Source: Planctomycetes bacterium syqfu (GTDB lineage: Bacteria; Planctomycetota; Phycisphaerae; Phycisphaerales; Phycisphaeraceae). From it: a stretch of DNA of 64,000 nt. The notes beneath the pieces were generated by a model. That model was not told where the DNA came from. It did not search any database and saw nothing but the letters and a program-made list of their open reading frames with translations. The DNA lies in NCBI GenBank assembly GCA_020974905.1, contig CP087563.1, positions 1,302,001 through 1,366,000 on the forward strand. Direction: 5' to 3'. Positions within the stretch are counted from its first letter, which is position 1; each line of letters begins with the position of its first letter. Below are positions 1-64,000 of the stretch, in pieces. The position numbers were made by a program, and so were the translations under genes.

Positions 1-75
1 TCCTGGTACGACAACGAAACCGGTTATTCCAACCGCGTTGTTGACCTGATGAAGCTTATGGCTTCCCAGGCCTGA
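1..75 (+). CDS. gap: Glyceraldehyde-3-phosphate dehydrogenase, C-terminal end (partial)
   Basis: The window opens inside a gene whose last 24 codons read SWYDNETGYSNRVVDLMKLM followed by ASQA and a TGA stop. The pattern WYDNExGYSNRVVDL is the conserved C-terminal segment of class I phosphorylating GAPDH, the glycolytic enzyme that oxidises glyceraldehyde-3-phosphate to 1,3-bisphosphoglycerate in the cytosol. Only the tail is present, so the catalytic cysteine and NAD-binding domain cannot be checked. A strong terminator hairpin follows about 85 bases downstream, which suggests that gap is the last gene of its transcript. Confidence 0.93.
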   Translation, partial: SWYDNETGYSNRVVDLMKLMASQA

Positions 76-160
76 TCAACCTTTCCCCACAGGGAACAAT
101 GCTGACGTCCGTTTGAGTCAGTTGACATCGGATTGAGTTTGCGTCCGATAGATAACCGAA

Positions 161-195
161 ACGCACAGCCTGAGTTTGCGGCTGTGCGTTTTTTT
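161..195 (+). terminator. Rho-independent terminator after gap
   Basis: A 10-base perfect stem (ACGCACAGCC pairing with GGCTGTGCGT) with a 9-base loop is followed by a run of seven T residues. It lies 85 bases after the gap stop codon on the same strand. The remaining non-coding sequence up to position 446 shows no feature I can support. Confidence 0.9.
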
Positions 196-446
196 GTGCG
201 CAGGCATCGTGATCGCCAATACAAATTGATCCCAACAATCATCTGCCCGTTCGATCTCACATATAGCGAATCATCAATATCGTCTTAGCAATCTTCGCCA
301 CAACCTTTCAATCAAGATGAAATGGGTGATAAAAATACCTGAGTTAACGTCCATCTGGCAGTTATCCGTGCATACAACTTGTGTTAGCTGGCCAATTGAC
401 CGATCCAATTGGATACTTGATTTTGTGAATTGATCTGTATCTGAAA

Positions 447-1199
447 TTGGGGCTTGTACCTGTGTTTACCTTTTTCTGCATCCTGTTTGGTTCGATGATT
501 GCTGTCGCGGTGATCGTCGGCACACACATGTATCAGAACTCCGACGAACTTCGCCCCCAACGTCTCTTGCGTGCAGCCGAGGCCAAGGGGTATGGCTTTG
601 AGGAAAACGGATCATCTTGGTTAAAGCAATGGAACCACCGCTGTCCGTTGTTTCTTGCAGGTGAAAATCGCTCGATTCACAACGTCATCTATGCCCCCTA
701 TCGTGATGTCGAATTTGCCGTCTTTGATTACCGATTCATGTATGGCGAACACACGTACAACACATCCGTCCTTGCCTTTGAGCTCAAGGACAAGAACATG
801 CCACGCTTCTCACTGTGGCCTCGCGCGATGATGCCTCAGCATCCGGTATTGGAGCGCGAACATGATTGTGTCCCGCTGAATCTGGATGGCAACAACCATG
901 CTGCTCAAATGCAAAATCTCTACAGCATGCATACCGCCAACGAAGGGACTGCCCGACTGCTGTTCTGTCCCAAAGCTGTCGAATACCTCACCGCCCATCC
1001 CGACTTTTTTGTCGAAGGCTATGGCAATCGCATCATCCTGTACCAAATCAACAAACGCCGCCAACCCGGCAGCATGGAAGGTATGCTGCACACCGGCTAT
1101 CAGGTCCTGCGTGCCATGCGTCTGAACGATCCGCGCGTGAACTTCGAACCGGATCTGGATGAGGATGCCGTCGAAGCGCAGGAAGCATCGGTTCGCTAA
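447..1199 (+). CDS. Membrane-anchored hypothetical protein
   Basis: This 250-residue protein has one hydrophobic segment at residues 4-26 and then a soluble region rich in aromatic and charged residues (for example FAVFDYRFMYGEHTYNTSVLAFEL). I do not recognise a named family; the layout of one N-terminal helix plus a beta-rich cytoplasmic domain is common among planctomycete hypothetical proteins. The C-terminal acidic tail ends EDAVEAQEASVR. A degenerate second copy of its last 34 codons lies at 1931-2032, so its 3' end took part in a local tandem duplication. No Shine-Dalgarno is obvious in front of the ATG, and function is unknown. Confidence 0.7.
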   Translation: MGLVPVFTFFCILFGSMIAVAVIVGTHMYQNSDELRPQRLLRAAEAKGYGFEENGSSWLKQWNHRCPLFLAGENRSIHNVIYAPYRDVEFAVFDYRFMYGEHTYNTSVLAFELKDKNMPRFSLWPRAMMPQHPVLEREHDCVPLNLDGNNHAAQMQNLYSMHTANEGTARLLFCPKAVEYLTAHPDFFVEGYGNRIILYQINKRRQPGSMEGMLHTGYQVLRAMRLNDPRVNFEPDLDEDAVEAQEASVR

Positions 1200-1215
1200 A
1201 CACCATCAACTTAAA

Positions 1216-1812
1216 TCAAACTAACCGAGCTAGCGGTGGGTGCGGTCTGTCGTTGAGTTGTTTCATGAATTGCATCAATGCCTGATCTGCATCGGGACTG
1301 ATGGTTGCAATGAAAAATTCTCGGTCATGCATGCCGTTGATCGTAATCTTCCAGGTCGTACCCGATCGTGTTAAACCAATCGCACCTGTGTAATGCATCG
1401 AAACGCCCTGGCAGTCTTCCTGGGCGAAAGAATATTGTGTCAGCTTGATCGTTGAGCGATATTCAGTAGCAACTCCTGCAAACGACTTCCAGTAAATCTC
1501 AAGAAATTTCTGGTGAACTCGAAATCCAAACAGAAGCGATGCTGGCAGGAAAATTGCAAAAACACCCCAGAAAATAATCTGCGTTGTGGTCCAAAATGGA
1601 TGTAATACAAGCTGTTCGCCGTCCAAAACAGGCATGACGGTATAGGCCTGATACAAAGTCAGCGGAACAACAAAGACCGCCATCAACATAGCCAGCCGAC
1701 TCTTGGCAAAATATCGCTGACGATTTAATTTTCGGTACTGTGACGTTGTGATGTATAGATCGAATTCAACACTGGGTTCGGTACTTGGTGATGATTCTAT
1801 ATTTTCAGACAT
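1216..1812 (-). CDS. YcxB-like membrane protein, copy A
   Basis: A 198-residue protein with a polar N-terminus containing an FDLYITTSQYRKLNRQRYF stretch, two hydrophobic segments at about residues 40-60 and 78-98, and a C-terminal beta-rich domain (TEYRSTIKLTQYSF, then TTWKITING). Two central helices followed by a small beta domain resembles the YcxB-like layout; the assignment comes from architecture, not a database match. It aligns over the helices and tail with the gene at 2083-2628 (paired elements YRSTIKLTQYSF and YSVQLRISSNEF; QALMQFMKQL and EQLERLRLHI). The flanking duplicated gene fragments show that the two arose by tandem duplication and then diverged strongly. Confidence 0.6.
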   Translation of the reverse strand: MSENIESSPSTEPSVEFDLYITTSQYRKLNRQRYFAKSRLAMLMAVFVVPLTLYQAYTVMPVLDGEQLVLHPFWTTTQIIFWGVFAIFLPASLLFGFRVHQKFLEIYWKSFAGVATEYRSTIKLTQYSFAQEDCQGVSMHYTGAIGLTRSGTTWKITINGMHDREFFIATISPDADQALMQFMKQLNDRPHPPLARLV

Positions 1813-1861
1813 GTGTTACCCCAAAAGGAATCTGGTCTGAAAGATTTTACCACCTTATCTG

Positions 1862-1928
1862 CCAATTTGATCCAAAGCATCAAGCAATTGTTCGAGTTCA
1901 TCGTCGGGAGTAATGCGGATGCTGCCTG
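1862..1928 (-). pseudogene. Relic of the aminotransferase 3' end
   Basis: This stretch is a degenerate copy of positions 2703-2786, the last codons of the interrupted class V aminotransferase on the minus strand. CCAATTTGATCCA is identical at 1862 and 2703, and GAGTTCATCGTCGG and ATGCGGATGCTGCCTG also recur. A gap of about 16 bases removes the segment coding near SPGAFNT. No open frame remains. It is the left end of the second unit of a tandem duplication with a period of about 840 bases. Confidence 0.8.
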
Positions 1929-1930
1929 TG

Positions 1931-2032
1931 GGTTACCAGGCTCTGCCTGCCATGCGACTCAACGATCCAAATGTGAACTTCTAGCCGGATATGGATGATG
2001 ATTCCGTCGAAGCGCAGGAAGCATCGGTTTGA
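1931..2032 (+). pseudogene. Relic of the 250-aa membrane protein 3' end
   Basis: Read in frame this gives GYQALPAMRLNDPNVNF, a TAG stop, then PDMDDDSVEAQEASV and TGA. That matches the end of the gene at 447-1199 (GYQVLRAMRLNDPRVNFEPDLDEDAVEAQEASVR) over its whole length, with the GAA codon for glutamate replaced by TAG and the final arginine codon replaced by a stop. The start of the copy is offset by 836 bases from the parent sequence. It is a non-functional duplicate fragment. Confidence 0.85.
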
Positions 2033-2082
2033 TCAGCGGGATACATGTGAGGCGGTAAAACTCAAGCCGACTCAATGCCAGT

Positions 2083-2628
2083 TTATTCTGTTGATTGCTT
2101 TGTATCTTTCATGATATGCAAACGCAATCTTTCAAGCTGTTCGTCAGCCTGATTGTCAATCCCACATCGCATGATCCCATAGGAGTACACATTGTTGACC
2201 CACATCAACCAAGTATCTTGTGTCTGGACTAGATGTATCTTTCCAGCAAAGGCAGTCTCAACGCCATTGCCATCTTTGATCCTAAACTCATTCGAAGAAA
2301 TACGAAGTTGGACAGAATAATCTTGGCTACTATTTCTAATGTGATCCTCTGTATTCTTTAAAACCAGAATAGTGTAGAAAAAGATACAGCCCGAAACTGC
2401 CCCCAACAATAAACACAAGGCTCGGTCAACGACAGCCACACGGAATGGATCATAAGGGGGAACAAAGACTGGTGGAGTGAAGACCAAATAAAGAAACACG
2501 GGTATCAAACAACAAAGTAGCCATAAGAACATATAGCGACGACGAACCGCTTTCCAAATATGTTTGCGATATTGCGCTCGTGATTCCTTGTATTGAAAAT
2601 CAACAACCAACTTCTGCGTCTCATTCAT
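2083..2628 (-). CDS. YcxB-like membrane protein, copy B
   Basis: I start this protein at the ATG giving MNETQKLVVDFQYKESRAQYRK (181 residues). A longer frame reaches 2724 but would overlap the end of the upstream aminotransferase. Two hydrophobic segments at about residues 35-55 and 70-92 are followed by a beta-rich domain (YSVQLRISSNEFRIKDGNG, then TWLMWVNNVYS). Layout and scattered identities match the gene at 1216-1812, and both sit in the same position relative to flanking duplicated sequence, so I treat them as tandem paralogues. Function is unknown; the YcxB-like label is an inference from architecture. Confidence 0.6.
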   Translation of the reverse strand: MNETQKLVVDFQYKESRAQYRKHIWKAVRRRYMFLWLLCCLIPVFLYLVFTPPVFVPPYDPFRVAVVDRALCLLLGAVSGCIFFYTILVLKNTEDHIRNSSQDYSVQLRISSNEFRIKDGNGVETAFAGKIHLVQTQDTWLMWVNNVYSYGIMRCGIDNQADEQLERLRLHIMKDTKQSTE

Positions 2629-2695
2629 GTCAATGATCTTCCCGGTGAAAAGGTTTCCGAAAAAGATCATAACCAATCGCCTGTAACCTGGGTAG

Positions 2696-3871
2696 TCACC
2701 CCCCAATTTGATCCAATGCATCAATCAGTTGGTCGAGTTCATCGTCGGTGTTAAATGCACCGGGGCTGATGCGGATGCTGCCTGCGGGGAAGGTTCCGAT
2801 TTGTTTGTGGGTGTAGGGTGCGCAGTGTAAGCCGGGGCGGACTGCGATGTCGAAACTGTCATCGAGAATCGTGCCGACGTCTGAGGGCTCGTAGTCTGCG
2901 ATGTTAAAACTCAGCGTGCCGACGCGTTTGGTTGCATCGTGTGTGCCATAGAGCGTGAAGCGTTCGTCTTTTTTGAACTTGTCGATGATCTTTGCGACCA
3001 TCTGCTGTTCGTGTTTGCAAATGTTCTCAATGCCTTGTTCAAGGACATAATCGACACCTGCTGCTAGCCCCGCCATGCCGATGGTGTTGGGGGTTCCGGC
3101 TTCAAGATAGTAGGGTCAGATGGGTGGTTGGGTTGGTGTGGAGGAATCACCGCCAGTGCCGCCTTCACGCCATGGATTGAAATGATCCAGGTGTGGTCGC
3201 GGGCAGCGATCACCGACATACAGCACGCCCGTCCCGGTGGGACCGAGCAGTGACTTATGCCCGGGTAATGCGAGGATGTCGATGTTCATCGTCTGAATAT
3301 CAATGGGAATCACACCAGCGGTCTGGGCAGCATCAACGAAAAAGAGCAAGTCTCTTTCGCGCACCAACTGCCCCACTGCGGTGATGTCCTGCACGGTGCC
3401 CAGCACATTGGAAGCATGCGTCATGATCACCAACCTGGTGTTGGCTTGGATCGCTGCTTCAATGTCTGCTGGTGCAACGAAACCTTCTTGATCACATTCG
3501 ACTCGGGTCAACTCGATCGCACCACGATCCGCCAAAGACTGTAGCGGGCGACTCACCGAGTTATGCTCCAACACCGTGGTGATGACATGCGGCACAGTGC
3601 CCTCATTGGCTGAGGTCCCGAGTAAACCCTTGATGCCCATGTTCAACGCATCAGTGCCGTTGAGCGTGAAGATGATACGGTTATGCTTGGCCACGTTAAA
3701 CAAACGCGCGAGTTTGAGCCGCAGCGCATCGAGCATCTCTTCAGCGCGCACCGCCATGCGATGTCCAGCGCGGCCGGGGTTGGCAGCATCTTCAGCGATG
3801 AATTTGGCGATGGCGTCGGCGACGCCTGGTGCCTTGGGGAAACTGGTTGCCGCATTGTCGAAATAGATCAT
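2696..3871 (-). pseudogene. Cysteine-desulfurase-like class V aminotransferase interrupted by an in-frame TGA
   Basis: The minus strand encodes a complete PLP-dependent class V aminotransferase of about 391 codons, similar to the cysteine desulfurase family. It begins MIYFDNAATSFPKAPGV, carries the PLP-binding lysine in GHKSLLGPTGTG and the catalytic-type cysteine in RPGLHCAPYTHKQIGT, and ends with FNTDDELDQLIDAL. One TGA at 3116-3118 splits it after STPTQPPI; the same frame then continues PYYLEAGTPNTIGMAGLAAG, the expected next motif. There is no frameshift and both halves are well conserved, so this is a recent nonsense mutation, a sequencing error or readthrough. The UGA is not at the catalytic cysteine, which argues against selenocysteine. 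Confidence 0.85.
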
Positions 3872-3884
3872 TCAAAAACCTTCA

Positions 3885-4370
3885 TTACATCACATGCCCC
3901 AAGCCTGATAGTTTACGCAAGGTCGAAATCTGGCCGGCATGCATGGCCAAATGCGACGTGAGCAGGAAGACCAGAAAATCCCCCTGCTTGGGGAACCGAT
4001 CAACCAGACGATCAATTTTTGTATCCGCCAGCAGAACCGACTCATCCGCCTGTTCGTAGGCTTCGGTCAACGCAGCATAGACTTCGTGAAACTTGGCGAT
4101 GATCTGATCAGGTGTCGGGTAGATCGATGCATCGTCATTGGATTCGGTCCCACGTAAAAACAGTTTGTCCCACGCTTCATCACACAGCGAAGGCTTACCA
4201 ATCGCTTTGAGTCCGCTGTTGGCTGAGCTGGCAATGTGACCGATCTGCCAAGCCAGGTGATTGGGGACACCCGCTGGACGCTTGAACCAGAGATTGTGAT
4301 CCGTGCCATCGATGAGCAATTGAACATAACCCTGGGTGACGCGGGAGGCTTGAATGGTGTTTTGACGCAT
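3885..4370 (-). CDS. DinB-superfamily protein, copy 1
   Basis: The product (161 residues from MRQNTIQASR) belongs to the DinB/YfiT-like putative metalloenzyme fold, a four-helix bundle that usually binds a divalent metal through three histidines. Visible candidates are the histidines of NHLAWQIGHIA and of LTSHLAMHAGQI. I chose the ATG at 4370 over an upstream one because AAGGAG sits eight bases before it and because the neighbouring paralogue starts at the equivalent place (MRSNVIAASR). Many DinB-fold proteins are thiol-dependent transferases, but the substrate here is unknown. It starts 14 bases after the interrupted aminotransferase in the opposite reading order, both on the minus strand. 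Confidence 0.82.
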   Translation of the reverse strand: MRQNTIQASRVTQGYVQLLIDGTDHNLWFKRPAGVPNHLAWQIGHIASSANSGLKAIGKPSLCDEAWDKLFLRGTESNDDASIYPTPDQIIAKFHEVYAALTEAYEQADESVLLADTKIDRLVDRFPKQGDFLVFLLTSHLAMHAGQISTLRKLSGLGHVM

Positions 4371-4558
4371 GAATGAGGCTCCTTGTGATATTGGAATGTT
4401 CATTCCAATATACCACCATCCCACCCGATTATTCCAGTACGAACCACAAAATTCACAAAACGCTCATTTTCCTTCAATCGCAACTCATTGCATTTTTGAC
4501 GTCAGGCATGGAGTTTTAGAACAGTTCAAACATTTATTCTCCATCCAGTTTCTGATTT

Positions 4559-4644
4559 CGTCACTCCCGCGCAGGCGGGAATCCCATGGCATGCAGTAGA
4601 AAATTGCAAATTCCACTGGACTCCCGCCTGCGCGGGAGTGACGG
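4559..4644. repeat. REP-like inverted-repeat element, copy 1
   Basis: Two palindromic arms (CACTCCCGCGCAGGCGGGAA and CTCCCGCCTGCGCGGGAGTG) flank an inner stretch containing ATGGCATGCAG and TTCCACTGGA. The same element recurs at 18382-18475, 25568-25653, 36907-36991 and 61077-61160, with a half copy at 59966-59993. It lies between the two DinB-fold genes. Confidence 0.9.
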
Positions 4645-4696
4645 AGGATGGAGATTAATTGCTTGCATTGCTTATGTCCCGTGATTTTCACGTCAA

Positions 4697-4727
4697 TCTC
4701 CCCGTGGGTTAAAACCCTCGGGCTTTA
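4697..4727. repeat. Short CCCCGGGGTTAAAACCCC-type repeat, diverged copy
   Basis: CTCCCCGTGGGTTAAAACCC followed by TCGGGCTTTAAT is a diverged copy of the element found at 54409-54442 and 55862-55894. It forms a short hairpin through GGGTTAAAACCC. Confidence 0.55.
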
Positions 4728-4760
4728 ATGTGCATCCGTGATCCGATGGAGGAAAATTAA

Positions 4761-5237
4761 TTAACCTTCCGCCAACATTTTCCGGAGCATGGCAATTTGC
4801 CCAAAATGCAGGCCTGCATGAGACGTCAGCAAAAAGGCTGCAAAGTCGCCATTGGTCGGATACCGATCACGCAGACGTTCGAGCACGTTATCCGCAGCAA
4901 GCACATCATCGCTTACTTCACCATAACTGGTGATCAAACGTTCATGGGCCTTGTTCATGGTCTTAAACAGTTCGGTCGTCGTCGGTTGACCGGCATCATC
5001 GTTGTCCGGCGTGGATCCCCTGCCGTAGAGGTCCGCCCATTCCATCGGCACGACTAGTTCCTGGCCAAGTACCTTCAAACCAAAGTTAGTCGTCACCGCG
5101 AGATGCCCAATATGCCAGGCGACATGGTTGACAAACGGTGGAACAGGCTTGAACCATAAGTCCTGCGGGATGTCCACAAGAAACTCATCACCTTCGGTGA
5201 AGATTCGCCGGGATGCTGCTATGACGTTGGATCGCAT
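4761..5237 (-). CDS. DinB-superfamily protein, copy 2
   Basis: A 158-residue paralogue of the protein at 3885-4370. Shared landmarks are the start MRSNVIAASR, DLWFKPVPPFVNHVAWHIGH, the NGDFAAFLLTSHAGLHFGQI helix and the C-terminal MLRKM. The three histidines expected to bind a metal are present in NHVAWHIGH and LTSHAGLHFG. GGAG lies eight bases before the ATG. The two genes are separated by a REP-like element and a short hairpin repeat rather than forming a tight operon. As with copy 1, the family suggests a small thiol- or metal-dependent enzyme, but no substrate can be read from sequence. Confidence 0.83.
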   Translation of the reverse strand: MRSNVIAASRRIFTEGDEFLVDIPQDLWFKPVPPFVNHVAWHIGHLAVTTNFGLKVLGQELVVPMEWADLYGRGSTPDNDDAGQPTTTELFKTMNKAHERLITSYGEVSDDVLAADNVLERLRDRYPTNGDFAAFLLTSHAGLHFGQIAMLRKMLAEG

Positions 5238-5291
5238 GTTGATTCTCCGTGCTTGAGGACTGTCGAGAGAAAAGTTGATCTCTACAGAATC

Positions 5292-6383
5292 TTAAGCCCC
5301 AACGTACTTGGCGTAAATACTCTTTGCGACAGTTGGCTGTTTGGTGCCTTTGACAATCGCACGGCCGTCGGTGAACAAGGTCAACTCATACGCTTCGCCA
5401 TTATCCGTTATGTGTGCCTGGAGCATAAACTTGTTGGCTTTGACCGTGCCATGCGATTCGAGACGTTTGGCGATGGTGTCGAAATTCAGTTTTTCACCGT
5501 CACTGAGTTTTTGCGTCATCTGCACGGCATTGCGGCCACAGAGTGTGGTCGTGCTTGAAGCAAACTTGCCATCAATGAATTCAAAGTTGCGTTTCTTGCA
5601 GCACTGACATTCGCCCACATCATACGCACGGGCAACCTTGAGCTGACGGACATCGTTTTCCCAAATGTCGATCGACAGCAGCTTGTCGCGCACCGCAGCG
5701 AAGTTGCCGGTGAGAACCTTGATGGTTTCGGTCACCTGGAAATTGGAGATGATCGATACAGCAGGACCAAGCACACCAGCCGTATCACAGGTCGGATTCA
5801 TGCCCGGTGGCGGAGCTTGCTCGAAGATGCAGCGCAGACACGGGGTCGCCACACCAGCCTGTTCCCACGGGCTTTCACCATTGTGTGTGTGGGGGAGGAT
5901 GGCATAGGTCATGCCCACGGTACCGACCGCGCCGCCGTAGATGTAGGGAATGCCGAGTTTCACCGCTGCATCGTTGGCAACGAAGCGCGTCTCAAAATTA
6001 TCCACGCCATCGACGATGACATCACAACCTTGAGCAAGTTTTTCAATGTTGGTGTGATTCACATCATCGACAATCGCATCAACCGTGACCTGCGAATTGA
6101 TTTTGGCGATCTTCATCTTCGCAGCTTCAGCTTTGGGGATCGCATTTTCCACGTCGGACTCATCAAAGAGAACCTGACGTTGGAGATTGGTAATCTCGAT
6201 GAAGTCGCGGTCGACGATGACCAAATGCCCAACACCAGCGCGGGCGAGCATGTTGGCAATGACCGTGCCCAGCGCGCCGCATCCCAGGACGAGGACTTTG
6301 CTGGCCAGGAGTTTTTTCTGACCTTCTTCACCAATCCCGGAAAGAAGCATTTGACGGTGATAACGTTCGAGGTTTTGTGTCAT
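5292..6383 (-). CDS. ThiF/MoeB-like E1 adenylyltransferase
   Basis: This 363-residue protein is a complete ThiF/MoeB/HesA family enzyme, which adenylates and then activates the C-terminal glycine of a ubiquitin-like sulfur carrier. It opens with RYHRQMLLSGIGEEGQKKL, then the nucleotide-binding VLGCGALG, the NLQRQVLFDESDV arginine segment, VDGVDNFETRF, a TCDTAGVLGP segment holding a candidate active-site cysteine, and CLRC and CQCC pairs that probably bind zinc. About 95 residues of extra C-terminal domain follow (from NFEFIDGKFA to KYVGA). Its likely partner is the carrier at 7072-7362, in the same cluster under a SAM riboswitch. MoeB or thiamine roles are possible, but the regulatory context favours sulfur amino-acid synthesis. 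Confidence 0.88.
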   Translation of the reverse strand: MTQNLERYHRQMLLSGIGEEGQKKLLASKVLVLGCGALGTVIANMLARAGVGHLVIVDRDFIEITNLQRQVLFDESDVENAIPKAEAAKMKIAKINSQVTVDAIVDDVNHTNIEKLAQGCDVIVDGVDNFETRFVANDAAVKLGIPYIYGGAVGTVGMTYAILPHTHNGESPWEQAGVATPCLRCIFEQAPPPGMNPTCDTAGVLGPAVSIISNFQVTETIKVLTGNFAAVRDKLLSIDIWENDVRQLKVARAYDVGECQCCKKRNFEFIDGKFASSTTTLCGRNAVQMTQKLSDGEKLNFDTIAKRLESHGTVKANKFMLQAHITDNGEAYELTLFTDGRAIVKGTKQPTVAKSIYAKYVGA

Positions 6384-6421
6384 TTTAATTGCAATCGGAT
6401 AAACATGGTTTACAAGGCATT

Positions 6422-6545
6422 TTTACCACAGATAAACACAGATAAACACAGATGACAAGGCACTGCTAAACCGCAAGCGGTTTAAAAAACCAAATTGAAA
6501 TTCTCATCTTTATCTGTGTGTATCTGTGTTCATCTGTGGTTTCCT
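6422..6545. repeat. Inverted ACCACAGATAAACACAG repeat pair
   Basis: TACCACAGATAAACACAG followed by a further ATAAACACAGATGACAAG (6422-6457) is matched in reverse orientation by TATCTGTGTGTATCTGTG and TTCATCTGTGGTTT (to 6545). The pair can fold into a long hairpin around a 45-base centre. It fills the gap between the ThiF-like gene and the NIL-domain gene. Related copies lie at 6868-7052, 14566-14817, 53960-53993 and 62337-62453. Confidence 0.85.
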
Positions 6546-6570
6546 GTCTTGGATACCAAAAAATAATTGA

Positions 6571-6825
6571 TCAGCCTTCGACCAAACTTCCGCCTTCGAC
6601 GGGGTCGACTTTGACGCCGTTGGACTGGAGGAACTTGATGGCTTTGTCGAGTTGCTTTTCCTTGCCGGAGAGTTCGAGGGCCATGATGCCGATGGCTTTG
6701 CCGATTGAGGCCTGGCGGATATCGAAGATCACGTTGGGATACTCCTGTGAGAGTTTCCAGATGACCGGTTCATCCTGGCAGCCACCTTCGAAGGTGAGCC
6801 AGACTTTGCGTGTTGCTTTGGACAT
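6571..6825 (-). CDS. NIL-domain protein
   Basis: An 84-residue protein starting MSKATRKVWLTFEGG, with the compact beta-alpha-beta pattern of the NIL domain (VWLTFEGGCQDEPVIWKLS, then IFDIRQASIGKAIGIMALELSG, then AIKFLQSNGVKVDPVEGG). NIL is the small ligand-binding domain found at the end of MetN methionine transporters and in stand-alone or ferredoxin-fused proteins linked to homocysteine synthesis. AGGAAA precedes the ATG; longer upstream codons lie in a repeat and are not used. It sits between the sulfur carrier and the E1 enzyme, which supports a role in sulfur amino-acid metabolism, perhaps as a sensor or sulfide-relay partner. The role is an inference. Confidence 0.82.
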   Translation of the reverse strand: MSKATRKVWLTFEGGCQDEPVIWKLSQEYPNVIFDIRQASIGKAIGIMALELSGKEKQLDKAIKFLQSNGVKVDPVEGGSLVEG

Positions 6826-6867
6826 GAGGGTTTCCTGTTGATTTTGTTGACAAATGGTTTGAAGAAT

Positions 6868-7052
6868 TTTTACCACAGATGATAAGAAGTGAAGGCAGTT
6901 TCTCACGCCCGCTTCGCTCAAGACGCCAAGGCGCAAAGATAAGAAAAAAATTTAATCATATTCTTTCTGTCTTGCTTCGCGTCTCTGCGTCTTGAGCGAA
7001 GCGGGCGTGAAACATTGTTATTTGCCTTTATCTGTGTTCATCTGTGGTTACT
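6868..7052. repeat. Nested inverted repeat (ACCACAGAT / CGCCCGCTTCGCTCAAG)
   Basis: An outer arm TTACCACAGATGATAAG pairs with TTTATCTGTGTTCATCTGTG at the right end, and an inner arm TCACGCCCGCTTCGCTCAAG with GCCAAGGCGCAAAGA pairs with TCTGCGTCTTGAGCGAAGCG and GGCGTGA. The whole can fold into one long hairpin. A closely similar composite element is at 14566-14817. It fills the space between the NIL gene and the sulfur-carrier gene. Confidence 0.85.
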
Positions 7053-7071
7053 TGCCTTTTAAACCGTGGAT

Positions 7072-7362
7072 TTAGCCACCAGCGATGGCGGGGACGATGG
7101 CCAATTCGTCACCGGCTTTTGCCGCGGTGTCGAGATTGTCCAGAAAGCGGATGTCTTCGTCGTTGACGTAGATGTTGATGAACCGATTGAGTTCACCTTC
7201 GGTCTTGAACAAACGCTTGCCAAGGTCGGGGTATTGGGTGTTGATGGATTCGAGGACAGCCTTGACGGAGTCGCCGGGGATTTCAAGTTGGGACTGGCCA
7301 TCGACCTGGGCGCGGAGCGCGGTGGGGATGGCGACGGGGATGATGGTTGAGGTGGTGGTCAT
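7072..7362 (-). CDS. MoaD/ThiS-like ubiquitin-fold sulfur carrier
   Basis: A 96-residue protein with the beta-grasp pattern of MoaD/ThiS sulfur carriers (IPTALRAQVDGQSQLEIPGD, then VKAVLESINTQYPDLGKRLF, then LNRFINIYVNDEDIRFLDNL) ending GDELAIVPAIAGG. The free C-terminal Gly-Gly is the diagnostic feature: the last glycine is adenylated by a ThiF-like enzyme and turned into a thiocarboxylate that donates sulfur. AGGAG lies eight bases before the start codon. It is next to a threonine-synthase-like gene and in the same cluster as a matching E1. By analogy with CysO in mycobacteria and HcyS in Wolinella, it is likely to supply sulfur for cysteine or homocysteine; the exact product is an inference. 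Confidence 0.88.
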   Translation of the reverse strand: MTTTSTIIPVAIPTALRAQVDGQSQLEIPGDSVKAVLESINTQYPDLGKRLFKTEGELNRFINIYVNDEDIRFLDNLDTAAKAGDELAIVPAIAGG

Positions 7363-7410
7363 TTTTTGACTCCTGTGAGGTAGCGGTTTTTGTGCTTGTT
7401 TTCGTGAGGT

Positions 7411-8661
7411 TTATGCGGTGGCAGCAGCGTTGTTGCCTTGGACGATGACTTCATCAAATTCCTTGATCTTGGCTTTGATGACCGGCGCGGCTTGGAATTG
7501 ATTTTCCATGACTTCGAGAGTTTTTAAGCCGTTGCCGGTGATGCATACGCAGATGGATTCGTCTTTGGGAATCTTGCCGGATTGGATAAGTTTAATGGCG
7601 CAGGCGAGGGTGGTGCCCCCTGCTGGTTCGGTGAAGATGCCCTGGGTGCGAGCGAGCAATTTGATGGCATCGATGATTTCAGGGTCGGTTGCAGAGGCTG
7701 CCCAACCGCCGGAGTTGAGAATGTCTTTGATGACATAGTAACCGTCCGCGGGATTGCCGATGGCGATGGACTTGGCAATCGTCTTGGGCTTTTGGGGGCG
7801 GAAGATTTCTTCGCCTTCTTCGATGGCTGTGGTGATCGGATTACAACCTTGAGCCTGGGCGCCATGGATGACGGGGCTATTGTCATCGACGAGGCCGAGC
7901 CGGATGAACTCCTTGTAGGCTTTGTTGACCTTGGGCAGAATCGTGCCACCGGCAACGGGGAGGACGGTGTGCTGGGGCAGCTTCCAACCGAGTTGTTCAG
8001 CGATTTCAAAGCCGTGGGTCTTGGCGCCTTCGGTGTAAAACGGGCGGAGGTTGACGTTGACGATGGCCCAGTTGTACTTGTCGGCAATCTGCGAGCAGAG
8101 ACGATTGACATCGTCATAGTTGCCCGCGATGCGAACGACCTTGGGACCGAAGACGGACATACCCACCATCTTGCCAGCTTCCAAATCATGGGGCACCATC
8201 ACGAAGGTATGCAGACCGGCAGCGGCGGCGTGGGCGGCAACGGAGTGGGCAAGGTTACCTGTGGAAGCACAGCCAACGGTGTCAAAACCGAACTCAATGG
8301 CTTTGGTGATGGCGACACTCACCACGCGATCCTTGTAGCTGAAGGACGGGTAGTTGGCCGAGTCGTCCTTGATGTACAACTCTTTGACGCCAAGTTCCGC
8401 AGCAAGTTTGTCGGCTTTAACCAGCGGGGTCCAGCCGGAGTGTAATCCTGCTTTGGGTTCTCCCTCGATGGGCAACAGGTCCTTGTATCGCCAGAGAGAC
8501 AGCGGTCCAGCTTCGATGGACTGGCGGGTGACATTGCCTTGCATGGCTTTGTAGTCGTAGGCGACTTCGACGGGTGAGAAGTCGATGTCACAGACGGTGC
8601 GGGGCTCGATGGGGTATTCCTGCCCCGACTCGCGGCTTTTGAGAGACTTGACGTAGGACAT
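7411..8661 (-). CDS. thrC: Threonine synthase-like PLP enzyme
   Basis: The 416-residue product (from MSYVKSLKSRES) is a fold-type II PLP enzyme of the threonine synthase family, which normally converts O-phosphohomoserine to threonine. It shows the PLP lysine in SYPSFSYKDRVV-like context (YPSFSYKDRV), the cofactor phosphate loop CASTGNLAHSV, and GGTILPKVNKAYKEF. A longer start at 8679 (MEMEPA) is also possible. The N-terminal region, which in many ThrC proteins carries a CxxC zinc ribbon, has serines in place of the first cysteines (KSRESGQEYPIEP). The gene is first in a cluster behind a SAM-I riboswitch, next to a sulfur carrier, so homocysteine formation from O-phosphohomoserine is a credible alternative activity. 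Confidence 0.87.
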   Translation of the reverse strand: MSYVKSLKSRESGQEYPIEPRTVCDIDFSPVEVAYDYKAMQGNVTRQSIEAGPLSLWRYKDLLPIEGEPKAGLHSGWTPLVKADKLAAELGVKELYIKDDSANYPSFSYKDRVVSVAITKAIEFGFDTVGCASTGNLAHSVAAHAAAAGLHTFVMVPHDLEAGKMVGMSVFGPKVVRIAGNYDDVNRLCSQIADKYNWAIVNVNLRPFYTEGAKTHGFEIAEQLGWKLPQHTVLPVAGGTILPKVNKAYKEFIRLGLVDDNSPVIHGAQAQGCNPITTAIEEGEEIFRPQKPKTIAKSIAIGNPADGYYVIKDILNSGGWAASATDPEIIDAIKLLARTQGIFTEPAGGTTLACAIKLIQSGKIPKDESICVCITGNGLKTLEVMENQFQAAPVIKAKIKEFDEVIVQGNNAAATA

Positions 8662-8802
8662 GGCGGGTTCCATTTCCATGAGGTTGGGGCCCCCCGGAAG
8701 TTTTCACTGGCGGGGATGAGGTGTGGCCGGTTCTCGTTCAAGGCATCAGCGTTGCGTCGCAACGCAGCTATTGTCGCATGGGTTTACATGCTGATACACG
8801 TT

Positions 8803-8840
8803 CAAGGCAACCCGTGACCTGGGAAGGTCACGGCTTTGGG
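8803..8840. repeat. Hairpin repeat CCCGTGACC...GGTCACGG, copy 1
   Basis: CAAGGCAACCCGTGACCTGG followed by GAAGGTCACGGCTTTGGG forms a hairpin through CCGTGACC and GGTCACGG. An almost identical element is at 14855-14892. Here it lies in the transcribed leader between the riboswitch terminator and thrC. The rest of the 8680-8863 gap shows no gene. Confidence 0.7.
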
Positions 8841-8863
8841 GGTTACGGTTTGAGATGGAAATG

Positions 8864-8895
8864 AAAAAAGCTCCATCTCAGATAAGATGGAGCTT
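8864..8895 (-). terminator. Riboswitch expression-platform terminator
   Basis: On the minus strand AAGCTCCATCTTATCT is followed by GAGATGGAGC and TTTTTT, a stem-loop with a T run just after the SAM-I aptamer. The loop-proximal CTTATCT is complementary to AGATAAG at the 3' side of aptamer helix P1, so P1 formation and an antiterminator are mutually exclusive. That fits transcriptional attenuation when SAM is bound. Confidence 0.88.
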
Positions 8896-8927
8896 TCATT
8901 CGTGTATCACGTGAATGTCTGCTGCAG

Positions 8928-9052
8928 CTTATCTTCCCCATCCAGTTCTGCGGCGAACTTTCCGGGAGGGATTTCGCACCATTTCCTTAAGCTTTCGCTT
9001 AGGCGGTTGCGGTGGCTTCACAGGGCCCTGACCCTCGACCACTCTTGATAAG
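8928..9052 (-). ncRNA. SAM-I (S-box) riboswitch aptamer
   Basis: Read on the minus strand the element starts CTTATCAAGAGTGGTCGAGG, continues GTCAGGGCCCTGTGAAGCC, then CACCGCAACCGCC, AAGGAAATGGTGCGAAATCC and a final GATAAG that pairs with the first six bases to close helix P1. These are the conserved core elements of the S-box family, including the CTTATCAAGAGnGGnnGAGGG start, GGCCCnnTGAnnCC and GCAACC. The aptamer is followed by an intrinsic terminator at 8864-8895 and preceded by a promoter at 9087-9115. SAM-I riboswitches normally repress methionine, cysteine and SAM synthesis or transport genes when SAM is plentiful. Confidence 0.95.
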
Positions 9053-9086
9053 TGAGACAAATCGTATTCGGTTTTAAAGTGGCAAT

Positions 9087-9115
9087 GTTTTAGTCTGCTT
9101 TGCCTTGCAAGTCAA
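9087..9115 (-). promoter_or_regulatory. Promoter of the SAM-riboswitch transcript
   Basis: On the minus strand TTGACT (9110-9115) and TAAAAC (9087-9092) are 17 bases apart, a good sigma-70-type pair. The predicted start near 9080 is about 28 bases before the aptamer. It is immediately downstream of the rpsG stop, so the sulfur cluster has its own promoter rather than reading on from the ribosomal genes. Confidence 0.7.
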
Positions 9116-9227
9116 CCCCCGGAAAGTTCCGAAGGTGAAATTTGTATCGCTGGTGTCGATCCGTCAGATTCATTTCGTTCATCTGGCGGCTTGTGTCCCG
9201 ATTTCTCAGGGTACACTCCAGGAGGAA

Positions 9228-9704
9228 TTACCAGGCGAAGTGCGAGAAGGCGCGGTTGGCTTCTGCCATACGGTGCGTCTGTTCGCGGGTGTTGACGGCT
9301 TTGCCTTCGTTCTTGGAGGCATCCATCAGTTCACGTGCCAAGCGAAGGTGCATGGGCTTACCCTTGTCACCACGGGAGGCGTTGATGATCCAGCGGAAAG
9401 CCAGGGACTGACGACGCTTGGGCTTAACGGGCATCGGGACCTGGTAGTTGGCACCACCAACACGGCGGCTGCGGACTTCCACGGTCGGGCGAACGTTTTC
9501 CAAAGCCATTTCGAAAATTTCCATGGCTGAGGGCTTACCCTTGGTGCGCTTTTCAATTTCGTCGAAGGCATCATAGACGACGCGTTGGGCGACGGCCTTT
9601 TTGCCATCCTGCATGATGCAGTTGATGAAACGGGACAAAACCTTTGATCCGTAACGCGGATCAGGGCGAAGCTGTTCTTCAGATGCAGTGAATTTATTGG
9701 GCAT
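9228..9704 (-). CDS. rpsG: 30S ribosomal protein S7
   Basis: A 158-residue protein with the full S7 pattern: DPRYGSKVLSRFINCIMQDG near the start, MEIFEMALENVRPTVEVRSR and RVGGANYQVPMPVKPKRRQS in the middle, and MAEANRAFSHFAW at the end. It binds the 3' major domain of 16S rRNA and nucleates 30S head assembly. AGAGGAA precedes the ATG. It follows rpsL by 37 bases, the conserved start of the str operon. The usual next genes fusA and tuf are absent; the following transcript is the riboswitch-controlled sulfur cluster, so the operon ends here. Confidence 0.97.
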   Translation of the reverse strand: MPNKFTASEEQLRPDPRYGSKVLSRFINCIMQDGKKAVAQRVVYDAFDEIEKRTKGKPSAMEIFEMALENVRPTVEVRSRRVGGANYQVPMPVKPKRRQSLAFRWIINASRGDKGKPMHLRLARELMDASKNEGKAVNTREQTHRMAEANRAFSHFAW

Positions 9705-9741
9705 TGTATTCCTCTATCAGGTTCACACCTGTTAATGCACT

Positions 9742-10113
9742 TTATTTACCGGGCTTGGCACCATACTTGGAGCGGGCTTGACGACGACCGTCAACACCCA
9801 GGCAGTCAAGCGTGCCACGCACGACATGGTAACGCACACCGGGAAGGTCACGGACACGACCACCGCGAACCAGCACAATGCTGTGTTCCTGAAGGTTGTG
9901 GCCTTCACCGCCGATGTAAGCGGAAATTTCACGACCGTTGGACAGACGCACACGGGCCACCTTACGCAAAGCCGAGTTGGGCTTCTTGGGGGTCACGGTC
10001 TTGACCTGAAGACACACGCCACGACGCTGCGGGCTTGCGTTAAGATCCTTGACCTTGGACTTGGCCTTGGGGGTCTGGCGGGGTTTACGTACCAATTGAT
10101 TGATTGTCGGCAT
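9742..10113 (-). CDS. rpsL: 30S ribosomal protein S12
   Basis: A 123-residue protein with the S12 signature: [20 protein letters not shown] at the start, [20 protein letters not shown], then [19 protein letters not shown] and [19 protein letters not shown]. The lysine of TPKKPNSA and the PGVRYH loop are the usual streptomycin-resistance positions, and here both have the sensitive-type residues (K and R-containing loop). It acts in decoding fidelity at the 30S A site. It is the first gene of the truncated str operon with rpsG. No strong Shine-Dalgarno is visible upstream. The 174 bases before the next gene on the other strand hold nothing else I can support. Confidence 0.97.
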
Positions 10114-10287
10114 AATTTTTATCTCGTTAGCTTACGTAGAGCCGGGCATTATAAACACAACCCCAAGACCTTTGCAACCCGGTATCAGAAACTTTTGACG
10201 CAAAATCCATATTTTTGATCCATTTTGCCTCAATGTCCCGATTCAGCTGCATCAGGTCCTGCCCTACCAACGTTAGTCAAAGTAGTT

Positions 10288-11073
10288 ATGATACCACGCA
10301 TGAAGCCGAAAATCAGCGTCATGATTACCTGTGCAAACGCACAAAAAACGCTCTCCGCCGCCTGTGAATCGGTGATGTGGGCCGATGAAATCATCATTGT
10401 TGATTCGGGCTCGACTGACCAAACTCCCCAAATAGCACAGACTTACGCAACCAAGTACGTCGTCGAACCCTGGCGCGGGTACACTGGTCAAAAGCAATTT
10501 GGTTGCAGCCTCTGCAACAATGAATGGGTTTTCGTACTCGACAGTGATGAGGTGGTCAGCCCCAAACTTGCCAACGCCATTACGGCACTCACGCCAGAAG
10601 ATCTCGACAAACACGATCTTTTCTGGGTAAGTCGAAAAAATTATGTGTTTGGTAAATATGTCCGTGCATGGGACCCGGATTGGCAGTCACGACTCATTCA
10701 TAAAGACCGTGTGACATGGGTGGAACACGCGCTGCATGAAGGTCGCAAAGGTCAATCGCCTGACCGCGAAGGCAAACTCAACGGACGTCTGCTGCACAAA
10801 CCCGTCGGGTCGGTGGAGTTTGCGGATTACTTCTGTGGCAGTCGCATGGATAAGCGCCTTTTGCCGGTCGCCCTGGAAATGTATGCCAAGGGCAAACGCT
10901 GTTACCCATGGGATCTCGTGCTCCGCCCCGCACTGGCATTCGGCAAATTCTACTTCATCAAACTCGGATTCCTCTCAGGCACCTTCGGCTTGATGATGGC
11001 CCAGAAAGCCTCGGCAAGTACGCAACTCAAATACGCAGCACTGTGGTATGTGCAGAAGTTTGAAAATAAGTGA
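10288..11073 (+). CDS. Glycosyltransferase family 2, WaaE-like LPS core type
   Basis: The protein (about 261 residues from MIPRMKPKIS) is a GT2 inverting glycosyltransferase. It shows ISVMITCANAQKTLSAACES, the nucleotide-sugar loop DEIIIVDSGSTDQTP, EPWRGYTGQKQFG and the metal-binding VFVLDSDEVVS, followed by DPDWQSRLIHKDRVTWVEHALHE in short sections. This set resembles the WaaE/KdtX-like glucosyltransferases that add the first sugar to heptose in lipopolysaccharide core. A hydrophobic C-terminal region (from FGKFYFIKLGFLSG) suggests membrane association. A frame extends upstream to 10225, but the GT2 core begins after MKPKIS, so I favour 10288 or 10300. It stands alone between ribosomal genes and a repeat-rich gap. 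Confidence 0.82.
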   Translation: MIPRMKPKISVMITCANAQKTLSAACESVMWADEIIIVDSGSTDQTPQIAQTYATKYVVEPWRGYTGQKQFGCSLCNNEWVFVLDSDEVVSPKLANAITALTPEDLDKHDLFWVSRKNYVFGKYVRAWDPDWQSRLIHKDRVTWVEHALHEGRKGQSPDREGKLNGRLLHKPVGSVEFADYFCGSRMDKRLLPVALEMYAKGKRCYPWDLVLRPALAFGKFYFIKLGFLSGTFGLMMAQKASASTQLKYAALWYVQKFENK

Positions 11074-11131
11074 TCAAGACAGTTTTACCACAGCGATGCA
11101 GAGTTCAAACCGGATGTTAAATCTTGTTTCA

Positions 11132-11259
11132 ATTCAGGCGAGCCGCGGTGTGTCACCGCGGGATTCGATGAAGTCGAAGATCAAAACACAAAATAGCGAT
11201 ATCAATGGCAACTTGAGCTGCGCTCAATCCCGCGTCGACACGACGCGGCTCGCCTGAGC
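11132..11259. repeat. GGCGAGCCGCG inverted repeat, copy 1
   Basis: ATTCAGGCGAGCCGCGGTGT at the left and ACACGACGCGGCTCGCCTGA at the right form opposed arms, with inner TTCGATGAAGTCGAAG and TTGAGCTGCGCTCAA hairpins. A full second copy is at 52709-52828 and a half copy at 33265-33293. Flanking sequences TTTTACCACAG (11083) and CTCTGTGGTAAAAA (11295) form a further outer pair. The rest of the gap 11074-11498 has no gene. Confidence 0.8.
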
Positions 11260-11498
11260 ATGATCCTGTCTTATCTCTGAGACCTATGTGATCTCTGTGG
11301 TAAAAATCTCAACCAACGCCCCACCCAAAGGCTTTCGCCATAGCCCCAAAACGCAATCCAATCGTTTGTTGACGTGCATTTTTATTTAATTCACACTAAA
11401 CTGTCCGGTCTTAACAGCGTATGACGCGCGACATCAGCACCCCCGACATTCGCACGTCACAAGCCAAAATATCATTCACCCCCAGACAGGAGTCATTC

Positions 11499-12545
11499 AT
11501 GGCTACGGTTAAATATGGCGTCATCGGCGCCGGCTCAATTGCCCAGTTCCGTCACGTTCCCGAAATCTATAACAATCCCAACGCTGAGCTTGTTGCCATC
11601 GTCGACATCAACAAAGACCGCTGCAACATGGTCTGCGAAAAGTACGATGCCAAGCCTTACTACGATTACAAGAAAATGCTGGCAGAAGAAAAGCTCGACG
11701 CTGTCGTCGTCGCCACCCCCAACTATCTCCACGCCCAGCAGACCATCGACAGTCTCAAAGCTGGATGTCACGTCCTGGTCGAAAAGCCGATGGCGACCAC
11801 CCGTGCCGATGCCAAAAAGATGATTGCCACCGCCAAGCAGAAGCGCAAGTATCTGATGATCGGCATGAACCAACGTCTCATGGCCCCGCACGTCAAGGCC
11901 AAGGAAATTCTGGAAACCGGCAAACTCGGCAAAGTCCTCTCCTTCGAAACCACCTTCAAGCACGGCGGTCCGGACGGCTGGTCACAGGACGGTGCAGCAA
12001 GCTGGTTCTTCATCAAGAACAAGGCTGTCATGGGTGTCACAGGCGACCTGGGTGTCCACAAGGCGGACCTCATGCGCTACCTGCTTGGTGAAGAGTTCGT
12101 CGAAGTCACCGGCTTTATCGGTACCCTCGACAAGGTCAACGACAAGGGCAAGATCATCAACATCGATGACAATGCCTACATCAGCATGAAGTCCAAGTCC
12201 GGCACCCTCGGCACCATGACCATCAGCTGGACCAACTACGGCAACATGGAAGACAACGGCACGACGCTCTACTGCGAAAACGGTGTCATGCTCATCAGCC
12301 GTTGCAAAGAGTTCGGCGTCAAGGTGCTCTACAAGAACGGCCAGTCCGAGTTCTACAAGGTCGGCAAGGTCGCAACCAACACCGAGCAGGTCGGCTCGGG
12401 CGTCTCGGAAATGTTCACAGATTGCATCATCAACCGCAAGAAGCCCAGCATTGACGGCATGGAAGGCTACCGCGCCATCGACATCATCATCTCTGCCATG
12501 GAATCCGCCAAGACCGGCAAGGCCAAAAAGATCAGCCAACGCTAA
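11499..12545 (+). CDS. Gfo/Idh/MocA-family oxidoreductase
   Basis: A 348-residue NAD(P)-dependent dehydrogenase of the Gfo/Idh/MocA family, which oxidises or reduces sugars and cyclitols. The N-terminal Rossmann fold shows VKYGVIGAGSIAQFRHVPEI and VAIVDINKDRC, followed by the hallmark EKPMATTRADAKKM, where the lysine of EKP is catalytic. The C-terminal beta-sheet domain includes GVTGDLGVHKADLMRYLLGE, which supplies the usual DxxxH-type active-site residues. AGGAG is six bases before the chosen ATG; the frame runs upstream to 11421 without a better start. It is monocistronic, with its own terminator at 12636. The substrate cannot be told, but a sugar or inositol derivative fits the glycan-degrading theme of the region. 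Confidence 0.88.
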   Translation: MATVKYGVIGAGSIAQFRHVPEIYNNPNAELVAIVDINKDRCNMVCEKYDAKPYYDYKKMLAEEKLDAVVVATPNYLHAQQTIDSLKAGCHVLVEKPMATTRADAKKMIATAKQKRKYLMIGMNQRLMAPHVKAKEILETGKLGKVLSFETTFKHGGPDGWSQDGAASWFFIKNKAVMGVTGDLGVHKADLMRYLLGEEFVEVTGFIGTLDKVNDKGKIINIDDNAYISMKSKSGTLGTMTISWTNYGNMEDNGTTLYCENGVMLISRCKEFGVKVLYKNGQSEFYKVGKVATNTEQVGSGVSEMFTDCIINRKKPSIDGMEGYRAIDIIISAMESAKTGKAKKISQR

Positions 12546-12635
12546 CCCCCCCCGGAAGCCCGGAAGCGCCAAAGCTTCAATTAAGCGTCCGACATGTCGA
12601 TCGTTTCGTAATGACATGTCACAGAAACAACATCA

Positions 12636-12671
12636 AACAGGATCGTATCACTTAGGTGCGATCCTGTTTTT
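12636..12671 (+). terminator. Rho-independent terminator after the dehydrogenase gene
   Basis: AACAGGATCG pairs with CGATCCTGTT across a 13-base loop and runs into TTTTT. It lies about 90 bases after the dehydrogenase stop on the same strand. Confidence 0.88.
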
Positions 12672-12818
12672 ATTTGCATTGTCAATCAAGGATTTAGATT
12701 AACCGTCCGGGGAACATCTGAAAAAAAGATTGAATTTTTCCCAGTCAGATGGAATGATTATCAACCGCGAAGCGTTGTGTTGGGTACAGACTTGCAGCTT
12801 AACAAGGAAAGTACGCGC

Positions 12819-13652
12819 ATGTCAGACCGCCCTGCCTTATTCAGTGTCGCTTTTTTGCTGATTGCTGGATGCCTGACGCCTGCCACACGGGCACAGGGAT
12901 TGTTCGGTCACTCCCCGGCCAATGCAAGGCTTCTCTCACAACACTCTTCCATCCAACCGGGTCAGACTCTTCTGCTCGGTGTTCTGGTAACGCCTGATGA
13001 AGGTTGGCATACCTATTGGATCAATCCCGGTGAGTCGGGCCTGCCGACCAAAATTCAATGGGAATTACCTGCAGGTTTCAAAGCCGGTGATATTCAGTGG
13101 CCAACGCCGCATGTGTTTGAGATGGGTGGCATACTTGGACTCGGTTACGAAGGCCCTGCCCTGCTCACCGTCCCGATCACCGCCCCCAAACAACTCACCA
13201 GTGATGCCGTCACGATCAAAGCCAAAGTCAGTTGGCTCGTCTGCAAGGAAGCCTGCATCCCCGGCCGTGCTTCACTGTCGATCAACTTGCCGGTGAAAGA
13301 TGTGACGCCCAAGATTGATCCTGCCAACGAAACGTTATTCAAAAAGACATTGGACCAACTACCCAAGCCGCTTGCTGCTGATGAGCAGTCGGTGTCGATC
13401 AAGGATCGCAAACTCACGATCACGCTGCCGACCATGGCCTTACCACATGCGGTGTTCCATGCCAGCGATGAATCACTCATTGAGTTAGGCAGCGAACAGG
13501 AAATCAACGTCAAAGGTAAGGTGACCACCATCACCGTTGCATTGTCGATGTACGCTCCCAAGACTGTCACACAGGTCCGCGGTGTCGTTGTTGCCAACCC
13601 GCATGACAAACCGCCCAAGGCCTATGCGGTAGATGCTGCGGTCAAGCCTTAA
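12819..13652 (+). CDS. Secreted DsbD N-terminal-domain-like protein
   Basis: A 277-residue exported protein. A signal peptide is clear (LFSVAFLLIAGCLTPATRAQ), followed by a beta-sandwich region with HTYWINPGESGLPTKIQWEL and AKVSWLVCKEACIPG. This matches the periplasmic N-terminal domain of the thiol-disulfide interchange protein DsbD, in which the CxxxC-like cysteine pair of WLVCKEACIPG accepts electrons from the membrane part. The central transmembrane and C-terminal thioredoxin domains of full DsbD are absent and are not encoded next door. AAGGAAA precedes the ATG. The next gene encodes an exported thioredoxin-fold protein, so the two may work as a small periplasmic redox pair; this is an inference from proximity. 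Confidence 0.82.
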   Translation: MSDRPALFSVAFLLIAGCLTPATRAQGLFGHSPANARLLSQHSSIQPGQTLLLGVLVTPDEGWHTYWINPGESGLPTKIQWELPAGFKAGDIQWPTPHVFEMGGILGLGYEGPALLTVPITAPKQLTSDAVTIKAKVSWLVCKEACIPGRASLSINLPVKDVTPKIDPANETLFKKTLDQLPKPLAADEQSVSIKDRKLTITLPTMALPHAVFHASDESLIELGSEQEINVKGKVTTITVALSMYAPKTVTQVRGVVVANPHDKPPKAYAVDAAVKP

Positions 13653-13750
13653 CCCTCCGCCTCCCCACTGACAATTCACCCTCATGACGTTGGCAGAGTG
13701 TCAACGTAAAGTATAAAAGCTAAGACGCGTTTCATAACAAGGAGAAACAC

Positions 13751-14371
13751 ATGTCTATCAAATGGATCAGAAACCTTTCATCACTGGCTGTGCTTGCCAT
13801 CGTCGCAAGCATGACCCCCGCCACCTTCGCAGGTGTCGAAAACGGCAAGACGGCACCGGGCTTTGAGCTGAAAAATGCCCATGGCAAGACTGTCAGCCTC
13901 TCGGACTACAAAGACAAGTACGTCGTTTTGGAATGGGTCAACCTCAAGTGTCCGTTCGTCAAGAAGCACTACGGTCCTGCCAACATGCAGGAACTCCAGA
14001 AGAAGTACACCGAAAAAGGTGTCGTCTGGTTGAGCATCTGCTCGTCCGCACCAGGTAAGCAGGGCCACCTGTCTGAAAGCGGCTGGATGCAGGCTGCCAA
14101 GGAACACAAGATGTCCTCCACCGCCGTGCTGCTGGATGAAGATGGCAAGGTTGGCAAGATGTACGGTGCCAAGACCACCCCGCACATGTTCATCATCGCT
14201 CCCGATGGCAAGCTCATTTACCAGGGGGCCATCGACAGCATCAAGTCCCCACGTTCCAGCGACATCAGCTCTGCCACCAATTACGTGGCTGAAGCACTCG
14301 ACGCCCACATGGCTGGCAAGGAAGTTCCCAACCCCATGACCAAGCCCTACGGATGTAGTGTGAAATATTAA
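13751..14371 (+). CDS. Exported thioredoxin-fold (redoxin) protein
   Basis: A 206-residue protein with an N-terminal signal peptide (LSSLAVLAIVASMTPATFAG) and a redoxin/AhpC-TSA-type thioredoxin fold: GKTAPGFELKNAHGKTVSLS, VVLEWVNLKCPFVKKHYGP, ICSSAPG and YGAKTTPHMFIIAPDGKLIY. The usual CxxC is replaced by CPFVKKHYG with a single cysteine, a form seen in the planctomycete thioredoxin-fold proteins I know, so it may act as a peroxiredoxin-like or heme/copper-handling protein instead of a disulfide reductase. The cis-proline of TTPHMF is kept. GGAG precedes the ATG. It follows the DsbD-like gene by 98 bases and has its own terminator. Confidence 0.87.
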   Translation: MSIKWIRNLSSLAVLAIVASMTPATFAGVENGKTAPGFELKNAHGKTVSLSDYKDKYVVLEWVNLKCPFVKKHYGPANMQELQKKYTEKGVVWLSICSSAPGKQGHLSESGWMQAAKEHKMSSTAVLLDEDGKVGKMYGAKTTPHMFIIAPDGKLIYQGAIDSIKSPRSSDISSATNYVAEALDAHMAGKEVPNPMTKPYGCSVKY

Positions 14372-14416
14372 TCATCCCGCTGGCCGTCATCCCCCCATGA
14401 CGGAAGTACTGTTTTG

Positions 14417-14459
14417 AACAGGCGTGCATCCACCCCAGCGATGCGCGCCTGTTTTTTTT
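14417..14459 (+). terminator. Rho-independent terminator after the redoxin gene
   Basis: AACAGGCGTGCATC pairs with GATGCGCGCCTGTT around CACCCCAGC and ends in a run of eight T. One mismatch interrupts the stem. It is 46 bases after the stop codon. Confidence 0.88.
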
Positions 14460-14565
14460 ACGCATCTCCAAAACGTCAACACTTCATCCCAAAGCCGTGT
14501 CGCTCCCGCGGCATGGGTTGCCTTGGACGCTCGGCGCTTTTGCAGCGTCTCCGTGTTCAAGGCAT

Positions 14566-14817
14566 TTTTAACCACAGATACACACAGATGACAAGACATG
14601 AAGACAGTTTCTCACGCCCGCTTCGCTCAAGTCGCCAAGGCGCAAAGATATAAAAATATCACTCATATTCTTCTGTCTTGCTTCGCGGCTCTGCGTCTTG
14701 AGCGCAGCGGGCGTGAGGCTGGTTTAAACCAGAGAATTGAATAAAAAACAGATAAACACCGATGTGAAACGCTCAGTTTCCATGTCTTTATCTGTGTTCA
14801 TCTGTGGCTAAAAATGC
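14566..14817. repeat. Nested inverted repeat (ACCACAGAT / CGCCCGCTTCGCTCAAG), copy 2
   Basis: Same composite as 6868-7052: TTAACCACAGATACACACAG and TCTCACGCCCGCTTCGCTCA at the left are answered by CTGCGTCTTGAGCGCAGCGG and TATCTGTGTTCATCTGTGGC at the right, with an additional inner AACAGATAAACACCGATG. It is the main content of the 530-base gap between the redoxin gene and the GH42-like gene. Confidence 0.85.
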
Positions 14818-14854
14818 CTTGAACACAGCAGAAGCAGAAACGCGCAAGAGTCAC

Positions 14855-14892
14855 CAAGGCAACCCGTGACCCAGGAGAGTCACGGCTTTGGT
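14855..14892. repeat. Hairpin repeat CCCGTGAC...GTCACGG, copy 2
   Basis: CAAGGCAACCCGTGACCCAG followed by GAGAGTCACGGCTTTGGT repeats the element at 8803-8840. It lies 13 bases from the 3' end of the GH42-like gene and could serve as a weak terminator there, but no T run follows on the minus strand. Confidence 0.65.
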
Positions 14893-14904
14893 ATTTCACA
14901 AAAC

Positions 14905-17900
14905 TCACTCCGCAGTGATGCGAAACAGCACCGGTTCTCTGGGGACCAATGCCTTCTCAACAACCTTGCCATCACATTGAAACGTTGCGTTGAATGTCAT
15001 CTCGCTGAGATTGGCAGCAAAGATTAACAAGTCGTTGCCATCCTGTGCGACACGCCACCAGATTTGATCCTTGCTTTGGATATTGCTTAGCACCGGTTGC
15101 TTCACTGCAAACTGACCCATCGATATTGGCAAACCGTCAAACGACAGACCCAACGGCCGGATATATTGATCGTGCGTGGGCAATTGACCAACCGTGATCA
15201 ACTTTCCGGTTTCCCCATAACGCACCAGCCTGGCAGCAACCTTGTCATGCAGATATTTCGTCGAAGGCAAAACGACCTGTTCAAACTCGCTGAGTTTACC
15301 GGAGAGAATTTGTGACTCACTGACAAATGCTGGTCGGATGCCCTGGAAAACCAGTTGTTCATAAATCGCATGCGCACTCTTTGCATAATCAAGATCATGA
15401 ATCGCTGCGGTGTCAGAATACACAATGCCCACCTGTGCAGGCGTATCCTGAAGCAACTTGATTTCACGGACATGACGATTGATATTCAGCGCGGTCCGAC
15501 CGACCATGGCAACGCAATCGGGCCGATTGAGAATACTGTCGGACAGATCGTGATAACGGTCATACACGCGCTCCCACACCCAGAGAATTGATGCACCACG
15601 CCCAGCGACTCCACCAATCCAAAGGTCGGTTGCGATGTGTTTGGCATGTTCGGGGATGTAGCGCGTGTCGCGGTCAGGAATGACATGATCCTCGGTGTTG
15701 ATCACAGGCTTGTTAGCCATGGACGTGAGGACTTCGTACCAGAGGAACTTGGTGAGTCCTGCAACCTTGCCATCAGGTTGGAAGTACCACGTCGCATCAC
15801 AGCCGTTGTAATCACTGATGGATGCAAACTGCTGGGCAGAGATACCATCGCTGGCCCAGAACGGATGCGCCATGATTTTTGCATGACAGGGAAGGTCAGG
15901 CTTGATCGCATGAATGATGTCGATCATCCATTGATGCCAACCGGAGAATCGCTCATCGTTGAACTGACACCAGTCATAGTAAATCGGCGTCTGATTGGGG
16001 ACATCAAAACGGGGAATGGGAACCTGCGTGAACGCAGTGTAACTGGCATCATAAAGTTCGTTGAGATTCGCAAGATTCTGATGCTGTTTTTTCAGATACG
16101 CTGCCCAACGCTGCTGCGTAAAACGATCACGTGACGAATCGGTATACACCGGCTCATTAGTCAGGCAAATGCTATGCAGCGCAGGACTGTCTTTGATCAG
16201 CGGGATGAGTGTTTGCAGGTAGGTTTTGATGATCTTCCGGGCCATCGGATGATGGATGGCATACTTGATAAACCCACCTTTATAGTGATTCAGCTCCGGA
16301 TACTTTTCCAAGGCCCAACCCGGGAAGTAATGCGGGGAGAGCAGCAGGCTGACGGTGACATTACTGCGCTGGGCAGTCTTGAGTAACGCAACGATTTCAT
16401 CACAGCCAGAGTAGTCGATGAAAAAATCTTCGCCATTATGTCGCGGCGCTTTGATGATGCGATTGGGGCCGATTTCAAACTGAATGATGTTGGATGCAAA
16501 ATCCGAAAAAATCGGCATGTCCTGCTTGGCGGTCCCAAAGTGACCATAGCCCACAAAAAACAGGTCCCGCTCTCTGGGCGTCGGGTCGGCATGGGTCACC
16601 GTCTTGGCAGAAAAAGCCAACCCATCAGCAGTGACTTTTGAAGTGACATACCGCTGAACATCCAGGGGCTTGACGTTACCTGCCAACAAGTCATCAAGTT
16701 CACGCATCGCCCGTTTGTGAAGCACATCCAGTTCATCCATCGCCCAACTGGCACGCGAGAAATGATCCTTGGCAATATCCTCACGGATATACGGGATAAA
16801 CTTTCGGATCGTCGCCACATCCACCAACTGATCATCGCAGGCAAGGCCCTTTTCCTGACATTGGGCAACGCGCTTTTCCAATGCGGGTAAACGCTCAGCG
16901 ATCCCAGAGACGCGCGAAAGTAAATCCGCTTTGCTATAGCCGGAGACCTCAACGCGCGAGGTATCGGAGAGCCCCGCAAATTGCAGGCGTTCGACATGAT
17001 CACCAGCGACTTTGAGTTGACGACGGTAAGACACCACCGACACACCCATGGCAGGAATCTCAACCGACTTTTTGGTAAAGCCCATATCCAATTCACTGGC
17101 ATAAATCTTGGCTGTTGGGTTAAACAACATTGCTTTGAAATTCACCACACTCTCAAGAACAGCCGTCCGCACAGCAGAACTCAAAAGCAAACTCGGTTGA
17201 TTCTCAGTGAGCACGATGTCCACGAAGTTGTGCGGATCTTTGCCCACCGCGATGCCCGGCGTCCAGTTGATCCAACCCTTGCGCCCCTGCCCATCATTGT
17301 CATTGGTCAGCAAGCAAAACTTGAAACGGTCTTTGGGCTTGCCAGTTGCGTAAATCGCTTCCCAGGGGATAGCCAGTTCATAGGTGATGGTTTTGTCGGA
17401 CTGCGAGCTTGCGAGTTTCACAGCATTATTGACAAGCTTGCGGGTGCCTTGCTGCCAACACCAGAGTTGCGCTTGACCATCAATGACGGTGACGCCGTAC
17501 TCCGGGCCGTAGACATCGCCATGAGCAAAGGCGAACTGCACGCTATCACCCACCCACATGTCCGCGCCGGGATAAGCGACGTGTTTATCATCACTGTTGG
17601 TGATGGCAAGATACAAGTTCGCATCGTCATATTGCAGACTCAGCTTCGTGGACAGTTCATCAGGATTCGAACCGGGAATGGTGATAAATTGGTCGATGTT
17701 CCATTCGGATAGCTTGCCGTTGATCTGGACACTTGATGTTTTGAGAGCAGGATAAAAACGCTCATCGCCTAACTCCGAAACTGCTCGTGGCTGAACCTTT
17801 GCCGAACTTGCTGCTTCCGCCCATGTCATGTCTTCGAAGAAAACATCATCGATCCAAATCTTTTCGGAGAGTCCTTCAAAAATGACATGGAACATGAACT

Positions 17901-18327
17901 CTTTTTCATCCGGCCCCGTGGTATAGACGAAGCTCAGTTCATTCCAATCGTAAGTTCCCGAAGGCACATCGCGGCGGACTTGCCAGCCGTGACCACCACC
18001 GAAAATCATACCCGATACATTTTGTGCTTTGATGCGAAAACCCATGCGGTAGCGGGTTTGCGGGGTGACTTTGACGACCTGCAACACGCGACCAAAGACG
18101 TGCGGTTTTCGTGGACTTTGGTTGGTCACTTCAAGGATGGTGTTCTTTTCATCCTTGGGATCGGCGACGGTTTTAAAAGTCACCTTGGCATCACGCGAGA
18201 TGTGGGTTTGCCAGGAATCGAGCTTGTTTTCAAAGCCGGGATTTTGAAGCAGATTGATCTGCCCCCACGCTAAGCTGGATGCGAGCAGAACGATAACGGA
18301 TGCAAGTTGATAGTGCATGAAAATCAC
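14905..18327 (-). CDS. Large secreted GH42-like glycoside hydrolase with CBM-type modules
   Basis: An 1140-residue exported enzyme with a signal peptide (LASVIVLLASSLAWGQ). Next comes a galactose-binding-like module starting NLLQNPGFENKLDSWQTH, and a CBM9-type DOMON-like module at about residues 195-390 (VQINGKLSEWNIDQF, LQYDDANLYLAITNSDD). The catalytic TIM barrel is at about residues 580-1000. The likely acid/base is E725 in LTNEPVYT and the likely nucleophile E879 in VINTEDHVI, the arrangement of clan GH-A and GH42 beta-galactosidases. A GH42-type trimerisation/flavodoxin-like part follows (VGIVYSDTAAIHD). It would hydrolyse a beta-linked, probably galactose-containing glycan outside the cytoplasm. 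It is third in a regulator, pseudopilin, enzyme series on the minus strand. Confidence 0.82.
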   Translation of the reverse strand: MIFMHYQLASVIVLLASSLAWGQINLLQNPGFENKLDSWQTHISRDAKVTFKTVADPKDEKNTILEVTNQSPRKPHVFGRVLQVVKVTPQTRYRMGFRIKAQNVSGMIFGGGHGWQVRRDVPSGTYDWNELSFVYTTGPDEKEFMFHVIFEGLSEKIWIDDVFFEDMTWAEAASSAKVQPRAVSELGDERFYPALKTSSVQINGKLSEWNIDQFITIPGSNPDELSTKLSLQYDDANLYLAITNSDDKHVAYPGADMWVGDSVQFAFAHGDVYGPEYGVTVIDGQAQLWCWQQGTRKLVNNAVKLASSQSDKTITYELAIPWEAIYATGKPKDRFKFCLLTNDNDGQGRKGWINWTPGIAVGKDPHNFVDIVLTENQPSLLLSSAVRTAVLESVVNFKAMLFNPTAKIYASELDMGFTKKSVEIPAMGVSVVSYRRQLKVAGDHVERLQFAGLSDTSRVEVSGYSKADLLSRVSGIAERLPALEKRVAQCQEKGLACDDQLVDVATIRKFIPYIREDIAKDHFSRASWAMDELDVLHKRAMRELDDLLAGNVKPLDVQRYVTSKVTADGLAFSAKTVTHADPTPRERDLFFVGYGHFGTAKQDMPIFSDFASNIIQFEIGPNRIIKAPRHNGEDFFIDYSGCDEIVALLKTAQRSNVTVSLLLSPHYFPGWALEKYPELNHYKGGFIKYAIHHPMARKIIKTYLQTLIPLIKDSPALHSICLTNEPVYTDSSRDRFTQQRWAAYLKKQHQNLANLNELYDASYTAFTQVPIPRFDVPNQTPIYYDWCQFNDERFSGWHQWMIDIIHAIKPDLPCHAKIMAHPFWASDGISAQQFASISDYNGCDATWYFQPDGKVAGLTKFLWYEVLTSMANKPVINTEDHVIPDRDTRYIPEHAKHIATDLWIGGVAGRGASILWVWERVYDRYHDLSDSILNRPDCVAMVGRTALNINRHVREIKLLQDTPAQVGIVYSDTAAIHDLDYAKSAHAIYEQLVFQGIRPAFVSESQILSGKLSEFEQVVLPSTKYLHDKVAARLVRYGETGKLITVGQLPTHDQYIRPLGLSFDGLPISMGQFAVKQPVLSNIQSKDQIWWRVAQDGNDLLIFAANLSEMTFNATFQCDGKVVEKALVPREPVLFRITAE

Positions 18328-18381
18328 AATTCTTTGATTTTAGAGGAATCGACGTCAATCGGCGCCATTTGCCAATCGTTC

Positions 18382-18475
18382 TCGTCATTTCCGCGAAGGC
18401 GGGAATCCAGTGGCATTCTATTGACGCTTGCAGTTATCACTGGACTCCCGCTTTCCGGGGGCACGGGAGTGACGG
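18382..18475. repeat. REP-like inverted-repeat element, copy 2 (diverged)
   Basis: CGTCATTTCCGCGAAGGCGG with GAATCCAGTGGCATTC and TTGACGCTTGCAGTTATCAC precedes TGGACTCCCGCTTTCCGGGG with an insertion and GGGAGTGACGG. The right arm is the most diverged of the family. It lies between the GH42-like gene and its pseudopilin gene, followed by two CCCCGGAAGTTACCCC-like motifs. Confidence 0.8.
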
Positions 18476-18547
18476 ATGATAGCGAATATCTGGAAGTTAC
18501 CCCCGGAAGTTACCCCGTGATAAACAACCTTGTGTCTGCGTCGGTGT

Positions 18548-19228
18548 TTATTTGACGACGGCATACCAGTAGAGATATTCGCCGGGTTGCTGGACGACAG
18601 TCTTGACGTGTCCGTCGGTGAAGACAATGTTACTCGTGCCGTCGGTGACACTGAAGCTGTTGTAGGTCTCTGAGGAGTGATTGCGAATCCAACTGTAGCT
18701 TGAGTTCCACAGGCGTCCGTCGGACATGATGGCGCTGGTGGACATGTCGGTGCGTTTGACGGGCCCCTGGTGTGAGGGATGCCCGGTGTTGGCCGTGCCG
18801 TACTGTCCCCAATAGCTGTAACTGATGCCGTCCTGTTCGAGCATGTAATGCACATCCCAACGTGATTTGTTACGGATCGGGTCCAACGGGCAGTAGAAGA
18901 AATCCTTCTTGGACATGTAGTTTGGATACATGATGTTGGCAAAGAGGAAGGCGGCCTGCGTGAACGTGCCATAGGCAGCCTGATTGTTCCAGACGCTGTA
19001 GGAAATGTTGTTGTCTTGACCTTGCCCGGTATGTGGGAAGTATTCCTTGTGATCCACAGTGTAGACGCTGAGTGTGGTCCCCAACTGCTTGAGATTGGTC
19101 GAGCAGGTGAGCAACTTGGTCTGACGTTTGGCCTTGGCCAATGCAGGCAGGAGAATCGAAATCAGGATCGCAATGATGGAGATGACCACCAGTAATTCAA
19201 TCAATGTGAAAGCTGACTTGTGTTTCAT
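18548..19228 (-). CDS. Type II secretion-like pseudopilin of the GH42-like module
   Basis: A 226-residue protein from MKHKSA with the prepilin cleavage and methylation motif [20 protein letters not shown] directly after the cleavage site alanine, then ALAKAKRQTKLLTCSTNLKQ, the typical continuation of the N-terminal helix. The globular part ends with NIVFTDGHVKTV, the DGH tail of the planctomycete H-x9-DG pseudopilin group. A prepilin peptidase would cleave before phenylalanine and leave a single membrane helix displaying a periplasmic head. AAAGGATT precedes the ATG. It stands between a LacI regulator 39 bases upstream and the GH42-like enzyme. The head differs from those of the other seven pseudopilins, which suggests ligand-specific function. 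Confidence 0.9.
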   Translation of the reverse strand: MKHKSAFTLIELLVVISIIAILISILLPALAKAKRQTKLLTCSTNLKQLGTTLSVYTVDHKEYFPHTGQGQDNNISYSVWNNQAAYGTFTQAAFLFANIMYPNYMSKKDFFYCPLDPIRNKSRWDVHYMLEQDGISYSYWGQYGTANTGHPSHQGPVKRTDMSTSAIMSDGRLWNSSYSWIRNHSSETYNSFSVTDGTSNIVFTDGHVKTVVQQPGEYLYWYAVVK

Positions 19229-19267
19229 GACACAATCCTTTGGGTTCATACCGTTAAGTAGCCAATA

Positions 19268-20332
19268 TTAAATATCGCGTGGCGATGCGACCGTCTTACC
19301 TTCAATGAAAATGCCCTGGTAACCAATCCGCTGAACCGGTGCTGTCGGACACTTGATTCGTCTTAGAACCAGCTCCACTGCTGCCCTGCCCAACTCGGCG
19401 TAAGGCAAATCCACGGAAGTCATATCAGGAACGGACAACACATTGGGTTGCCCATGAATGCCACACAAGCTTACGTCTTGGGGCACGCGCAGTCCGGCTT
19501 GTGTCAGACTGGTATGCCACTGCAGCGCCAGGTGCGCATTGGTCGTCACCCATGCGGTGACACCCTGGCGCGTGAGTTCAATGACGCGTCTTTCCGTTTC
19601 ATGATCCGGTTGCTGATCCGCACCGAATGTGTCGAGCAAATCCAGTGAGATCGCAGAATCGAACGGCAAGCCCAATCGCACCAGTGACTGTACATAGGCA
19701 CCAAACCTTGCCTGGGCATGTGACTGATCCGACCAGCCTCCCAGATAGCCGATGCGGCGATGTCCAAGCCTGTAGAGCTTTGACATGAGCTGACCGATGG
19801 CCATCTCCGAATCCAACTCCACGCAATCGACATTTAATCCCGGACTGCGATGCAGCACATGCACACAAGGCATCAACATCGACAGCGCCCGCACAATCTG
19901 AGGCGGATAGTAGTTGTACAAAATCAATCCTGAAAGCAGGCCGTCACGCATGGCAACAGGCTGACAAATCGGTTCATCCAGATGATCGCGATCCTTGAGC
20001 GGGACGTAGTACACCGACAGTGATGCCCCGGACGCCTGCGCCGCCTCACTGATACCCGAGAGCACCATGGATGCCGAATAGACATTGGGCGAATTGTTGG
20101 ATTCATCACTCTGAACCAGAAAACCAACCTGCAAGCTCTTGGCCTGGTTGGCATGTTTCTGCTCCAGCGATTGCTGACGGTTGGGAGACAGCCGGTAGCC
20201 GAGCTTAGCTGCTGCATCAATCACCTGCGCCCGCGTCGTGGGTGGGATCTCCGGGCTGTTACGCAGTGACTTACTCACCGTCGCCACCGAGAGATTCAAT
20301 TCCATCGCAATGTCACGTTGACTCACGCTCAT
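19268..20332 (-). CDS. LacI-family regulator of the GH42-like module
   Basis: A 354-residue LacI/GalR-type repressor. The N-terminal helix-turn-helix reads QRDIAMELNLSVATVSKSLR, followed by the hinge helix region GYRLSPNRQQSLEQ, then a periplasmic-binding-protein-like sugar-sensing domain (LQVGFLVQSDESNNS, RIGYLGGWSDQSHAQARFGA, VSLCGIHGQPNVLSVPDMTS). LacI regulators control sugar catabolic genes in response to a small sugar. It is the first gene of a minus-strand series with a pseudopilin and a GH42-like enzyme, and is divergent from a second LacI gene at 20713 with a closely similar DNA-binding helix, so the two may share operators in the space between them. Confidence 0.92.
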   Translation of the reverse strand: MSVSQRDIAMELNLSVATVSKSLRNSPEIPPTTRAQVIDAAAKLGYRLSPNRQQSLEQKHANQAKSLQVGFLVQSDESNNSPNVYSASMVLSGISEAAQASGASLSVYYVPLKDRDHLDEPICQPVAMRDGLLSGLILYNYYPPQIVRALSMLMPCVHVLHRSPGLNVDCVELDSEMAIGQLMSKLYRLGHRRIGYLGGWSDQSHAQARFGAYVQSLVRLGLPFDSAISLDLLDTFGADQQPDHETERRVIELTRQGVTAWVTTNAHLALQWHTSLTQAGLRVPQDVSLCGIHGQPNVLSVPDMTSVDLPYAELGRAAVELVLRRIKCPTAPVQRIGYQGIFIEGKTVASPRDI

Positions 20333-20712
20333 GCCTAAATCCTAACGTATTGTTTTCGCCAGTCAATTTATGTTTAGTTAATTTTTACGAAATACACTTA
20401 ACCGAACACAACTATCAAAGCTTCGGAATAGCCCTAAATCACAGTTATTAATTACCTTGAAGCAATCACGAGTTCACGATTATCTTGTCATATGATTTTA
20501 CGAAACATCTACGAAAATAATGACAGTATCTCGTGACATCACACCTTCGACGCATCTCGAAGGTGGATGCGAGGAAAACCAAACCATATTTATTGCACTT
20601 ATTTTAAATTTTTATTAATTGTATTTTTATTTATTTAATATATTTATAGTTTTCTAAAAATAATTCACATCTAAATCTTGCTCATTTTTGCACAAACGCC
20701 TATACTTCTGAC
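20333..20712. promoter_or_regulatory. AT-rich control region between two divergent LacI genes
   Basis: This 380-base intergenic space is much richer in A and T than its surroundings, especially 20585-20690. The motif TACGAAA occurs three times in the same orientation (20386-20392, 20499-20505 and 20510-20516), twice as TTTTACGAAA or TTTTTACGAAA. These repeats are candidate binding sites for one or both LacI proteins, whose recognition helices are alike. No coding sequence is apparent. Operator function is inferred only from position and repetition. Confidence 0.5.
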
Positions 20713-21759
20713 ATGAGCTGCACGATCCAAGACATTGCCCGTGAATTAAATCTCTCCACTGCGACGGTTTCGCGATCTCTGAAGCAGAATGCTCGCATTG
20801 CAGCGACCACCCGCGCCAAGGTTGCCGAAGCCGCTGCCCGCATGGGGTATCAGGGGCGCAGTCGGCGGATCACCACGCAGACCACATGCCAGCAATTCAA
20901 AGTCGCGGTACTGCTTTCCAGTGCGTCTCACAAGGACAGCCCCAATACCCTGCGTGAACTACAGGGGATACAGTCTCAGGCTGACGACATGGGCATGGCT
21001 GTCGAAGTGGATTATGCGGTCGACTACCGGCAACAACCTTACACCGAGGCCGACCTGGCGCAGCGTCAGGCGATGCTCGATCACCTTCAGAAAGAACGTC
21101 ACCACGCTGCGCTGCTATTGGGTCGTCATGATCCGACGTTTGTTGCGGCATTGCGTCAGCGATTCGTGCCGGTGATCGCACTTGGATGGAAGTATCCGAA
21201 TTTGGAACATGACCTGGTGAGTTCCAACAACATGACAGACTATGTCCTGGCTACGCAGAAGCTCGCTGAGCTGGGTCACACACGCATCACGTATGTCGAT
21301 GAGTGTTACAAGGCTTCGTTCCATGACCAACGTCATGCCGGTTTCCTGCAAGGCTGCTGCTCGGCAGGACTGGACATCAGTCAACAGCAGTTTTTCTCAG
21401 CAACCGGTTACGACGAGCATGGCAACATCCGTGACGATGCGATTGATGCCCTGCTTGCCAACGGCACAACGGCGTGCGCCTGCGCCAATGACCGCGTGGC
21501 CTACCTGCTGCTTGACGCCTTTGCCAAGCGCAACATCAGCGTCCCGGACCAGATGAGCATCATCGGTTACGACGGCATGCAACCGGTCGGTCAATCACAA
21601 CTGCGACTGGCCACCATGTCCCAGGACTTCATGGAACAGGGACGTGCTTGCGTGAGTCTGGCGCATCGTCGTATCACACAACCCTCAAGCAGTCACTGGT
21701 CGGTGAGTATCAACGGCCACTGGTCTGCTGGTCAAACCATCGCCCCGCCCTGTCGCTGA
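20713..21759 (+). CDS. LacI-family regulator of the GH5-like module
   Basis: A 348-residue LacI-type regulator with helix-turn-helix IQDIARELNLSTATVSRSLK and a sensor domain including FKVAVLLSSASHKDSPNTLR, HTRITYVDECYKASFHDQRH and MSIIGYDGMQPVGQSQLRLA. It is divergently transcribed from the LacI gene at 19268-20332; both have the ELNLSxATVSxSL recognition helix, so they probably bind related sequences although the sensor domains differ. It is followed after 39 bases by a pseudopilin gene and then by a GH5-like enzyme, all on the plus strand, which implies that it controls this series and itself. Confidence 0.92.
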   Translation: MSCTIQDIARELNLSTATVSRSLKQNARIAATTRAKVAEAAARMGYQGRSRRITTQTTCQQFKVAVLLSSASHKDSPNTLRELQGIQSQADDMGMAVEVDYAVDYRQQPYTEADLAQRQAMLDHLQKERHHAALLLGRHDPTFVAALRQRFVPVIALGWKYPNLEHDLVSSNNMTDYVLATQKLAELGHTRITYVDECYKASFHDQRHAGFLQGCCSAGLDISQQQFFSATGYDEHGNIRDDAIDALLANGTTACACANDRVAYLLLDAFAKRNISVPDQMSIIGYDGMQPVGQSQLRLATMSQDFMEQGRACVSLAHRRITQPSSSHWSVSINGHWSAGQTIAPPCR

Positions 21760-21798
21760 GCCTTTTTTGATCAACCTGATTCACGGAGCAAACGCACC

Positions 21799-22482
21799 AT
21801 GATCAACTCTGCATCAACATCCCGACGATGCGGCTTCACCCTCATTGAGTTACTGGTGGTGATCTCCATCGTTGGCATCCTCATCGCCATTTTACTCCCG
21901 GCATTAGCCAAAGCGCGGACCACCGCCAAAGCCACCATCTGTGCCAACCAACTCCGACAGGTTGCGTTGTCACAAAATCTTTATCTCATGGACAGCGACG
22001 AAAAGTTCCAGGACTTCCGTCAGACCGGCGGATCAAACAAAACCGTCTGGCGTGAGTTTCTCTATCGCTATGCCAACGGCGGTCACAAAAAACAGGATGA
22101 CAAAATCGGCAACACCGGCATCTGGCATTGTCCCGAATCCTTCCACCACACAGGCTCAAACGAATGGGCCAACCTCTGTCAGTACGGGGGCAACGCCATC
22201 CTCAACGGCTACTCCACATGGAAGTCACGTTACCGATATCTTGGCAACATCGGTCTGCCGAGCAAAACCATGCTCTGCATTGATGCATCGACCTATCACG
22301 GCTGGCATACCACCAATGAATACACGTCCGACTCAGGTCTGCTGAGCTGGATCAAGTGGCGACATAACAACACGGCCCAGATGGCTTTCATTGACGGCCA
22401 TGTTCAAAACAACCGTTTTACCGACAACGCCATCCCGGAGATACGGTATTTCATGCAACCCCAAATGCCTTTGGATTATTAG
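21799..22482 (+). CDS. Pseudopilin of the GH5-like module
   Basis: A 227-residue type IV pilin-like protein. The leader [12 protein letters not shown] ends in glycine and is followed by [20 protein letters not shown] and [20 protein letters not shown]. The tail has [17 protein letters not shown], an exact H-x9-DG match (histidine, nine residues, aspartate-glycine), the signature of a prepilin-processing-associated family common in Planctomycetota. The head contains cysteine and tryptophan residues (HCPESFHHT in GIWHCPES context). It lies between a LacI gene and a GH5-like hydrolase on the same strand. GGAG lies upstream of the ATG. Likely role: a cell-envelope component of a type II secretion or binding assembly dedicated to this glycan system (inference). 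Confidence 0.92.
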
Positions 22483-22485
22483 TTG

Positions 22486-22558
22486 CTCAGGAACTAGCAA
22501 CCAGCGACAAGGAACGCGAAAAAAGGCATACCCCTAGTCGCTAGTCCCTGATCCCTGT
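22486..22558. repeat. TAGTCGCTAGTCCCTG inverted repeat, copy 1
   Basis: AGGAACTAGCAACCAGCGAC and AAGG at the left are answered by CCCCTAGTCGCTAGTCCCTG and ATCCCTG at the right. A partial copy, AAGTCGCTAGTGGCTAGTCC, is at 61252-61278. It separates the pseudopilin gene from the GH5-like gene. Confidence 0.65.
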
Positions 22559-22579
22559 TTTTACGAAAGGTTTTTTCAA

Positions 22580-25507
22580 ATGTTGATTCGCTCCTTGAGC
22601 TGTTTGTGCATGCTCATCTGCTGTCTCTGTGCCCCGACTTTCGCTCAGACCACCTTGCCTCTGGGCCAACAGGTTGTCAGTTTTGATGACCATGGCGCCT
22701 GGCAATTGCTTGATGCCGAAGGACGCAAAATCGCATCCGGCGCGACCCTGTTTTATGCAAAGGGCTGGCAGACCACCGGGCAAAGCCAGAAGACCATCAC
22801 CAAGACCGGCGAGAACACGTGGTCCGGCGAGATGGTTGATCGCAATTCCAAAATCAAATCCACGTTCACCCAAACCGTCCAAGCCACAGAAGACCAAATC
22901 AGCATCACCGTCAAAGTCGAACCCCAGGGCAACATCCCCTCCGAAGACATTCCCATGATCGTGATGCGCCTGCCTCAGGAACTTCATGAAGGGCACAAGC
23001 TGAGCATTGGTAAAACCTACACGCTGCCTGCCGATAACAAATGGGGATACGGCGATTACATCAAACTGTGGCTGACCAACAATGCCATCAAGCTCAGCAA
23101 CGGTGTGAGCATGTCCGTTTGGAAGCGGGGCAAAGGTCAATACGCTCGCTATGAAGTGCGTGTCCGCATGGACGGCCCCAAGCGTGACAAAGATAAAACC
23201 ATCAGCCAACCGTATGAATTAACGCTGACACTGCGCAAAGTCACCGAGGAAGCTGCAGCAGCAGCCAAGTCTGATGCCAAGCAGCCTGTTGCCTTTGTCG
23301 GGCAGGTTGATGTGATCGACTCGGGTAAAAAAAAAGCGCAGGCCCCCAAGCGTGATGTCCAGGCAGAATATCTGACCAACTACCAACGTGTTCTGAGCGA
23401 GCCAACCTCTGCACGATTCAATCACACTGTCGCCCACAACTGGATCAGGCAGGCCTTGGCTGCGAGAACACAAAACCAACCCGCTGACAAACAGGTCGAT
23501 CAAGTCGAAGCCTACCTGCAATGCCTCAGTGTCGCATACGACCTGGACGCACGGCAGCGGCATATGTCGCTGTTCAAACAACTCGTCGGTCCGCTGGATA
23601 CCGCTTCCTTCGACATCGCCTTTGAACAGGTCACCAACCAACTCAAATCCGGGGAGCTTGATGGCCTGCTGGATCGCTGTCTGCTGACGCTCAAGCTTGC
23701 AAAAAACCTTGAAAAACAGGCACTTTCCAGCTACCAGACCAGCTACTATCCCGGGAGCATCGTCAACCAACACAGTTGGGTCAAAGCCCTGTATCTCAAC
23801 GGATACAAGAAACATCGCGATGGTCTGAATGCTGGTGAACCCTACCCGTGGGACATCGCATGGGACACCGGCTTATCCCTCTCACTGGGCGGTCAGGCTG
23901 CTGACTACCATGTCGACCGCACATGGACCACCAACACATGGCATCACCAAACAACCAACACCGACATTTTCTTCTCCGTCCTGACACCGGTAACCTTGAT
24001 TGAAAAAGTCAAAGACCTGACGCTTGATCAACTCAGTAGTCCCGTAACACATCTGCTCACGCCGGACAGGAACGTGTCGGTAATCATTGGTAAAAGCGAT
24101 GCTTTGCCGATGCCCAAACTCAGCGACAACTGGTTTGTGCTGCGCACCGGCAAAGGCGTTCTGCTCTGCTTCACCGGCAAGCAACCTGCAGCACTGCAAA
24201 ACACCAACAAACAAATCCAACTCACATGGAAAGAGCAAACCTACCTGGCCATGCTCGCATTCCCCAGCAGCATCGGCACCGATGATCTGATCCAGCAGGC
24301 CAACTTCTGGCAGGACATCGTCATCGCCCTGCCGACCCAAGCCATGGAGATTGCCAGTAACAACAAGGTCGAATACCGCTATCAATACCGAACCCAACAG
24401 GACGATTGGCAATCACAACCTAACCATGTCAGCCCCGTCCCGCATCTGGCGGTCCTTGCAAACGACAACGACTTTCACAAGCATACCCTGGCAGGCAATG
24501 ATGTCTTTGCTTACATGAATGGGAAACAGGCAACATGGTCGACAGCTCAAATCAACAAGCAGCCGATGTATCGCGGTCTGAATGACGATGCCAAACACCT
24601 GATTAAAGACGGGCGTGCTGAGCATTGGGTTTCGCTTGGCGCTAACTCGGTTCGACTTTGCATCTACCACCAGGACGAAGACCAGCACGGCTATGACCTG
24701 TTTGACGGCGCGTTAAAGCAATGCCACAAGGTCGGCTTGAAAGTGCTGGTTGACCCGCATGATTTTGTTTACAAGACCACGCGCAAAGGCTTACCCACGG
24801 ATGCTGATGCGCCGCAGAAGTTCGCTGCCATGTGGGAAAAGCTGGCAACCATCAGCAAGCAATACCCGGGCACGGTGATTGGTTACGACCTGTACAACGA
24901 GCTGCGACTTAAGACACATGAGTGGGACAAATGGGCACCAATTGCAGAGTTGGCGATCGCCCGGATTCGCAAGGTGGACACAACAACACCGATCTATGCT
25001 GGCTGCACGGACATGTCCAATGCCACAGGGTACCACGCGACGAAGTTGCTCAGTGATCCAAACGTGATTTACTCATTTCATCACTATGCGATGCACAGCT
25101 TCACGCATCAGAATATTTTCCGACATAAGCCGCGTGAAGCGTTTGTGTTCTATCCCGGCTGGACCCCGCTCATCGACTGGGGTGCCAAGCAGACATATGG
25201 TGATGCGGAATTGTTATGGTGGGATCGCTGGTCGATGGCAGCATCCGTCTATCCTGCGCTGAAGTTTGCAGCAAAGAATAAGGTCAACATGCACTGCGGT
25301 GAGTTTGCGCCGGTCGGCTGGTCCAAGCCCCGTGCAGCAGAGGCCTCCATGCTCTGGACCATCGATGCGATGGATCTGTTCGAACAACGTAACATCGTCT
25401 GGCATCTCTGGAACAAAGGTTTTGGCCTGACCATCGACCAAGTCAAAGACAAAGTGACCGACGTCTGGCAGACGCGTAATCAACCCTACCAATTGCCTAC
25501 TCAATAA
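22580..25507 (+). CDS. Large secreted GH5-like glycoside hydrolase
   Basis: A 975-residue exported protein with signal peptide LIRSLSCLCMLICCLCAPTFAQ. Residues 25-600 form long beta-rich regions of unknown family; from about residue 650 comes a clan GH-A TIM barrel like GH5 cellulases: GANSVRLCIYHQDEDQHGYD, LKVLVDPHDFVYK, GYDLYNELR with the probable acid/base E774, YSFHHYAMHSFTHQ and MHCGEFAPVG with the probable nucleophile E908. Both catalytic glutamates are present, so it should be active on a beta-linked polysaccharide in the periplasm or outside the cell. It is third in the plus-strand LacI, pseudopilin, enzyme series. The N-terminal half may be a second catalytic or binding part. Confidence 0.82.
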   Translation: MLIRSLSCLCMLICCLCAPTFAQTTLPLGQQVVSFDDHGAWQLLDAEGRKIASGATLFYAKGWQTTGQSQKTITKTGENTWSGEMVDRNSKIKSTFTQTVQATEDQISITVKVEPQGNIPSEDIPMIVMRLPQELHEGHKLSIGKTYTLPADNKWGYGDYIKLWLTNNAIKLSNGVSMSVWKRGKGQYARYEVRVRMDGPKRDKDKTISQPYELTLTLRKVTEEAAAAAKSDAKQPVAFVGQVDVIDSGKKKAQAPKRDVQAEYLTNYQRVLSEPTSARFNHTVAHNWIRQALAARTQNQPADKQVDQVEAYLQCLSVAYDLDARQRHMSLFKQLVGPLDTASFDIAFEQVTNQLKSGELDGLLDRCLLTLKLAKNLEKQALSSYQTSYYPGSIVNQHSWVKALYLNGYKKHRDGLNAGEPYPWDIAWDTGLSLSLGGQAADYHVDRTWTTNTWHHQTTNTDIFFSVLTPVTLIEKVKDLTLDQLSSPVTHLLTPDRNVSVIIGKSDALPMPKLSDNWFVLRTGKGVLLCFTGKQPAALQNTNKQIQLTWKEQTYLAMLAFPSSIGTDDLIQQANFWQDIVIALPTQAMEIASNNKVEYRYQYRTQQDDWQSQPNHVSPVPHLAVLANDNDFHKHTLAGNDVFAYMNGKQATWSTAQINKQPMYRGLNDDAKHLIKDGRAEHWVSLGANSVRLCIYHQDEDQHGYDLFDGALKQCHKVGLKVLVDPHDFVYKTTRKGLPTDADAPQKFAAMWEKLATISKQYPGTVIGYDLYNELRLKTHEWDKWAPIAELAIARIRKVDTTTPIYAGCTDMSNATGYHATKLLSDPNVIYSFHHYAMHSFTHQNIFRHKPREAFVFYPGWTPLIDWGAKQTYGDAELLWWDRWSMAASVYPALKFAAKNKVNMHCGEFAPVGWSKPRAAEASMLWTIDAMDLFEQRNIVWHLWNKGFGLTIDQVKDKVTDVWQTRNQPYQLPTQ

Positions 25508-25567
25508 AGCGATGGCAACTCATGTTAGAGCAGTTCGAGTCATTTATTGCCAGACAGAAATCTGATT

Positions 25568-25653
25568 CGTCATTCCCGCGCAGGCGGGAATCCAGTGGCA
25601 TGCAGTTGATACTTGCAAGTTCCACTGGACTCCCGCCTGCGCGGGAGTGACGG
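25568..25653. repeat. REP-like inverted-repeat element, copy 3
   Basis: CGTCATTCCCGCGCAGGCGG, GAATCCAGTGGCATGC, TTCCACTGGACTCCCGCC and TGCGCGGGAGTGACGG. It is a full-length copy lying between two convergent glycan-module enzymes (GH5-like and GH110-like). Confidence 0.9.
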
Positions 25654-25697
25654 AAATAGTCGATTGTTTAATGAGATATCAGGACCTGCTACCGGTT

Positions 25698-27542
25698 TTA
25701 TTCAGTTGCCTGCAGGATCAAACCATCGTCAACCACGTTGTCCTTGACCGTCACATCCTCCGACGGACCGAGATGAATCAATGGCAACGTGGCATCACGA
25801 TCGGCATGGCCCTGTTCAAAGCGGTTACCTGACACGGTCACGCCTTTGGCATTACTCACATCAACGGCGACACCATTGACGCCCAATCCCGGACCGGCTT
25901 TGGCGCCGTAGTTGAGAAACGTGTTATCCCGAATGATCACATTACGATTGGCCAGCCCCTTGGCAGGTGTCCGATCCATCGCGGTGTTGCAGATGAACAC
26001 ATTGCTGAGGCGGATATTCTCAAAAATATTGTTGGCAATGGTGAGATTGCGTACTGCGGGACCTTCCAGGAAGGTGAATTCGTGTCCTGCAAATATCGCA
26101 GGTCCATTGAGATTGCGGAAGGTGTTGTGCTCAATGCGAGCATCGGGCGCACGCATGAGTATGCCACGGACGCGGTGATTTTCAAAGACATTGTGATGGA
26201 CGTAAGCATTCTTGCCACACCGATCCAGATTCAAAACCAATGTCGGGATGATGCGTTCTTCGACAGGCAAACGGACTGGTGCGATGGCTTTAAAGGGTGG
26301 GCCGATCTCCAACTGTGTTTTGAGTTTGCCCACCGGTTCATTGAGTGTCAGTGTTACGGCATTCAGATCATCCTTAAACGGACCGATGTAGGATGACTTG
26401 ACGGTGACCTGCTGCATGTATTGACCGGTATTGCCATCCACAAAGACCAGACGATCGCCGGGTCGGAAAATCTGCACGTGCACCACGAGTGTGGTCGAAT
26501 CTTTTTGATCCAATACCCGTGCAAATGAGCCACCGATGTTCACCGAGTCATCATCCATCCCCTGGAAGTGACAGTAGGCAATCTCCGGGCCGACCTTGTT
26601 GTACTTGCAATGCACCCCATCGGCATTGGTGGTCATCAGGCGATCCGAGCCAGCAGGCGTAGCAATATCACAGTGTAAAATTTTAATCGCATCACAGTCC
26701 CGGAGAATAAAGCCGCAGGACGGTGCGCTGTGAACCGTGACATTTAACGCGGTGCAATTGGCCGAGTTCTTGAACATCACCGCACCACGAGGGCGGCGGG
26801 CAATGATCGCAAACAGGTGATGGTTCGGTTTTAAGTCTTCGAGTGTGTTGGATGTGATATGGATTTGCCAACGGCGATCGCCCAGTGGTTTAAGGGTATT
26901 GAGCCGATACTTGGCGACGACTTCATGATCCAGATGACGGGTCACCGGGTCGAAGATCATCATACGCCTTGCCTGAAGCTGCTTGTGAAAATCCTCGCGA
27001 GATAAATCCGCATAGCCATCCTGAATCTTGACGGTGACCAGCTTGTTTTCCAGATCAACCGATTCAATCAATCCCTGTGTGAACGGCAGCGGATCATAAT
27101 CAATCGACATCCGCTCAATGGTGACATTCTCTGAATCAAGCACTGTCACGCCTTGCTGATACACATCGGCCATGATGAGCTTGGTACCCGCTTGCCCGCG
27201 AACCGTGAGGTTCGAAGCACTGGCAACAAGCAGATGTCCGCCCTCGGTCAGTTCCTTGGGATCACCGTTTTCATCGGTCATCTCGCGTTTGAACGTCGCT
27301 GAGTGCGTCGTTGCCAAACGATAGGTCCCGGTGGGTAGCAAGACCACATGGTCTTGACCGGGTTCTGCCTTGGCAGCATCAATGGCTTGGGCGATGGCAG
27401 GACTGTCATCATGGATACCATCACCAACCGCGCCAAAGTCGCGGACATTAAACACCTTTGCCTGCAGTGGCAAACATGCACTGAAGATGAACAGGACTGT
27501 CACAAGTGACAGCTTGGGCAAGTATGCGTAATGAATTTTCAT
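25698..27542 (-). CDS. Secreted GH110-like right-handed beta-helix protein
   Basis: A 614-residue exported protein. After the signal peptide (LSLVTVLFIFSACLPLQA) it starts with the pectate-lyase-superfamily motif FNVRDFGAVGDGIHDDSPAI and continues with a long right-handed beta-helix full of asparagine-containing coils (ITIANNIFENIRLSN-type). The segment TTNADGVHCKYNKVGPEIAY with FQGMDDDSVNIGGSF resembles the active-site coil of GH110 alpha-1,3-galactosidases, with an aspartate cluster (MDDDS). The GH110 assignment is a recognition from these motifs and not certain; a pectate-lyase-like lyase is the alternative. It is third in the GntR-type regulator, pseudopilin, enzyme series on the minus strand. 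Confidence 0.75.
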   Translation of the reverse strand: MKIHYAYLPKLSLVTVLFIFSACLPLQAKVFNVRDFGAVGDGIHDDSPAIAQAIDAAKAEPGQDHVVLLPTGTYRLATTHSATFKREMTDENGDPKELTEGGHLLVASASNLTVRGQAGTKLIMADVYQQGVTVLDSENVTIERMSIDYDPLPFTQGLIESVDLENKLVTVKIQDGYADLSREDFHKQLQARRMMIFDPVTRHLDHEVVAKYRLNTLKPLGDRRWQIHITSNTLEDLKPNHHLFAIIARRPRGAVMFKNSANCTALNVTVHSAPSCGFILRDCDAIKILHCDIATPAGSDRLMTTNADGVHCKYNKVGPEIAYCHFQGMDDDSVNIGGSFARVLDQKDSTTLVVHVQIFRPGDRLVFVDGNTGQYMQQVTVKSSYIGPFKDDLNAVTLTLNEPVGKLKTQLEIGPPFKAIAPVRLPVEERIIPTLVLNLDRCGKNAYVHHNVFENHRVRGILMRAPDARIEHNTFRNLNGPAIFAGHEFTFLEGPAVRNLTIANNIFENIRLSNVFICNTAMDRTPAKGLANRNVIIRDNTFLNYGAKAGPGLGVNGVAVDVSNAKGVTVSGNRFEQGHADRDATLPLIHLGPSEDVTVKDNVVDDGLILQATE

Positions 27543-27552
27543 ATTGATGATC

Positions 27553-28332
27553 TCAGTTGAGTGTCAGATCCAGGGTAATGGGATTGTCATCGGGATTGAG
27601 CGTCTGGACGTGACCGTCGTTAAAGACCGCATTGGATCGTTCGTTATGCCAGAACGCACCGATGTTGGTTTGCGTGCCGTACCAGTTGTTGCCGTTGCGG
27701 ATGGCAAGATACACTTCGCCTGACCCATTTATCTGGCTACTGGTCGGTCCCAACTCACCAAAGAGCATGTGTTTTGACGGACCGGCATCGCGGCTGGCGC
27801 TCTCAGGCTTTACAAAGAATAACTGAGGATTGGCTAAAGGGTCAGCAACCAACGCCGGTGATATGAGATGAGGTTGACTGCCACTGGGTCTTCTCACGCC
27901 AACGCGACCAAACGCATTCTGTGCATAGGATCGCGTCCCCGTCCCACTCCCGTACTTCACGGTCGAAGGACAGCTTATGACCTTGGCTTGTGCCAGCTCA
28001 AAGCTTTCAGTCAATGATGTTGGCTGGCGGTTATCACCCAAATAAGGGCGCAGCGTATGCCACCAGACATTCTTGTTGTAGTTTGCCCCATCGTCGCTTC
28101 CGATGCGTGCAGCGGTGAACCAGTCAAAGTCCGCTGCGTAGGCCATTTCCCCGTAGCCCATTTGTCTCAGTGTTGAAGCGCATTGCGTGGAGCGTGCCTG
28201 CTCCCGTGCTGATCGCAAGGCCGGCAGGAGGATGGCAATAAGCAGACTGATGATCGAAATCACCACCAGTAACTCAATGAGTGTAAAACCGCATCGCGAC
28301 ATTGATTTTGATGTATCGTGCAGGGACTTCAT
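27553..28332 (-). CDS. Pseudopilin of the GH110-like module
   Basis: A 259-residue pseudopilin. The leader [15 protein letters not shown] ends with glycine, then [20 protein letters not shown] and [20 protein letters not shown]. The tail [19 protein letters not shown] is an exact H-x9-DG match. The start codon overlaps the stop of the upstream regulator as ATGA (28329-28332), so translation is probably coupled. It ends 10 bases before the GH110-like gene, making a tight three-gene unit. The head contains the pattern [20 protein letters not shown], similar in the other pseudopilins only in the first residues. Confidence 0.93.
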
Positions 28333-29417
28333 ACTTTTTTCCCCTTGTTTTCAGGGACAAAATCGCGCGTTGATTCACCAATGATCACCTCGCAGATTTC
28401 AGGTTCCAGATGCAGACTCGATAGAACTGGCTTGCGGTCTGCCAATAGCCATTTGATGGCCAATTCGACATTGCCCTGTGACGGGCTGGCGTTAACGGTG
28501 GTCAATGACGGGATCATCAGTTGGCTACGTTCGGGTGCACCAAACGTCCCAACCGCGATGTCACGTCCGACCTGCAAGCCAGCATCATGCAACGCACGAT
28601 ACACCCCCACCGTAGGCTGAGCGGTCACGCAGAAGAGCGCATCGGGTTTGCCGGACTTGTCCTTGAGCATGCGTTGGGTCAGTTCGTAAGCGCGCTGTTC
28701 GCTGATACTCACTTCGGGTTGATCGTAGCGCCAGAGCTTGCCGGTCATGCCACGGTCTTTGAGTGCTTTTTCCCAAATGCTGATGCGCTTTTCCGTTGAG
28801 CCGATCGAGCGTTTGACCTGCGTACACAAGGCATCCACACGGCGACAACCCCGTGACTGAAAATGCTCAACCAGTCGGTCAATGTTGGCAAAGGCCCCGC
28901 CATCCAATCGCGGATGCCCCATTGATGTCAGGTCATACCACATGACCACGACGCGGCCGACCATGCGTTCGAGTTGCTGTTTGAGAAGCGGTGAGAGTTC
29001 CGGTGGCGGGATGATGAAAAAGCCATCAAAGTCCGCGCCCAGGGTTTCGGTGATGAGTTTATCCTCACCATGCACATAGCCCACCGGCCTGACATTGCCC
29101 CCCATTTTTTCGACGACGTGGTTAATCCGGTCCAGCCATTCGAGAAACGCAAAGGATTCCAGCGCAGGCATGATAAAGGCAAAACGCGGCTCGTGACGCT
29201 TACTCTTACGTGGCCGGATGATCTGCATGCGACCGTTTTCAAGCTGCTGCAGTTGGCCGGCCTCCGCCAGATGTGCGATGGCTTTGCGAGCAGTCATGTA
29301 ACTGACGCCCACATCGCTGGCCAATTTCCGCGCACTGGGGAAGGTGTCCGTGGGGTAGTCGCCCTGCTCGATGCGCCGAGTGACCATCTGGGCAATGTCG
29401 GTGTATTTGGGTTGCAT
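28329..29417 (-). CDS. GntR-type regulator with LacI-like sensor domain
   Basis: A 362-residue chimeric regulator. The N-terminus is a GntR winged helix-turn-helix ([55 protein letters not shown]) and the remainder a periplasmic-binding-protein-like domain of the LacI type ([47 protein letters not shown]), the same architecture as AraR. It would respond to a sugar. Its last codon overlaps the pseudopilin start by four bases. Two direct repeats upstream (29445-29473) are the probable operator. Confidence 0.9.
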
Positions 29418-29444
29418 GGTTTATCTTGCTGTGGACATTTATAT

Positions 29445-29473
29445 CATTTTTAGTATATGCCATTTTTAGTATA
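29445..29473. promoter_or_regulatory. Tandem CATTTTTAGTATA operator candidate
   Basis: CATTTTTAGTATA occurs at 29445-29457 and again at 29461-29473, identical over 13 bases and spaced 16 bases start to start. It lies 28 bases upstream of the GntR-LacI regulator start. Read on the regulator strand the repeat is TATACTAAAAATG. The remaining gap up to 29584 shows no other feature. Confidence 0.6.
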
Positions 29474-29584
29474 GGTCAACCCAGCCGTGTAAAAATATTC
29501 TCACAGTCAAGACGTGGGAAAACACCGTCTTGACAGCCTAACTCAACAATAAAAAGATGTTACAGGCATCAATGAGAATCAGAA

Positions 29585-31684
29585 TTATTCTGCAAGCTGA
29601 CCGGATGGTAGCTTGGGGAGCGTTGGATCGTCGTAAGGTTTTCGTGCCTGATACATTGCCAAGCGCGACTGCATGGCTTTGACGAGTTGGGTAAAACCGG
29701 CCTGCTGTGCCAAGTCAATGGCATGTTGCTGCACAGAGACCGCCTGGTCAAACTGCCCTGCCCGGGCGGATGCGGCTGCCAGTGTGTCCAGATAACGCGG
29801 CGCGCGATTGCCGGTGAGTTTACAGATGCCGATGGCAAGTTGTTGTGCTCGCTGCCCCGCCTGCACACCGGCATCCGGTGAGGTCGCCAGAATCCATGCC
29901 CAGTAATTGATCGACTCCACGGAGGCACTTTGCTTCTGACGTGCTGACTTGGCATACCAGTCGATGGCTGTGGCGATCTGACCACGTTTTTGAGCAATCA
30001 CCCCCATGCGTTGATAAGCCTCCGCTACAGTCGTTGGATACTTATCGGCACCTTGCTCGTAGGCAGCCAAAGCTTCGGCATGATGCCCCATGCCTTCGAG
30101 TGACCGGGCATGAGCCATCCAACCCTGCGGCGAATGGAGAAAGCGCGGTTGCTGCTGGTAGACCTCAACCGTCTTCTCAAAGTATGGTACAGCTGCAGCC
30201 AGATCACCAGCCTGTTCCAAAGCGACCGCCTTGCCAAAGAGCGCCCGACGATCATCGGGCACCTGCTCCAACACCACATCAAAATGCGCGATCGCTTCAA
30301 GAGGTTTGCCCAACTCCATCATAAGTTGGCCCATGTTCAGGCGGGGCTCGATGGCATCAGGTGTCCGACGGATCGCTTCATCCATCAATGCTTTAACCTG
30401 ATCAATCTCACCACGCTGGCGCAGAATCAATGCCAGATTATTCCGGGCAAGCCACGCATCCGGATTGGTTTTGATCGTCGCACGCCAAAGCGATTCAGCG
30501 TTGGTGTAATGCAATGTCTGCATCATCGTCAAACCGACATACACCAGTAACACCAACACCGCTGCAAAACGCACACGCTTGAATAACCGACTGAGTACCA
30601 ATGCCATCAACACGCAAAACCCAATGCTCGCGTGATACTGAAAATGATCGGCTACAAACGAGTATCGAAACGGGAAGACATCGACAAACCCCAGCGCCGG
30701 GAACAGCGTCCCCACAAAACACAATAGACATGCTGCGATCGTGCGTTTACCTGTCTTGATCCCATAAACCACACTGCCCAATAGTACCGCCAGGACACCG
30801 ATTGGAAACAGCCACTGCCACCAGATGTCCGACGCGATGTCCCAACGTGGGTAAACAAAACTCAGGTCCATCGGCAAGAGCAACTTGCCTGCATAAAAAC
30901 TCACAACACGACCGGCAAGCAGAAAACGCTCGACCGCGTCATGACTCCATTCGTGACCTTCAGCACCGACATGCGTTTTTTCAAGCCATGCGGTGAGCAG
31001 CCCCATGCCAATCCCGATTGCGAAAAACGGCAGTGTCGGCAGCAAATCCGTCTTGATCTTAAGCCGCCCACGCTGTTGCCAAAGGATCACCAGCAGCGCA
31101 GCAGGCAGCGTCAATACCACCGTCTTACTGAGCAGAGCCAACACGAACAAACCAAACGCCAGTAACCAATGACGCCAATGACGCGATTGATCAAACCGCA
31201 AATACAAATGAGCAGCAGACAGATAAAACAGGCATGAAAGCACGTTCTTGCGTTCGGTGATCCATACCACCGACTCCACCTGCACTGGATGTAACGCAAA
31301 AATCCCCGCAGCGATCCACGCCCAATACCGTGGCATTTTGAGTTTAATCAGCAATCGCCAAAGCAATAGACAACTGCCGATATGCAGCAGGACATTGACG
31401 ACATGATACCCCGTCGGATGCAACCCCCATGCGCGATACTCCAACCAGAACGTGGTGTGGACCATCGGGTAATACTGCGGGATGGATCGTGGGGAAAACC
31501 AGATATCCACCAAGCCATCAAAGCTGGTCAACGTCTGATTCTGCGTGACATAGTAATCGTCATCCCAAATGTAGCCACATTGGAGAACGGGGACGTAAGC
31601 CAGTAACGTCAACGCAATCAATACCAGCGCGTAACGCTGCTGGCATTGTGATGCGCTCTGAGAATCATCAAGTGTCTGGTTCAT
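29585..31684 (-). CDS. TMTC-like multi-pass membrane protein with TPR repeats
   Basis: A 699-residue protein with about ten hydrophobic segments in residues 20-410 followed by TPR repeats (residues 420-650: LARNNLALILRQRGEIDQVK, IEPRLNMGQLMMELGKPLEA, RALFGKAVALEQAGDLAAAV). The N-terminal motif YIWDDDYYVTQNQTLTSF and the WDD/HP pattern (IFALHPVQVESVVWITERKN) match the TMTC/DUF1736 family of GT-C-fold proteins, in which the eukaryotic members add O-linked mannose to cadherins. The bacterial role is not established; a lipid-linked-sugar glycosyltransferase in the inner membrane is likely. It is downstream of glnA with a 56-base gap, in the same direction. Confidence 0.85.
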   Translation of the reverse strand: MNQTLDDSQSASQCQQRYALVLIALTLLAYVPVLQCGYIWDDDYYVTQNQTLTSFDGLVDIWFSPRSIPQYYPMVHTTFWLEYRAWGLHPTGYHVVNVLLHIGSCLLLWRLLIKLKMPRYWAWIAAGIFALHPVQVESVVWITERKNVLSCLFYLSAAHLYLRFDQSRHWRHWLLAFGLFVLALLSKTVVLTLPAALLVILWQQRGRLKIKTDLLPTLPFFAIGIGMGLLTAWLEKTHVGAEGHEWSHDAVERFLLAGRVVSFYAGKLLLPMDLSFVYPRWDIASDIWWQWLFPIGVLAVLLGSVVYGIKTGKRTIAACLLCFVGTLFPALGFVDVFPFRYSFVADHFQYHASIGFCVLMALVLSRLFKRVRFAAVLVLLVYVGLTMMQTLHYTNAESLWRATIKTNPDAWLARNNLALILRQRGEIDQVKALMDEAIRRTPDAIEPRLNMGQLMMELGKPLEAIAHFDVVLEQVPDDRRALFGKAVALEQAGDLAAAVPYFEKTVEVYQQQPRFLHSPQGWMAHARSLEGMGHHAEALAAYEQGADKYPTTVAEAYQRMGVIAQKRGQIATAIDWYAKSARQKQSASVESINYWAWILATSPDAGVQAGQRAQQLAIGICKLTGNRAPRYLDTLAAASARAGQFDQAVSVQQHAIDLAQQAGFTQLVKAMQSRLAMYQARKPYDDPTLPKLPSGQLAE

Positions 31685-31740
31685 TGCGGTTTCGAATCAC
31701 GCTAAACCGCAAGCGGTTTGCTGTCACATGCGCCAATGGA

Positions 31741-33153
31741 TCAGATATCAAAGTACATGCAAAACTCAAAAGGATGCGGGCGAATGTCCAACTCGTTGAC
31801 TTCGTTCTCGCGTTTGTACTGGACCCAATACTTGATGACGTCTTCGGTAAAGACTCCCCCCTGAAGCAGGAACTGGTGATCTTCCTCCAAAGCGACCAAC
31901 GCCTGATTCAACGAGCGTGGCGTGCAGTTGACACCAGCAAGGTCTTCGTCGGACATCATATCCATGGAGATATCCAGCGGGTCGCCCGGATCGATCTGAT
32001 TTTGAATCCCGTCGATCGCTGCCATGAGCATGGCTGAGAATCCCAGGTACGGATTGCACGAAGAGTCAGGACAACGGAACTCTAAACGACGCGTGCCTTC
32101 GGTGCGTGAGTAAACGGGGATGCGGATGGCAGCCGAGCGATTACGCGACGAATACACCAGGTTCACCGGCAGCTCATATCCGGGGACCAATCGCTTGTAG
32201 CTGTTGGTGGTCGGGTTGGTAAAGGCACATAACGCACGGGTGTGTTTGAGCAGTCCGCCAATGGCATAAAGTGCGGTCTGGGACAAGCCGCCGTAGTGCC
32301 GGCCGGAGAAGACCGGTTCGTCACCCTTCCACATGGAAAAGTGCGTATGCATGCCTGAGCCGTTGTCCATAAACAATGGCTTGGGCATGAAGGTCGCGAC
32401 TTTGCCATACCGCGCAGCCACGTTCTTGACCACGTACTTGTAGTACATGCAGGTGTCCGCCATGTGCAGCAGGTCCTGAAAACGCAGGTCGATTTCCGCC
32501 TGACCGCCTGTTGCAACCTCATGATGATGGCCTTCGACCTTGATCCCTAACTGCTGCATTTTTTCGACCATTTCGGTCCGCAGGTTTGCACCACGGTCAA
32601 CCGGGGACATGGGGAAGTAACCTTCCTTGAGTCGAATCTGATTGCCGAGATTGCTCGGATCTTTGCGACCGCTGTTCCAGATGCCTTCTTCCGAGTCCAC
32701 GCGGTAGGTCGCTTCATTGACGGTCTGGTCATACCAAACGTTATCGAAGATAAAAAATTCCATCTCCGGGGCAAACATCGCACGGTCAGCAATGTCGGTT
32801 GAGAGCAGGTATTTTTCGGCCTTGCGGGCGATGGATCGCGGATCGCGTGAGTATTCCTTCTTGGTAACCGGGTCCTTAATATCACAGATGACCGACAAGG
32901 TTGGATGCTCAAGGAACGGATCAATGTGCGCGGTCTCTGCAACGGGGACAAGGAGCATGTCAGTTTCGTTGATGGCTGTCCAACCCCGGGTTTCCGAACC
33001 ATCGAAACCAAAGCCATGCTCAAAGGAGTCGGCCTTGAATTCGCTGGCAGGATAAGTCACATGCTGCCAAATCCCGGGGAAGTCCATGAAGCGACAGTCA
33101 ATGTAACGTACTTTCTGATGTTTGATCAGTTCCATCACCTCTTGGGGCGTCAT
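31741..33153 (-). CDS. glnA: Glutamine synthetase, type I
   Basis: A 470-residue GSI enzyme, which makes glutamine from glutamate, ammonia and ATP. Visible features are DFPGIWQHVTYPASEFKA, GFGFDGSETRGWTAINETDM, FAPEMEFFIFD (metal-site glutamate), GQAEIDLRF, NGSGMHTHFSMWK, the NPTTNSYKRLVPGYELPVNL segment and RSAAIRIPVYS. The region that in enterobacterial GSI carries the adenylylated tyrosine (DLYDLP) reads DISMDMMSDED, so aspartate takes the tyrosine position and GlnE-type adenylylation should not occur. GAGAGGATG precedes the ATG; the longer frame to 33270 has no support. It is between lpxI and the TMTC-like gene. Confidence 0.95.
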   Translation of the reverse strand: MTPQEVMELIKHQKVRYIDCRFMDFPGIWQHVTYPASEFKADSFEHGFGFDGSETRGWTAINETDMLLVPVAETAHIDPFLEHPTLSVICDIKDPVTKKEYSRDPRSIARKAEKYLLSTDIADRAMFAPEMEFFIFDNVWYDQTVNEATYRVDSEEGIWNSGRKDPSNLGNQIRLKEGYFPMSPVDRGANLRTEMVEKMQQLGIKVEGHHHEVATGGQAEIDLRFQDLLHMADTCMYYKYVVKNVAARYGKVATFMPKPLFMDNGSGMHTHFSMWKGDEPVFSGRHYGGLSQTALYAIGGLLKHTRALCAFTNPTTNSYKRLVPGYELPVNLVYSSRNRSAAIRIPVYSRTEGTRRLEFRCPDSSCNPYLGFSAMLMAAIDGIQNQIDPGDPLDISMDMMSDEDLAGVNCTPRSLNQALVALEEDHQFLLQGGVFTEDVIKYWVQYKRENEVNELDIRPHPFEFCMYFDI

Positions 33154-33264
33154 GGCACATCCTCTCAATGGAATCCGTGTATACCTGCTGAATTCAGTTG
33201 CCTGATGATACCGCCGAAGTGGGTTTGATGCATGTCGTGTAGGTGAAAATCGCTGCTGGAAATA

Positions 33265-33293
33265 CCGCATCGATACGACGCGGCTCGCCTGAA
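33265..33293. repeat. GGCGAGCCGCG repeat, half copy
   Basis: CCGCATCGATACGACGCGGC followed by TCGCCTGAA is the right arm of the element at 11132-11259 and 52709-52828, without its left partner. It lies in the gap between glnA and lpxI. Confidence 0.7.
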
Positions 33294-33315
33294 CTGTATC
33301 TGTCTTCGACTGGAA

Positions 33316-34155
33316 TTATTTCTGGCCGACGATGGTGATCCCCAGCTTGTCCGCCAGGGCGATGAGTTTGTCCTTCTCAGCCATGATGACTTTGCCAGCC
33401 TGGAGGACCAGGCAGGTCGCGCCATGTTCCTTGAGCAGTTCGATGGTCCGCATACCAACAGTGGGGACGTCGATGCGCATGTCATGATTTTCATGCGCCC
33501 CCTTGAGCATGGTCCAACCGCCTTTGCGACACAGCTCACCTGCACGTTGGATCATGCGGTCGGTGCCTTCGATGGCTTCGACAGCGATGACCATGCTCCG
33601 GTGTACTGCCAGAGATTGGCCGATGTCCAGACGACTGATGTCGCAGACTTTGTCCCAGCCGTAACGAATGTCCGCCCATTGGGTTTGGGTGGGTTGTTGT
33701 TGGGTCATCACGCCTTCGTCTGCCACAGCTTCGGGGATGAAGGTGGTCTGATCCATGAGCTTGATTCCTTTTTGTTGCATGGTGTCCGCCAAGGCGCCGA
33801 GGATGGCTGCATCACCACGATTGTGTTTATGCGAGCCAAACCAGATTCGCGCGGCCACCATGTCCGGCCACATGCGGATCATCTGAATCGGGTCGAAGAT
33901 GTTGACCTTGTGCACCTTGCCGATGAGGACCGCCTCGTCACAGCCCCAGCGATTGAGCTTGGCAAACCACTTGCCCAAGTGCAGTGCACCGGCGTAGCAA
34001 AACTTTTGACTCATATCCTTGAGTTTGGGATCGCAAATACCACGCATGCCAATGCAGGCCACGTTGTAACCCTGCGCCTGCATCCCGCGCAACGTCATCT
34101 CCGGCAAGTCCCCTGCCCCAGCAACAAGTCCGATCCATCTGGTCATGTCGGACAT
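33316..34155 (-). CDS. lpxI: UDP-2,3-diacylglucosamine pyrophosphatase, LpxI type
   Basis: A 279-residue protein of the LpxI (DUF1009) family, which hydrolyses UDP-2,3-diacylglucosamine to lipid X in lipid A biosynthesis and replaces LpxH in many bacteria. The N-terminal domain starts WIGLVAGAGDLPEMTLRGMQ, then YAGALHLGKWFAKLNRWGCD and AVLIGKVHKVNIFD; the C-terminal domain contains VHRSMVIAVEAIEGTDRMIQ and GWTMLKGAHENHDMRIDVPT ending in a Rossmann-like ATCLVLQAGKVI segment. Its presence implies a lipid A outer membrane, which agrees with the planctomycete assignment and the WaaE-like gene at 10288. The neighbours pepA and glnA are unrelated and each gap carries repeat sequence. Confidence 0.92.
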   Translation of the reverse strand: MSDMTRWIGLVAGAGDLPEMTLRGMQAQGYNVACIGMRGICDPKLKDMSQKFCYAGALHLGKWFAKLNRWGCDEAVLIGKVHKVNIFDPIQMIRMWPDMVAARIWFGSHKHNRGDAAILGALADTMQQKGIKLMDQTTFIPEAVADEGVMTQQQPTQTQWADIRYGWDKVCDISRLDIGQSLAVHRSMVIAVEAIEGTDRMIQRAGELCRKGGWTMLKGAHENHDMRIDVPTVGMRTIELLKEHGATCLVLQAGKVIMAEKDKLIALADKLGITIVGQK

Positions 34156-34199
34156 GATAGCAGGTTTGGCTTTGGGATAGTCAGAGCACTTGGCTTGGT

Positions 34200-34285
34200 A
34201 TGAGAGTCACAGAGGCTCAGAGGTAAATCCGAGATCAAAGCAATCCAAACCACTCTTTTCAAACTCTGTGTCTCTGTGGTGAAAG
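34200..34285. repeat. CACAGAGGCTCAGAG / CTCTGTGTCTCTGTGG inverted repeat
   Basis: AGAGTCACAGAGGCTCAGAG at the left is answered by AACTCTGTGTCTCTGTGGTG at the right around a 35-base centre that contains AATCCAAACCACTCTTTTC. It resembles the CTCTGTGGTAAAAA arms at 11083-11310. It fills the gap between pepA and lpxI. Confidence 0.6.
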
Positions 34286-34307
34286 ACCATCGACAACCGC
34301 AGTCAGA

Positions 34308-35834
34308 TCAGATGTCTTTCCAGTTGCTGACCATTTCTGCCAGCAGGCGGACACCAAAGCCGGTTGGGCCTTTGACGAAGGGCAATTTGTCATCCTTGAT
34401 GTCGGATGTGCCTGCGATGTCCAGATGCGCCCACGGGGTCTTGGGCATCGCCGTCGGCGCTTCATCACCGACGAAGTAGGACAGAAACGCAGCGCCCTGG
34501 ATCGGGTGTGCATCACGCACGCCGACGCATGAGTTGACGATGTCACTGTGCGTGCCCTTGAGCATGTCGCGGTGTTCCTGCCAAAGTGGTAAACGCCAGA
34601 GACGTTCGCCTGCTGCTTCACCAGCATCAAAGACCTGTTGATGCAGTGATGAATCATTGACCCATGCGCCTGCACAGAAGCTGCCCAGCGCGACGACGAC
34701 ACCGCCGGTGAGCGTTGCCAGATCGATGACTGCCTGGGGCTTGTAGGTCTTGGTGCCATAGGCTAAGGCGTCCGCTAAAATCAGGCGGCCTTCGGCATCG
34801 GTGTTGGTGACTTCCGCGGTGACACCGTTAAAGAAGGTGACGATGTCATTGGGACGGTAAGCAACCGTATCGACCATGTTCTCTGCTGTGGGAACCAGGC
34901 CAACGACGTGGACGTTGAGTTTCAGGGCTGCGATGGCCTGCATGGCGCCGATGACTGCCATACCACCACACTTGTCGTACTTCATGCCCATCCCGCCACC
35001 GGGTTTAAGCGAGTAGCCACCAGTGTCGAACGTGACAGCTTTGCCCACTAGCATGATCGGCTTGGAGTTTGCTTTGGTCTTGGCGGGTTTGTGTTCCATG
35101 CAGATCAATGCAGGCGGTGTTGAGCCCCCCTGTCCGACTGCGACAAGTCCGCCCATGCCCAATGACTTGGCTTTCTTGCTATCAATCACCGTGCATTTAA
35201 GTCCGACCTTGCGACTCATCGAACGGCATTGCTTGACGATGTAATCAGGGTTGGCAACATTCGGCGGGGTTGCAGCAAGTGTGCGGGCAAAGTTCGTCGC
35301 ATCACCAACGGTCGCGCCATCCTTGGCAGACTTGAGTTGTTCCTTGGGAACTTCAACGGTGAGATTCATCTTCTTGGCTTTGTCCGATGCGTTGACTGCA
35401 CCCTTGTAACTATCAAACGTGAAGTTGGCGAGGGTGAAAGATTCACCAATCGTAAAGCCGAGCCTGGCATGATCGACCGAGCCGTTGAACACCGGCGCCA
35501 TCTCGGTATGCACGCGGGTCACGGCTGCTTCCTTGGCCAGTTGGAGCACTTTACCAAGGCCGGTCCGCAGGGTGTCATACTTGAAGGACTCACGCGAACC
35601 CAGGCCGATGAGATAAAGCCGGTCAGCACCCTGCATCGGATACAGACAGGTGACTTTGCCTGATGCAACGGTGAACTCATCACGTTTCATGGCTTGACTC
35701 AGACAGCCACCCAACTCTTTATCGAGCACCTGGTAGGCACGCGGGAGTTTATCCTGCTCCTGGAACAAGGCGATGATCAACGCCTGTGGTTGGGATTTGG
35801 AGACCGAAGAGGTGAGGGTGATTTTCTGATACAT
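34308..35834 (-). CDS. pepA: Leucyl aminopeptidase (M17)
   Basis: A 508-residue cytosolic aminopeptidase of family M17 that removes N-terminal residues from peptides, usually as a hexamer with two metal ions. Signatures are VGKAVTFDTGGYSLKPGGGM with the metal-binding lysine and aspartate, MKYDKCGGMAVIGAMQAIAA, and the defining NTDAEGRLILADALAYG with the metal-binding aspartate and glutamate and the catalytic arginine. The N-terminal macro-like domain (residues 1-160) is present. Length is normal for the family. It heads a minus-strand group before lpxI and glnA; PepA-type proteins can also bind DNA, which is not testable here. Confidence 0.95.
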   Translation of the reverse strand: MYQKITLTSSVSKSQPQALIIALFQEQDKLPRAYQVLDKELGGCLSQAMKRDEFTVASGKVTCLYPMQGADRLYLIGLGSRESFKYDTLRTGLGKVLQLAKEAAVTRVHTEMAPVFNGSVDHARLGFTIGESFTLANFTFDSYKGAVNASDKAKKMNLTVEVPKEQLKSAKDGATVGDATNFARTLAATPPNVANPDYIVKQCRSMSRKVGLKCTVIDSKKAKSLGMGGLVAVGQGGSTPPALICMEHKPAKTKANSKPIMLVGKAVTFDTGGYSLKPGGGMGMKYDKCGGMAVIGAMQAIAALKLNVHVVGLVPTAENMVDTVAYRPNDIVTFFNGVTAEVTNTDAEGRLILADALAYGTKTYKPQAVIDLATLTGGVVVALGSFCAGAWVNDSSLHQQVFDAGEAAGERLWRLPLWQEHRDMLKGTHSDIVNSCVGVRDAHPIQGAAFLSYFVGDEAPTAMPKTPWAHLDIAGTSDIKDDKLPFVKGPTGFGVRLLAEMVSNWKDI

Positions 35835-36004
35835 CGTGCAAACTCCGCGCTAGGGTAACTTCAGGTCAACAAAGAATAATCGCATCAGCCGGTCAGTAGC
35901 AAGTCAATGTCAGCGTAAAGCGTTACAATAAATCCCCCACCAACACCGTTGCATGTCTTTGGTCACATGGCGGTGAATCCTGTTCGGTATATGGAACCGT
36001 GTTG

Positions 36005-36844
36005 ATGTCTGAGGATACGCAAACGCTGATCCAGATGAGTGTGCTGCTGCCAGCCGGACTGGCTGCGCTGTTCATTCTTTTTAAACGTGGTTGTCTTTCT
36101 GCCAAATCGCTTGAAAACCGACGGATCAAGCAGACCGGACTCCTTGGCGTGGACCTGCTCATCGGTCTCTTGCTGCTGGTCTTTGGCATGTTGCTTGTCT
36201 CCGTGGTCGTTGGGATCTTGCAGACCGATCCTGAGAGTCCGCGACACTTGGCTGCGATGCAACTGATCATGCAGGTCTGCACGTTCGGTCCGCTGATCGC
36301 CTTTGTGATTGCGCGCATATATCACGCGAACCATCGGCTTGGTGATCTGGGTTTGTCACTGCACGAACCAACGCATTGGAAGACGGGTTTGTGGGCAACG
36401 CTGCTGGGTATCCCGGTGTTGTTTGCAGTCAGCAGCCTGGTTGCGTTAATCACCAACCTGATGGGCATCCAAACGCCGGAGATTGCGCACAAGATGCTGG
36501 TGACGATCAGTGAGACACGGGATGTTGTCACGTTGATTCTGCTGCTGACGAGTGCGATTATTTTTGCACCTTTTCTTGAAGAATTTATCTTTCGTGGCTT
36601 TTTGCATCAGGCGATACGCGATGTCATCAGCGTGGACACGCCGTGGTTGAACATCATGCTCTGCAGCGCAATCTTTGCAGGCATTCACATCTCCGCTGCA
36701 CAGTGGCAGACCTTACCTGCCCTGTTCATACTCGGGGGCATCCTCGGCTGGATGTACGAAAAGACTGCCAGCCTCTGGCCATGCATCATTCTCCATGCGT
36801 GTTTCAATTCGCTGAACATTGCGATTGTGTTGTTCTTGATGTGA
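36005..36844 (+). CDS. CPBP-family intramembrane glutamic endopeptidase
   Basis: A 279-residue integral membrane protein with about seven hydrophobic segments and the three CPBP (Abi/CAAX-protease-like) motifs: EEFIFRGFLHQA, FAGIHISAAQW and the HACFNSLNIA histidine-asparagine end. The glutamates of EExxxR and the two later histidines form the intramembrane active site. Family members cleave prenylated or bacteriocin-type substrates, or serve as immunity proteins; the substrate here is unknown. I chose the ATG at 36005; a GTG six bases earlier is possible. It is transcribed away from pepA. Confidence 0.9.
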   Translation: MSEDTQTLIQMSVLLPAGLAALFILFKRGCLSAKSLENRRIKQTGLLGVDLLIGLLLLVFGMLLVSVVVGILQTDPESPRHLAAMQLIMQVCTFGPLIAFVIARIYHANHRLGDLGLSLHEPTHWKTGLWATLLGIPVLFAVSSLVALITNLMGIQTPEIAHKMLVTISETRDVVTLILLLTSAIIFAPFLEEFIFRGFLHQAIRDVISVDTPWLNIMLCSAIFAGIHISAAQWQTLPALFILGGILGWMYEKTASLWPCIILHACFNSLNIAIVLFLM

Positions 36845-36906
36845 TGAGGTGGATTAAAAAAGATTGAGCAACACACATCGTGATTTTTGAGAACTCACTT
36901 TAATCT

Positions 36907-36991
36907 GTCATTCCCGCGCAGGCGGAAATCCAGTGGCATGCTGTTGACGCTTGCAAGTGCCACTGGACTCCCGCCTGCGCGGGAGTGACGG
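36907..36991. repeat. REP-like inverted-repeat element, copy 4
   Basis: GTCATTCCCGCGCAGGCGGA, AATCCAGTGGCATGC, GTTGACGCTTGCAAGTGCCA, CTGGACTCCCGCCTGC and GCGGGAGTGACGG. It lies between the convergent CPBP protease and pseudopilin genes. Confidence 0.9.
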
Positions 36992-37025
36992 ACCGTGACA
37001 GATCAACATTCGTATTCAACAACGT

Positions 37026-37057
37026 AAAAAAGCCGTGGTTCACATGAACCGCGGCTT
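37026..37057 (-). terminator. Rho-independent terminator of the beta-helix module
   Basis: On the minus strand AAGCCGCGGTTCATGTGAACC and ACGGCTT form an 11-base stem with one mismatch and end in TTTTTT. It lies 28 bases after the pseudopilin stop codon at 37086 and should end the regulator, enzyme, pseudopilin transcript. Confidence 0.88.
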
Positions 37058-37085
37058 GATTAATTCTGTCGCTTAACTGCGATGA

Positions 37086-37805
37086 TCAGTTAAGCGTCTC
37101 AACAATCCAATGCTTGGCCTCACTGTCTGCGTGCGTCACCAGTTCGCGAGACATGTTGGCGGTGTGACCGTCGTAAAAGACGATGCTTGCGGTGTCGTTA
37201 TGACGATATGCAACGCGGTCGGTCGGACCACTTTCGCCGGTGTAGCCGGTGCTCTTGTTGTACCACGGATTCCAGCATCCGAGCACATCAAGGAACATGA
37301 TCTTGTACTGAGCCTGAACCACATCCGTCAAACGAACGGTAATCGCTGGCACCTTATTTGCCCAGAAGGGACTGCTGGTGGGCATCTGCGAGTTGTAGCC
37401 ATAACTCATCTGCAACTCGGCATGGCCTGTGCTGTTGATATTGTTCTGGGCCAACTGCGACATCGGGCAATGCAGACTCATGGGCCACTTGGGTGAACCG
37501 GCAATGGGGTACTGCACATTGGCAATGCTCTTGAACGCGTCCACCGAATGCCATGTGATACGCGACATGTTCGTGGGAAAGTTGACGCGTTGGGAGACCG
37601 GCAAGACCCAGTCATTGTAATCTGCCGCGTAGAGTACATTGAATGTCCCAAAGCTACGCAGATTCGACATACACTGTGTCTGTCGTGCAGCAGCACGGGC
37701 TTTACCCAATGCAGGCAGCAAGATGGAAATGAGCATGGCGATAATCGAAATGACAACGAGCAATTCAATGAGTGTGAACGCGTTTTTGTGAAGCTGGGGT
37801 TTCAT
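37086..37805 (-). CDS. Pseudopilin of the beta-helix module
   Basis: A 239-residue pseudopilin beginning MKPQLHKNA, with [20 protein letters not shown] after the alanine at the cleavage site, then [20 protein letters not shown]. The tail [19 protein letters not shown] is an exact H-x9-DG match. AGGAG lies seven bases before the ATG. Order in this module differs: regulator, enzyme, then pseudopilin, whereas in the other enzyme-containing modules the pseudopilin precedes the enzyme. Its head carries [15 protein letters not shown] and [13 protein letters not shown], not shared with others. A terminator follows. Confidence 0.93.
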
Positions 37806-37840
37806 GAAGTTCTCCTGGTCCTGGTATTGCATTGATCGTG

Positions 37841-40804
37841 TTACTCACTGGCCGGGCCGAGGTACATGTCCGCAAAGTAAATGTTCTTGCCCTGGACATA
37901 GCCTGATTGTTTGAATCGGGCGATGACTTCGATCTTGTCGATATCGGGATTGTCAAACGCGACGGAGACTTTCTTCCAATCCGTATCATTGTGGCCGGTG
38001 CTGATGCGTTTGAGTTCCTTTTTGCCTTCGAAGATTTTGATCTGAACAAACGCGATACCTTTGATATCACCCTTGAGATAGCAGGAGAATTGCATCTTGC
38101 CCTGGGGCTTGTGGTAGAGACGCTGAAGCATTTGCCCCTGCCCTTTGCCTTGCCCGTCAATCTTGATACGAATGGATTGGCCGAGTCCTTCGGGTTTTTC
38201 GTCTGTATCCACGACGGCGGTGTGTTGGGTCTTGGACGTGTTGACAAGCTTCCAATGATCAGCTGCACCTTTGCTATCCACATCCGCAAAGAGCGGGTTT
38301 TTCAGCAGGTTTCCTTCCTGCGGCGTCAACGTGCTGTCATCGGTTTGAATCGATGACGGATCAATGGCGGTCTCTGCTACGACCGGTTTGGCGGATGTAC
38401 TTGCAGCAGACTTGTTGGTTGAATCAGCCGAACCGAGCACCGGTGCCAGTGACATATCTGCAAACCAGATGTTCTTGCCCTGGGTTTGACCGGTCTGTTT
38501 GAAACGACCGATGATTTCGATTTTATCGACTGAAGTGTCGGTGATATCAACGATGGCTTTCTGCCAACGGGCATTGCTCTTGACGCTGTCGAGTCTCGCC
38601 AATTCCTGCTTGCCACTGAAAATTTTGATTTGATACAAACCGATGCCAGCGGGGTTGGACTTGATGTAACCGGAGAAGCGATATTTCTTGCCGGACTTGA
38701 CGTAAACACGTTGGAAGAATTGGCCGAGTCCGCCGGAGACGCCGTTAATGTCAATGCGTGCTGATTGCTTGACGGTGTCAGGTGTCTGCTCGGTGTCAAT
38801 GTGAAGCGTGTGTTTGGTCTTGGAGGAGTTAATGAGTTTCCAACCGCTGATGGCATCCCCCTTGTGTTCTGAGAACTGCGGGTTCTTAATCAGGTTCTCA
38901 CCGAGTTTCACATCATCACCGATGGATGCTTCCTCCTTGGCTGTGAGGGTCGCCTGCGTGATCGGCTTCATATTGGCGTTGGGTTTATCCCAATAACGCT
39001 GAATTTCCGGGGGAGTGAACAGTGGACGCCCGGTACTCTTGAGGTTTTTGTCTTCGGGAAGAACACGACGCCATTGGGCATCGGCAGCGGGCCATGATCC
39101 GGCTTCGGGCAGGTCTTTGATCTGGCTGGGATCGCGTGGCAGCTTGGGCATGGCTTGACCATACGCCAATGCGCCAGCATCCGTCTGTGAACTCTGATAC
39201 ATCGCAGCGTCCATGCCTGGCAGGGTCTTGCCGATAAGCTTGCTGATGTTCACGCCACTGTTACGTGCCTTGGAGTTGGCGGGAAGCTCGAAGTTAAATT
39301 CCTTTGGATTCTTGAACACATCACTGTCAGCCGCAAGGAACTGACTGTTGGCATCAAGTCCCTGCTTCTTGAGAATCTCAATCCCTTTGTTCCACTTGTC
39401 TTTGTCATCGCCCATCTGGATGAATGTGTTGTAATCAGCATGCCAATTGGGGAGCTTGGCACCCTTGGCCTGACTCCAGGGATTGGTGGAGATCATGATG
39501 TTGTTGTAGTAGTGATAGTTTTTCAAGCCATCATCAAAGACACTGTTACTTGAGTAGGCTCCGCGGAAAGCGAAGGTGGTGTTGTGATAGACGAAGACTT
39601 CGGGCTTGGACGGCGAGGTTGAGAAGTTGCGGAAGCCTTCACCACATGCGTAGATGATGTTGCGATAGATGTACATCGGACCGCGTTTGACAGGCTTGAT
39701 ACGGAAACCGCAGATGGCGTTATAGACGATGTTGTCATGCCACTGGCAATTGGGTTGACTGCCTTCGGGTTCCAGACCGTCGTCTGCGATGTTATGGACG
39801 AGATTGTGATGGACGCGGTTGCCATCGTTGGAGTCAGCAAGTTTGCTGTGATCTTCGATACCGCCCCAGTGACTGTGAACATAGTTGTCGTGGACCTGGT
39901 TATTGCCTGTGGACTCGGTGAAGCTGATGCCGAAGTGATCCCAGTAACCGTGGGTCTTGGTGAAGAGCCAGTTGGTCCAGTTGCCACGACCGTCACCGCG
40001 TGGGTCGATGTGAGCCAATGGATTGAGCGTGATGTCGTTGAAGCGAACGGTACAACTGTCAGCGTTTTCAGCAACCATCACACCATGATGCGTCGGGCCG
40101 ATTTTGCAGTGTTCCACGAAGCTGCCCAGTGTGTCCTTGAGATACACGCCACACCAGCCATCGCGGATGCTGATACCACGAATGACGATGCGATGCGCGC
40201 CGTCGATGAGCACGATGGGGTCCTTGGGAGAAAGTTGAATTTCCTTGTCAGCAGGATTGGAATTGTCCACAAAGCGGATATAGAGCGTGCGTTCGTCATC
40301 ATTGACCATGGCAACGGCTTGAGCGCCCTTGAGTGTGCGGCCTTCGGGGCCCTTCTCAAAGAGCATCGGCCATTCCTTTTTCTCGTTGCCGGTCGAACCG
40401 ATTTTCACACGCTTGTAGTACATCTGCGTGATGGACTTGTTGTCCGCGGTGACATACCAGGGGCGCCAATCCAACGTGGTGCGATACAGCCCCTTGGTGA
40501 TGAAGGATGCGTCTTCCCATTTGAGTTCCGCAGGCTGTGAACCATCAATAATGGCATCGGCCGGACCTTCAAGCGTAATGGGCTTGCCGAACTCACCGGA
40601 ATTTTTGGTAAATGCCACGCGTTGGCGATACACACCCGGCGTCAGTCGGATCACATCACCAGCCTGGGCTTGATCGGCAGCTTGCTGAATACTCATCGGA
40701 CCATCGGGCGTTAACTCAAAGACACGAGCCTCTGCCGAGGATGCGTAGAGCATGAGTAAAACACAACTCAGTAGCGAACAAGTCCATTGCAGTTTTTTGT
40801 ACAT
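37841..40804 (-). CDS. Secreted right-handed beta-helix protein with two tandem C-terminal modules
   Basis: A 987-residue exported protein. After the signal peptide ([17 protein letters not shown]) comes a beta-helix (DUF1565-like start [20 protein letters not shown]) to about residue 500, as in chondroitinase B/alginate lyase PL6-like and related glycan lyases. A linker region to about 640 follows, then two copies of a CBM4/22-like galactose-binding module at about residues 655-800 and 840-987. The copies share [10 protein letters not shown] / [24 protein letters not shown]-type strands and [20 protein letters not shown] / [20 protein letters not shown]. The helix part includes [20 protein letters not shown]-type coils. 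A polysaccharide lyase or hydrolase role is likely; substrate unknown. Confidence 0.8.
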
Positions 40805-40852
40805 CTATCTTTCCTATGCAAAAATGACCGTGTGTGAACAGTGCAATGCGTG

Positions 40853-41899
40853 TCAGTCAGTCACATTCGGACCCGCTGAATCACGCCAGATAAAGTGCAT
40901 GGGGACCGACGCATGCCGCGGGGGCATTGACGGATTGGCCATGCGATCGATAAGCATTTTTTGAGCAACTTCCGTGAGTTTTTCACGATTGCGCGAGATG
41001 GTTGCCAAGGGTGGTTCGGAGACCAGCCCCGCTTCCATGTTGTTCATCCCCACCAACGCGACATCATCCGGAATACGCAGCCCCATCCGATGCTTGATGT
41101 AGTGACCAGCAAAAAGTGCGTTCATGTCATTGATGCAGAAAATCGCATCGACATCACAGCCCTTCTTGAAAATGCGATCAAACGAACCCCATATTTTTTC
41201 CTCGCGCGAACGATTGGTGAATCCCAGATCAAGCAGCAGGTGATCATGGTCCTGCCCACCCAGTTCAAGCCAGTGATCACGAAACGCGTGAAACTTCAGA
41301 TGATTGTCAGGCTCATGCATGCAAAGCGCGATGCCCGGTTTTTTGCGACCTGACGCATACAAGTACTCAGCGACCTGCTGAATCCCCGGGACGCGGTCGT
41401 GAATCAACTGGTCCACATTCGTTAACTCGGGAATCACCTGCTGACAGACGACCAGCACGTTTTCGATGCGGTTGAGTCGCTTGACAATTTCAGGTGTCCG
41501 CAGGAAACGGGCAAAGGAGTGAATCACCAGTGCATCGACACGACGTGACGCCATGTCATCAACGGTCAGAATCACCTGCTGGATATTGGACAGGTGATCG
41601 GCATGAATCGTGGCATAGTCCTGGGCCTGAAGTCCGCGGAGAATCTGCATACCGATGGTGGCATCCCCCGCTGCATCGTCTTCAAACGGCCAGACCAGTC
41701 CAATCGACCGCGTCTTGCCACCACGAAGTCCGGCTGCCAGCGAGTTGCGGCGATACCCCATCTCCTGGGCAATCCGCAGAATCCGCTCACGGGTCTGCTG
41801 CGAAACTCGAATGGTGTTCTGTCGGTCATTGAGTACAGCACTGACAGCCCCATGACTGACCTTGGCCTGCTGAGCAATCTGCTTGATGGTGACGGGCAT
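40853..41899 (-). CDS. LacI-family regulator of the beta-helix module
   Basis: A 348-residue LacI-type protein beginning MPVTIKQIAQQAKVSHGAVS, with hinge ILRIAQEMGYRRNSLAAGLR and a sensor domain (SIGLVWPFEDDAAGDATIGM, DVDAIFCINDMNALFAGHYI, IPDDVALVGMNNMEAGLVSE). The start matches that of the divergent LacI gene at 42128. A near-perfect inverted repeat at 41945-41982 lies 45 bases upstream and is the likely operator. It is the first gene of a minus-strand series with the beta-helix enzyme (48 bases apart) and a pseudopilin. Confidence 0.93.
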   Translation of the reverse strand: MPVTIKQIAQQAKVSHGAVSAVLNDRQNTIRVSQQTRERILRIAQEMGYRRNSLAAGLRGGKTRSIGLVWPFEDDAAGDATIGMQILRGLQAQDYATIHADHLSNIQQVILTVDDMASRRVDALVIHSFARFLRTPEIVKRLNRIENVLVVCQQVIPELTNVDQLIHDRVPGIQQVAEYLYASGRKKPGIALCMHEPDNHLKFHAFRDHWLELGGQDHDHLLLDLGFTNRSREEKIWGSFDRIFKKGCDVDAIFCINDMNALFAGHYIKHRMGLRIPDDVALVGMNNMEAGLVSEPPLATISRNREKLTEVAQKMLIDRMANPSMPPRHASVPMHFIWRDSAGPNVTD

Positions 41900-41944
41900 A
41901 AAGGGACTCCGAATCAGGAGATCGGGTAGGCGGGACATGCCAAA

Positions 41945-41982
41945 ATAACACGTGATATCAACATGATGATATGACGTGTTAT
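41945..41982. promoter_or_regulatory. Palindromic LacI operator candidate (ATAACACGTGATATCA)
   Basis: ATAACACGTGATATCA is followed after ACATGA by TGATATGACGTGTTAT. The two 16-base arms are inverted copies with a single mismatch. The site lies between two divergent LacI genes. Its ends, ATAACACG and CGTGTTAT, recur as CGTGTTA in the direct repeats at 42058-42099, so the same protein or two relatives may bind all four half sites. Confidence 0.75.
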
Positions 41983-42050
41983 CAAAAAGTCAAGGTATCC
42001 GATCTAAATTTTCCTTAACCTGGGTATCAAGTATTTTTCAAGACAAATCA

Positions 42051-42099
42051 TTGACAATTACTCGTGTTACTCATACAGTTACTCGTGTTATCCATACAC
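42051..42099 (+). promoter_or_regulatory. Promoter with tandem TTACTCGTGTTA operator repeats
   Basis: TTGACA (42051-42056) and TACAGT (42074-42079) are separated by 17 bases and fit a sigma-70 promoter for the LacI gene at 42128. Two direct repeats, TTACTCGTGTTACTCATACAG trimmed to its core TTACTCGTGTTA (42058 and 42079, period 21), overlap the promoter and so could mediate autorepression. Positions 42058-42078 and 42079-42099 differ at three bases. Confidence 0.7.
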
Positions 42100-42127
42100 C
42101 CTGGGATTCCTTTCGGAGATGTTGCCT

Positions 42128-43141
42128 GTGCCTGTGACCATGAAAATGATTGCTCATCAAAGTGGTGTTTCCCGCCCCGCGGTCAGCATGATTCTCAACG
42201 GCAAGGCGGACCATCTGCGTGCGGACACCCGCAAGCGTGTTCTGGCGGTGGCAAGGCAACTTGGATATCGTCCCAACGGTGCCGCCCTGGCAATCAAACA
42301 GGGACGCTTCGGCTCCATTGCACTGTTGCTAAGCACACAGCCGTTTCGCAGCGAATTACCCGCCGGACTCCTGTCTGGCATTGATGAAGAATTGCACCGT
42401 CGGGACCTGAGTCTGACCTTGGCCCGGTTACCTGACGAAAGGTTGACGGACCCCAACTTCGTGCCACGGATCTTGCGCGAGTATGTCTGTGATGGCTTGC
42501 TCATCAATTACTTTGACAAAATCCCACCGGCAATGGAACAGCTCATCGAAGCGTCGAGACTGCCTAAGATCTGGATCAATCGGCAATGTGATCATGACTG
42601 TATTTTGCCCGACGACATGAAAGCCGGACATGATGCAGCAGTGCGAATGCTCCAAGCGGGGCATCGGCGGATCGGCTTTGTGAAGCAGACCAGTTCGACA
42701 CATTACAGCGTGGCCCATCGCTATGCCGGTTATTGCAGTGCGATGCGTGATGCGGGACTGGCCCCATTGCCGATGTTTGAACGCGACGGTGGCATTCCCA
42801 TAGGCGAGCGTGTGCAAGCCTCCCGGAGTTGGTTATCATCTCCTGACCGCCCCACCGCAATGATTGCTTACGGGAACCTGGAAGCGACCAACATCGTCTT
42901 CGCTGCCAACACACTTGGCCTGTCCGTTGGCAGGGACCTGTCACTGAGCACGTTTGCTGATCATCCGTGCAACCTGCTGGACCAGTGGATCGACACCCAA
43001 CTGGTCCCCGAACATGCCATCGGCAAGCAGGCGGTGAGTTTGCTTGAACAGCGCATTGCCAATCGCGATCAATGTATTGAAGCCGTGACGGTCCCCTTCG
43101 CATTTGCTGAGGGTCAGAGTTGTAAACCTCCGCAAGCCTGA
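42128..43141 (+). CDS. LacI-family regulator of the double pectate-lyase-like module (GTG start)
   Basis: A 337-residue LacI-type regulator with helix-turn-helix VTMKMIAHQSGVSRPAVSMI and sensor segments IALLLSTQPFRSELPAGLLS, HRRIGFVKQTSSTHYSVAHR and SLSTFADHPCNLLDQWIDTQ. An ATG exists nine bases earlier at 42119, but it directly follows GGAG (42115-42118), too close to serve; the GTG at 42128 is nine bases from GGAG and begins VPVTMKMIA, parallel to MPVTIKQIA of the divergent LacI protein. It is first in a plus-strand series with pseudopilin, lyase-like protein and DUF4380-like protein. Confidence 0.9.
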   Translation: MPVTMKMIAHQSGVSRPAVSMILNGKADHLRADTRKRVLAVARQLGYRPNGAALAIKQGRFGSIALLLSTQPFRSELPAGLLSGIDEELHRRDLSLTLARLPDERLTDPNFVPRILREYVCDGLLINYFDKIPPAMEQLIEASRLPKIWINRQCDHDCILPDDMKAGHDAAVRMLQAGHRRIGFVKQTSSTHYSVAHRYAGYCSAMRDAGLAPLPMFERDGGIPIGERVQASRSWLSSPDRPTAMIAYGNLEATNIVFAANTLGLSVGRDLSLSTFADHPCNLLDQWIDTQLVPEHAIGKQAVSLLEQRIANRDQCIEAVTVPFAFAEGQSCKPPQA

Positions 43142-43218
43142 GCTGGTCTGATCACACTTGATCCAGGCAGACATCGATTCAACTGGTCAACACTGCGTCA
43201 TTGCACGGGAAGCCGAAC

Positions 43219-43977
43219 ATGAAGCAACAGCCAACAACATCTCCTGAGGGTTTTACACTCATTGAACTGCTGGTGGTGATCTCCATCGTCGCCCTGCTTA
43301 TTGCGATTCTCCTGCCAGCCTTGGCAAAGGCACGTGAGTCGGCAAGGCAAATCCAATGTCTGAACAAGACCAAACAAATCGGGCTGGCGATGGCCATGTA
43401 TCAGGCGGACAATGACGAATGGCTCTGCCCTGCAAGGACACCTGACAACTGGGGGAGCAAATACCGTCGTTACTGGACGATCCTCCCGGGCTTTGGTTAC
43501 CTTCCCGGCAAAGTGCAGGATTATGCGACCCTCAAAGGCCCTGCCACCATTTTCGAATGCCCATCGGATCGTACCTTGCCCGATGCCTATGGTGGTGTGC
43601 AGTTTGACAGTTGTGGCTCAAGTTACTGTGCCAACAGCGGGACGATGTACTCATCGAGTATCACCGGCGTTTCAGGTTCCAAGAAAGGTCCCTGGCGGAT
43701 ACTCGATTTCACCCAACCGACACAGCGATTGATGATGGTTGAGAAAAACGCCCAGGCTAAAACAGGCGTCGACCCACTGACCATGGGCCTGCTCACTTCA
43801 GGCGAACGCGGTGCTGCTAAAAATTATCTGTACGGACATCATGGCGGGGAAAACGATCCGTCGTCTTCGGTGCTGTTCATGGATGGACATAGCGAAATCC
43901 ACAAGGAGAGTTACCTGAAAAATCCCTGCATTCTCAATGACGACATCGACGGACTCTGGGGGCGCGGGACACCTTAA
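43219..43977 (+). CDS. Pseudopilin of the double pectate-lyase-like module
   Basis: A 252-residue pseudopilin starting [11 protein letters not shown], cleaved after glycine before [20 protein letters not shown], then [20 protein letters not shown]. Near the end [15 protein letters not shown] keeps the DGH element, preceded by GHHGG at a distance longer than nine residues. Two cysteines in the head (FECPSDR and [13 protein letters not shown]) may form a disulfide. GGGAA upstream of ATG; a nearer TTG start codon frame at 43201 is not needed. It lies 77 bases after the LacI gene and 44 bases before the lyase-like gene on the same strand. Confidence 0.92.
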
Positions 43978-44021
43978 AACACCTGTATTTTTAGACTTTT
44001 TTGTTTTTTTGAAAGACTGCC

Positions 44022-46013
44022 ATGTACCGATTCATGACTGCACTTATCCTCTGTCTGCTTTGCATCCATTCAACGGTCCACGCACAGGCGACAACCGAAG
44101 ATGTCAACTACACCGTTCCTGATGACGCGATCATGACCGCACCGATGAAGCCGGGCGTGATCAATCTGACCAAACCACCCTACAACATGCCCAGCGACGG
44201 TTCGACAGATGTCACCGAAATTCTACAGCGCGCCATCACCGAGAATATCGGCCAACCTTTCAAACGAAAAACCTTTTACTTTCCCAACGGCACCTATGTC
44301 ATCAGTAACACGCTGCTCTGGAAAAAGCCCAATGGCAAGTACTACGCCCGATTGCGATTCATCGGACAATCCCGTGAAAAAACCATCATCAAACTTGCTG
44401 ACCATGCGCCCGGTTATGACAATCCCAACAAACCCAAAGCGATGTTCAAAACCGGTTCGATCAACGCCTCGTCTTACGATCATTACAACAACAGCTTCTG
44501 GAACATGACATTGGATGTGGGGACCGGCAATCCCGGCGCCGTTGCATTGGACTACAACGCCAACAATGAAGGCTCACTGCGTAATCTGCTGGTCAAAAGC
44601 TCGGACCCAGACAAAGCAGGAACCATCGGCATTATGATGGTCCGTGCGTATCCCGGCCCATGCCTGCTCAAGGATGTCACCGTCGACGGCTTTAAGGTCG
44701 GCATGAAGGTCCGACATCATGAATACTCGGTGACGATGGAAAACATCACACTCACCAACCAATCCATGGTTGCCATGAAAAACATGGGCAACGTCGTATG
44801 CATCAGCAATCTCAAATCCGTCAACAACGTACCGGTTCTCCATGCCACATCAGGTTATGCGATGACCACCATTCTTGGCGGGCAGTTCAGTCGTCCGGAT
44901 GGCAAAACCACGACCATCAACGCCATCACCAACAAAGGTGTCCTGTTGATGCGCGACATTGACTGCCAGGATTATCGTCTGACCGTGGAAGATCAAACCG
45001 ACCAGAACAATCACCTGGATCTGGGCAAGCAACTTAACTACCTGTCACATCCTGCTGTGAGTCTCTTTGATGATCCGTCCCAGGCAAGTTGGCCTCAACT
45101 CAAACCAACGCCAACGCTACCTGTGTTTGATGTGTCCAAAGCGGTGAGTGTGAATGCACATGGCGCCAAAGCCGATGACCCGGGGGATGACAGTGATGCG
45201 ATTCAGGCAGCCCTTGATGCAGTGGCGGAAAACAGTGACAAAACAACCGTCTACTTTTCGCCGGGAATCTACATCATCTCCAAGCCGTTGATCGTTCACG
45301 GTTCCATCCAATACATCGAAGGCTTTGGGACCACCATTCGTCCCAATAAAGGCCAATACCTCGATAAAGAAGCAGCTGTCCCCATTTGGCATGTCAAGGA
45401 CATGAGCGTCAAAGAACTGTTTTTCAATGACATCAACAATGTCAAACACTGGCAGAAATGCAAGACCGGATTCGGCCTGCTGCATGATGATCCAGCAACA
45501 CTGATTTTGACCAACATCGACTTCGGCGGACTTCTTGATGGTGCGTACCGTAGCGGTGAGCAGGCAGGTGATGTGTACATTGAAAACAACGTGGGATCAG
45601 ACTGGCGTTTTACCAAAAGCAATCAGCATGTCTATGCAAGGCAGTGGAATCTGGAAGGTGCCATGCGAGTTGATTTCAAGATCACCAGCCGCAATGCTCA
45701 CATCGCAGCCCTTGGGATCAAGACCGAACGCGCCGTCTCCATCGGTGACTGCATCGGTGGAAGTCTTGGAATCTACGGCGGTCTGATGTACCCCGTCAAA
45801 ACCATCCCTGAAGAAAATGGGCCAATGGTTTTCAAACTCCAGGACACGTCTGCTGTGATCAACTACGCCGAAGTTGCCTATGGCAAAAATCGCAACTACG
45901 AACGTCACATCGTTGAGACCCGCGACGATCAAACCCGCACGTTGACCAAGGAGCAATGTCGCAAACGCAATCGCGATGGTCGCATGCTCCCACTGTATGT
46001 CAGTCAACCGTAG
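44022..46013 (+). CDS. Secreted double pectate-lyase-superfamily beta-helix protein
   Basis: A 663-residue exported protein with signal peptide FMTALILCLLCIHSTVHAQ. It contains two pectate_lyase_3-type right-handed beta-helix domains. The first starts PPYNMPSDGSTDVTEILQRA with FYFPNGTYVISNTLLW; the second begins near residue 365 with VNAHGAKADDPGDDSDAIQA and VYFSPGIYIISKPLIV. This tandem layout resembles GH55-like exo-glucanases and phage tail-like depolymerases. The acidic pair near DDSDAI and later DDP segments may form a catalytic site, but I cannot name it. It belongs to the LacI, pseudopilin, enzyme, DUF4380-like series. Confidence 0.8.
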   Translation: MYRFMTALILCLLCIHSTVHAQATTEDVNYTVPDDAIMTAPMKPGVINLTKPPYNMPSDGSTDVTEILQRAITENIGQPFKRKTFYFPNGTYVISNTLLWKKPNGKYYARLRFIGQSREKTIIKLADHAPGYDNPNKPKAMFKTGSINASSYDHYNNSFWNMTLDVGTGNPGAVALDYNANNEGSLRNLLVKSSDPDKAGTIGIMMVRAYPGPCLLKDVTVDGFKVGMKVRHHEYSVTMENITLTNQSMVAMKNMGNVVCISNLKSVNNVPVLHATSGYAMTTILGGQFSRPDGKTTTINAITNKGVLLMRDIDCQDYRLTVEDQTDQNNHLDLGKQLNYLSHPAVSLFDDPSQASWPQLKPTPTLPVFDVSKAVSVNAHGAKADDPGDDSDAIQAALDAVAENSDKTTVYFSPGIYIISKPLIVHGSIQYIEGFGTTIRPNKGQYLDKEAAVPIWHVKDMSVKELFFNDINNVKHWQKCKTGFGLLHDDPATLILTNIDFGGLLDGAYRSGEQAGDVYIENNVGSDWRFTKSNQHVYARQWNLEGAMRVDFKITSRNAHIAALGIKTERAVSIGDCIGGSLGIYGGLMYPVKTIPEENGPMVFKLQDTSAVINYAEVAYGKNRNYERHIVETRDDQTRTLTKEQCRKRNRDGRMLPLYVSQP

Positions 46014-46144
46014 TGTTTCGACAAGCTTCATTGGATTGCATAACACATGTAAAAACACATGCATGAATGATGTTTGAACACGCAACAAGACATGAGCACC
46101 AGATATGAATCTGGTCCCCGTAAGAAGGTCTGCTAACGTATCGG

Positions 46145-46166
46145 GCACCGGGTTAACAGCCGGTGC
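46145..46166. other. Small inverted repeat after the lyase-like gene
   Basis: GCACCGG and CCGGTGC flank GTTAACAG, and ACCAGATATGAATCTGGT just upstream (46100-46117) is a second small hairpin. Neither is followed by a T run. They fill the 195-base gap before the DUF4380-like gene and may slow or stabilise transcript reading. Confidence 0.35.
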
Positions 46167-46208
46167 TCAAAGTACAACAGATTCACATTTGAGAAATGTC
46201 GTGATCGC

Positions 46209-47192
46209 ATGAGCTTGTTTCATCCATGCATGATGTCCGTCGGTGGGGTGCAGGTTTGTCGATGCTTGATGCTTTGGATCAGCCTGAGCACTTGCCTGTC
46301 GGTTCACGCCCAGGTTCTCACACTGCAAAACGAACACTTACAGATTGGTGTCTTACCCAACTGTGGCGGGCGACTGGTGCAGTTCCAACCTGTCGAAGGT
46401 GTTAACCTGATTGACAGTAATCCAACCTTGTGGGATACAGACGATGCTTCACAATGGCGGCCGGTCTTCGGTCACGTGATCTGGGTCGGCCCGCAATCGC
46501 GATGGCATGAGCGTCCCCCACGCAACTGGCCACCGGACCTGGCGCTGGTGATGGGCCGGTATGAAATCACTGAGAAGTCGAACACGGCCATCACCCTGCG
46601 CTCATCAAGCAATAGTGAATGGGGGTTGGAACTGACCAAGCAGTACACCCTCAAAGAGCAGACACTGCATCTGGCTGTCACAGCCCGAAATGTCGCCGAA
46701 CATGATCTGCGATGGGATTTGTGGTCCAACACACGGTGGCATCCTGACGGTCGAGGCTATGTCCCAATGGGCTCAAACCGTACGGTCCAACTGCAATATC
46801 GTGCGCTTGATCCGCTGACATACGAAGCACCGACGCATCGGATTGTGGCAGGTTGGTTCAGCTTCGATCAACCGGTCATCTCAAAGCCGGGTAACAAATC
46901 ATGGGCCAAGGCGATGATCGAGCCTGCACAGTGTTTGATGGTCTATCAACGGGATCAACATGTCGTGCTCCAGCAAACTCAGCCGATTCATGCCGGGCGA
47001 GTCTCGTCGGGTCACAGCCCGGTGGAAGTGTATGTTGATCATGGACAAAACCTGCTGGAAATGGAGTTTCACAGCCAGGTGCATGAATTGTCACCGGGAC
47101 AAACCATGTCTCTGAATCAGACTTGGCAATACCGTCATCTGAAATCCACCACGTCAATCAACGACCTGCTGCAATCACTGAGCGTCAGGTAA
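46209..47192 (+). CDS. Exported DUF4380-like beta-sandwich protein
   Basis: A 327-residue exported protein with signal peptide MLWISLSTCLSVHAQ. It begins LTLQNEHLQIGVLPNCGGRL and contains WRPVFGHVIWVGPQSRWHER, a galactose-mutarotase-like beta-sandwich resembling the DUF4380 family that occurs beside polysaccharide-degrading genes. A cluster of conserved tryptophans and the NPTLWDTDD segment suggest a carbohydrate-binding face. It is the last gene of the series that starts at 42128. No catalytic residues can be stated. A similar role is likely for the protein at 51700-52644 in the next module. Confidence 0.72.
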   Translation: MSLFHPCMMSVGGVQVCRCLMLWISLSTCLSVHAQVLTLQNEHLQIGVLPNCGGRLVQFQPVEGVNLIDSNPTLWDTDDASQWRPVFGHVIWVGPQSRWHERPPRNWPPDLALVMGRYEITEKSNTAITLRSSSNSEWGLELTKQYTLKEQTLHLAVTARNVAEHDLRWDLWSNTRWHPDGRGYVPMGSNRTVQLQYRALDPLTYEAPTHRIVAGWFSFDQPVISKPGNKSWAKAMIEPAQCLMVYQRDQHVVLQQTQPIHAGRVSSGHSPVEVYVDHGQNLLEMEFHSQVHELSPGQTMSLNQTWQYRHLKSTTSINDLLQSLSVR

Positions 47193-47459
47193 CCCGAGTT
47201 TGGGACGCGTGATTGGCAGATGCAAGCAAATCAAAAAGCCGAATACATCAAGCTCCCGAGTACATCGCAACGGATCACACATGTCTTATTGCAACTGCGT
47301 TCAAACATGCTTCCCCCTCCTCAACCAATGGATATGGACTTAATCCCACCGCCGCCTTGCACCTGACTAACGCCTGCACATTGCCCATATTTTCCAGTCC
47401 AATCATCTGAGCACCACGATCATGAACGCGTATAGGAGTAAAAAAATTTGCTCACCAGG

Positions 47460-47515
47460 TTGACCATGAACGGTGGTTGGATATGATTTAACACAGTTGT
47501 GATAAGTTATCACAA
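47460..47515 (+). promoter_or_regulatory. Promoter plus perfect palindromic operator TTGTGATAAGTTATCACAA
   Basis: TTGACC (47460-47465) and TATGAT (47482-47487) are 16 bases apart. The 19-base perfect palindrome TTGTGATAAGTTATCACAA occupies 47497-47515, around and just after the expected start, and ends 15 bases before the LacI start codon at 47531. This is the classic layout for autorepression. Upstream, 47193-47455 has no recognisable gene or repeat. Confidence 0.8.
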
Positions 47516-47530
47516 ACAGGATCCATCACC

Positions 47531-48634
47531 ATGAGCGTCACACTTGCCGACATTGCCAAGAAAGCCAAGGTCAGTCCCATGACGGCCTCGCGTGCATTGC
47601 GTGGGATCGGGCGTGTGAATGCTCAGACACGTGAACATGTACTTCATGTTGCCAAGGAGTTGGGCTACTACCGGACGCAAGGCACGGTGCTGGTTCCCCG
47701 GATTCGCAAGGGCACTTCGGATCACAGTCTGAAGGTGCTTTTGCCGGTGTTCATTGATGCTTCGGAAGGTGAAATGTCCGAGCGTGCGATCGGCTGTACC
47801 TTCGGTTCGATCAAAGACTATCTGGCGCAGGCCAACGGCAAATGGCATGTGGAGTGTTTTCACGATATTGACCAACTCGAAGAACGCTGGGACAAAATCC
47901 GCAGTCATGGCATTGTGATTCGCCAACCCCTGCCCCGCGCATGGGTCGCCCGACTGACCAAACTCGCACCGGTGGTGTACATGACCCCGCAGGACATTTA
48001 TGACGATGTCGATGCGGTGGTCTCACATGAAGCGCGCACGACCACGCAAATCCTGAATTATCTCAATGACCACGGTCATCAGAACATCGCATGGATCGGC
48101 ATCAAAGATACCAATCGCAAAGACATCAACTATACCCGGTTCATGGAAAATGAATCGCTCTTCATCCAGCGCTCTGCCACCACACACGCTTCGACTTTGG
48201 CGGCATGGTGGATGCTCATGGGGCTGGATGAGTTGGCCTGCCCGGAGAATCTGATCATTCTCCAGCGTGACTGGAACAAGGCGACCCTCGAACAAATTGC
48301 AGAGCAGGCTTTGGAGCGTGTGTTGGCGATGTCGCCCCGCCCCACCGCCATCGTCCCGGCGTCCGACGGATTGGGTTATGCGATGATCCAAACTGCCAAA
48401 AAACACGGCATCAAAATCCCACGCGACATGAGCATGATGTCCTATGGCAGCAAGCCCGTCGAAGACCTCACCGATGAACCGATGACCTGCGTGGCCTTAC
48501 GCAAACTGGACACCGGTTCTGCCATCGTGGAACTGATCGAACGGCGCATGGCCAACCCCGATGCCATCGCGCTGAGTATGAAATTTCAAGGCACCATCGT
48601 CAAAGGACAAACCGTCAAACGGATCACGTCCTGA
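47531..48634 (+). CDS. LacI-family regulator of the BNR-propeller module
   Basis: A 367-residue LacI-type protein with helix-turn-helix TLADIAKKAKVSPMTASRAL, hinge VLHVAKELGYYRTQGTVLVP and sensor segments HQNIAWIGIKDTNRKDIN, RPTAIVPASDGLGYAMIQTA and MSMMSYGSKPVEDLTDEP. It is preceded by a palindrome at 47497-47515 that overlaps the transcription start, so autorepression is probable. It begins a plus-strand series with a pseudopilin, a BNR-propeller protein and a mutarotase-like protein. Confidence 0.93.
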   Translation: MSVTLADIAKKAKVSPMTASRALRGIGRVNAQTREHVLHVAKELGYYRTQGTVLVPRIRKGTSDHSLKVLLPVFIDASEGEMSERAIGCTFGSIKDYLAQANGKWHVECFHDIDQLEERWDKIRSHGIVIRQPLPRAWVARLTKLAPVVYMTPQDIYDDVDAVVSHEARTTTQILNYLNDHGHQNIAWIGIKDTNRKDINYTRFMENESLFIQRSATTHASTLAAWWMLMGLDELACPENLIILQRDWNKATLEQIAEQALERVLAMSPRPTAIVPASDGLGYAMIQTAKKHGIKIPRDMSMMSYGSKPVEDLTDEPMTCVALRKLDTGSAIVELIERRMANPDAIALSMKFQGTIVKGQTVKRITS

Positions 48635-48720
48635 AGTTCGACAGTAAATGAATCGACAACGCCCACTTGTTGATAACACACAGGTGATCAAGCAATGCAT
48701 GACAGCCCTGACTTGAGGAT

Positions 48721-49482
48721 ATGGCTATGACATCCCAACCCCCCTTTAAATCCAGAGGTTTTACGCTCATCGAGCTGCTTGTGGTGATCTCGATTATCTC
48801 GCTGTTGATGGCCATCCTCTTGCCAGCGTTGCGTAAAGCAAGAGAAGCTGCCCAGATCACGCGATGCGCCGCCAATCTCCGGCAAGTGGGGATCGCTGCC
48901 AACGCCTACACCATTGACTATCGCAGCTACTTACCGCCCTTCCCAAGGTTCGAAAAGCCGACGCATGACAAGTATTACTCACTGCTGCTTTCGACACCGG
49001 GGGGCAACCCAACTTACTACTACATGGGTAAGACCGTGGCAGGCGGTTACATGAGCAGTGTCGATGCGATGTACTGCCCCACAGGAACAGGACGCTTCGG
49101 GCGTGCCAGTTTCAGTCCCACAGCCTACAGTCTGGGTGGCTACAAACTCCGCCCCATCCGCGAACTGCCTGCAGGCGAAGCCTCCATTCTCACGTATCAA
49201 ATCTCAGGCAACGACATGTTCCTCAAACTCGATCTTTTCCCTTACCGCGCGATCCTCAGTGATCTTTGCAATTACGAAACCGACACAGGCACCGGCAAAG
49301 CGCCTATCGGCACCTCCAACACCGAACACGTCCGCAAAGGCATGAATGTGCTCTACGGTGACGGCTCGGTCACCCTCGATGGCAGCGGACGCTGGAAGTA
49401 TCACGGCGGTACCGAATGGCCCTGGTGGCGCATCTCATCGTCAAGCACCACCGGCTGGGATCGCATCCCGTTCTATGATTGA
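48721..49482 (+). CDS. Pseudopilin of the BNR-propeller module
   Basis: A 253-residue pseudopilin with leader [13 protein letters not shown], cleavage after glycine, [20 protein letters not shown] and [20 protein letters not shown]. The head contains [20 protein letters not shown] and the tail reads [20 protein letters not shown], a slightly relaxed version of H-x9-DG. A second start, MTSQ, is two codons later. It lies 86 bases after the LacI gene; the BNR-propeller gene begins 31 bases after its stop. Confidence 0.92.
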
Positions 49483-49513
49483 TTTTCACCAAAACACAAC
49501 CGGAGTTTTTCTC

Positions 49514-51697
49514 ATGTCCATCTTTACAAGACACACAGCTTATCTCTTGACCATGCTGCTGATGATGTGTCTGACCACGGTCTGCCATGCGGATTCAAAC
49601 AGCAGCTCGTCAACCCTGCTCGACTTTGAATCTGCCAAACTCGGCCAATCGGCATCCGAACTGGGTTGGGAAAAACGCTATGGCAATGGCGATCCTGCCA
49701 ACTGGTCGATTGCCAAACCACAGCAAAAAGGCAACACCTCACAGGCTGCGTTGCGTATCAGCGGCGCGGATGTTCAGGCACTGCATCCACTGAACCTTGC
49801 CAAGCCCATCGACAAGCAAACCCGTCAACTGCATATCCGTATGCAACTCATGCCGATCAATCACTCCGGAACCGCCCAGCCGATCCGCCTTGCCATCGCC
49901 TCTGCCGACCTCAAAGCCGTCACCCCCTACTTCGGCATGACCGGTCATCAAAGCAAGGACGGGGGCAAGTATGACCAACTGAGATTCTTTGCTGGTGACA
50001 TGAAAAGCGAGCAAGCCATCAGCTTTAATCACTGGTATGACCTGCTGCTTATTTTGGATATCGATCCACATCATCCTGCCCTGTGTCGTGCTTCGATGTA
50101 CATCAAGGATATGACTGCTGGTGATGAAAAATTCACTCTCGTCTCAGGCATGACCAAGGTCGAATTCAAACTCCGCGATAACGGTATGCCGGATAAGTGG
50201 GGTTACTTCCAACTGCGTGGCAGCTACGGCGGACAGGTCGACAACCTTGCCATCGGCATGGGACCAGGCACCACCGACGTCGCGCAGCTCAATGTCCCCT
50301 GGACGGAATCCGAACTGCCCGGTGGCCCGGTGTTCGCGCCCATCACCTACGAAAAAGACTGGAAGTCCGAGCGCGATCTCTATGGTTACAATCCGGCCTT
50401 CATCCCCAACCCCATCGCCTTTGACCAGAACAATCAACCCTACATCCGCCAGGGATACACGTACTACGCTGCCAAGCAATATGTCACGCGGGATCCCGTT
50501 GCCATCCAGACTTTGGCAACCAACGGTCAATGGAAAAAGATCGACTTCACCCAGGCCATCTACAAACAAAAACCGTTCTGGGATGGCAAGATGCACACCG
50601 GCCCATTCTCCAATGAACGCATCACTTTCGACAAAGACAACAGTCTTTACACCATCGTCGATGCTCAGCGATCCAACATTGGACGCGTCTATCTCTGCTA
50701 TCGCCCCATGACTGACAGCGATTGGCAACTCTACGGTTTACCCCTTGGCTGGACGGCATTGGAAACTTACGACGGACATAACCCCATCGAACAACCGCCT
50801 GCGATTCTGTCGATGACGGATAAGATTCTGCGATTGATCCTGCCTGAAAAAACCGAGGACGGCAAGCTCAAACTCGGTGAACCCATTCTCATTGCCACCG
50901 ACTCCCTGCTGGTGCCCAATCACTCCGGCGGTGCCAATCACTGCATCACCGTCAAAGGCAAAACCTACATCACATGGGCAAGCAGCAATCCCATCGAAGG
51001 TCGAGATGGCACCCCGCAGTACATCCGCACGTACGACCATGCGACCGGTGAACTTTCCGACACCGTTCTGCTGGGTGTCTGCGGACATGGCAAGCCGGAC
51101 AATCACAACCTGCCAGGTATTACCATCGACAGCCAGGGCATTTTGCATGTCGTACTGGGCGCCCATCACAATCAGTTCAAATACACGCACTCCAACAATC
51201 CCTATGACATCACCAGTTGGTCGGAAGTCAAGCCGTTCGGCAAGCCGCGTCACAAGGACAAATGGGGCTCGTACACCTATGTGTCACTGCTCTGTGATGC
51301 AGATGACACACTGCATGTCGTCGGACGCTGGGCCGGTGCGGGTTACTATTTCCGACTGGTATACATGCGTAAAAAAGCTGGCCAAGACTGGACGCCGCAC
51401 CGTTATCTGATGGTGCCATTCCGGAACATGTACAGCTGCTGGTATCACAAGATGGCGCTGGATCGCAAGGGACGATTGTTTCTCAGTTACACGTACTATG
51501 CCAACCAACTCAGTGATGCGCAACTGGAAAGTTACAAAGCCAAGTGGCCCGGTGAAATCCCCACCGATGTCACGCAGCACGCAGGCAACTGGCGTTGGGG
51601 CATGCACCCGCACGACCCGGGCATGCTCGTCAGTGACGACAAGGGCGACACGTGGCATCTGGCAACCACTGCAGACTTTCAAGAGGGACTCAAGTAA
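49514..51697 (+). CDS. Secreted BNR-type beta-propeller protein, PL24-like
   Basis: A 727-residue exported protein from MSIFTRHTAYLLTMLLMMCL with a signal peptide ending near CHA. Residues 30-310 make a concanavalin-like beta-sandwich domain (LDFESAKLGQSASELGWEKR); from about 330 onward come BNR-type propeller blades (HCITVKGKTYITWASSNPIE, GITIDSQGILHVVLGAHHNQ, MALDRKGRLFLSYTYYANQL). The HNLPGITIDSQG and GAHHNQFKY histidines look like the active site of PL24-type ulvan lyases in the BNR_4 group. That assignment is a recognition from motifs, so sialidase-like or other lyases remain possible. The frame reaches upstream to 49346 inside the pseudopilin, but the signal peptide fixes the start. Confidence 0.78.
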   Translation: MSIFTRHTAYLLTMLLMMCLTTVCHADSNSSSSTLLDFESAKLGQSASELGWEKRYGNGDPANWSIAKPQQKGNTSQAALRISGADVQALHPLNLAKPIDKQTRQLHIRMQLMPINHSGTAQPIRLAIASADLKAVTPYFGMTGHQSKDGGKYDQLRFFAGDMKSEQAISFNHWYDLLLILDIDPHHPALCRASMYIKDMTAGDEKFTLVSGMTKVEFKLRDNGMPDKWGYFQLRGSYGGQVDNLAIGMGPGTTDVAQLNVPWTESELPGGPVFAPITYEKDWKSERDLYGYNPAFIPNPIAFDQNNQPYIRQGYTYYAAKQYVTRDPVAIQTLATNGQWKKIDFTQAIYKQKPFWDGKMHTGPFSNERITFDKDNSLYTIVDAQRSNIGRVYLCYRPMTDSDWQLYGLPLGWTALETYDGHNPIEQPPAILSMTDKILRLILPEKTEDGKLKLGEPILIATDSLLVPNHSGGANHCITVKGKTYITWASSNPIEGRDGTPQYIRTYDHATGELSDTVLLGVCGHGKPDNHNLPGITIDSQGILHVVLGAHHNQFKYTHSNNPYDITSWSEVKPFGKPRHKDKWGSYTYVSLLCDADDTLHVVGRWAGAGYYFRLVYMRKKAGQDWTPHRYLMVPFRNMYSCWYHKMALDRKGRLFLSYTYYANQLSDAQLESYKAKWPGEIPTDVTQHAGNWRWGMHPHDPGMLVSDDKGDTWHLATTADFQEGLK

Positions 51698-51699
51698 TC

Positions 51700-52644
51700 A
51701 TGCATGGTTTGCGATTAGTTCTCCCCCTGTTGATCGGCGGACTGATGATGACAATGGCAACGGCTTGTCAGGCACAAGTGTCCGGGCAAAACCAGCGTAT
51801 CCAACTCACACGAGGTAACTTTGTCGTCGAGATCATTATCCAACCCGACTATCTCATCAAAGAGTTCGGCGCACGCTTTGACCGCACTGCCATCGTCAAA
51901 CAGGTCACACTCAACGGCAAGCCGTTCCTCATTCACGCAGGACTCAGCGACGAATTCGGACTTCATGGCATGGGATTGCGCGCCTTTGCCAAAGCCGACG
52001 AACAAACCGACTTTATCAAGATTGGTGTCGGCAGACTCTATCGTGATGATCCGCGACGCTATGACTTTTCCCATCACTATCCCATCAAGACCCTGGCTCC
52101 CGTGCAGATTGTCAGCCAATCCGATACGCATATCACGCTCAGTCAAGCCATCGAAGATTTTGAGTACGGCTACACGTATCAGAAAACCTATCGCATTGAT
52201 CCACACTCACCGACATTAACCATCGAATATGACCTGTCCAACACCGGCAAACGCACCATGCTCATCGAGCAGTACAATCACAACTGGTTTAACTTTGCCA
52301 ACTCGATGATCGATTCGGCATACCACGTGCAGACCGGCTTTGAGATCAATTGCCGCCCGTGGCCATGGTTTTCACAGAACGGCAAACATCTCTCGATCAA
52401 CCAGACCATCACTGCGGGCAGCTACACCCCCTCAAGCAGCACCTCGACACCGGAGAACAATTGGCTGAAACTCAGCCACGCCAACTCCGGCATGAGTGTG
52501 ATCGTCAGTGGTGATTTTCCCGCAGGTTTACTGGGCTTTTATGCTCAACAGGATGCGATTTGTCCTGAGGTCCACATGACCCAATTCCTCTCAGCGTATC
52601 AAAGCTGGCAATGGAAGCGAAGCTATCGCTTTGATGCACCGTGA
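51700..52644 (+). CDS. Exported galactose-mutarotase-like protein
   Basis: A 314-residue exported protein starting two bases after the BNR-propeller stop codon, with signal peptide LVLPLLIGGLMMTMATACQA. The rest is a beta-sandwich with galactose-mutarotase-like patterns (YDLSNTGKRTMLIEQYNHNW, NFANSMIDSAYHVQTGF, SVIVSGDFPAGLLGFYAQQD). The histidine and acidic residues needed for aldose 1-epimerase activity cannot be confirmed. It is the last gene of the BNR-propeller series. It may bind or epimerise a product sugar; the equivalent position in the previous module is taken by a DUF4380-like beta-sandwich protein. Confidence 0.78.
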   Translation: MHGLRLVLPLLIGGLMMTMATACQAQVSGQNQRIQLTRGNFVVEIIIQPDYLIKEFGARFDRTAIVKQVTLNGKPFLIHAGLSDEFGLHGMGLRAFAKADEQTDFIKIGVGRLYRDDPRRYDFSHHYPIKTLAPVQIVSQSDTHITLSQAIEDFEYGYTYQKTYRIDPHSPTLTIEYDLSNTGKRTMLIEQYNHNWFNFANSMIDSAYHVQTGFEINCRPWPWFSQNGKHLSINQTITAGSYTPSSSTSTPENNWLKLSHANSGMSVIVSGDFPAGLLGFYAQQDAICPEVHMTQFLSAYQSWQWKRSYRFDAP

Positions 52645-52708
52645 TCTGATCAAGTCAGTGATCACCGCAGAGACGCAGAGATCAAACAGGATGTTTATGC
52701 TTGTTTTG

Positions 52709-52828
52709 ATTCAGGCGAGCCGCGTCGTGTCGACGCGGGATTGAGCGAAGCTCAAATACTGTTTGATGATGTCATTTGAATTTCGACTTCGTCGAATCCC
52801 GCGGTGACACACCGCGGCTCGCCTGAAT
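52709..52828. repeat. GGCGAGCCGCG inverted repeat, copy 2
   Basis: TTCAGGCGAGCCGCGTCGTG and ACACACCGCGGCTCGCCTGA are opposed arms with inner CGACGCGGGATTGAGCGAAG and TTCGACTTCGTCGAATCCCG hairpins. It is the same element as 11132-11259. It fills most of the gap between the mutarotase-like gene and mtnA. Confidence 0.85.
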
Positions 52829-52926
52829 TGCATTGTTCGCTCTTAACTCTGCGGCCTTGCGGTTTAAATCCGGTTCACCAAAATCTCACCCATGCACAAA
52901 TCGGACAATTCGCTACCATGTGTCGC

Positions 52927-53937
52927 ATGAACCCACTTACACACATGCAATGGATCGGCGATGCAGCGACCGGCTACCTTCGCCTTTTGGATCAAACCCA
53001 GCTTCCCGAAGTTGAAACCTACATCGACTGCAAAGATGTGCAGACGGTCTGGGATGCCATCAAACGCCTCTCGGTGCGTGGCGCCCCGGCGATTGGGATC
53101 AGTGCTGCATACGGTTTGGTGATAGCTGCCCAGAAAGGTACGTTCGCTGAATCCGCTGAGTATCTTGCAAGCAGCCGTCCGACTGCGGTGAACCTGTTCT
53201 GGGCGATTGATCGCATGAAGACGGTACAGCCATGTACCGCTGAAGCGCTGCTTGCTGAAGCGATCAAAATTCACGATGAAGACCGTGCGATGTGCCGGGC
53301 GATTGGTGAGTTTGCCATGCCACTCATCGAAGCGATACCTGAAGATAAACGCGGTGTGCTCACGCACTGCAATGCTGGTGCGTTGGCAACCGGTGGGATT
53401 GGTACCGCAACAGCACCAATGTACGTCGCCCACGAAAAGGGTTTAAACTTTAAAGTCTACGCAGACGAAACCCGCCCCCTGCTCCAAGGCGCACGCCTCA
53501 CCACCTTTGAACTCCAGGAAGCGGGTATTGATGTGACACTGATCTGTGACAACATGGCTGCCCAGGTCATGCGCGAAGGCAAGATTGGCATGGTCATCAC
53601 CGGAGCGGATCGCATCACCGCCAATGGTGATGCAGCTAACAAGATCGGCACTTATGGTGTCGCGATCCTGGCCAAGCATCACGGCATCCCGTTCTATGTC
53701 GCAGCCCCCAGCAGCACATTCGACTTTAATCTGGACAGTGGTGACAAAATCCCCATCGAACAACGCGGCAGCGAAGAAATCACCGAAGGCTTCGGCAAAC
53801 GCACCGCCCCGGAAAATGCCAAAACGTATTCCCCAGCATTCGATGCCACCCCCGCGGAGTTAATCGCCGGTTTAATCACCGAAAAAGGCATTATCAGCCC
53901 GGTCACCACGGAGAATATCAAGAAGGTGTTGGGGTGA
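52927..53937 (+). CDS. mtnA: S-methyl-5-thioribose-1-phosphate isomerase
   Basis: A 336-residue member of the eIF2B-like MtnA family, which isomerises methylthioribose-1-phosphate to methylthioribulose-1-phosphate in the methionine salvage pathway. It shows RLSVRGAPAIGISAAYGLVI, the catalytic cysteine in LTHCNAGALAT and the catalytic aspartate in VITGADRITANGDAANKIGT. The start MNPLTHMQWIGD is chosen because the family begins immediately before the W-x-G motif; the frame runs upstream to 52804 through repeat sequence. It is unlinked to the other salvage genes here, but shares the methionine/SAM theme with the riboswitch cluster at 5292-9115. Confidence 0.95.
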   Translation: MNPLTHMQWIGDAATGYLRLLDQTQLPEVETYIDCKDVQTVWDAIKRLSVRGAPAIGISAAYGLVIAAQKGTFAESAEYLASSRPTAVNLFWAIDRMKTVQPCTAEALLAEAIKIHDEDRAMCRAIGEFAMPLIEAIPEDKRGVLTHCNAGALATGGIGTATAPMYVAHEKGLNFKVYADETRPLLQGARLTTFELQEAGIDVTLICDNMAAQVMREGKIGMVITGADRITANGDAANKIGTYGVAILAKHHGIPFYVAAPSSTFDFNLDSGDKIPIEQRGSEEITEGFGKRTAPENAKTYSPAFDATPAELIAGLITEKGIISPVTTENIKKVLG

Positions 53938-53959
53938 GTTCGTTATCTGTGACAAGGCA

Positions 53960-53993
53960 ATTTAACCACAGATGCACACAGATAAACACAGAT
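53960..53993. repeat. ACCACAGATGCACACAG repeat, single arm
   Basis: TTAACCACAGATGCACACAG followed by ATAAACACAGATG belongs to the family at 6422-6545 but has no inverted partner nearby. It lies between mtnA and a short membrane-protein gene. Confidence 0.7.
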
Positions 53994-54022
53994 GTCTAAG
54001 ACATTAATCCGGAGGCATAGAT

Positions 54023-54370
54023 GTGAATAAACGCGATTGGCTTTGGACCGGGCTCAAACTCTCAGGTCTGTATTGCCTGATCAAAACCGTGTTGGCAATC
54101 CCGAGTTTGCTCGGCGCTATGGTCGCTGTCTATCTGTTTTGGGAGCACATCACTGCAGCGGCCCCGGATGAATTGGATCGCATGGTGCAGACATCTCTCA
54201 AAATTAACGGTGCCAGTGCAGGCACAGCGGTCTTGCAATTCGTCGTCTACGGCGTGTTCACATGGTTTCTGATCAAACGCACGGATCGCATGCTTGGTTG
54301 GTTATGCGGTAAAGAGCAGATTGTATCGCATGAGACGACTGCACCCACGGTGTCGGATGTGAAACCGTAA
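54023..54370 (+). CDS. Small membrane protein (GTG start)
   Basis: A 115-residue protein with two hydrophobic segments, LSGLYCLIKTVLAIPSLLGA with GMVAVYLFWEHI in the first half and AVLQFVVYGVFTWFLI in the second, and a charged C-terminus ending TVSDVKP. GGAGG lies seven bases before GTG at 54023, which makes this start convincing. I do not recognise a family. It is short, next to mtnA with a repeat between, and may be an inner-membrane accessory protein. Confidence 0.7.
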   Translation: MNKRDWLWTGLKLSGLYCLIKTVLAIPSLLGAMVAVYLFWEHITAAAPDELDRMVQTSLKINGASAGTAVLQFVVYGVFTWFLIKRTDRMLGWLCGKEQIVSHETTAPTVSDVKP

Positions 54371-54408
54371 AGCACGTTTGGATCTCGTTCTTTCAATCAA
54401 CTCACAGC

Positions 54409-54442
54409 GTCCCCGGGGTTAAAACCCCAAGGCTTTAGTTCC
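54409..54442. repeat. CCCCGGGGTTAAAACCCC hairpin repeat, copy 1
   Basis: AGCGTCCCCGGGGTTAAAAC then CCCAAGGCTTTAGTTCC; the GGGGTTAAAACCCC part folds on itself. A second copy is at 55862-55894 and a diverged copy at 4697-4727. The following bases (54497-54537) are a GC-rich stretch of TTCCGG and GGGG motifs with no gene. Confidence 0.75.
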
Positions 54443-54533
54443 AGGTCGTTGGACACAGGCGAGATTGTTTACACGCAATTCGTTTTTACCCCCTAAAAAA
54501 CTTCCGGCGGGTTCCGGGGGCTTCCGGGGGGGG

Positions 54534-55757
54534 TTAATCCCAATCCGTGTCCTTGGGGACCTGCGTGAAGCTGATTCTTGTTGGGGCCGAGTCCTGGGCG
54601 CCGAACATTGCGCCGTGGAAGACCGCGTGGCGTCCGTATTTTTTGTCGATTTTGTCCATTGCCTCAGCGAGCTGAGCATGCTTGCGGGGTTCTTCAAACA
54701 GGGATTGGGAAATCGACTCGCCGGGGACCATATCGTACAACACCACGATCACCTGCATCGGCACACCAATGTGTCGCAGCGGCCAGAGTTCGCTGAGTTT
54801 TCGCATCATGCTCAGTGTGTCATTGGTGCCTCCCAGATCGGTCTTGACGGTCCACTTGGGTGCGTCAGTGTGCTTGACGGTCATCTGCATGTGATGCGCC
54901 CAGTAGCCGAGGGTTCGCATGCGGGTTGCAGCCTTGTGGATCATGCGTGCCATCACGGATTTGGCGCCGTGGTCGTTGCGGTACTTGGGCGCGAGTACGT
55001 GCGAGTGACTGACGGAGCGACGTTGGGTCGGGCGGACGGGCAGGTCGTGACCATGCAGTTGGGCCCACCAGATGTCAGCCATGACTTTGCTTTCCCAAAT
55101 CGCCTGGATTTTTTTCAACGACAGGCTGCAGAGTTGTTCGACGGTTCGGATGCCATGGCGTTCCAGGCGACGACTCATCCCACGCCCGATGCCCGGCAGG
55201 TTACCGAGTTTGAGTGGATAGAGCTTGGCCGGAATCTCTTCAGGCAGAATGGCGACCAACCCATCGGGCTTTTGCATGTCGGTTGCGACCTTGGCGAGCC
55301 AGCGATTGGGTGCCAGGCCGACGGAACAGCGGACGTATCGCCCCACCGCACGCCAGATGGCATTCTTGACTTTGTTGGCTAACGCCAGGGCGTTTTCGGG
55401 ATAGCGTTCATCCCCCATGAGCTTGCCACACATCTCGTCGATGGAACTGATCTCATCGACATGCAGACAACTTTCCACGGCATCGACAATCCGGTTGTGA
55501 TACTGGACGTAAAGTCGGGGGCGTGCCAGGACAAGCTGGATACTCGGGCAGCGGTCTTTGGCTTCGAGGACGGACGTGCCGGTCTTCACGCCGACCCACT
55601 TGGCCTCGTAGCTGGCAGCAATGCAACAGGTATGCGTGGTATCCGTCGGGATCACACCCACGGGTCGGCCGCGCAAAGCCGGATTCTCCTGCTGCTCCAC
55701 GGAAGCGAAGTAGGAGTTCATGTCGACATACAGGTATCGCAGGGGACCGTTTGCCAT
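54534..55757 (-). CDS. Y-family DNA polymerase (DinB/UmuC type)
   Basis: A 407-residue translesion polymerase. The palm motif DMNSYFASVEQQENPALRGR and the second catalytic block EISSIDEMCGKL with the SxDE acidic pair are present, followed by the helix-hairpin-helix-like GNLPGIGRGMSRRLERHGIR. The remaining part is the little-finger domain. It copies past DNA damage in the cytosol. I start it at MANGPLRYLYVDMN because the family begins a few residues before the palm; the frame continues to 55844 without need. It is flanked on both sides by the CCCCGGGGTTAAAACCCC repeat. Confidence 0.92.
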   Translation of the reverse strand: MANGPLRYLYVDMNSYFASVEQQENPALRGRPVGVIPTDTTHTCCIAASYEAKWVGVKTGTSVLEAKDRCPSIQLVLARPRLYVQYHNRIVDAVESCLHVDEISSIDEMCGKLMGDERYPENALALANKVKNAIWRAVGRYVRCSVGLAPNRWLAKVATDMQKPDGLVAILPEEIPAKLYPLKLGNLPGIGRGMSRRLERHGIRTVEQLCSLSLKKIQAIWESKVMADIWWAQLHGHDLPVRPTQRRSVSHSHVLAPKYRNDHGAKSVMARMIHKAATRMRTLGYWAHHMQMTVKHTDAPKWTVKTDLGGTNDTLSMMRKLSELWPLRHIGVPMQVIVVLYDMVPGESISQSLFEEPRKHAQLAEAMDKIDKKYGRHAVFHGAMFGAQDSAPTRISFTQVPKDTDWD

Positions 55758-55861
55758 ACCCTGAAAGATACCAAACAAAAACCAAAAATCAAGAGCCAAA
55801 ACGGGAAAACAATCGGGAGATTGGGGCGGGATTGTGTTGTGCACAGGGGATGGGGACGCAC

Positions 55862-55894
55862 AGCGTCCCCGGGGTTGAAACCCCAGGGCTTTAG
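55862..55894. repeat. CCCCGGGGTTGAAACCCC hairpin repeat, copy 2
   Basis: AGCGTCCCCGGGGTTGAAAC then CCCAGGGCTTTAGTTCC matches the copy at 54409-54442 with three changes. The polymerase gene lies between the two copies. Confidence 0.78.
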
Positions 55895-55936
55895 TTCCAG
55901 TTTGGAGGTTAAACGCGCGGTTTGGTTAACGCACTG

Positions 55937-56668
55937 TCAATCGATCTTGAGTCGGTAGAAGGCCAGGGAACCGGAGACGTAGCCGTAGCGTTCGAGTTCA
56001 TCGGGGGTGGCCCAGCGTGCTGAACCGTCGAGTTGGGCGGAGTTCATGCCGGTGTATGGCTTGACGCCGGAGGGCGCGTCGTGGCCGATGTAGGTTCCGT
56101 TGGAGACCTTGTAGATGGCCATGCAGGACCACATGGGTGTCAGCGGTGAGGCATGGACGCTCATCGGATCATGCACCGTTGCGCCGGACTGCCAGGACAT
56201 ACTGGCCAGGCGATTGGTGCGGTTGACATCACCGAAGTACTGGTAGGTCATGTACAGGTCGGCATAGCTGCCATAGGTCGGTGCCTTGGTTGGATCATTG
56301 GTAATGGACCCGGTGCAGAACAAGGTGTTGGCACGATCTTTACTGAGGTATTGCTCAGCCCATGTGTTGATGGGGAAAGCGACCTTCGGGTTGGCATGCT
56401 TGTAGTTGGCTTGGCCGGAGAATGATGACGGACGTGCGGTGCAATGCGAGAAATACGTCGCCCCACGGTTCATAAATTCGTCATTGTTGTCCGCGGCAAA
56501 GGCGTGCGTGCCGACGATCAATTGGTGTTGCCTGGCCTGACATTGCACACGTCGGGTTGACTCACGTGCCTTGGCCAGCGCCGGGAGCAGAATCGAGATG
56601 AGGATGGCAATGATGGAGATGACCACCAGCAGTTCGATGAGTGTGAAAGCCTTGTTTTGCCGTGCCAT
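55937..56668 (-). CDS. Pseudopilin paired with an AraC regulator (unit 1)
   Basis: A 243-residue pseudopilin: leader MARQNKA, then [20 protein letters not shown] and [20 protein letters not shown]. The head is closely similar to that of the pseudopilin at 57788-58522 ([20 protein letters not shown] / [39 protein letters not shown] / [31 protein letters not shown] / [12 protein letters not shown]), so these are recent duplicates. The H-to-DG spacing is longer than nine. It is divergent from the AraC gene at 56820. No glycan enzyme follows. The sequence after it toward 55761 holds the repeat and the polymerase gene. Confidence 0.93.
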
Positions 56669-56783
56669 GGTTGGCCCTTTCCGTTGATCCGTGAAGGTGA
56701 ATGCACCTTGTCTGTCGGATATTAAATCGTGTCAAAGGATGCAATATTTTAGCGCAGCCAATCCGTTGAAGCCGGATATTTGC

Positions 56784-56822
56784 TTGTCTTTTTTATGCAT
56801 TCCATTATCATTTTTGCGCATG
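56784..56822 (+). promoter_or_regulatory. Promoter-like element of the first AraC gene, possibly near-leaderless
   Basis: TTGTCT (56784-56789) and TTATCA (56805-56810) are 15 bases apart with TTTTTATGCA in between. The same layout, TTGTCA and TTATCC 15 bases apart, lies before the second AraC gene (58980-59006), and TTACCT with TTATCT before the other copy (58628-58654). The start codon at 56820 is only 10 bases after TTATCA and no Shine-Dalgarno is visible, so the transcript may have almost no leader. Confidence 0.55.
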
Positions 56823-57752
56823 AAGTCCACTCCCCCAAACAACTCGGTGCGATTGCTGGATTGGACGCGACTGCGTACGGAGTTGCTCTGGGCATACGAG
56901 GGTTCACCGTTATCCCCCCATTTTCATCGCGAAGAAGTCGACACGGTGATGTGCTGGCTGCTGCTTCAAGGCAAGGTCACCGCCAAGAGTCCGACATGTG
57001 GGACGGTCAATGCGGGCGCGGGTCAATGGGTGTTTGTTGCCCGCGACAAGACATCTCATGACTTTTCCGATGACGCCCAGATCATCTCGGTGCGACTGGT
57101 GATTCATTGGCCGGATGGTCAGCCGCTTTACGATCACAACCAGTGGCAGTGTTTTGCTGCAACGGACTATCCGCAACTGGAGAAACTGGCTCGTCGTCTG
57201 ATCAAGCAGGCTGAGCGCATCATCCAAAAAAGTAATGAACCAGAACATCATCGCACGCGACTGAACGCTTTGGACTGCGCTTTTTCGGATTACCTGGTTT
57301 TGGAGAATGCGACCAATCGCTGGGTGCAGGAATACGATCGTGTCATGCAGAAGCTGGGCTTTGAGCGCAGTCACATTCAGCCGATGGATGTGCGAGTGAG
57401 TGCGTGTCTGAAATTCATCGAACAGTTGCCAATGGATCGGCAGTTTGATGAAACCGCTTTGGCTAAATCACTGGGGTTGTCGGTCAGTCAGCTCAACCGG
57501 ATCTTTGTGCAGGCAATGAAGTGCACACCCAAGAACTATGCAGAGAATATGCGGCTGGATGACACGATCAACCTGTTGACCACGACGCAGCTGCCACTCA
57601 AGGAGTTGGCATTTACACTGGGTTTTAAGCAACCTTCACACTTTGCAAGTTGGTTTAAAAAGAAGACGGGCATCTACCCCAAGGAATATCGCCAGCAGCA
57701 GCAGGAAAACCCCTGGCATCAGCAACTGGTTCAGACGCTCAAGACCCGTTAA
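56820..57752 (+). CDS. AraC-family regulator (unit 1)
   Basis: A 310-residue AraC/XylS-type regulator. The N-terminal half is a cupin-like sensor (VRLLDWTRLRTELLWAYEGS, TVMCWLLLQGKVTAKSPT, GAGQWVFVARDKTSHDFSDD); the C-terminal two-helix-turn-helix domain contains DETALAKSLGLSVSQLNRIF and LKELAFTLGFKQPSHFASWF with the motif KKTGIYPKEYRQ. I start at MKSTPPNNSVRLLDW since it aligns with the paralogue's start; the upstream frame to 56691 is unsupported. It is divergent from the pseudopilin at 55937-56668. The paralogue at 59017-59946 has the same arrangement. Confidence 0.93.
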   Translation: MKSTPPNNSVRLLDWTRLRTELLWAYEGSPLSPHFHREEVDTVMCWLLLQGKVTAKSPTCGTVNAGAGQWVFVARDKTSHDFSDDAQIISVRLVIHWPDGQPLYDHNQWQCFAATDYPQLEKLARRLIKQAERIIQKSNEPEHHRTRLNALDCAFSDYLVLENATNRWVQEYDRVMQKLGFERSHIQPMDVRVSACLKFIEQLPMDRQFDETALAKSLGLSVSQLNRIFVQAMKCTPKNYAENMRLDDTINLLTTTQLPLKELAFTLGFKQPSHFASWFKKKTGIYPKEYRQQQQENPWHQQLVQTLKTR

Positions 57753-57787
57753 GAGTCAATTCATGGTAATGCTGTGATCGGATTGAA

Positions 57788-58522
57788 TCAGCGATATGCC
57801 ATCCAGTAAAACGCCAGCGAACCGGAGACATAGCCGAAGCGTTCCAGATCGTCGGTGTTCACCCACTTGGCGGAACCGTCAAGTTGGGCGGAGTTCTGGC
57901 CGGTGTATTGCTTGGGTGTGTCTGGGGAATCGTGACCGACATACTGACCGCTGGAGACTTTGTAGAAGGTCATGCAGGACCACATCGGCGTCTTGGACGA
58001 AGCATGGACATCTTCAGGCGACGGGACGGGGACATCGGCCTTCCAGGTGAGGTTGGCAAAGCGTGCCTTGGTACTCACATCACCGAAGTACTGATAGGTC
58101 ATGTACTGATCCACATAGGTGCCCGAGTATGGGCTGCGTGACGTATCGTTACTCAGCGAACCGGTGCAGAACAACGCGTTGGCACGATCCACGCCCAGGT
58201 AATTTTCCGCCCAGGCGTTGATCGGATAAGCCACTGCAGGATTGGCATCACCATACACCGAGGAACTCGAGTAACCCGACGGGCGATCCGTGCTATGAGC
58301 ATAGCGGGTCCGCCCCCGGTTCATGAACTGGTTCTTGTTGTCAGCTGCAAAAGCGAGTGTGCCAACGATCAACTGGTGTTGACGACTCTGACACTGCACA
58401 CGCCGCGTGGACTCACGTGCCTTGGCCAAAGCAGGCAGCAGGATGGCGATGAGGATCGCAATAATCGAGATCACGACCAACAACTCAATGAGCGTGAATG
58501 CTTTTTTCGTGCACTTGGACAT
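57788..58522 (-). CDS. Pseudopilin paired with an AraC regulator (unit 2)
   Basis: A 244-residue pseudopilin starting MSKCTKKA, then [20 protein letters not shown] and [20 protein letters not shown]. It resembles the pseudopilin at 55937-56668 throughout, including [20 protein letters not shown] versus [20 protein letters not shown] and MTYQYFGDV in both. AAAGGATT precedes the ATG. It is convergent with the first AraC gene, ending 35 bases after that stop, and divergent from the second AraC gene across a 494-base space containing a duplicated 33-base element. Confidence 0.93.
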
Positions 58523-59016
58523 GTTCAATCCTTTCAAACCCGCCGCCCCGACTTCTGGATAATGGACCTATCGATGATCCAGTTGCGTCATTTTGCCGCC
58601 ATGCCGGTTATCAATCCGAAATACCGCTTACCTTTTTTATTCAAAAAGTTATCTGTTTCAAACATTATGCTTCATCATGCATGCTGATAACCAGTTATTG
58701 GGACACGTGATCGCATCTTCACCAGTTGATCGGCCAGGTGAGCTTGAACCATCGGATGTCAGAAATGAAAAAGCCATGGTTCCCGACCACGTTTTGCAGG
58801 CCTTGGGGCAATGGGGATGGCACCTTTTTCGAGCTGTCGCGCCGGTGCCAAGTGTCAACCTGCAAAGCGTTTAAATTGTCGGGAATACCATGGCAAGTGC
58901 TGTTGGGTTTCTCGTGACCTCATCAAATGATCACGTCCTGATCATACGCCGCATATCAACTTGGGCTGCAAAAATAGACTTGTCATTTTTATTCAAAAAG
59001 TTATCCTTTTTAAACA
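58523..59016. promoter_or_regulatory. Intergenic control region with a duplicated 33-base element
   Basis: A 33-base element starting TTTTTATTCAAAAAGTTATC is at 58634-58666 and again at 58986-59018, identical at 30 of 33 positions. The second copy overlaps the TTG start of the AraC gene at 59017. The intervening 319 bases contain no gene I can support; a short frame at 58593-58874 lacks any recognisable pattern. Each copy has TTRYCW and TTATC boxes 15 bases apart, the same layout as before the first AraC gene. The element may be an AraC binding site or a promoter duplicate. Confidence 0.6.
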
Positions 59017-59946
59017 TTGGCACGCAAGCAATCCACCAGCAATGAACTGCGGATGATGGACTGGAGCCGACTCCACACTGAGTTGGTCTGGGCCTACGAG
59101 GGCGCCCCGACGCGACTGCTCTCCAAACGGCCGGAGTATGACATGCTCATGTGCTGGCTGCTGCTTAAAGGGTCCGTCGAAGCGCACAGCATCAACTCTG
59201 GCACGATTCATGCCCAGGCCGGTCAATGGGTCTTCATGCCCAGCGACAAGGTCTACCATCGCTTCTCTAATGATGCCCGGATCATTTCCCTGCGCATGAT
59301 CATCCGTTGGCCCGACGACAAACACCTTTACCCCTACAACCAATGGATCATCCTCGACAGCAGCCTCTACCCCAAACTCCAACGGCAATCCCATGTGCTG
59401 GTCAATAAGACCGAAGTCATCACCCAACAGGCGCGTCGCGAGAAAATCCAGATCACCAAACTCGCAGCACTGCCCTGCTCCATGGCACAGTACATGGATG
59501 TCAAACAGGCCACCCTCCGATGGGTCACCCTTTATGACCATGCCATGCAACATGCAGGCGTTAACCGCATGCCTTTGGAACAGGTCGACCCGCGTGTCAA
59601 CGAAGCTATCCAGATCATCAACCATCTGACAGCGGAACGTAAATTCGACGAATCCGAACTGGCTCAACAAGTCGGACTCTCGGTGGGCCAACTCAATCGC
59701 CTGTTTAATCAAGCCATTGGTCAGACTCCCAAAGCCTATGCAGAAAAGCTGCGCATCGAGGATACCCTCAAGCTCATCGTCTCAAGCACCATGCCCCTCA
59801 AAGAACTGGCCTACACCATGGGCTTTAAACAGCAATCTCATTTTTCAAATTGGTTTTACAAGAAGACTGGCAAGTATCCCCGCCAATACCGCAAAGACTA
59901 TCAGGACCCCGGTCAGGATCAGATTTACCAGACACTGCGCGATTAG
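59017..59946 (+). CDS. AraC-family regulator (unit 2, TTG start)
   Basis: A 309-residue paralogue of the AraC protein at 56820-57752. Matching landmarks are MMDWSRLHTELVWAYEGAP / LLDWTRLRTELLWAYEGSP, MLMCWLLLKGSVEAHS / TVMCWLLLQGKVTAKS, AGQWVFMPSDKVYHRFSNDA, LAQQVGLSVGQLNRLFNQAI and LKELAYTMGFKQQSHFSNWF. The TTG start at 59017 puts the protein in register with the paralogue; an ATG at 59053 (MMDWSRL) is the alternative and would shorten it by 12 residues. No Shine-Dalgarno is visible. It is divergent from its pseudopilin. Confidence 0.9.
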   Translation: MARKQSTSNELRMMDWSRLHTELVWAYEGAPTRLLSKRPEYDMLMCWLLLKGSVEAHSINSGTIHAQAGQWVFMPSDKVYHRFSNDARIISLRMIIRWPDDKHLYPYNQWIILDSSLYPKLQRQSHVLVNKTEVITQQARREKIQITKLAALPCSMAQYMDVKQATLRWVTLYDHAMQHAGVNRMPLEQVDPRVNEAIQIINHLTAERKFDESELAQQVGLSVGQLNRLFNQAIGQTPKAYAEKLRIEDTLKLIVSSTMPLKELAYTMGFKQQSHFSNWFYKKTGKYPRQYRKDYQDPGQDQIYQTLRD

Positions 59947-59965
59947 AGATGTTTATTTCCACCGC

Positions 59966-59993
59966 CGTCACTCCCGCCTGCGCGGGAATGACG
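59966..59993. repeat. REP-like element, half copy
   Basis: CGTCACTCCCGCCTGCGCGG followed by GAATGACG is a single arm of the REP-like family. It sits just after the AraC stop codon and, being palindromic, may help end that transcript, although no T run follows. Confidence 0.75.
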
Positions 59994-60032
59994 AATTGAA
60001 CGGTCGCATTGAGAATATGTCTTTGAACCGAT

Positions 60033-60953
60033 CTAGTTCTCGCCATCAGCCAGCACGACATATTTCCCGCCGTGCTGCTCGATCACCAATGCCAACCCTT
60101 GCGGATCGTGGCCTCGCCAGACGGCATCGAATCTTGTGTCCGAATTCAGAACCTTGTTAATCGCCTGTACATGGCTCTCCGTCAACGCCTGGGCGCTGAG
60201 CAACACCATGCGCGACAAATGGTCATGTCCCAATCGACTGATGGCATCGGATGGCAGTAACTGGCCTGCCGGTTCGATCGCATCCAACACTTTTTCATCA
60301 AGCGGCAATGTGGATTCAATCCGTGGCATGTCGATTTGTCTGCCATTGAAAAATACAAACGTCACCGGCGTCACCGACTCCTGCAAAACCTCGTGAAGCT
60401 TTCGTATCTCAGCTTTGATGTCGTCAAGCCAATCGCCCGTTGAGGCCGTCGCGTCAATGAGGATGACCGTCGGTGAATCAAGCTTGATGGAAAAGAACTC
60501 CGGGGTGTGAGAGGTTAAATCCGTGCCGGTGGTTGCTGTGGCGTTGTCGGTGCGTTGGACATTTTCAGCAGGTGGTGGCAGATGTTTTTGCTGATCGACA
60601 AGCCATGCTGCAAAGCCGACGATGATGCCCATGAGCATGGTGACGATGAAGATTCGCCAAAGGCGCATGCCGGTCTGCTTTGGTGGAAGATCGCGTTGGT
60701 AAGCCATCACCGACCGCCCCGCCATGGCACGTTGTTCCGAGAGCACCGTGGGGTGAATGTCCGCAGCGGTCATGTTCTGCCTCGGATCATCATGCCGCGT
60801 CCCGTCTTCATCGGTGACCGGTTTAGCCATGTCTTCATTGACACTCACCAGCGCACCACAACTGCTGCAGCGACAGATGCTGCCTGCAAAGGCATGGTCC
60901 AGAACAAACCGCACACCACATGCCGGGCAGTCCAGTTCAAGATGTTCGCTCAT
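60033..60953 (-). CDS. Zinc-ribbon membrane protein with VWA-like domain
   Basis: A 306-residue protein from MSEHLELD. The N-terminus has two CxxC pairs (LDCPACGVRF and CRCSSCGALV), a zinc-ribbon or rubredoxin-like knuckle in the cytosol. One hydrophobic helix (IFIVTMLMGIIVGFAAWLVD) at about residues 103-122 follows. The C-terminal part looks like a von Willebrand type A domain: SPTVILIDATASTGDWLDDI with a degenerate DxTxS metal site, then TPVTFVFFNGRQIDMPRIES and LSRMVLLSAQALTESHVQAI. Such proteins are widespread in Planctomycetota with no assigned function. It is between the AraC gene and a REP-like element, on the opposite strand to the former. Confidence 0.78.
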   Translation of the reverse strand: MSEHLELDCPACGVRFVLDHAFAGSICRCSSCGALVSVNEDMAKPVTDEDGTRHDDPRQNMTAADIHPTVLSEQRAMAGRSVMAYQRDLPPKQTGMRLWRIFIVTMLMGIIVGFAAWLVDQQKHLPPPAENVQRTDNATATTGTDLTSHTPEFFSIKLDSPTVILIDATASTGDWLDDIKAEIRKLHEVLQESVTPVTFVFFNGRQIDMPRIESTLPLDEKVLDAIEPAGQLLPSDAISRLGHDHLSRMVLLSAQALTESHVQAINKVLNSDTRFDAVWRGHDPQGLALVIEQHGGKYVVLADGEN

Positions 60954-61076
60954 CAAATTCATCGGTGAAGCTTATGTTAGCTCATTTCCAGTAACCAATC
61001 CCACAATGCAATGAAAGAAACTCAGGACTAGCTACTAAGAATTCTTGAGAATAGCAATCTCCATACATATCATTCG

Positions 61077-61160
61077 GTCATTCCCGCGCAGGCGGGAATC
61101 CAGTAGCATTCTGATGACGCTTGCAGGTTCCACAGGACTCCCGCCTGCGCGGGAGTGACG
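61077..61160. repeat. REP-like inverted-repeat element, copy 5
   Basis: GGTCATTCCCGCGCAGGCGG, GAATCCAGTAGCATTC, TGACGCTTGCAGGTTCCACA, GGACTCCCGCCTGCGC and GGGAGTGACG. It is full length. It occupies part of the 364-base gap between the zinc-ribbon gene and sppA. Confidence 0.88.
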
Positions 61161-61251
61161 ATAGCCGTCGGACTTTCTCGGTGATATTCATAACACAACA
61201 AACACTGTGATATGTCAGACCGTGTTGCAGTGTTTTTCTGCCTTTCCCCAA

Positions 61252-61281
61252 GTCCCAAGTCGCTAGTGGCTAGTCCCTGTA
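61252..61281. repeat. TAGTCGCTAGTCCCTG repeat, partial copy 2
   Basis: CAAGTCCCAAGTCGCTAGTG followed by GCTAGTCCCTG repeats the right half of the element at 22486-22558. It lies close to the 3' end of sppA. Confidence 0.55.
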
Positions 61282-61317
61282 ATTCACAGGAGTATCGCGT
61301 TCAACCTCGCAGACACA

Positions 61318-62310
61318 CTAATGACTTTCCGAAAACCCAGGCCAGAGATAATAGAACCCATCAGCCGGCTGTGCCAGCAGCCCCCCCATGTCCATGCTGG
61401 CAATGTTGATCTGAGTTTGGGGCACATTGTTCGGTGTCGAGGCATACGGTGAACCGACATATTGCAGCGGTCGGTGATACCGCACCAGTTCCCCTTGCGT
61501 GATCCCCGCCAACTTCTTGGCTAGTGCATAGGCCGATTGCAGGTCCCCCAACTCATCCGCCAGGCCGACCTGCACCGCCATCGCGCCGGTGACGATACGC
61601 CCGTCGGTGAGCCATGGGATGTCCTTGGGATCGAGATTGGTTCTGGCTTTCTTGACGGTGGCAACGAACCGAGCGTAAAAGTCATCGACCATCTGCTGAA
61701 GGATCTGGTATTGCTCGTCGGTGAGATTTTCAAACGGAGAACCGGCAGCCTTGTTCGGTCCCGAAGTAATCGCACGCGGCTTGATCCCCCAACGTTCCAA
61801 CGCAGGCTTGATCGAGACCGTCTGCATGATCACACCAATGCTGGCCGTGATTGCGGTGGGATACGTCACCACGCGGTCGGCAGAACAGGCGATGTAATAC
61901 GCACCACTTGCAGCAACATCCATAAACAGCGCGATCACCGGCTTACCGGTATCCGCCTTGAACTGCATGATCTGACGGTAAATCGCATCACTGGCGGTCA
62001 CCGTGCCGCCCGGCGAGTTGATGCGGAGAATCACAGCTTTGACCTTGGGATCGTGACGAGCTTCCTGGAGTTTTTCATACATCAGACTCACAGGGTTTTC
62101 CCCCTCACGCAGCAAACCGGGCTTGGCATAGTTGGTGATCGTGCCGGAGATGTCGATGATGGCAACGCGACCTTGCGACCAACCCGCATCCTTCTGGACC
62201 ACTTTGGTTTTAAGCCGTTGATCCGTGGCCGAACCCACCACAAACGTCATGGGGCCACAGGCTGTAAGTAGGCTGCTGACAATCAAAAGTATCAAGAGAC
62301 GCAAGTGCAT
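61318..62310 (-). CDS. sppA: Signal peptide peptidase SppA-like lipoprotein
   Basis: A 330-residue S49-family serine protease that degrades cleaved signal peptides in the envelope. It has a lipoprotein signal peptide (LLILLIVSSLLTACGPMTF), the AVILRINSPGGTVTASDAIY segment, the nucleophile serine in MDVAASGAYYIACSADRVVT, ASIGVIMQTV and the probable general-base lysine in SGPNKAAGSPFENLTDEQ. This is the single-domain form, about half the E. coli length. GGAG lies upstream of the ATG at 62310; the longer frame to 62343 is not favoured. The lipobox (LTAC) indicates attachment to a membrane, facing the periplasm. Confidence 0.92.
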   Translation of the reverse strand: MHLRLLILLIVSSLLTACGPMTFVVGSATDQRLKTKVVQKDAGWSQGRVAIIDISGTITNYAKPGLLREGENPVSLMYEKLQEARHDPKVKAVILRINSPGGTVTASDAIYRQIMQFKADTGKPVIALFMDVAASGAYYIACSADRVVTYPTAITASIGVIMQTVSIKPALERWGIKPRAITSGPNKAAGSPFENLTDEQYQILQQMVDDFYARFVATVKKARTNLDPKDIPWLTDGRIVTGAMAVQVGLADELGDLQSAYALAKKLAGITQGELVRYHRPLQYVGSPYASTPNNVPQTQINIASMDMGGLLAQPADGFYYLWPGFSESH

Positions 62311-62336
62311 ACGGAAGTTCTCCGGTTTTAAAGATG

Positions 62337-62453
62337 AATCCACGGATTAACACAGATATCAAAGCAAACACGCAACTGCAATACATTGGATAAATGAAGA
62401 TTCATCTTGGTCTTTGCATCTGTGTTTATCTGTGTTCATCTGTGGTTAATTGA
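62337..62453. repeat. ACCACAGATAAACACAG inverted repeat, copy 4
   Basis: AATCCACGGATTAACACAGA at the left is answered by TCTGTGTTTATCTGTGTTCA and TCTGTGGTTAATTG at the right around a 60-base centre. Same family as 6422-6545 and 14566-14817. It fills the gap between sppA and the aminotransferase gene. Confidence 0.75.
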
Positions 62454-62462
62454 CTTGAAACG

Positions 62463-63596
62463 TTACCCACACAGCTTACCAAGTTGCTCAAGCAGTCGAT
62501 CGATCTGCTGGGGTTGATTGTAAAAATGCGGGCTCACGCGGATGCGGCCTTCGCGGACGACAGCAAAAATATTCTGCTTTGCCAACTCCGCGACCACGCG
62601 TTTGGTGTTCACGTTCTCGTTGGTGGGGGCGAAGACCACACTGCCACTGGTCTGACCTTTGCCCCGTGGGCTGAGTACCTTGCAACCGACATGAGGTAAA
62701 CCGTCACAGATTTGCTGCGTGAGTTTCTGCACGTTTTCCCAGACCTGCTCAATACCGACTTCAAGCAGCACGTCGATACTCGCGCCCATGGCAACAATGC
62801 CGGGGATATTCTGCGTGCCCGGCTCAAAGCGTTTGGCATCATCGTGGAGCTGGAACTTGTAATTACCAAAGTCCATCGGATTCACCACGCTATGCCAACC
62901 CAGCACCGGCGGATTAAGCAGGGGCGACAAATCTTCATGGACATAGAAAAACCCCATGCCCTCAGGACCGAGCAGCCACTTATGACCATCCGCTGAAAGA
63001 AAGTCGATCCCAAACTCCTGGACATCCATCGGGATCACCCCCACGGACTGAATGCCATCGACACACAGATACCCCCCTGCCTGGTGGACCATCTCAGAGA
63101 TGGGTTTGAGATCAATGCGGAACCCCGATGCATATTGGACGGAAGACAGCGAGACAACGCGGGTGCGATTGGTGATCGCTTCGCAGACATCTTCCACATC
63201 AATCGTGCCATCGGGAAGACTGTTGACTTCGATGAGTTCAACGCCATGACGCTTGAGGTTCTCCCACGGGTAACGATTCGCGGGGAACTCCATATCGGAG
63301 ATGATGACGTTGTCGCCTTCGTGCCAATCCAGCCCGTTTGCCACGAGACTCAGGCCGGTGGAGGTGTTGGGGACAAAGGCGATTTCGTGTTCCGAACGTG
63401 CGTTGATGAGCTTGGCAATCGCTTGTTTAACCTGGCTGATCCGTGGGTACCACTTGTCTTTGACGTAGGCAAAGGTGGACGCTTCAAGTGCATATTCCTG
63501 CAAAGCGACCGATGCGCGATGCGTGATGGGCGCGACGCCTGCGTGGTTAAAAAAATCCATCTGCATGAGAATGGGAAATTCACTGTTGATATCCAT
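62463..63596 (-). CDS. Class V aminotransferase, isopenicillin-N-epimerase/desulfurase-like
   Basis: A 377-residue PLP enzyme of the class V aminotransferase superfamily. Features are MDFFNHAGVAPITHRASVAL at the start, VPNTSTGLSLVANGLDWHEG, SSVQYASGFRIDLKPISEMV, the PLP lysine in ADGHKWLLGPEGMGFFYVHE and RFEPGTQNIPGIVAMGASID. The C-terminal part reads NIFAVVREGRIRVSPHFYNQ and has no cysteine at the position used by cysteine desulfurases, so an aminotransferase, lyase or epimerase activity is more likely. This differs from the interrupted desulfurase-like gene at 2696-3871, which keeps that cysteine. It is transcribed away from the gene at 63647. Confidence 0.88.
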   Translation of the reverse strand: MDINSEFPILMQMDFFNHAGVAPITHRASVALQEYALEASTFAYVKDKWYPRISQVKQAIAKLINARSEHEIAFVPNTSTGLSLVANGLDWHEGDNVIISDMEFPANRYPWENLKRHGVELIEVNSLPDGTIDVEDVCEAITNRTRVVSLSSVQYASGFRIDLKPISEMVHQAGGYLCVDGIQSVGVIPMDVQEFGIDFLSADGHKWLLGPEGMGFFYVHEDLSPLLNPPVLGWHSVVNPMDFGNYKFQLHDDAKRFEPGTQNIPGIVAMGASIDVLLEVGIEQVWENVQKLTQQICDGLPHVGCKVLSPRGKGQTSGSVVFAPTNENVNTKRVVAELAKQNIFAVVREGRIRVSPHFYNQPQQIDRLLEQLGKLCG

Positions 63597-63646
63597 CGTC
63601 AGATTCCTCTTGCCTTGAACTTGGGGCTGATCGTAGACTAACAGGC

Positions 63647-64000
63647 ATGATCAAGGACGCCAAACAAGTCTGCCTGCTTCTACTACTGCTACCGTCGATC
63701 CTGCTCGGTCAGTTGCAGGAGCCTGCTGCCAAGGATGATACACAGGTCCCCCTTTCGCCGGTGGTCACCCGCCTGCTTAATGATCCGATCAATACCGAGG
63801 ATCAGAAACTTGCGATGTACCTGTTTCACGGGCAATGGGAAGCAATCGATCCGACCAAACTCACCGTGGAGCAGCGTGCGGAATTCGCATTAGCCAGGTA
63901 TGAACTCAGCGCGGACGTACTCTCGGATGAGAAGACGCCTGCGGTGTATCGTGCTGAGGCTGCGAATTTGCGTGGTGAACCGCAACAAGCGGTCACATTA
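63647..64000 (+). CDS. Exported hypothetical protein, N-terminal part (runs off the end)
   Basis: From the ATG at 63647 an open frame of 118 codons continues to the last base. It starts MIKDAKQVCLLLLLLPSILL, a signal peptide, followed by GQLQEPAAKDDTQVPLSPVV, then helical segments (TRLLNDPINTEDQKLAMYLF, LTVEQRAEFALARYELSADV, PAVYRAEAANLRGEPQQAVT) that look like TPR-type repeat helices. The gene faces away from the aminotransferase and has its promoter in the 50 bases between them. No family can be named from this fragment. Confidence 0.75.
   Translation, partial: MIKDAKQVCLLLLLLPSILLGQLQEPAAKDDTQVPLSPVVTRLLNDPINTEDQKLAMYLFHGQWEAIDPTKLTVEQRAEFALARYELSADVLSDEKTPAVYRAEAANLRGEPQQAVTL

Follow-up and report, generated by a model that had tools for sequence, protein, structure and literature searches.

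An in-frame TGA in a cysteine desulfurase-family gene of Planctomycetes bacterium syqfu: probably a very recent nonsense allele, possibly a one-base error

The cysteine desulfurase-family gene at the end of a sulfur-carrier cluster in Planctomycetes bacterium syqfu is broken by one in-frame TGA, which is best explained, with a probability that we put at about 0.7, as a very recent nonsense allele: a single G-to-A change would have turned TGG (Trp252) into TGA and left a null allele of a sulfur donor that is backed up elsewhere in the genome. A wrong base in the assembly consensus is an appreciable, clearly less probable alternative; the weighting of the two is a matter of judgement, and the clean neighbourhood favours a real base. 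Overall, the TGA looks like an ordinary, very recent loss of function or one wrong base, and not like a special reading of the code. Positions are those of the window, the whole stretch of 64,000 nucleotides that was analysed; syqfu is labelled G000 where a label is needed, and its congeners are G001, G002 and G003.

Results

The interrupted desulfurase gene

The initial annotation had reported a single TGA at 3116-3118 in a desulfurase-like gene, with both sides intact and in the same frame and with the PLP lysine and the catalytic cysteine preserved, and all of this was confirmed in the assembly: the TGA is codon 252 of 391, there is no length difference from the 95%-identical copy in G002, dN/dS is low on both sides, and the two residues are, by alignment, K206 and C350. 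The parts of the gene are the following.

2696..3871, minus strand: cysteine desulfurase-family gene (TIGR01977), 391 codons, broken at codon 252 (frame reading and profile matches)
3116..3118, minus strand: in-frame TGA, codon 252; TGG in the congeners G002 and G003 (frame reading, congener comparison)
3119..3871, minus strand: part before the stop, 251 codons; PLP (large) domain with K206 at 3254-3256 (ORF list, alignment, structure model)
2699..3115, minus strand: part behind the stop, 139 codons; end of the linker with EAGTPN (residues 257-262, codons 3103-3086) and small domain with the catalytic C350 (2822-2824); length unchanged, low dN/dS (congener comparison, alignment, structure model)
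3074..3076, minus strand: ATG, codon 266; the sole in-frame ATG, GTG or TTG between codons 253 and 270 (frame reading)

In the list of open reading frames, the gene appears on the minus strand as a frame of 251 aa (3871-3116) and a same-frame ATG-initiated frame of 126 aa (3076-2696), and the whole frame, 3871-2696, also terminates in TGA, the same codon type as codon 252. The locus is the top match of a whole-genome search with PF00266, covering positions 1-371 of 371 with '1 TGA' inside, and, with X in place of the stop, its TIGR01977 score is 420.9 bits (cut-off 377) over positions 1-376 of 376. K206 and C350 are invariant among 23 aligned sequences, but are encoded on opposite sides of the TGA; both also align with solved desulfurases, in which we take C350 to correspond to the active-site cysteine. 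By score and conserved residues, the gene is thus assigned to the TIGR01977 (am_tr_V_EF2568) family, related to SufS/CsdA, with which it shares an over-cut-off match along its whole length, the PLP lysine and the catalytic cysteine, and from which it differs in being split at codon 252. The computed mass is 42.1 kDa with Trp at position 252, and 26.8 kDa for the truncated product.

The ancestral codon and the age of the change

Relatives were searched in four genomes of the genus and 51 of the family. A desulfurase without the stop is present in G002 (95% protein identity) and in G003 (75%), both of which have TGG (Trp) at codon 252; in G001, which is 95% complete, the genus search gave only a 44% paralogue. 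The alignment had 35 rows, four of them second copies of the same locus, leaving 31 distinct sequences, namely 30 orthologues and the TGA gene. Site 252 of the 30 orthologues holds Tyr in 15, Phe in 12 and Trp in three, never a stop and never Cys, and no internal stop was reported in any row of the 51-genome family search other than that of syqfu. The congeners have TGG and the orthologues have Trp, Phe or Tyr and no stop, so TGG was the ancestral codon, from which one G-to-A change gave TGA. Plasmid copies were also considered for comparison; their best matches were below 60% identity and of no use for the question of the stop.

As judged from these alignments, the gene has the hallmark of an incipient pseudogene, a disabling change confined to one lineage while sister species have the gene intact. 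It shares with other bacterial nonsense alleles and incipient pseudogenes the single base change, the otherwise intact frame, the intact sister-species copies and the small amount of decay behind the stop, and nothing was found that sets it apart from them. Our literature search found no report that names this gene break.

The change appears to be very young. Measured against G002, the closest relative, the stretch ahead of the stop has a dN of 0.0324 and a dS of 0.431, and the part behind it a dN of 0.0188 and a dS of 0.300 (dN/dS 0.06), with no length difference. Only 4-5 replacements behind the stop fell on the syqfu branch, compared with 49-78 expected, on site counts from syqfu alone, had the whole branch been neutral. 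If the TGA inactivates the gene, constraint would on this basis have been lost no earlier than in the final 6-17% of the syqfu branch after the split, a rough 95% bound that depends on the dS used and rests on G003 as outgroup.

Across the whole gene, 10 replacements (the TGA not counted) are derived in syqfu, compared with two in G002, as counted on the 35-row alignment including the four second copies. The corresponding sum for the ThiF, ThrC, second DinB and ThiS genes of the cluster is 10:13, which differs from 10:2 with a post hoc Fisher p of 0.034. This excess is a weak sign of relaxed constraint, because the whole-gene dN/dS of 0.073 is ordinary, ranking 84th of 134 shared genes (median 0.060), and it may mean little, because five of the ten derived residues are also present in at least three other orthologues. 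The DinB gene that adjoins the desulfurase (3885-4424) was left out of the sum; it has itself seven derived replacements in syqfu and one in G002.

Assembly quality and the possibility of a wrong base

If the TGA were a one-base consensus error, the cell would have TGG and a working desulfurase, and several observations are in keeping with this: the difference is a single base, its surroundings are constrained, and the ancestral codon is one change away. The assembly, however, looks clean, being a single contig of 7,376,598 bases that is 95.78% complete with 0 contamination. We compared five contigs of G002 (about 196 kb) with 464 kb of syqfu, in which 134 gene-like G002 frames (49,393 aa) were matched, these frames running from stop to stop and so starting upstream of the gene. 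A stop appears in syqfu in 20 of the 134, and the desulfurase TGA is the only one deep inside a gene, as judged by frame position and not start codon by start codon; the others lie in the first 26 codons of the stop-to-stop frames, at codon 219 in a frame of 220 codons, or next to a syqfu insertion at codon 77 of a 389-codon frame. In the reverse comparison, G002 has a stop in 14 of 135 frames, and in two of these there are stops at codons 40-85. The G002 frames contain 706 TGG codons, of which 694 are TGG in syqfu and two are TGA, one being codon 252 here and the other codon 2 of a stop-to-stop frame.

No convincing frameshift was found in the 134 shared genes. Three frameshift-like signals were seen, two of which lie at one place (about 12,800) and come from a length difference upstream of an ATG, and the third (about 60,000-61,500) from about 340 extra syqfu bases with palindromes between two aligned blocks. 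An error-ridden assembly is therefore not supported by the 134 shared genes.

The base itself has a context that could bear on either reading. On the plus strand, it is the inner C of a GGCC, and, in the 464-kb sample, a C in this context in G002 is T in syqfu in 63 of 693 cases, against 40 of 672 in the reverse direction (p = 0.031, post hoc and uncorrected). This bias may reflect C methylation in syqfu, whose genome has six PF00145 matches, that is, C5-methylase-family genes, and it gives a weak post hoc signal that the change may have arisen at a methylated C. A miscall at a methylated C would fit the bias; real deamination of a methylated C, however, gives the same C-to-T bias. With an assembly that looks clean and shared genes free of convincing frameshifts and of further deep stops, a consensus error seems to us a good deal less likely than a real base, although it is the only alternative that carries real weight.

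The palindromes in the third region belong to a repeat found at several places in the window. The REP-like palindrome CCCGCCTGCGCGGG / CCCGCGCAGGCGGG occurs at 4566, 4623, 25575, 25632, 36970, 59973, 61083 and 61140, and is paired at a distance of about 57 bases at 4566, 25575 and 61083. The stretch of about 340 syqfu bases at about 60980-61320, with two such palindromes, is absent from the G002 contig C217.

Predicted consequence of the truncation

A structure model of the G002 protein (mean pLDDT 87.5, pTM 0.90) places residue 252 in a poorly predicted linker between the last strand of the large domain (215-219) and the helix that opens the small domain (263-279). Behind the stop lie E257, G259, T260, N262, R345 and C350, all of which are invariant in the 23 sequences. 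Under the nonsense reading, a single very recent G-to-A change in the Trp252 codon of the cluster desulfurase would end translation after 251 residues, giving a product of 26.8 kDa that keeps the PLP domain and K206. This product should be inactive, and the allele null, because EAGTPN, R345 and the catalytic C350 are lost, so that no sulfur transfer would be expected, and because, were translation to resume at ATG266, residues 253-265 would be missing from both products. The gene would then be a fresh null allele, either an incipient pseudogene or a variant that is still segregating, and the ThiS-type carrier would presumably be supplied with sulfur by other desulfurases. The cluster is well kept elsewhere, which speaks against a null allele, since a desulfurase that is so well kept usually matters.

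Other readings of the TGA

Three explanations had been put forward in the initial annotation, a recent nonsense change, a sequencing error and readthrough; the first two still stand, and the third is disfavoured by the tRNA-Trp, by RF2 and by TGA usage. Near-cognate tRNA-Trp inserts Trp at UGA. If codon 252 were read in this way at a useful level, some full-length enzyme would be made from the native gene, the inserted residue would be the ancestral one, and the part behind the stop is indeed still constrained. The cited part of PMC13092985 describes UGA readthrough by tRNA-Trp variants in E. coli and associates it with a 4-bp anticodon stem, A9C and G24A. None of these features is present in the only tRNA-Trp found in syqfu, which has the anticodon CCA, a full 5-bp anticodon stem (GUUGA/UCAAC), A9 and G24 (our numbering), and a DNA search gave no second copy, the next matches being parts of other tRNAs at 82% identity or less and short pieces. 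RF2 is present (432.6 bits), and TGA is a common stop, ending 64 of 131 checked genes (TAA 55, TAG 12). No tRNA with a UCA anticodon was seen among 49 Rfam tRNA matches, a list that rests on the scoring of 150 out of 272 candidates; 47 of these places were identified by ARAGORN, and the remaining two (L243 and L245) have UGA and CAU anticodon loops, as read by eye from the Rfam alignment. The Rfam list did not include two tRNAs that ARAGORN saw (Pro-TGG and a Glu-TTC). The second of the two unnamed places, L245 (G000:C1:238072-238142), is a weak tRNA-like match of 31.7 bits with an apparent CAU anticodon loop, for which ARAGORN makes no call.

TGA does not recur at Trp positions of conserved genes, there being no second deep TGG-to-TGA change among the 706 codons, and a change of the genetic code or a suppressor tRNA is not supported. 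The gene resembles cases of UGA-to-Trp recoding or readthrough in having TGA where relatives have Trp, but differs from them in its canonical tRNA-Trp, in the presence of RF2 and of TGA as a common stop, and in being confined to one codon. Moreover, the youth of the change accounts by itself for the clean 3' part, and useful readthrough is very unlikely. A programmed form of it, in which the ordinary tRNA-Trp would restore Trp252 at a low rate, so that translation would limit how much sulfur reaches the ThiS-type carrier, as a single-gene, tRNA-independent use of UGA as Trp, is slightly more improbable still.

We give even less credence to a two-piece enzyme, with residues 1-251 as a PLP-domain protein and a second, small-domain protein begun anew at ATG266. 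In the structure model, the stop does sit in the interdomain linker, and ATG266 is TTG in G002 and ATT in G003; residues 253-265, however, with EAGTPN and the invariant E257, G259, T260 and N262, would be in neither piece, and for this reason the proposal was rejected. In addition, no purine-rich ribosome-binding stretch was seen by eye directly before ATG266, and the family search showed no split homologue and no other row with a stop.

Selenocysteine at the TGA is the least credible reading of all, and was rejected, the machinery being missing and the site aromatic. Some planctomycetes do have genes for selenocysteine insertion, according to the cited part of PMC4807772, and one of nine matches to the tRNA-Sec model is nominally above the cut-off (47.9 vs 47 bits). 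ARAGORN, however, identifies this match as tRNA-Ser, seven others are further Ser, Leu, Cys or Lys tRNAs, and the ninth (L016) is no tRNA by ARAGORN and has no Rfam match at gathering score; the model also gives matches in 14 of 14 control genomes, and the selA model in only four of 14. Profile searches of the genome gave no match for selA, and for selB a best match of 181.7 bits, under the cut-off of 242.25, which is probably EF-Tu because it adjoins tRNA-Trp and falls below the cut-off. The selenocysteine system, with its selC, that had been raised in the initial annotation was thus not found by these tRNA-Sec, selA and selB searches, and neither Cys nor Sec occurs at the site in the 30 orthologues.

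The sulfur-carrier cluster

The genes upstream of the desulfurase, at 3885-8679, are listed below.

3885..4424, minus strand: DinB-superfamily gene, next upstream of the desulfurase (ORF as listed; the true start may be further in)
4761..5237, minus strand: second DinB-superfamily gene of the cluster
5292..6383, minus strand: ThiF/MoeB-type adenylyltransferase
6571..6936, minus strand: NIL-domain protein (ORF as listed)
7072..7362, minus strand: ThiS/SAMP-type sulfur carrier
7411..8679, minus strand: threonine synthase-family PLP enzyme

The order ThrC, ThiS, NIL, ThiF, DinB gene or genes and desulfurase, with the desulfurase last, is kept across the family. The nearness to a sulfur-carrier cluster, on which the initial annotation had laid weight, was borne out: of the 19 stretches that were compared, 17 have ThiF upstream of the desulfurase and with the same orientation (the exceptions, L074 and L120, being without ThiF within the stretch), and 12 of the 19 have the full set of ThrC, ThiS, NIL, ThiF and desulfurase, usually with at least one DinB gene; three further stretches (G003, G025 and G020) begin inside the cluster. 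In G001 (95% complete), neither the cluster ThiF nor the desulfurase was found at the thresholds used, which suggests that the enzyme can be dispensed with. Because this context is conserved, we infer that the desulfurase is the natural sulfur donor of the ThiS-type carrier. A literature search on the terms of the cluster found hardly anything. The cluster of sulfur-carrier thiocarboxylate type known as CysO/CysM in Mycobacterium tuberculosis, as described in the cited part of PMC12910592, likewise has, next to its ThiS-type carrier, an adenylyltransferase and a beta-family PLP enzyme; the syqfu cluster differs from it in its threonine synthase-family partner, its NIL and DinB genes and its dedicated desulfurase.

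The search for another desulfurase that had been proposed in the initial annotation gave four further full desulfurase-type genes in syqfu, two weaker PF00266 matches (L006 and L007) being left out. These are of the IscS type (589.4 bits, cut-off 548), of the DndA type (504.4 bits, cut-off 480), NifS-like (412.9 bits, below the cut-off of 530.75) and a second TIGR01977 protein (385 bits, cut-off 377). Because of these other desulfurases, loss of the cluster enzyme need not be severe.

A further trace of the gene lies downstream of it. At 1856-2030, between the minus-strand frames 1216-1812 and 2083-2724, lie two gene remnants joined together: one (1861-1932) matches the 3' end of the desulfurase at 69%, along residues 110-138 of the C part, and the other (1919-2029) matches the 250-aa frame at 447-1199 at 76%. 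G002 carries the same fused remnants (L073, 7327-7498), which look like the product of an old tandem duplication.

Implications

For the interrupted gene, we infer that the cell really carries this base, that the truncated protein does not work and that other desulfurases take over. As it stands, the case means little, being either a further recent nonsense allele or a single wrong base; for annotators, it means that the gene is not to be read as a selenoprotein. A recent nonsense allele at this place would, however, be a small natural test of whether a ThiS-type carrier cluster, which normally has its own desulfurase, can run on another. If, on the other hand, the base were real and a full-length protein were made, the gene would offer a clear example of useful UGA readthrough limited to one gene.
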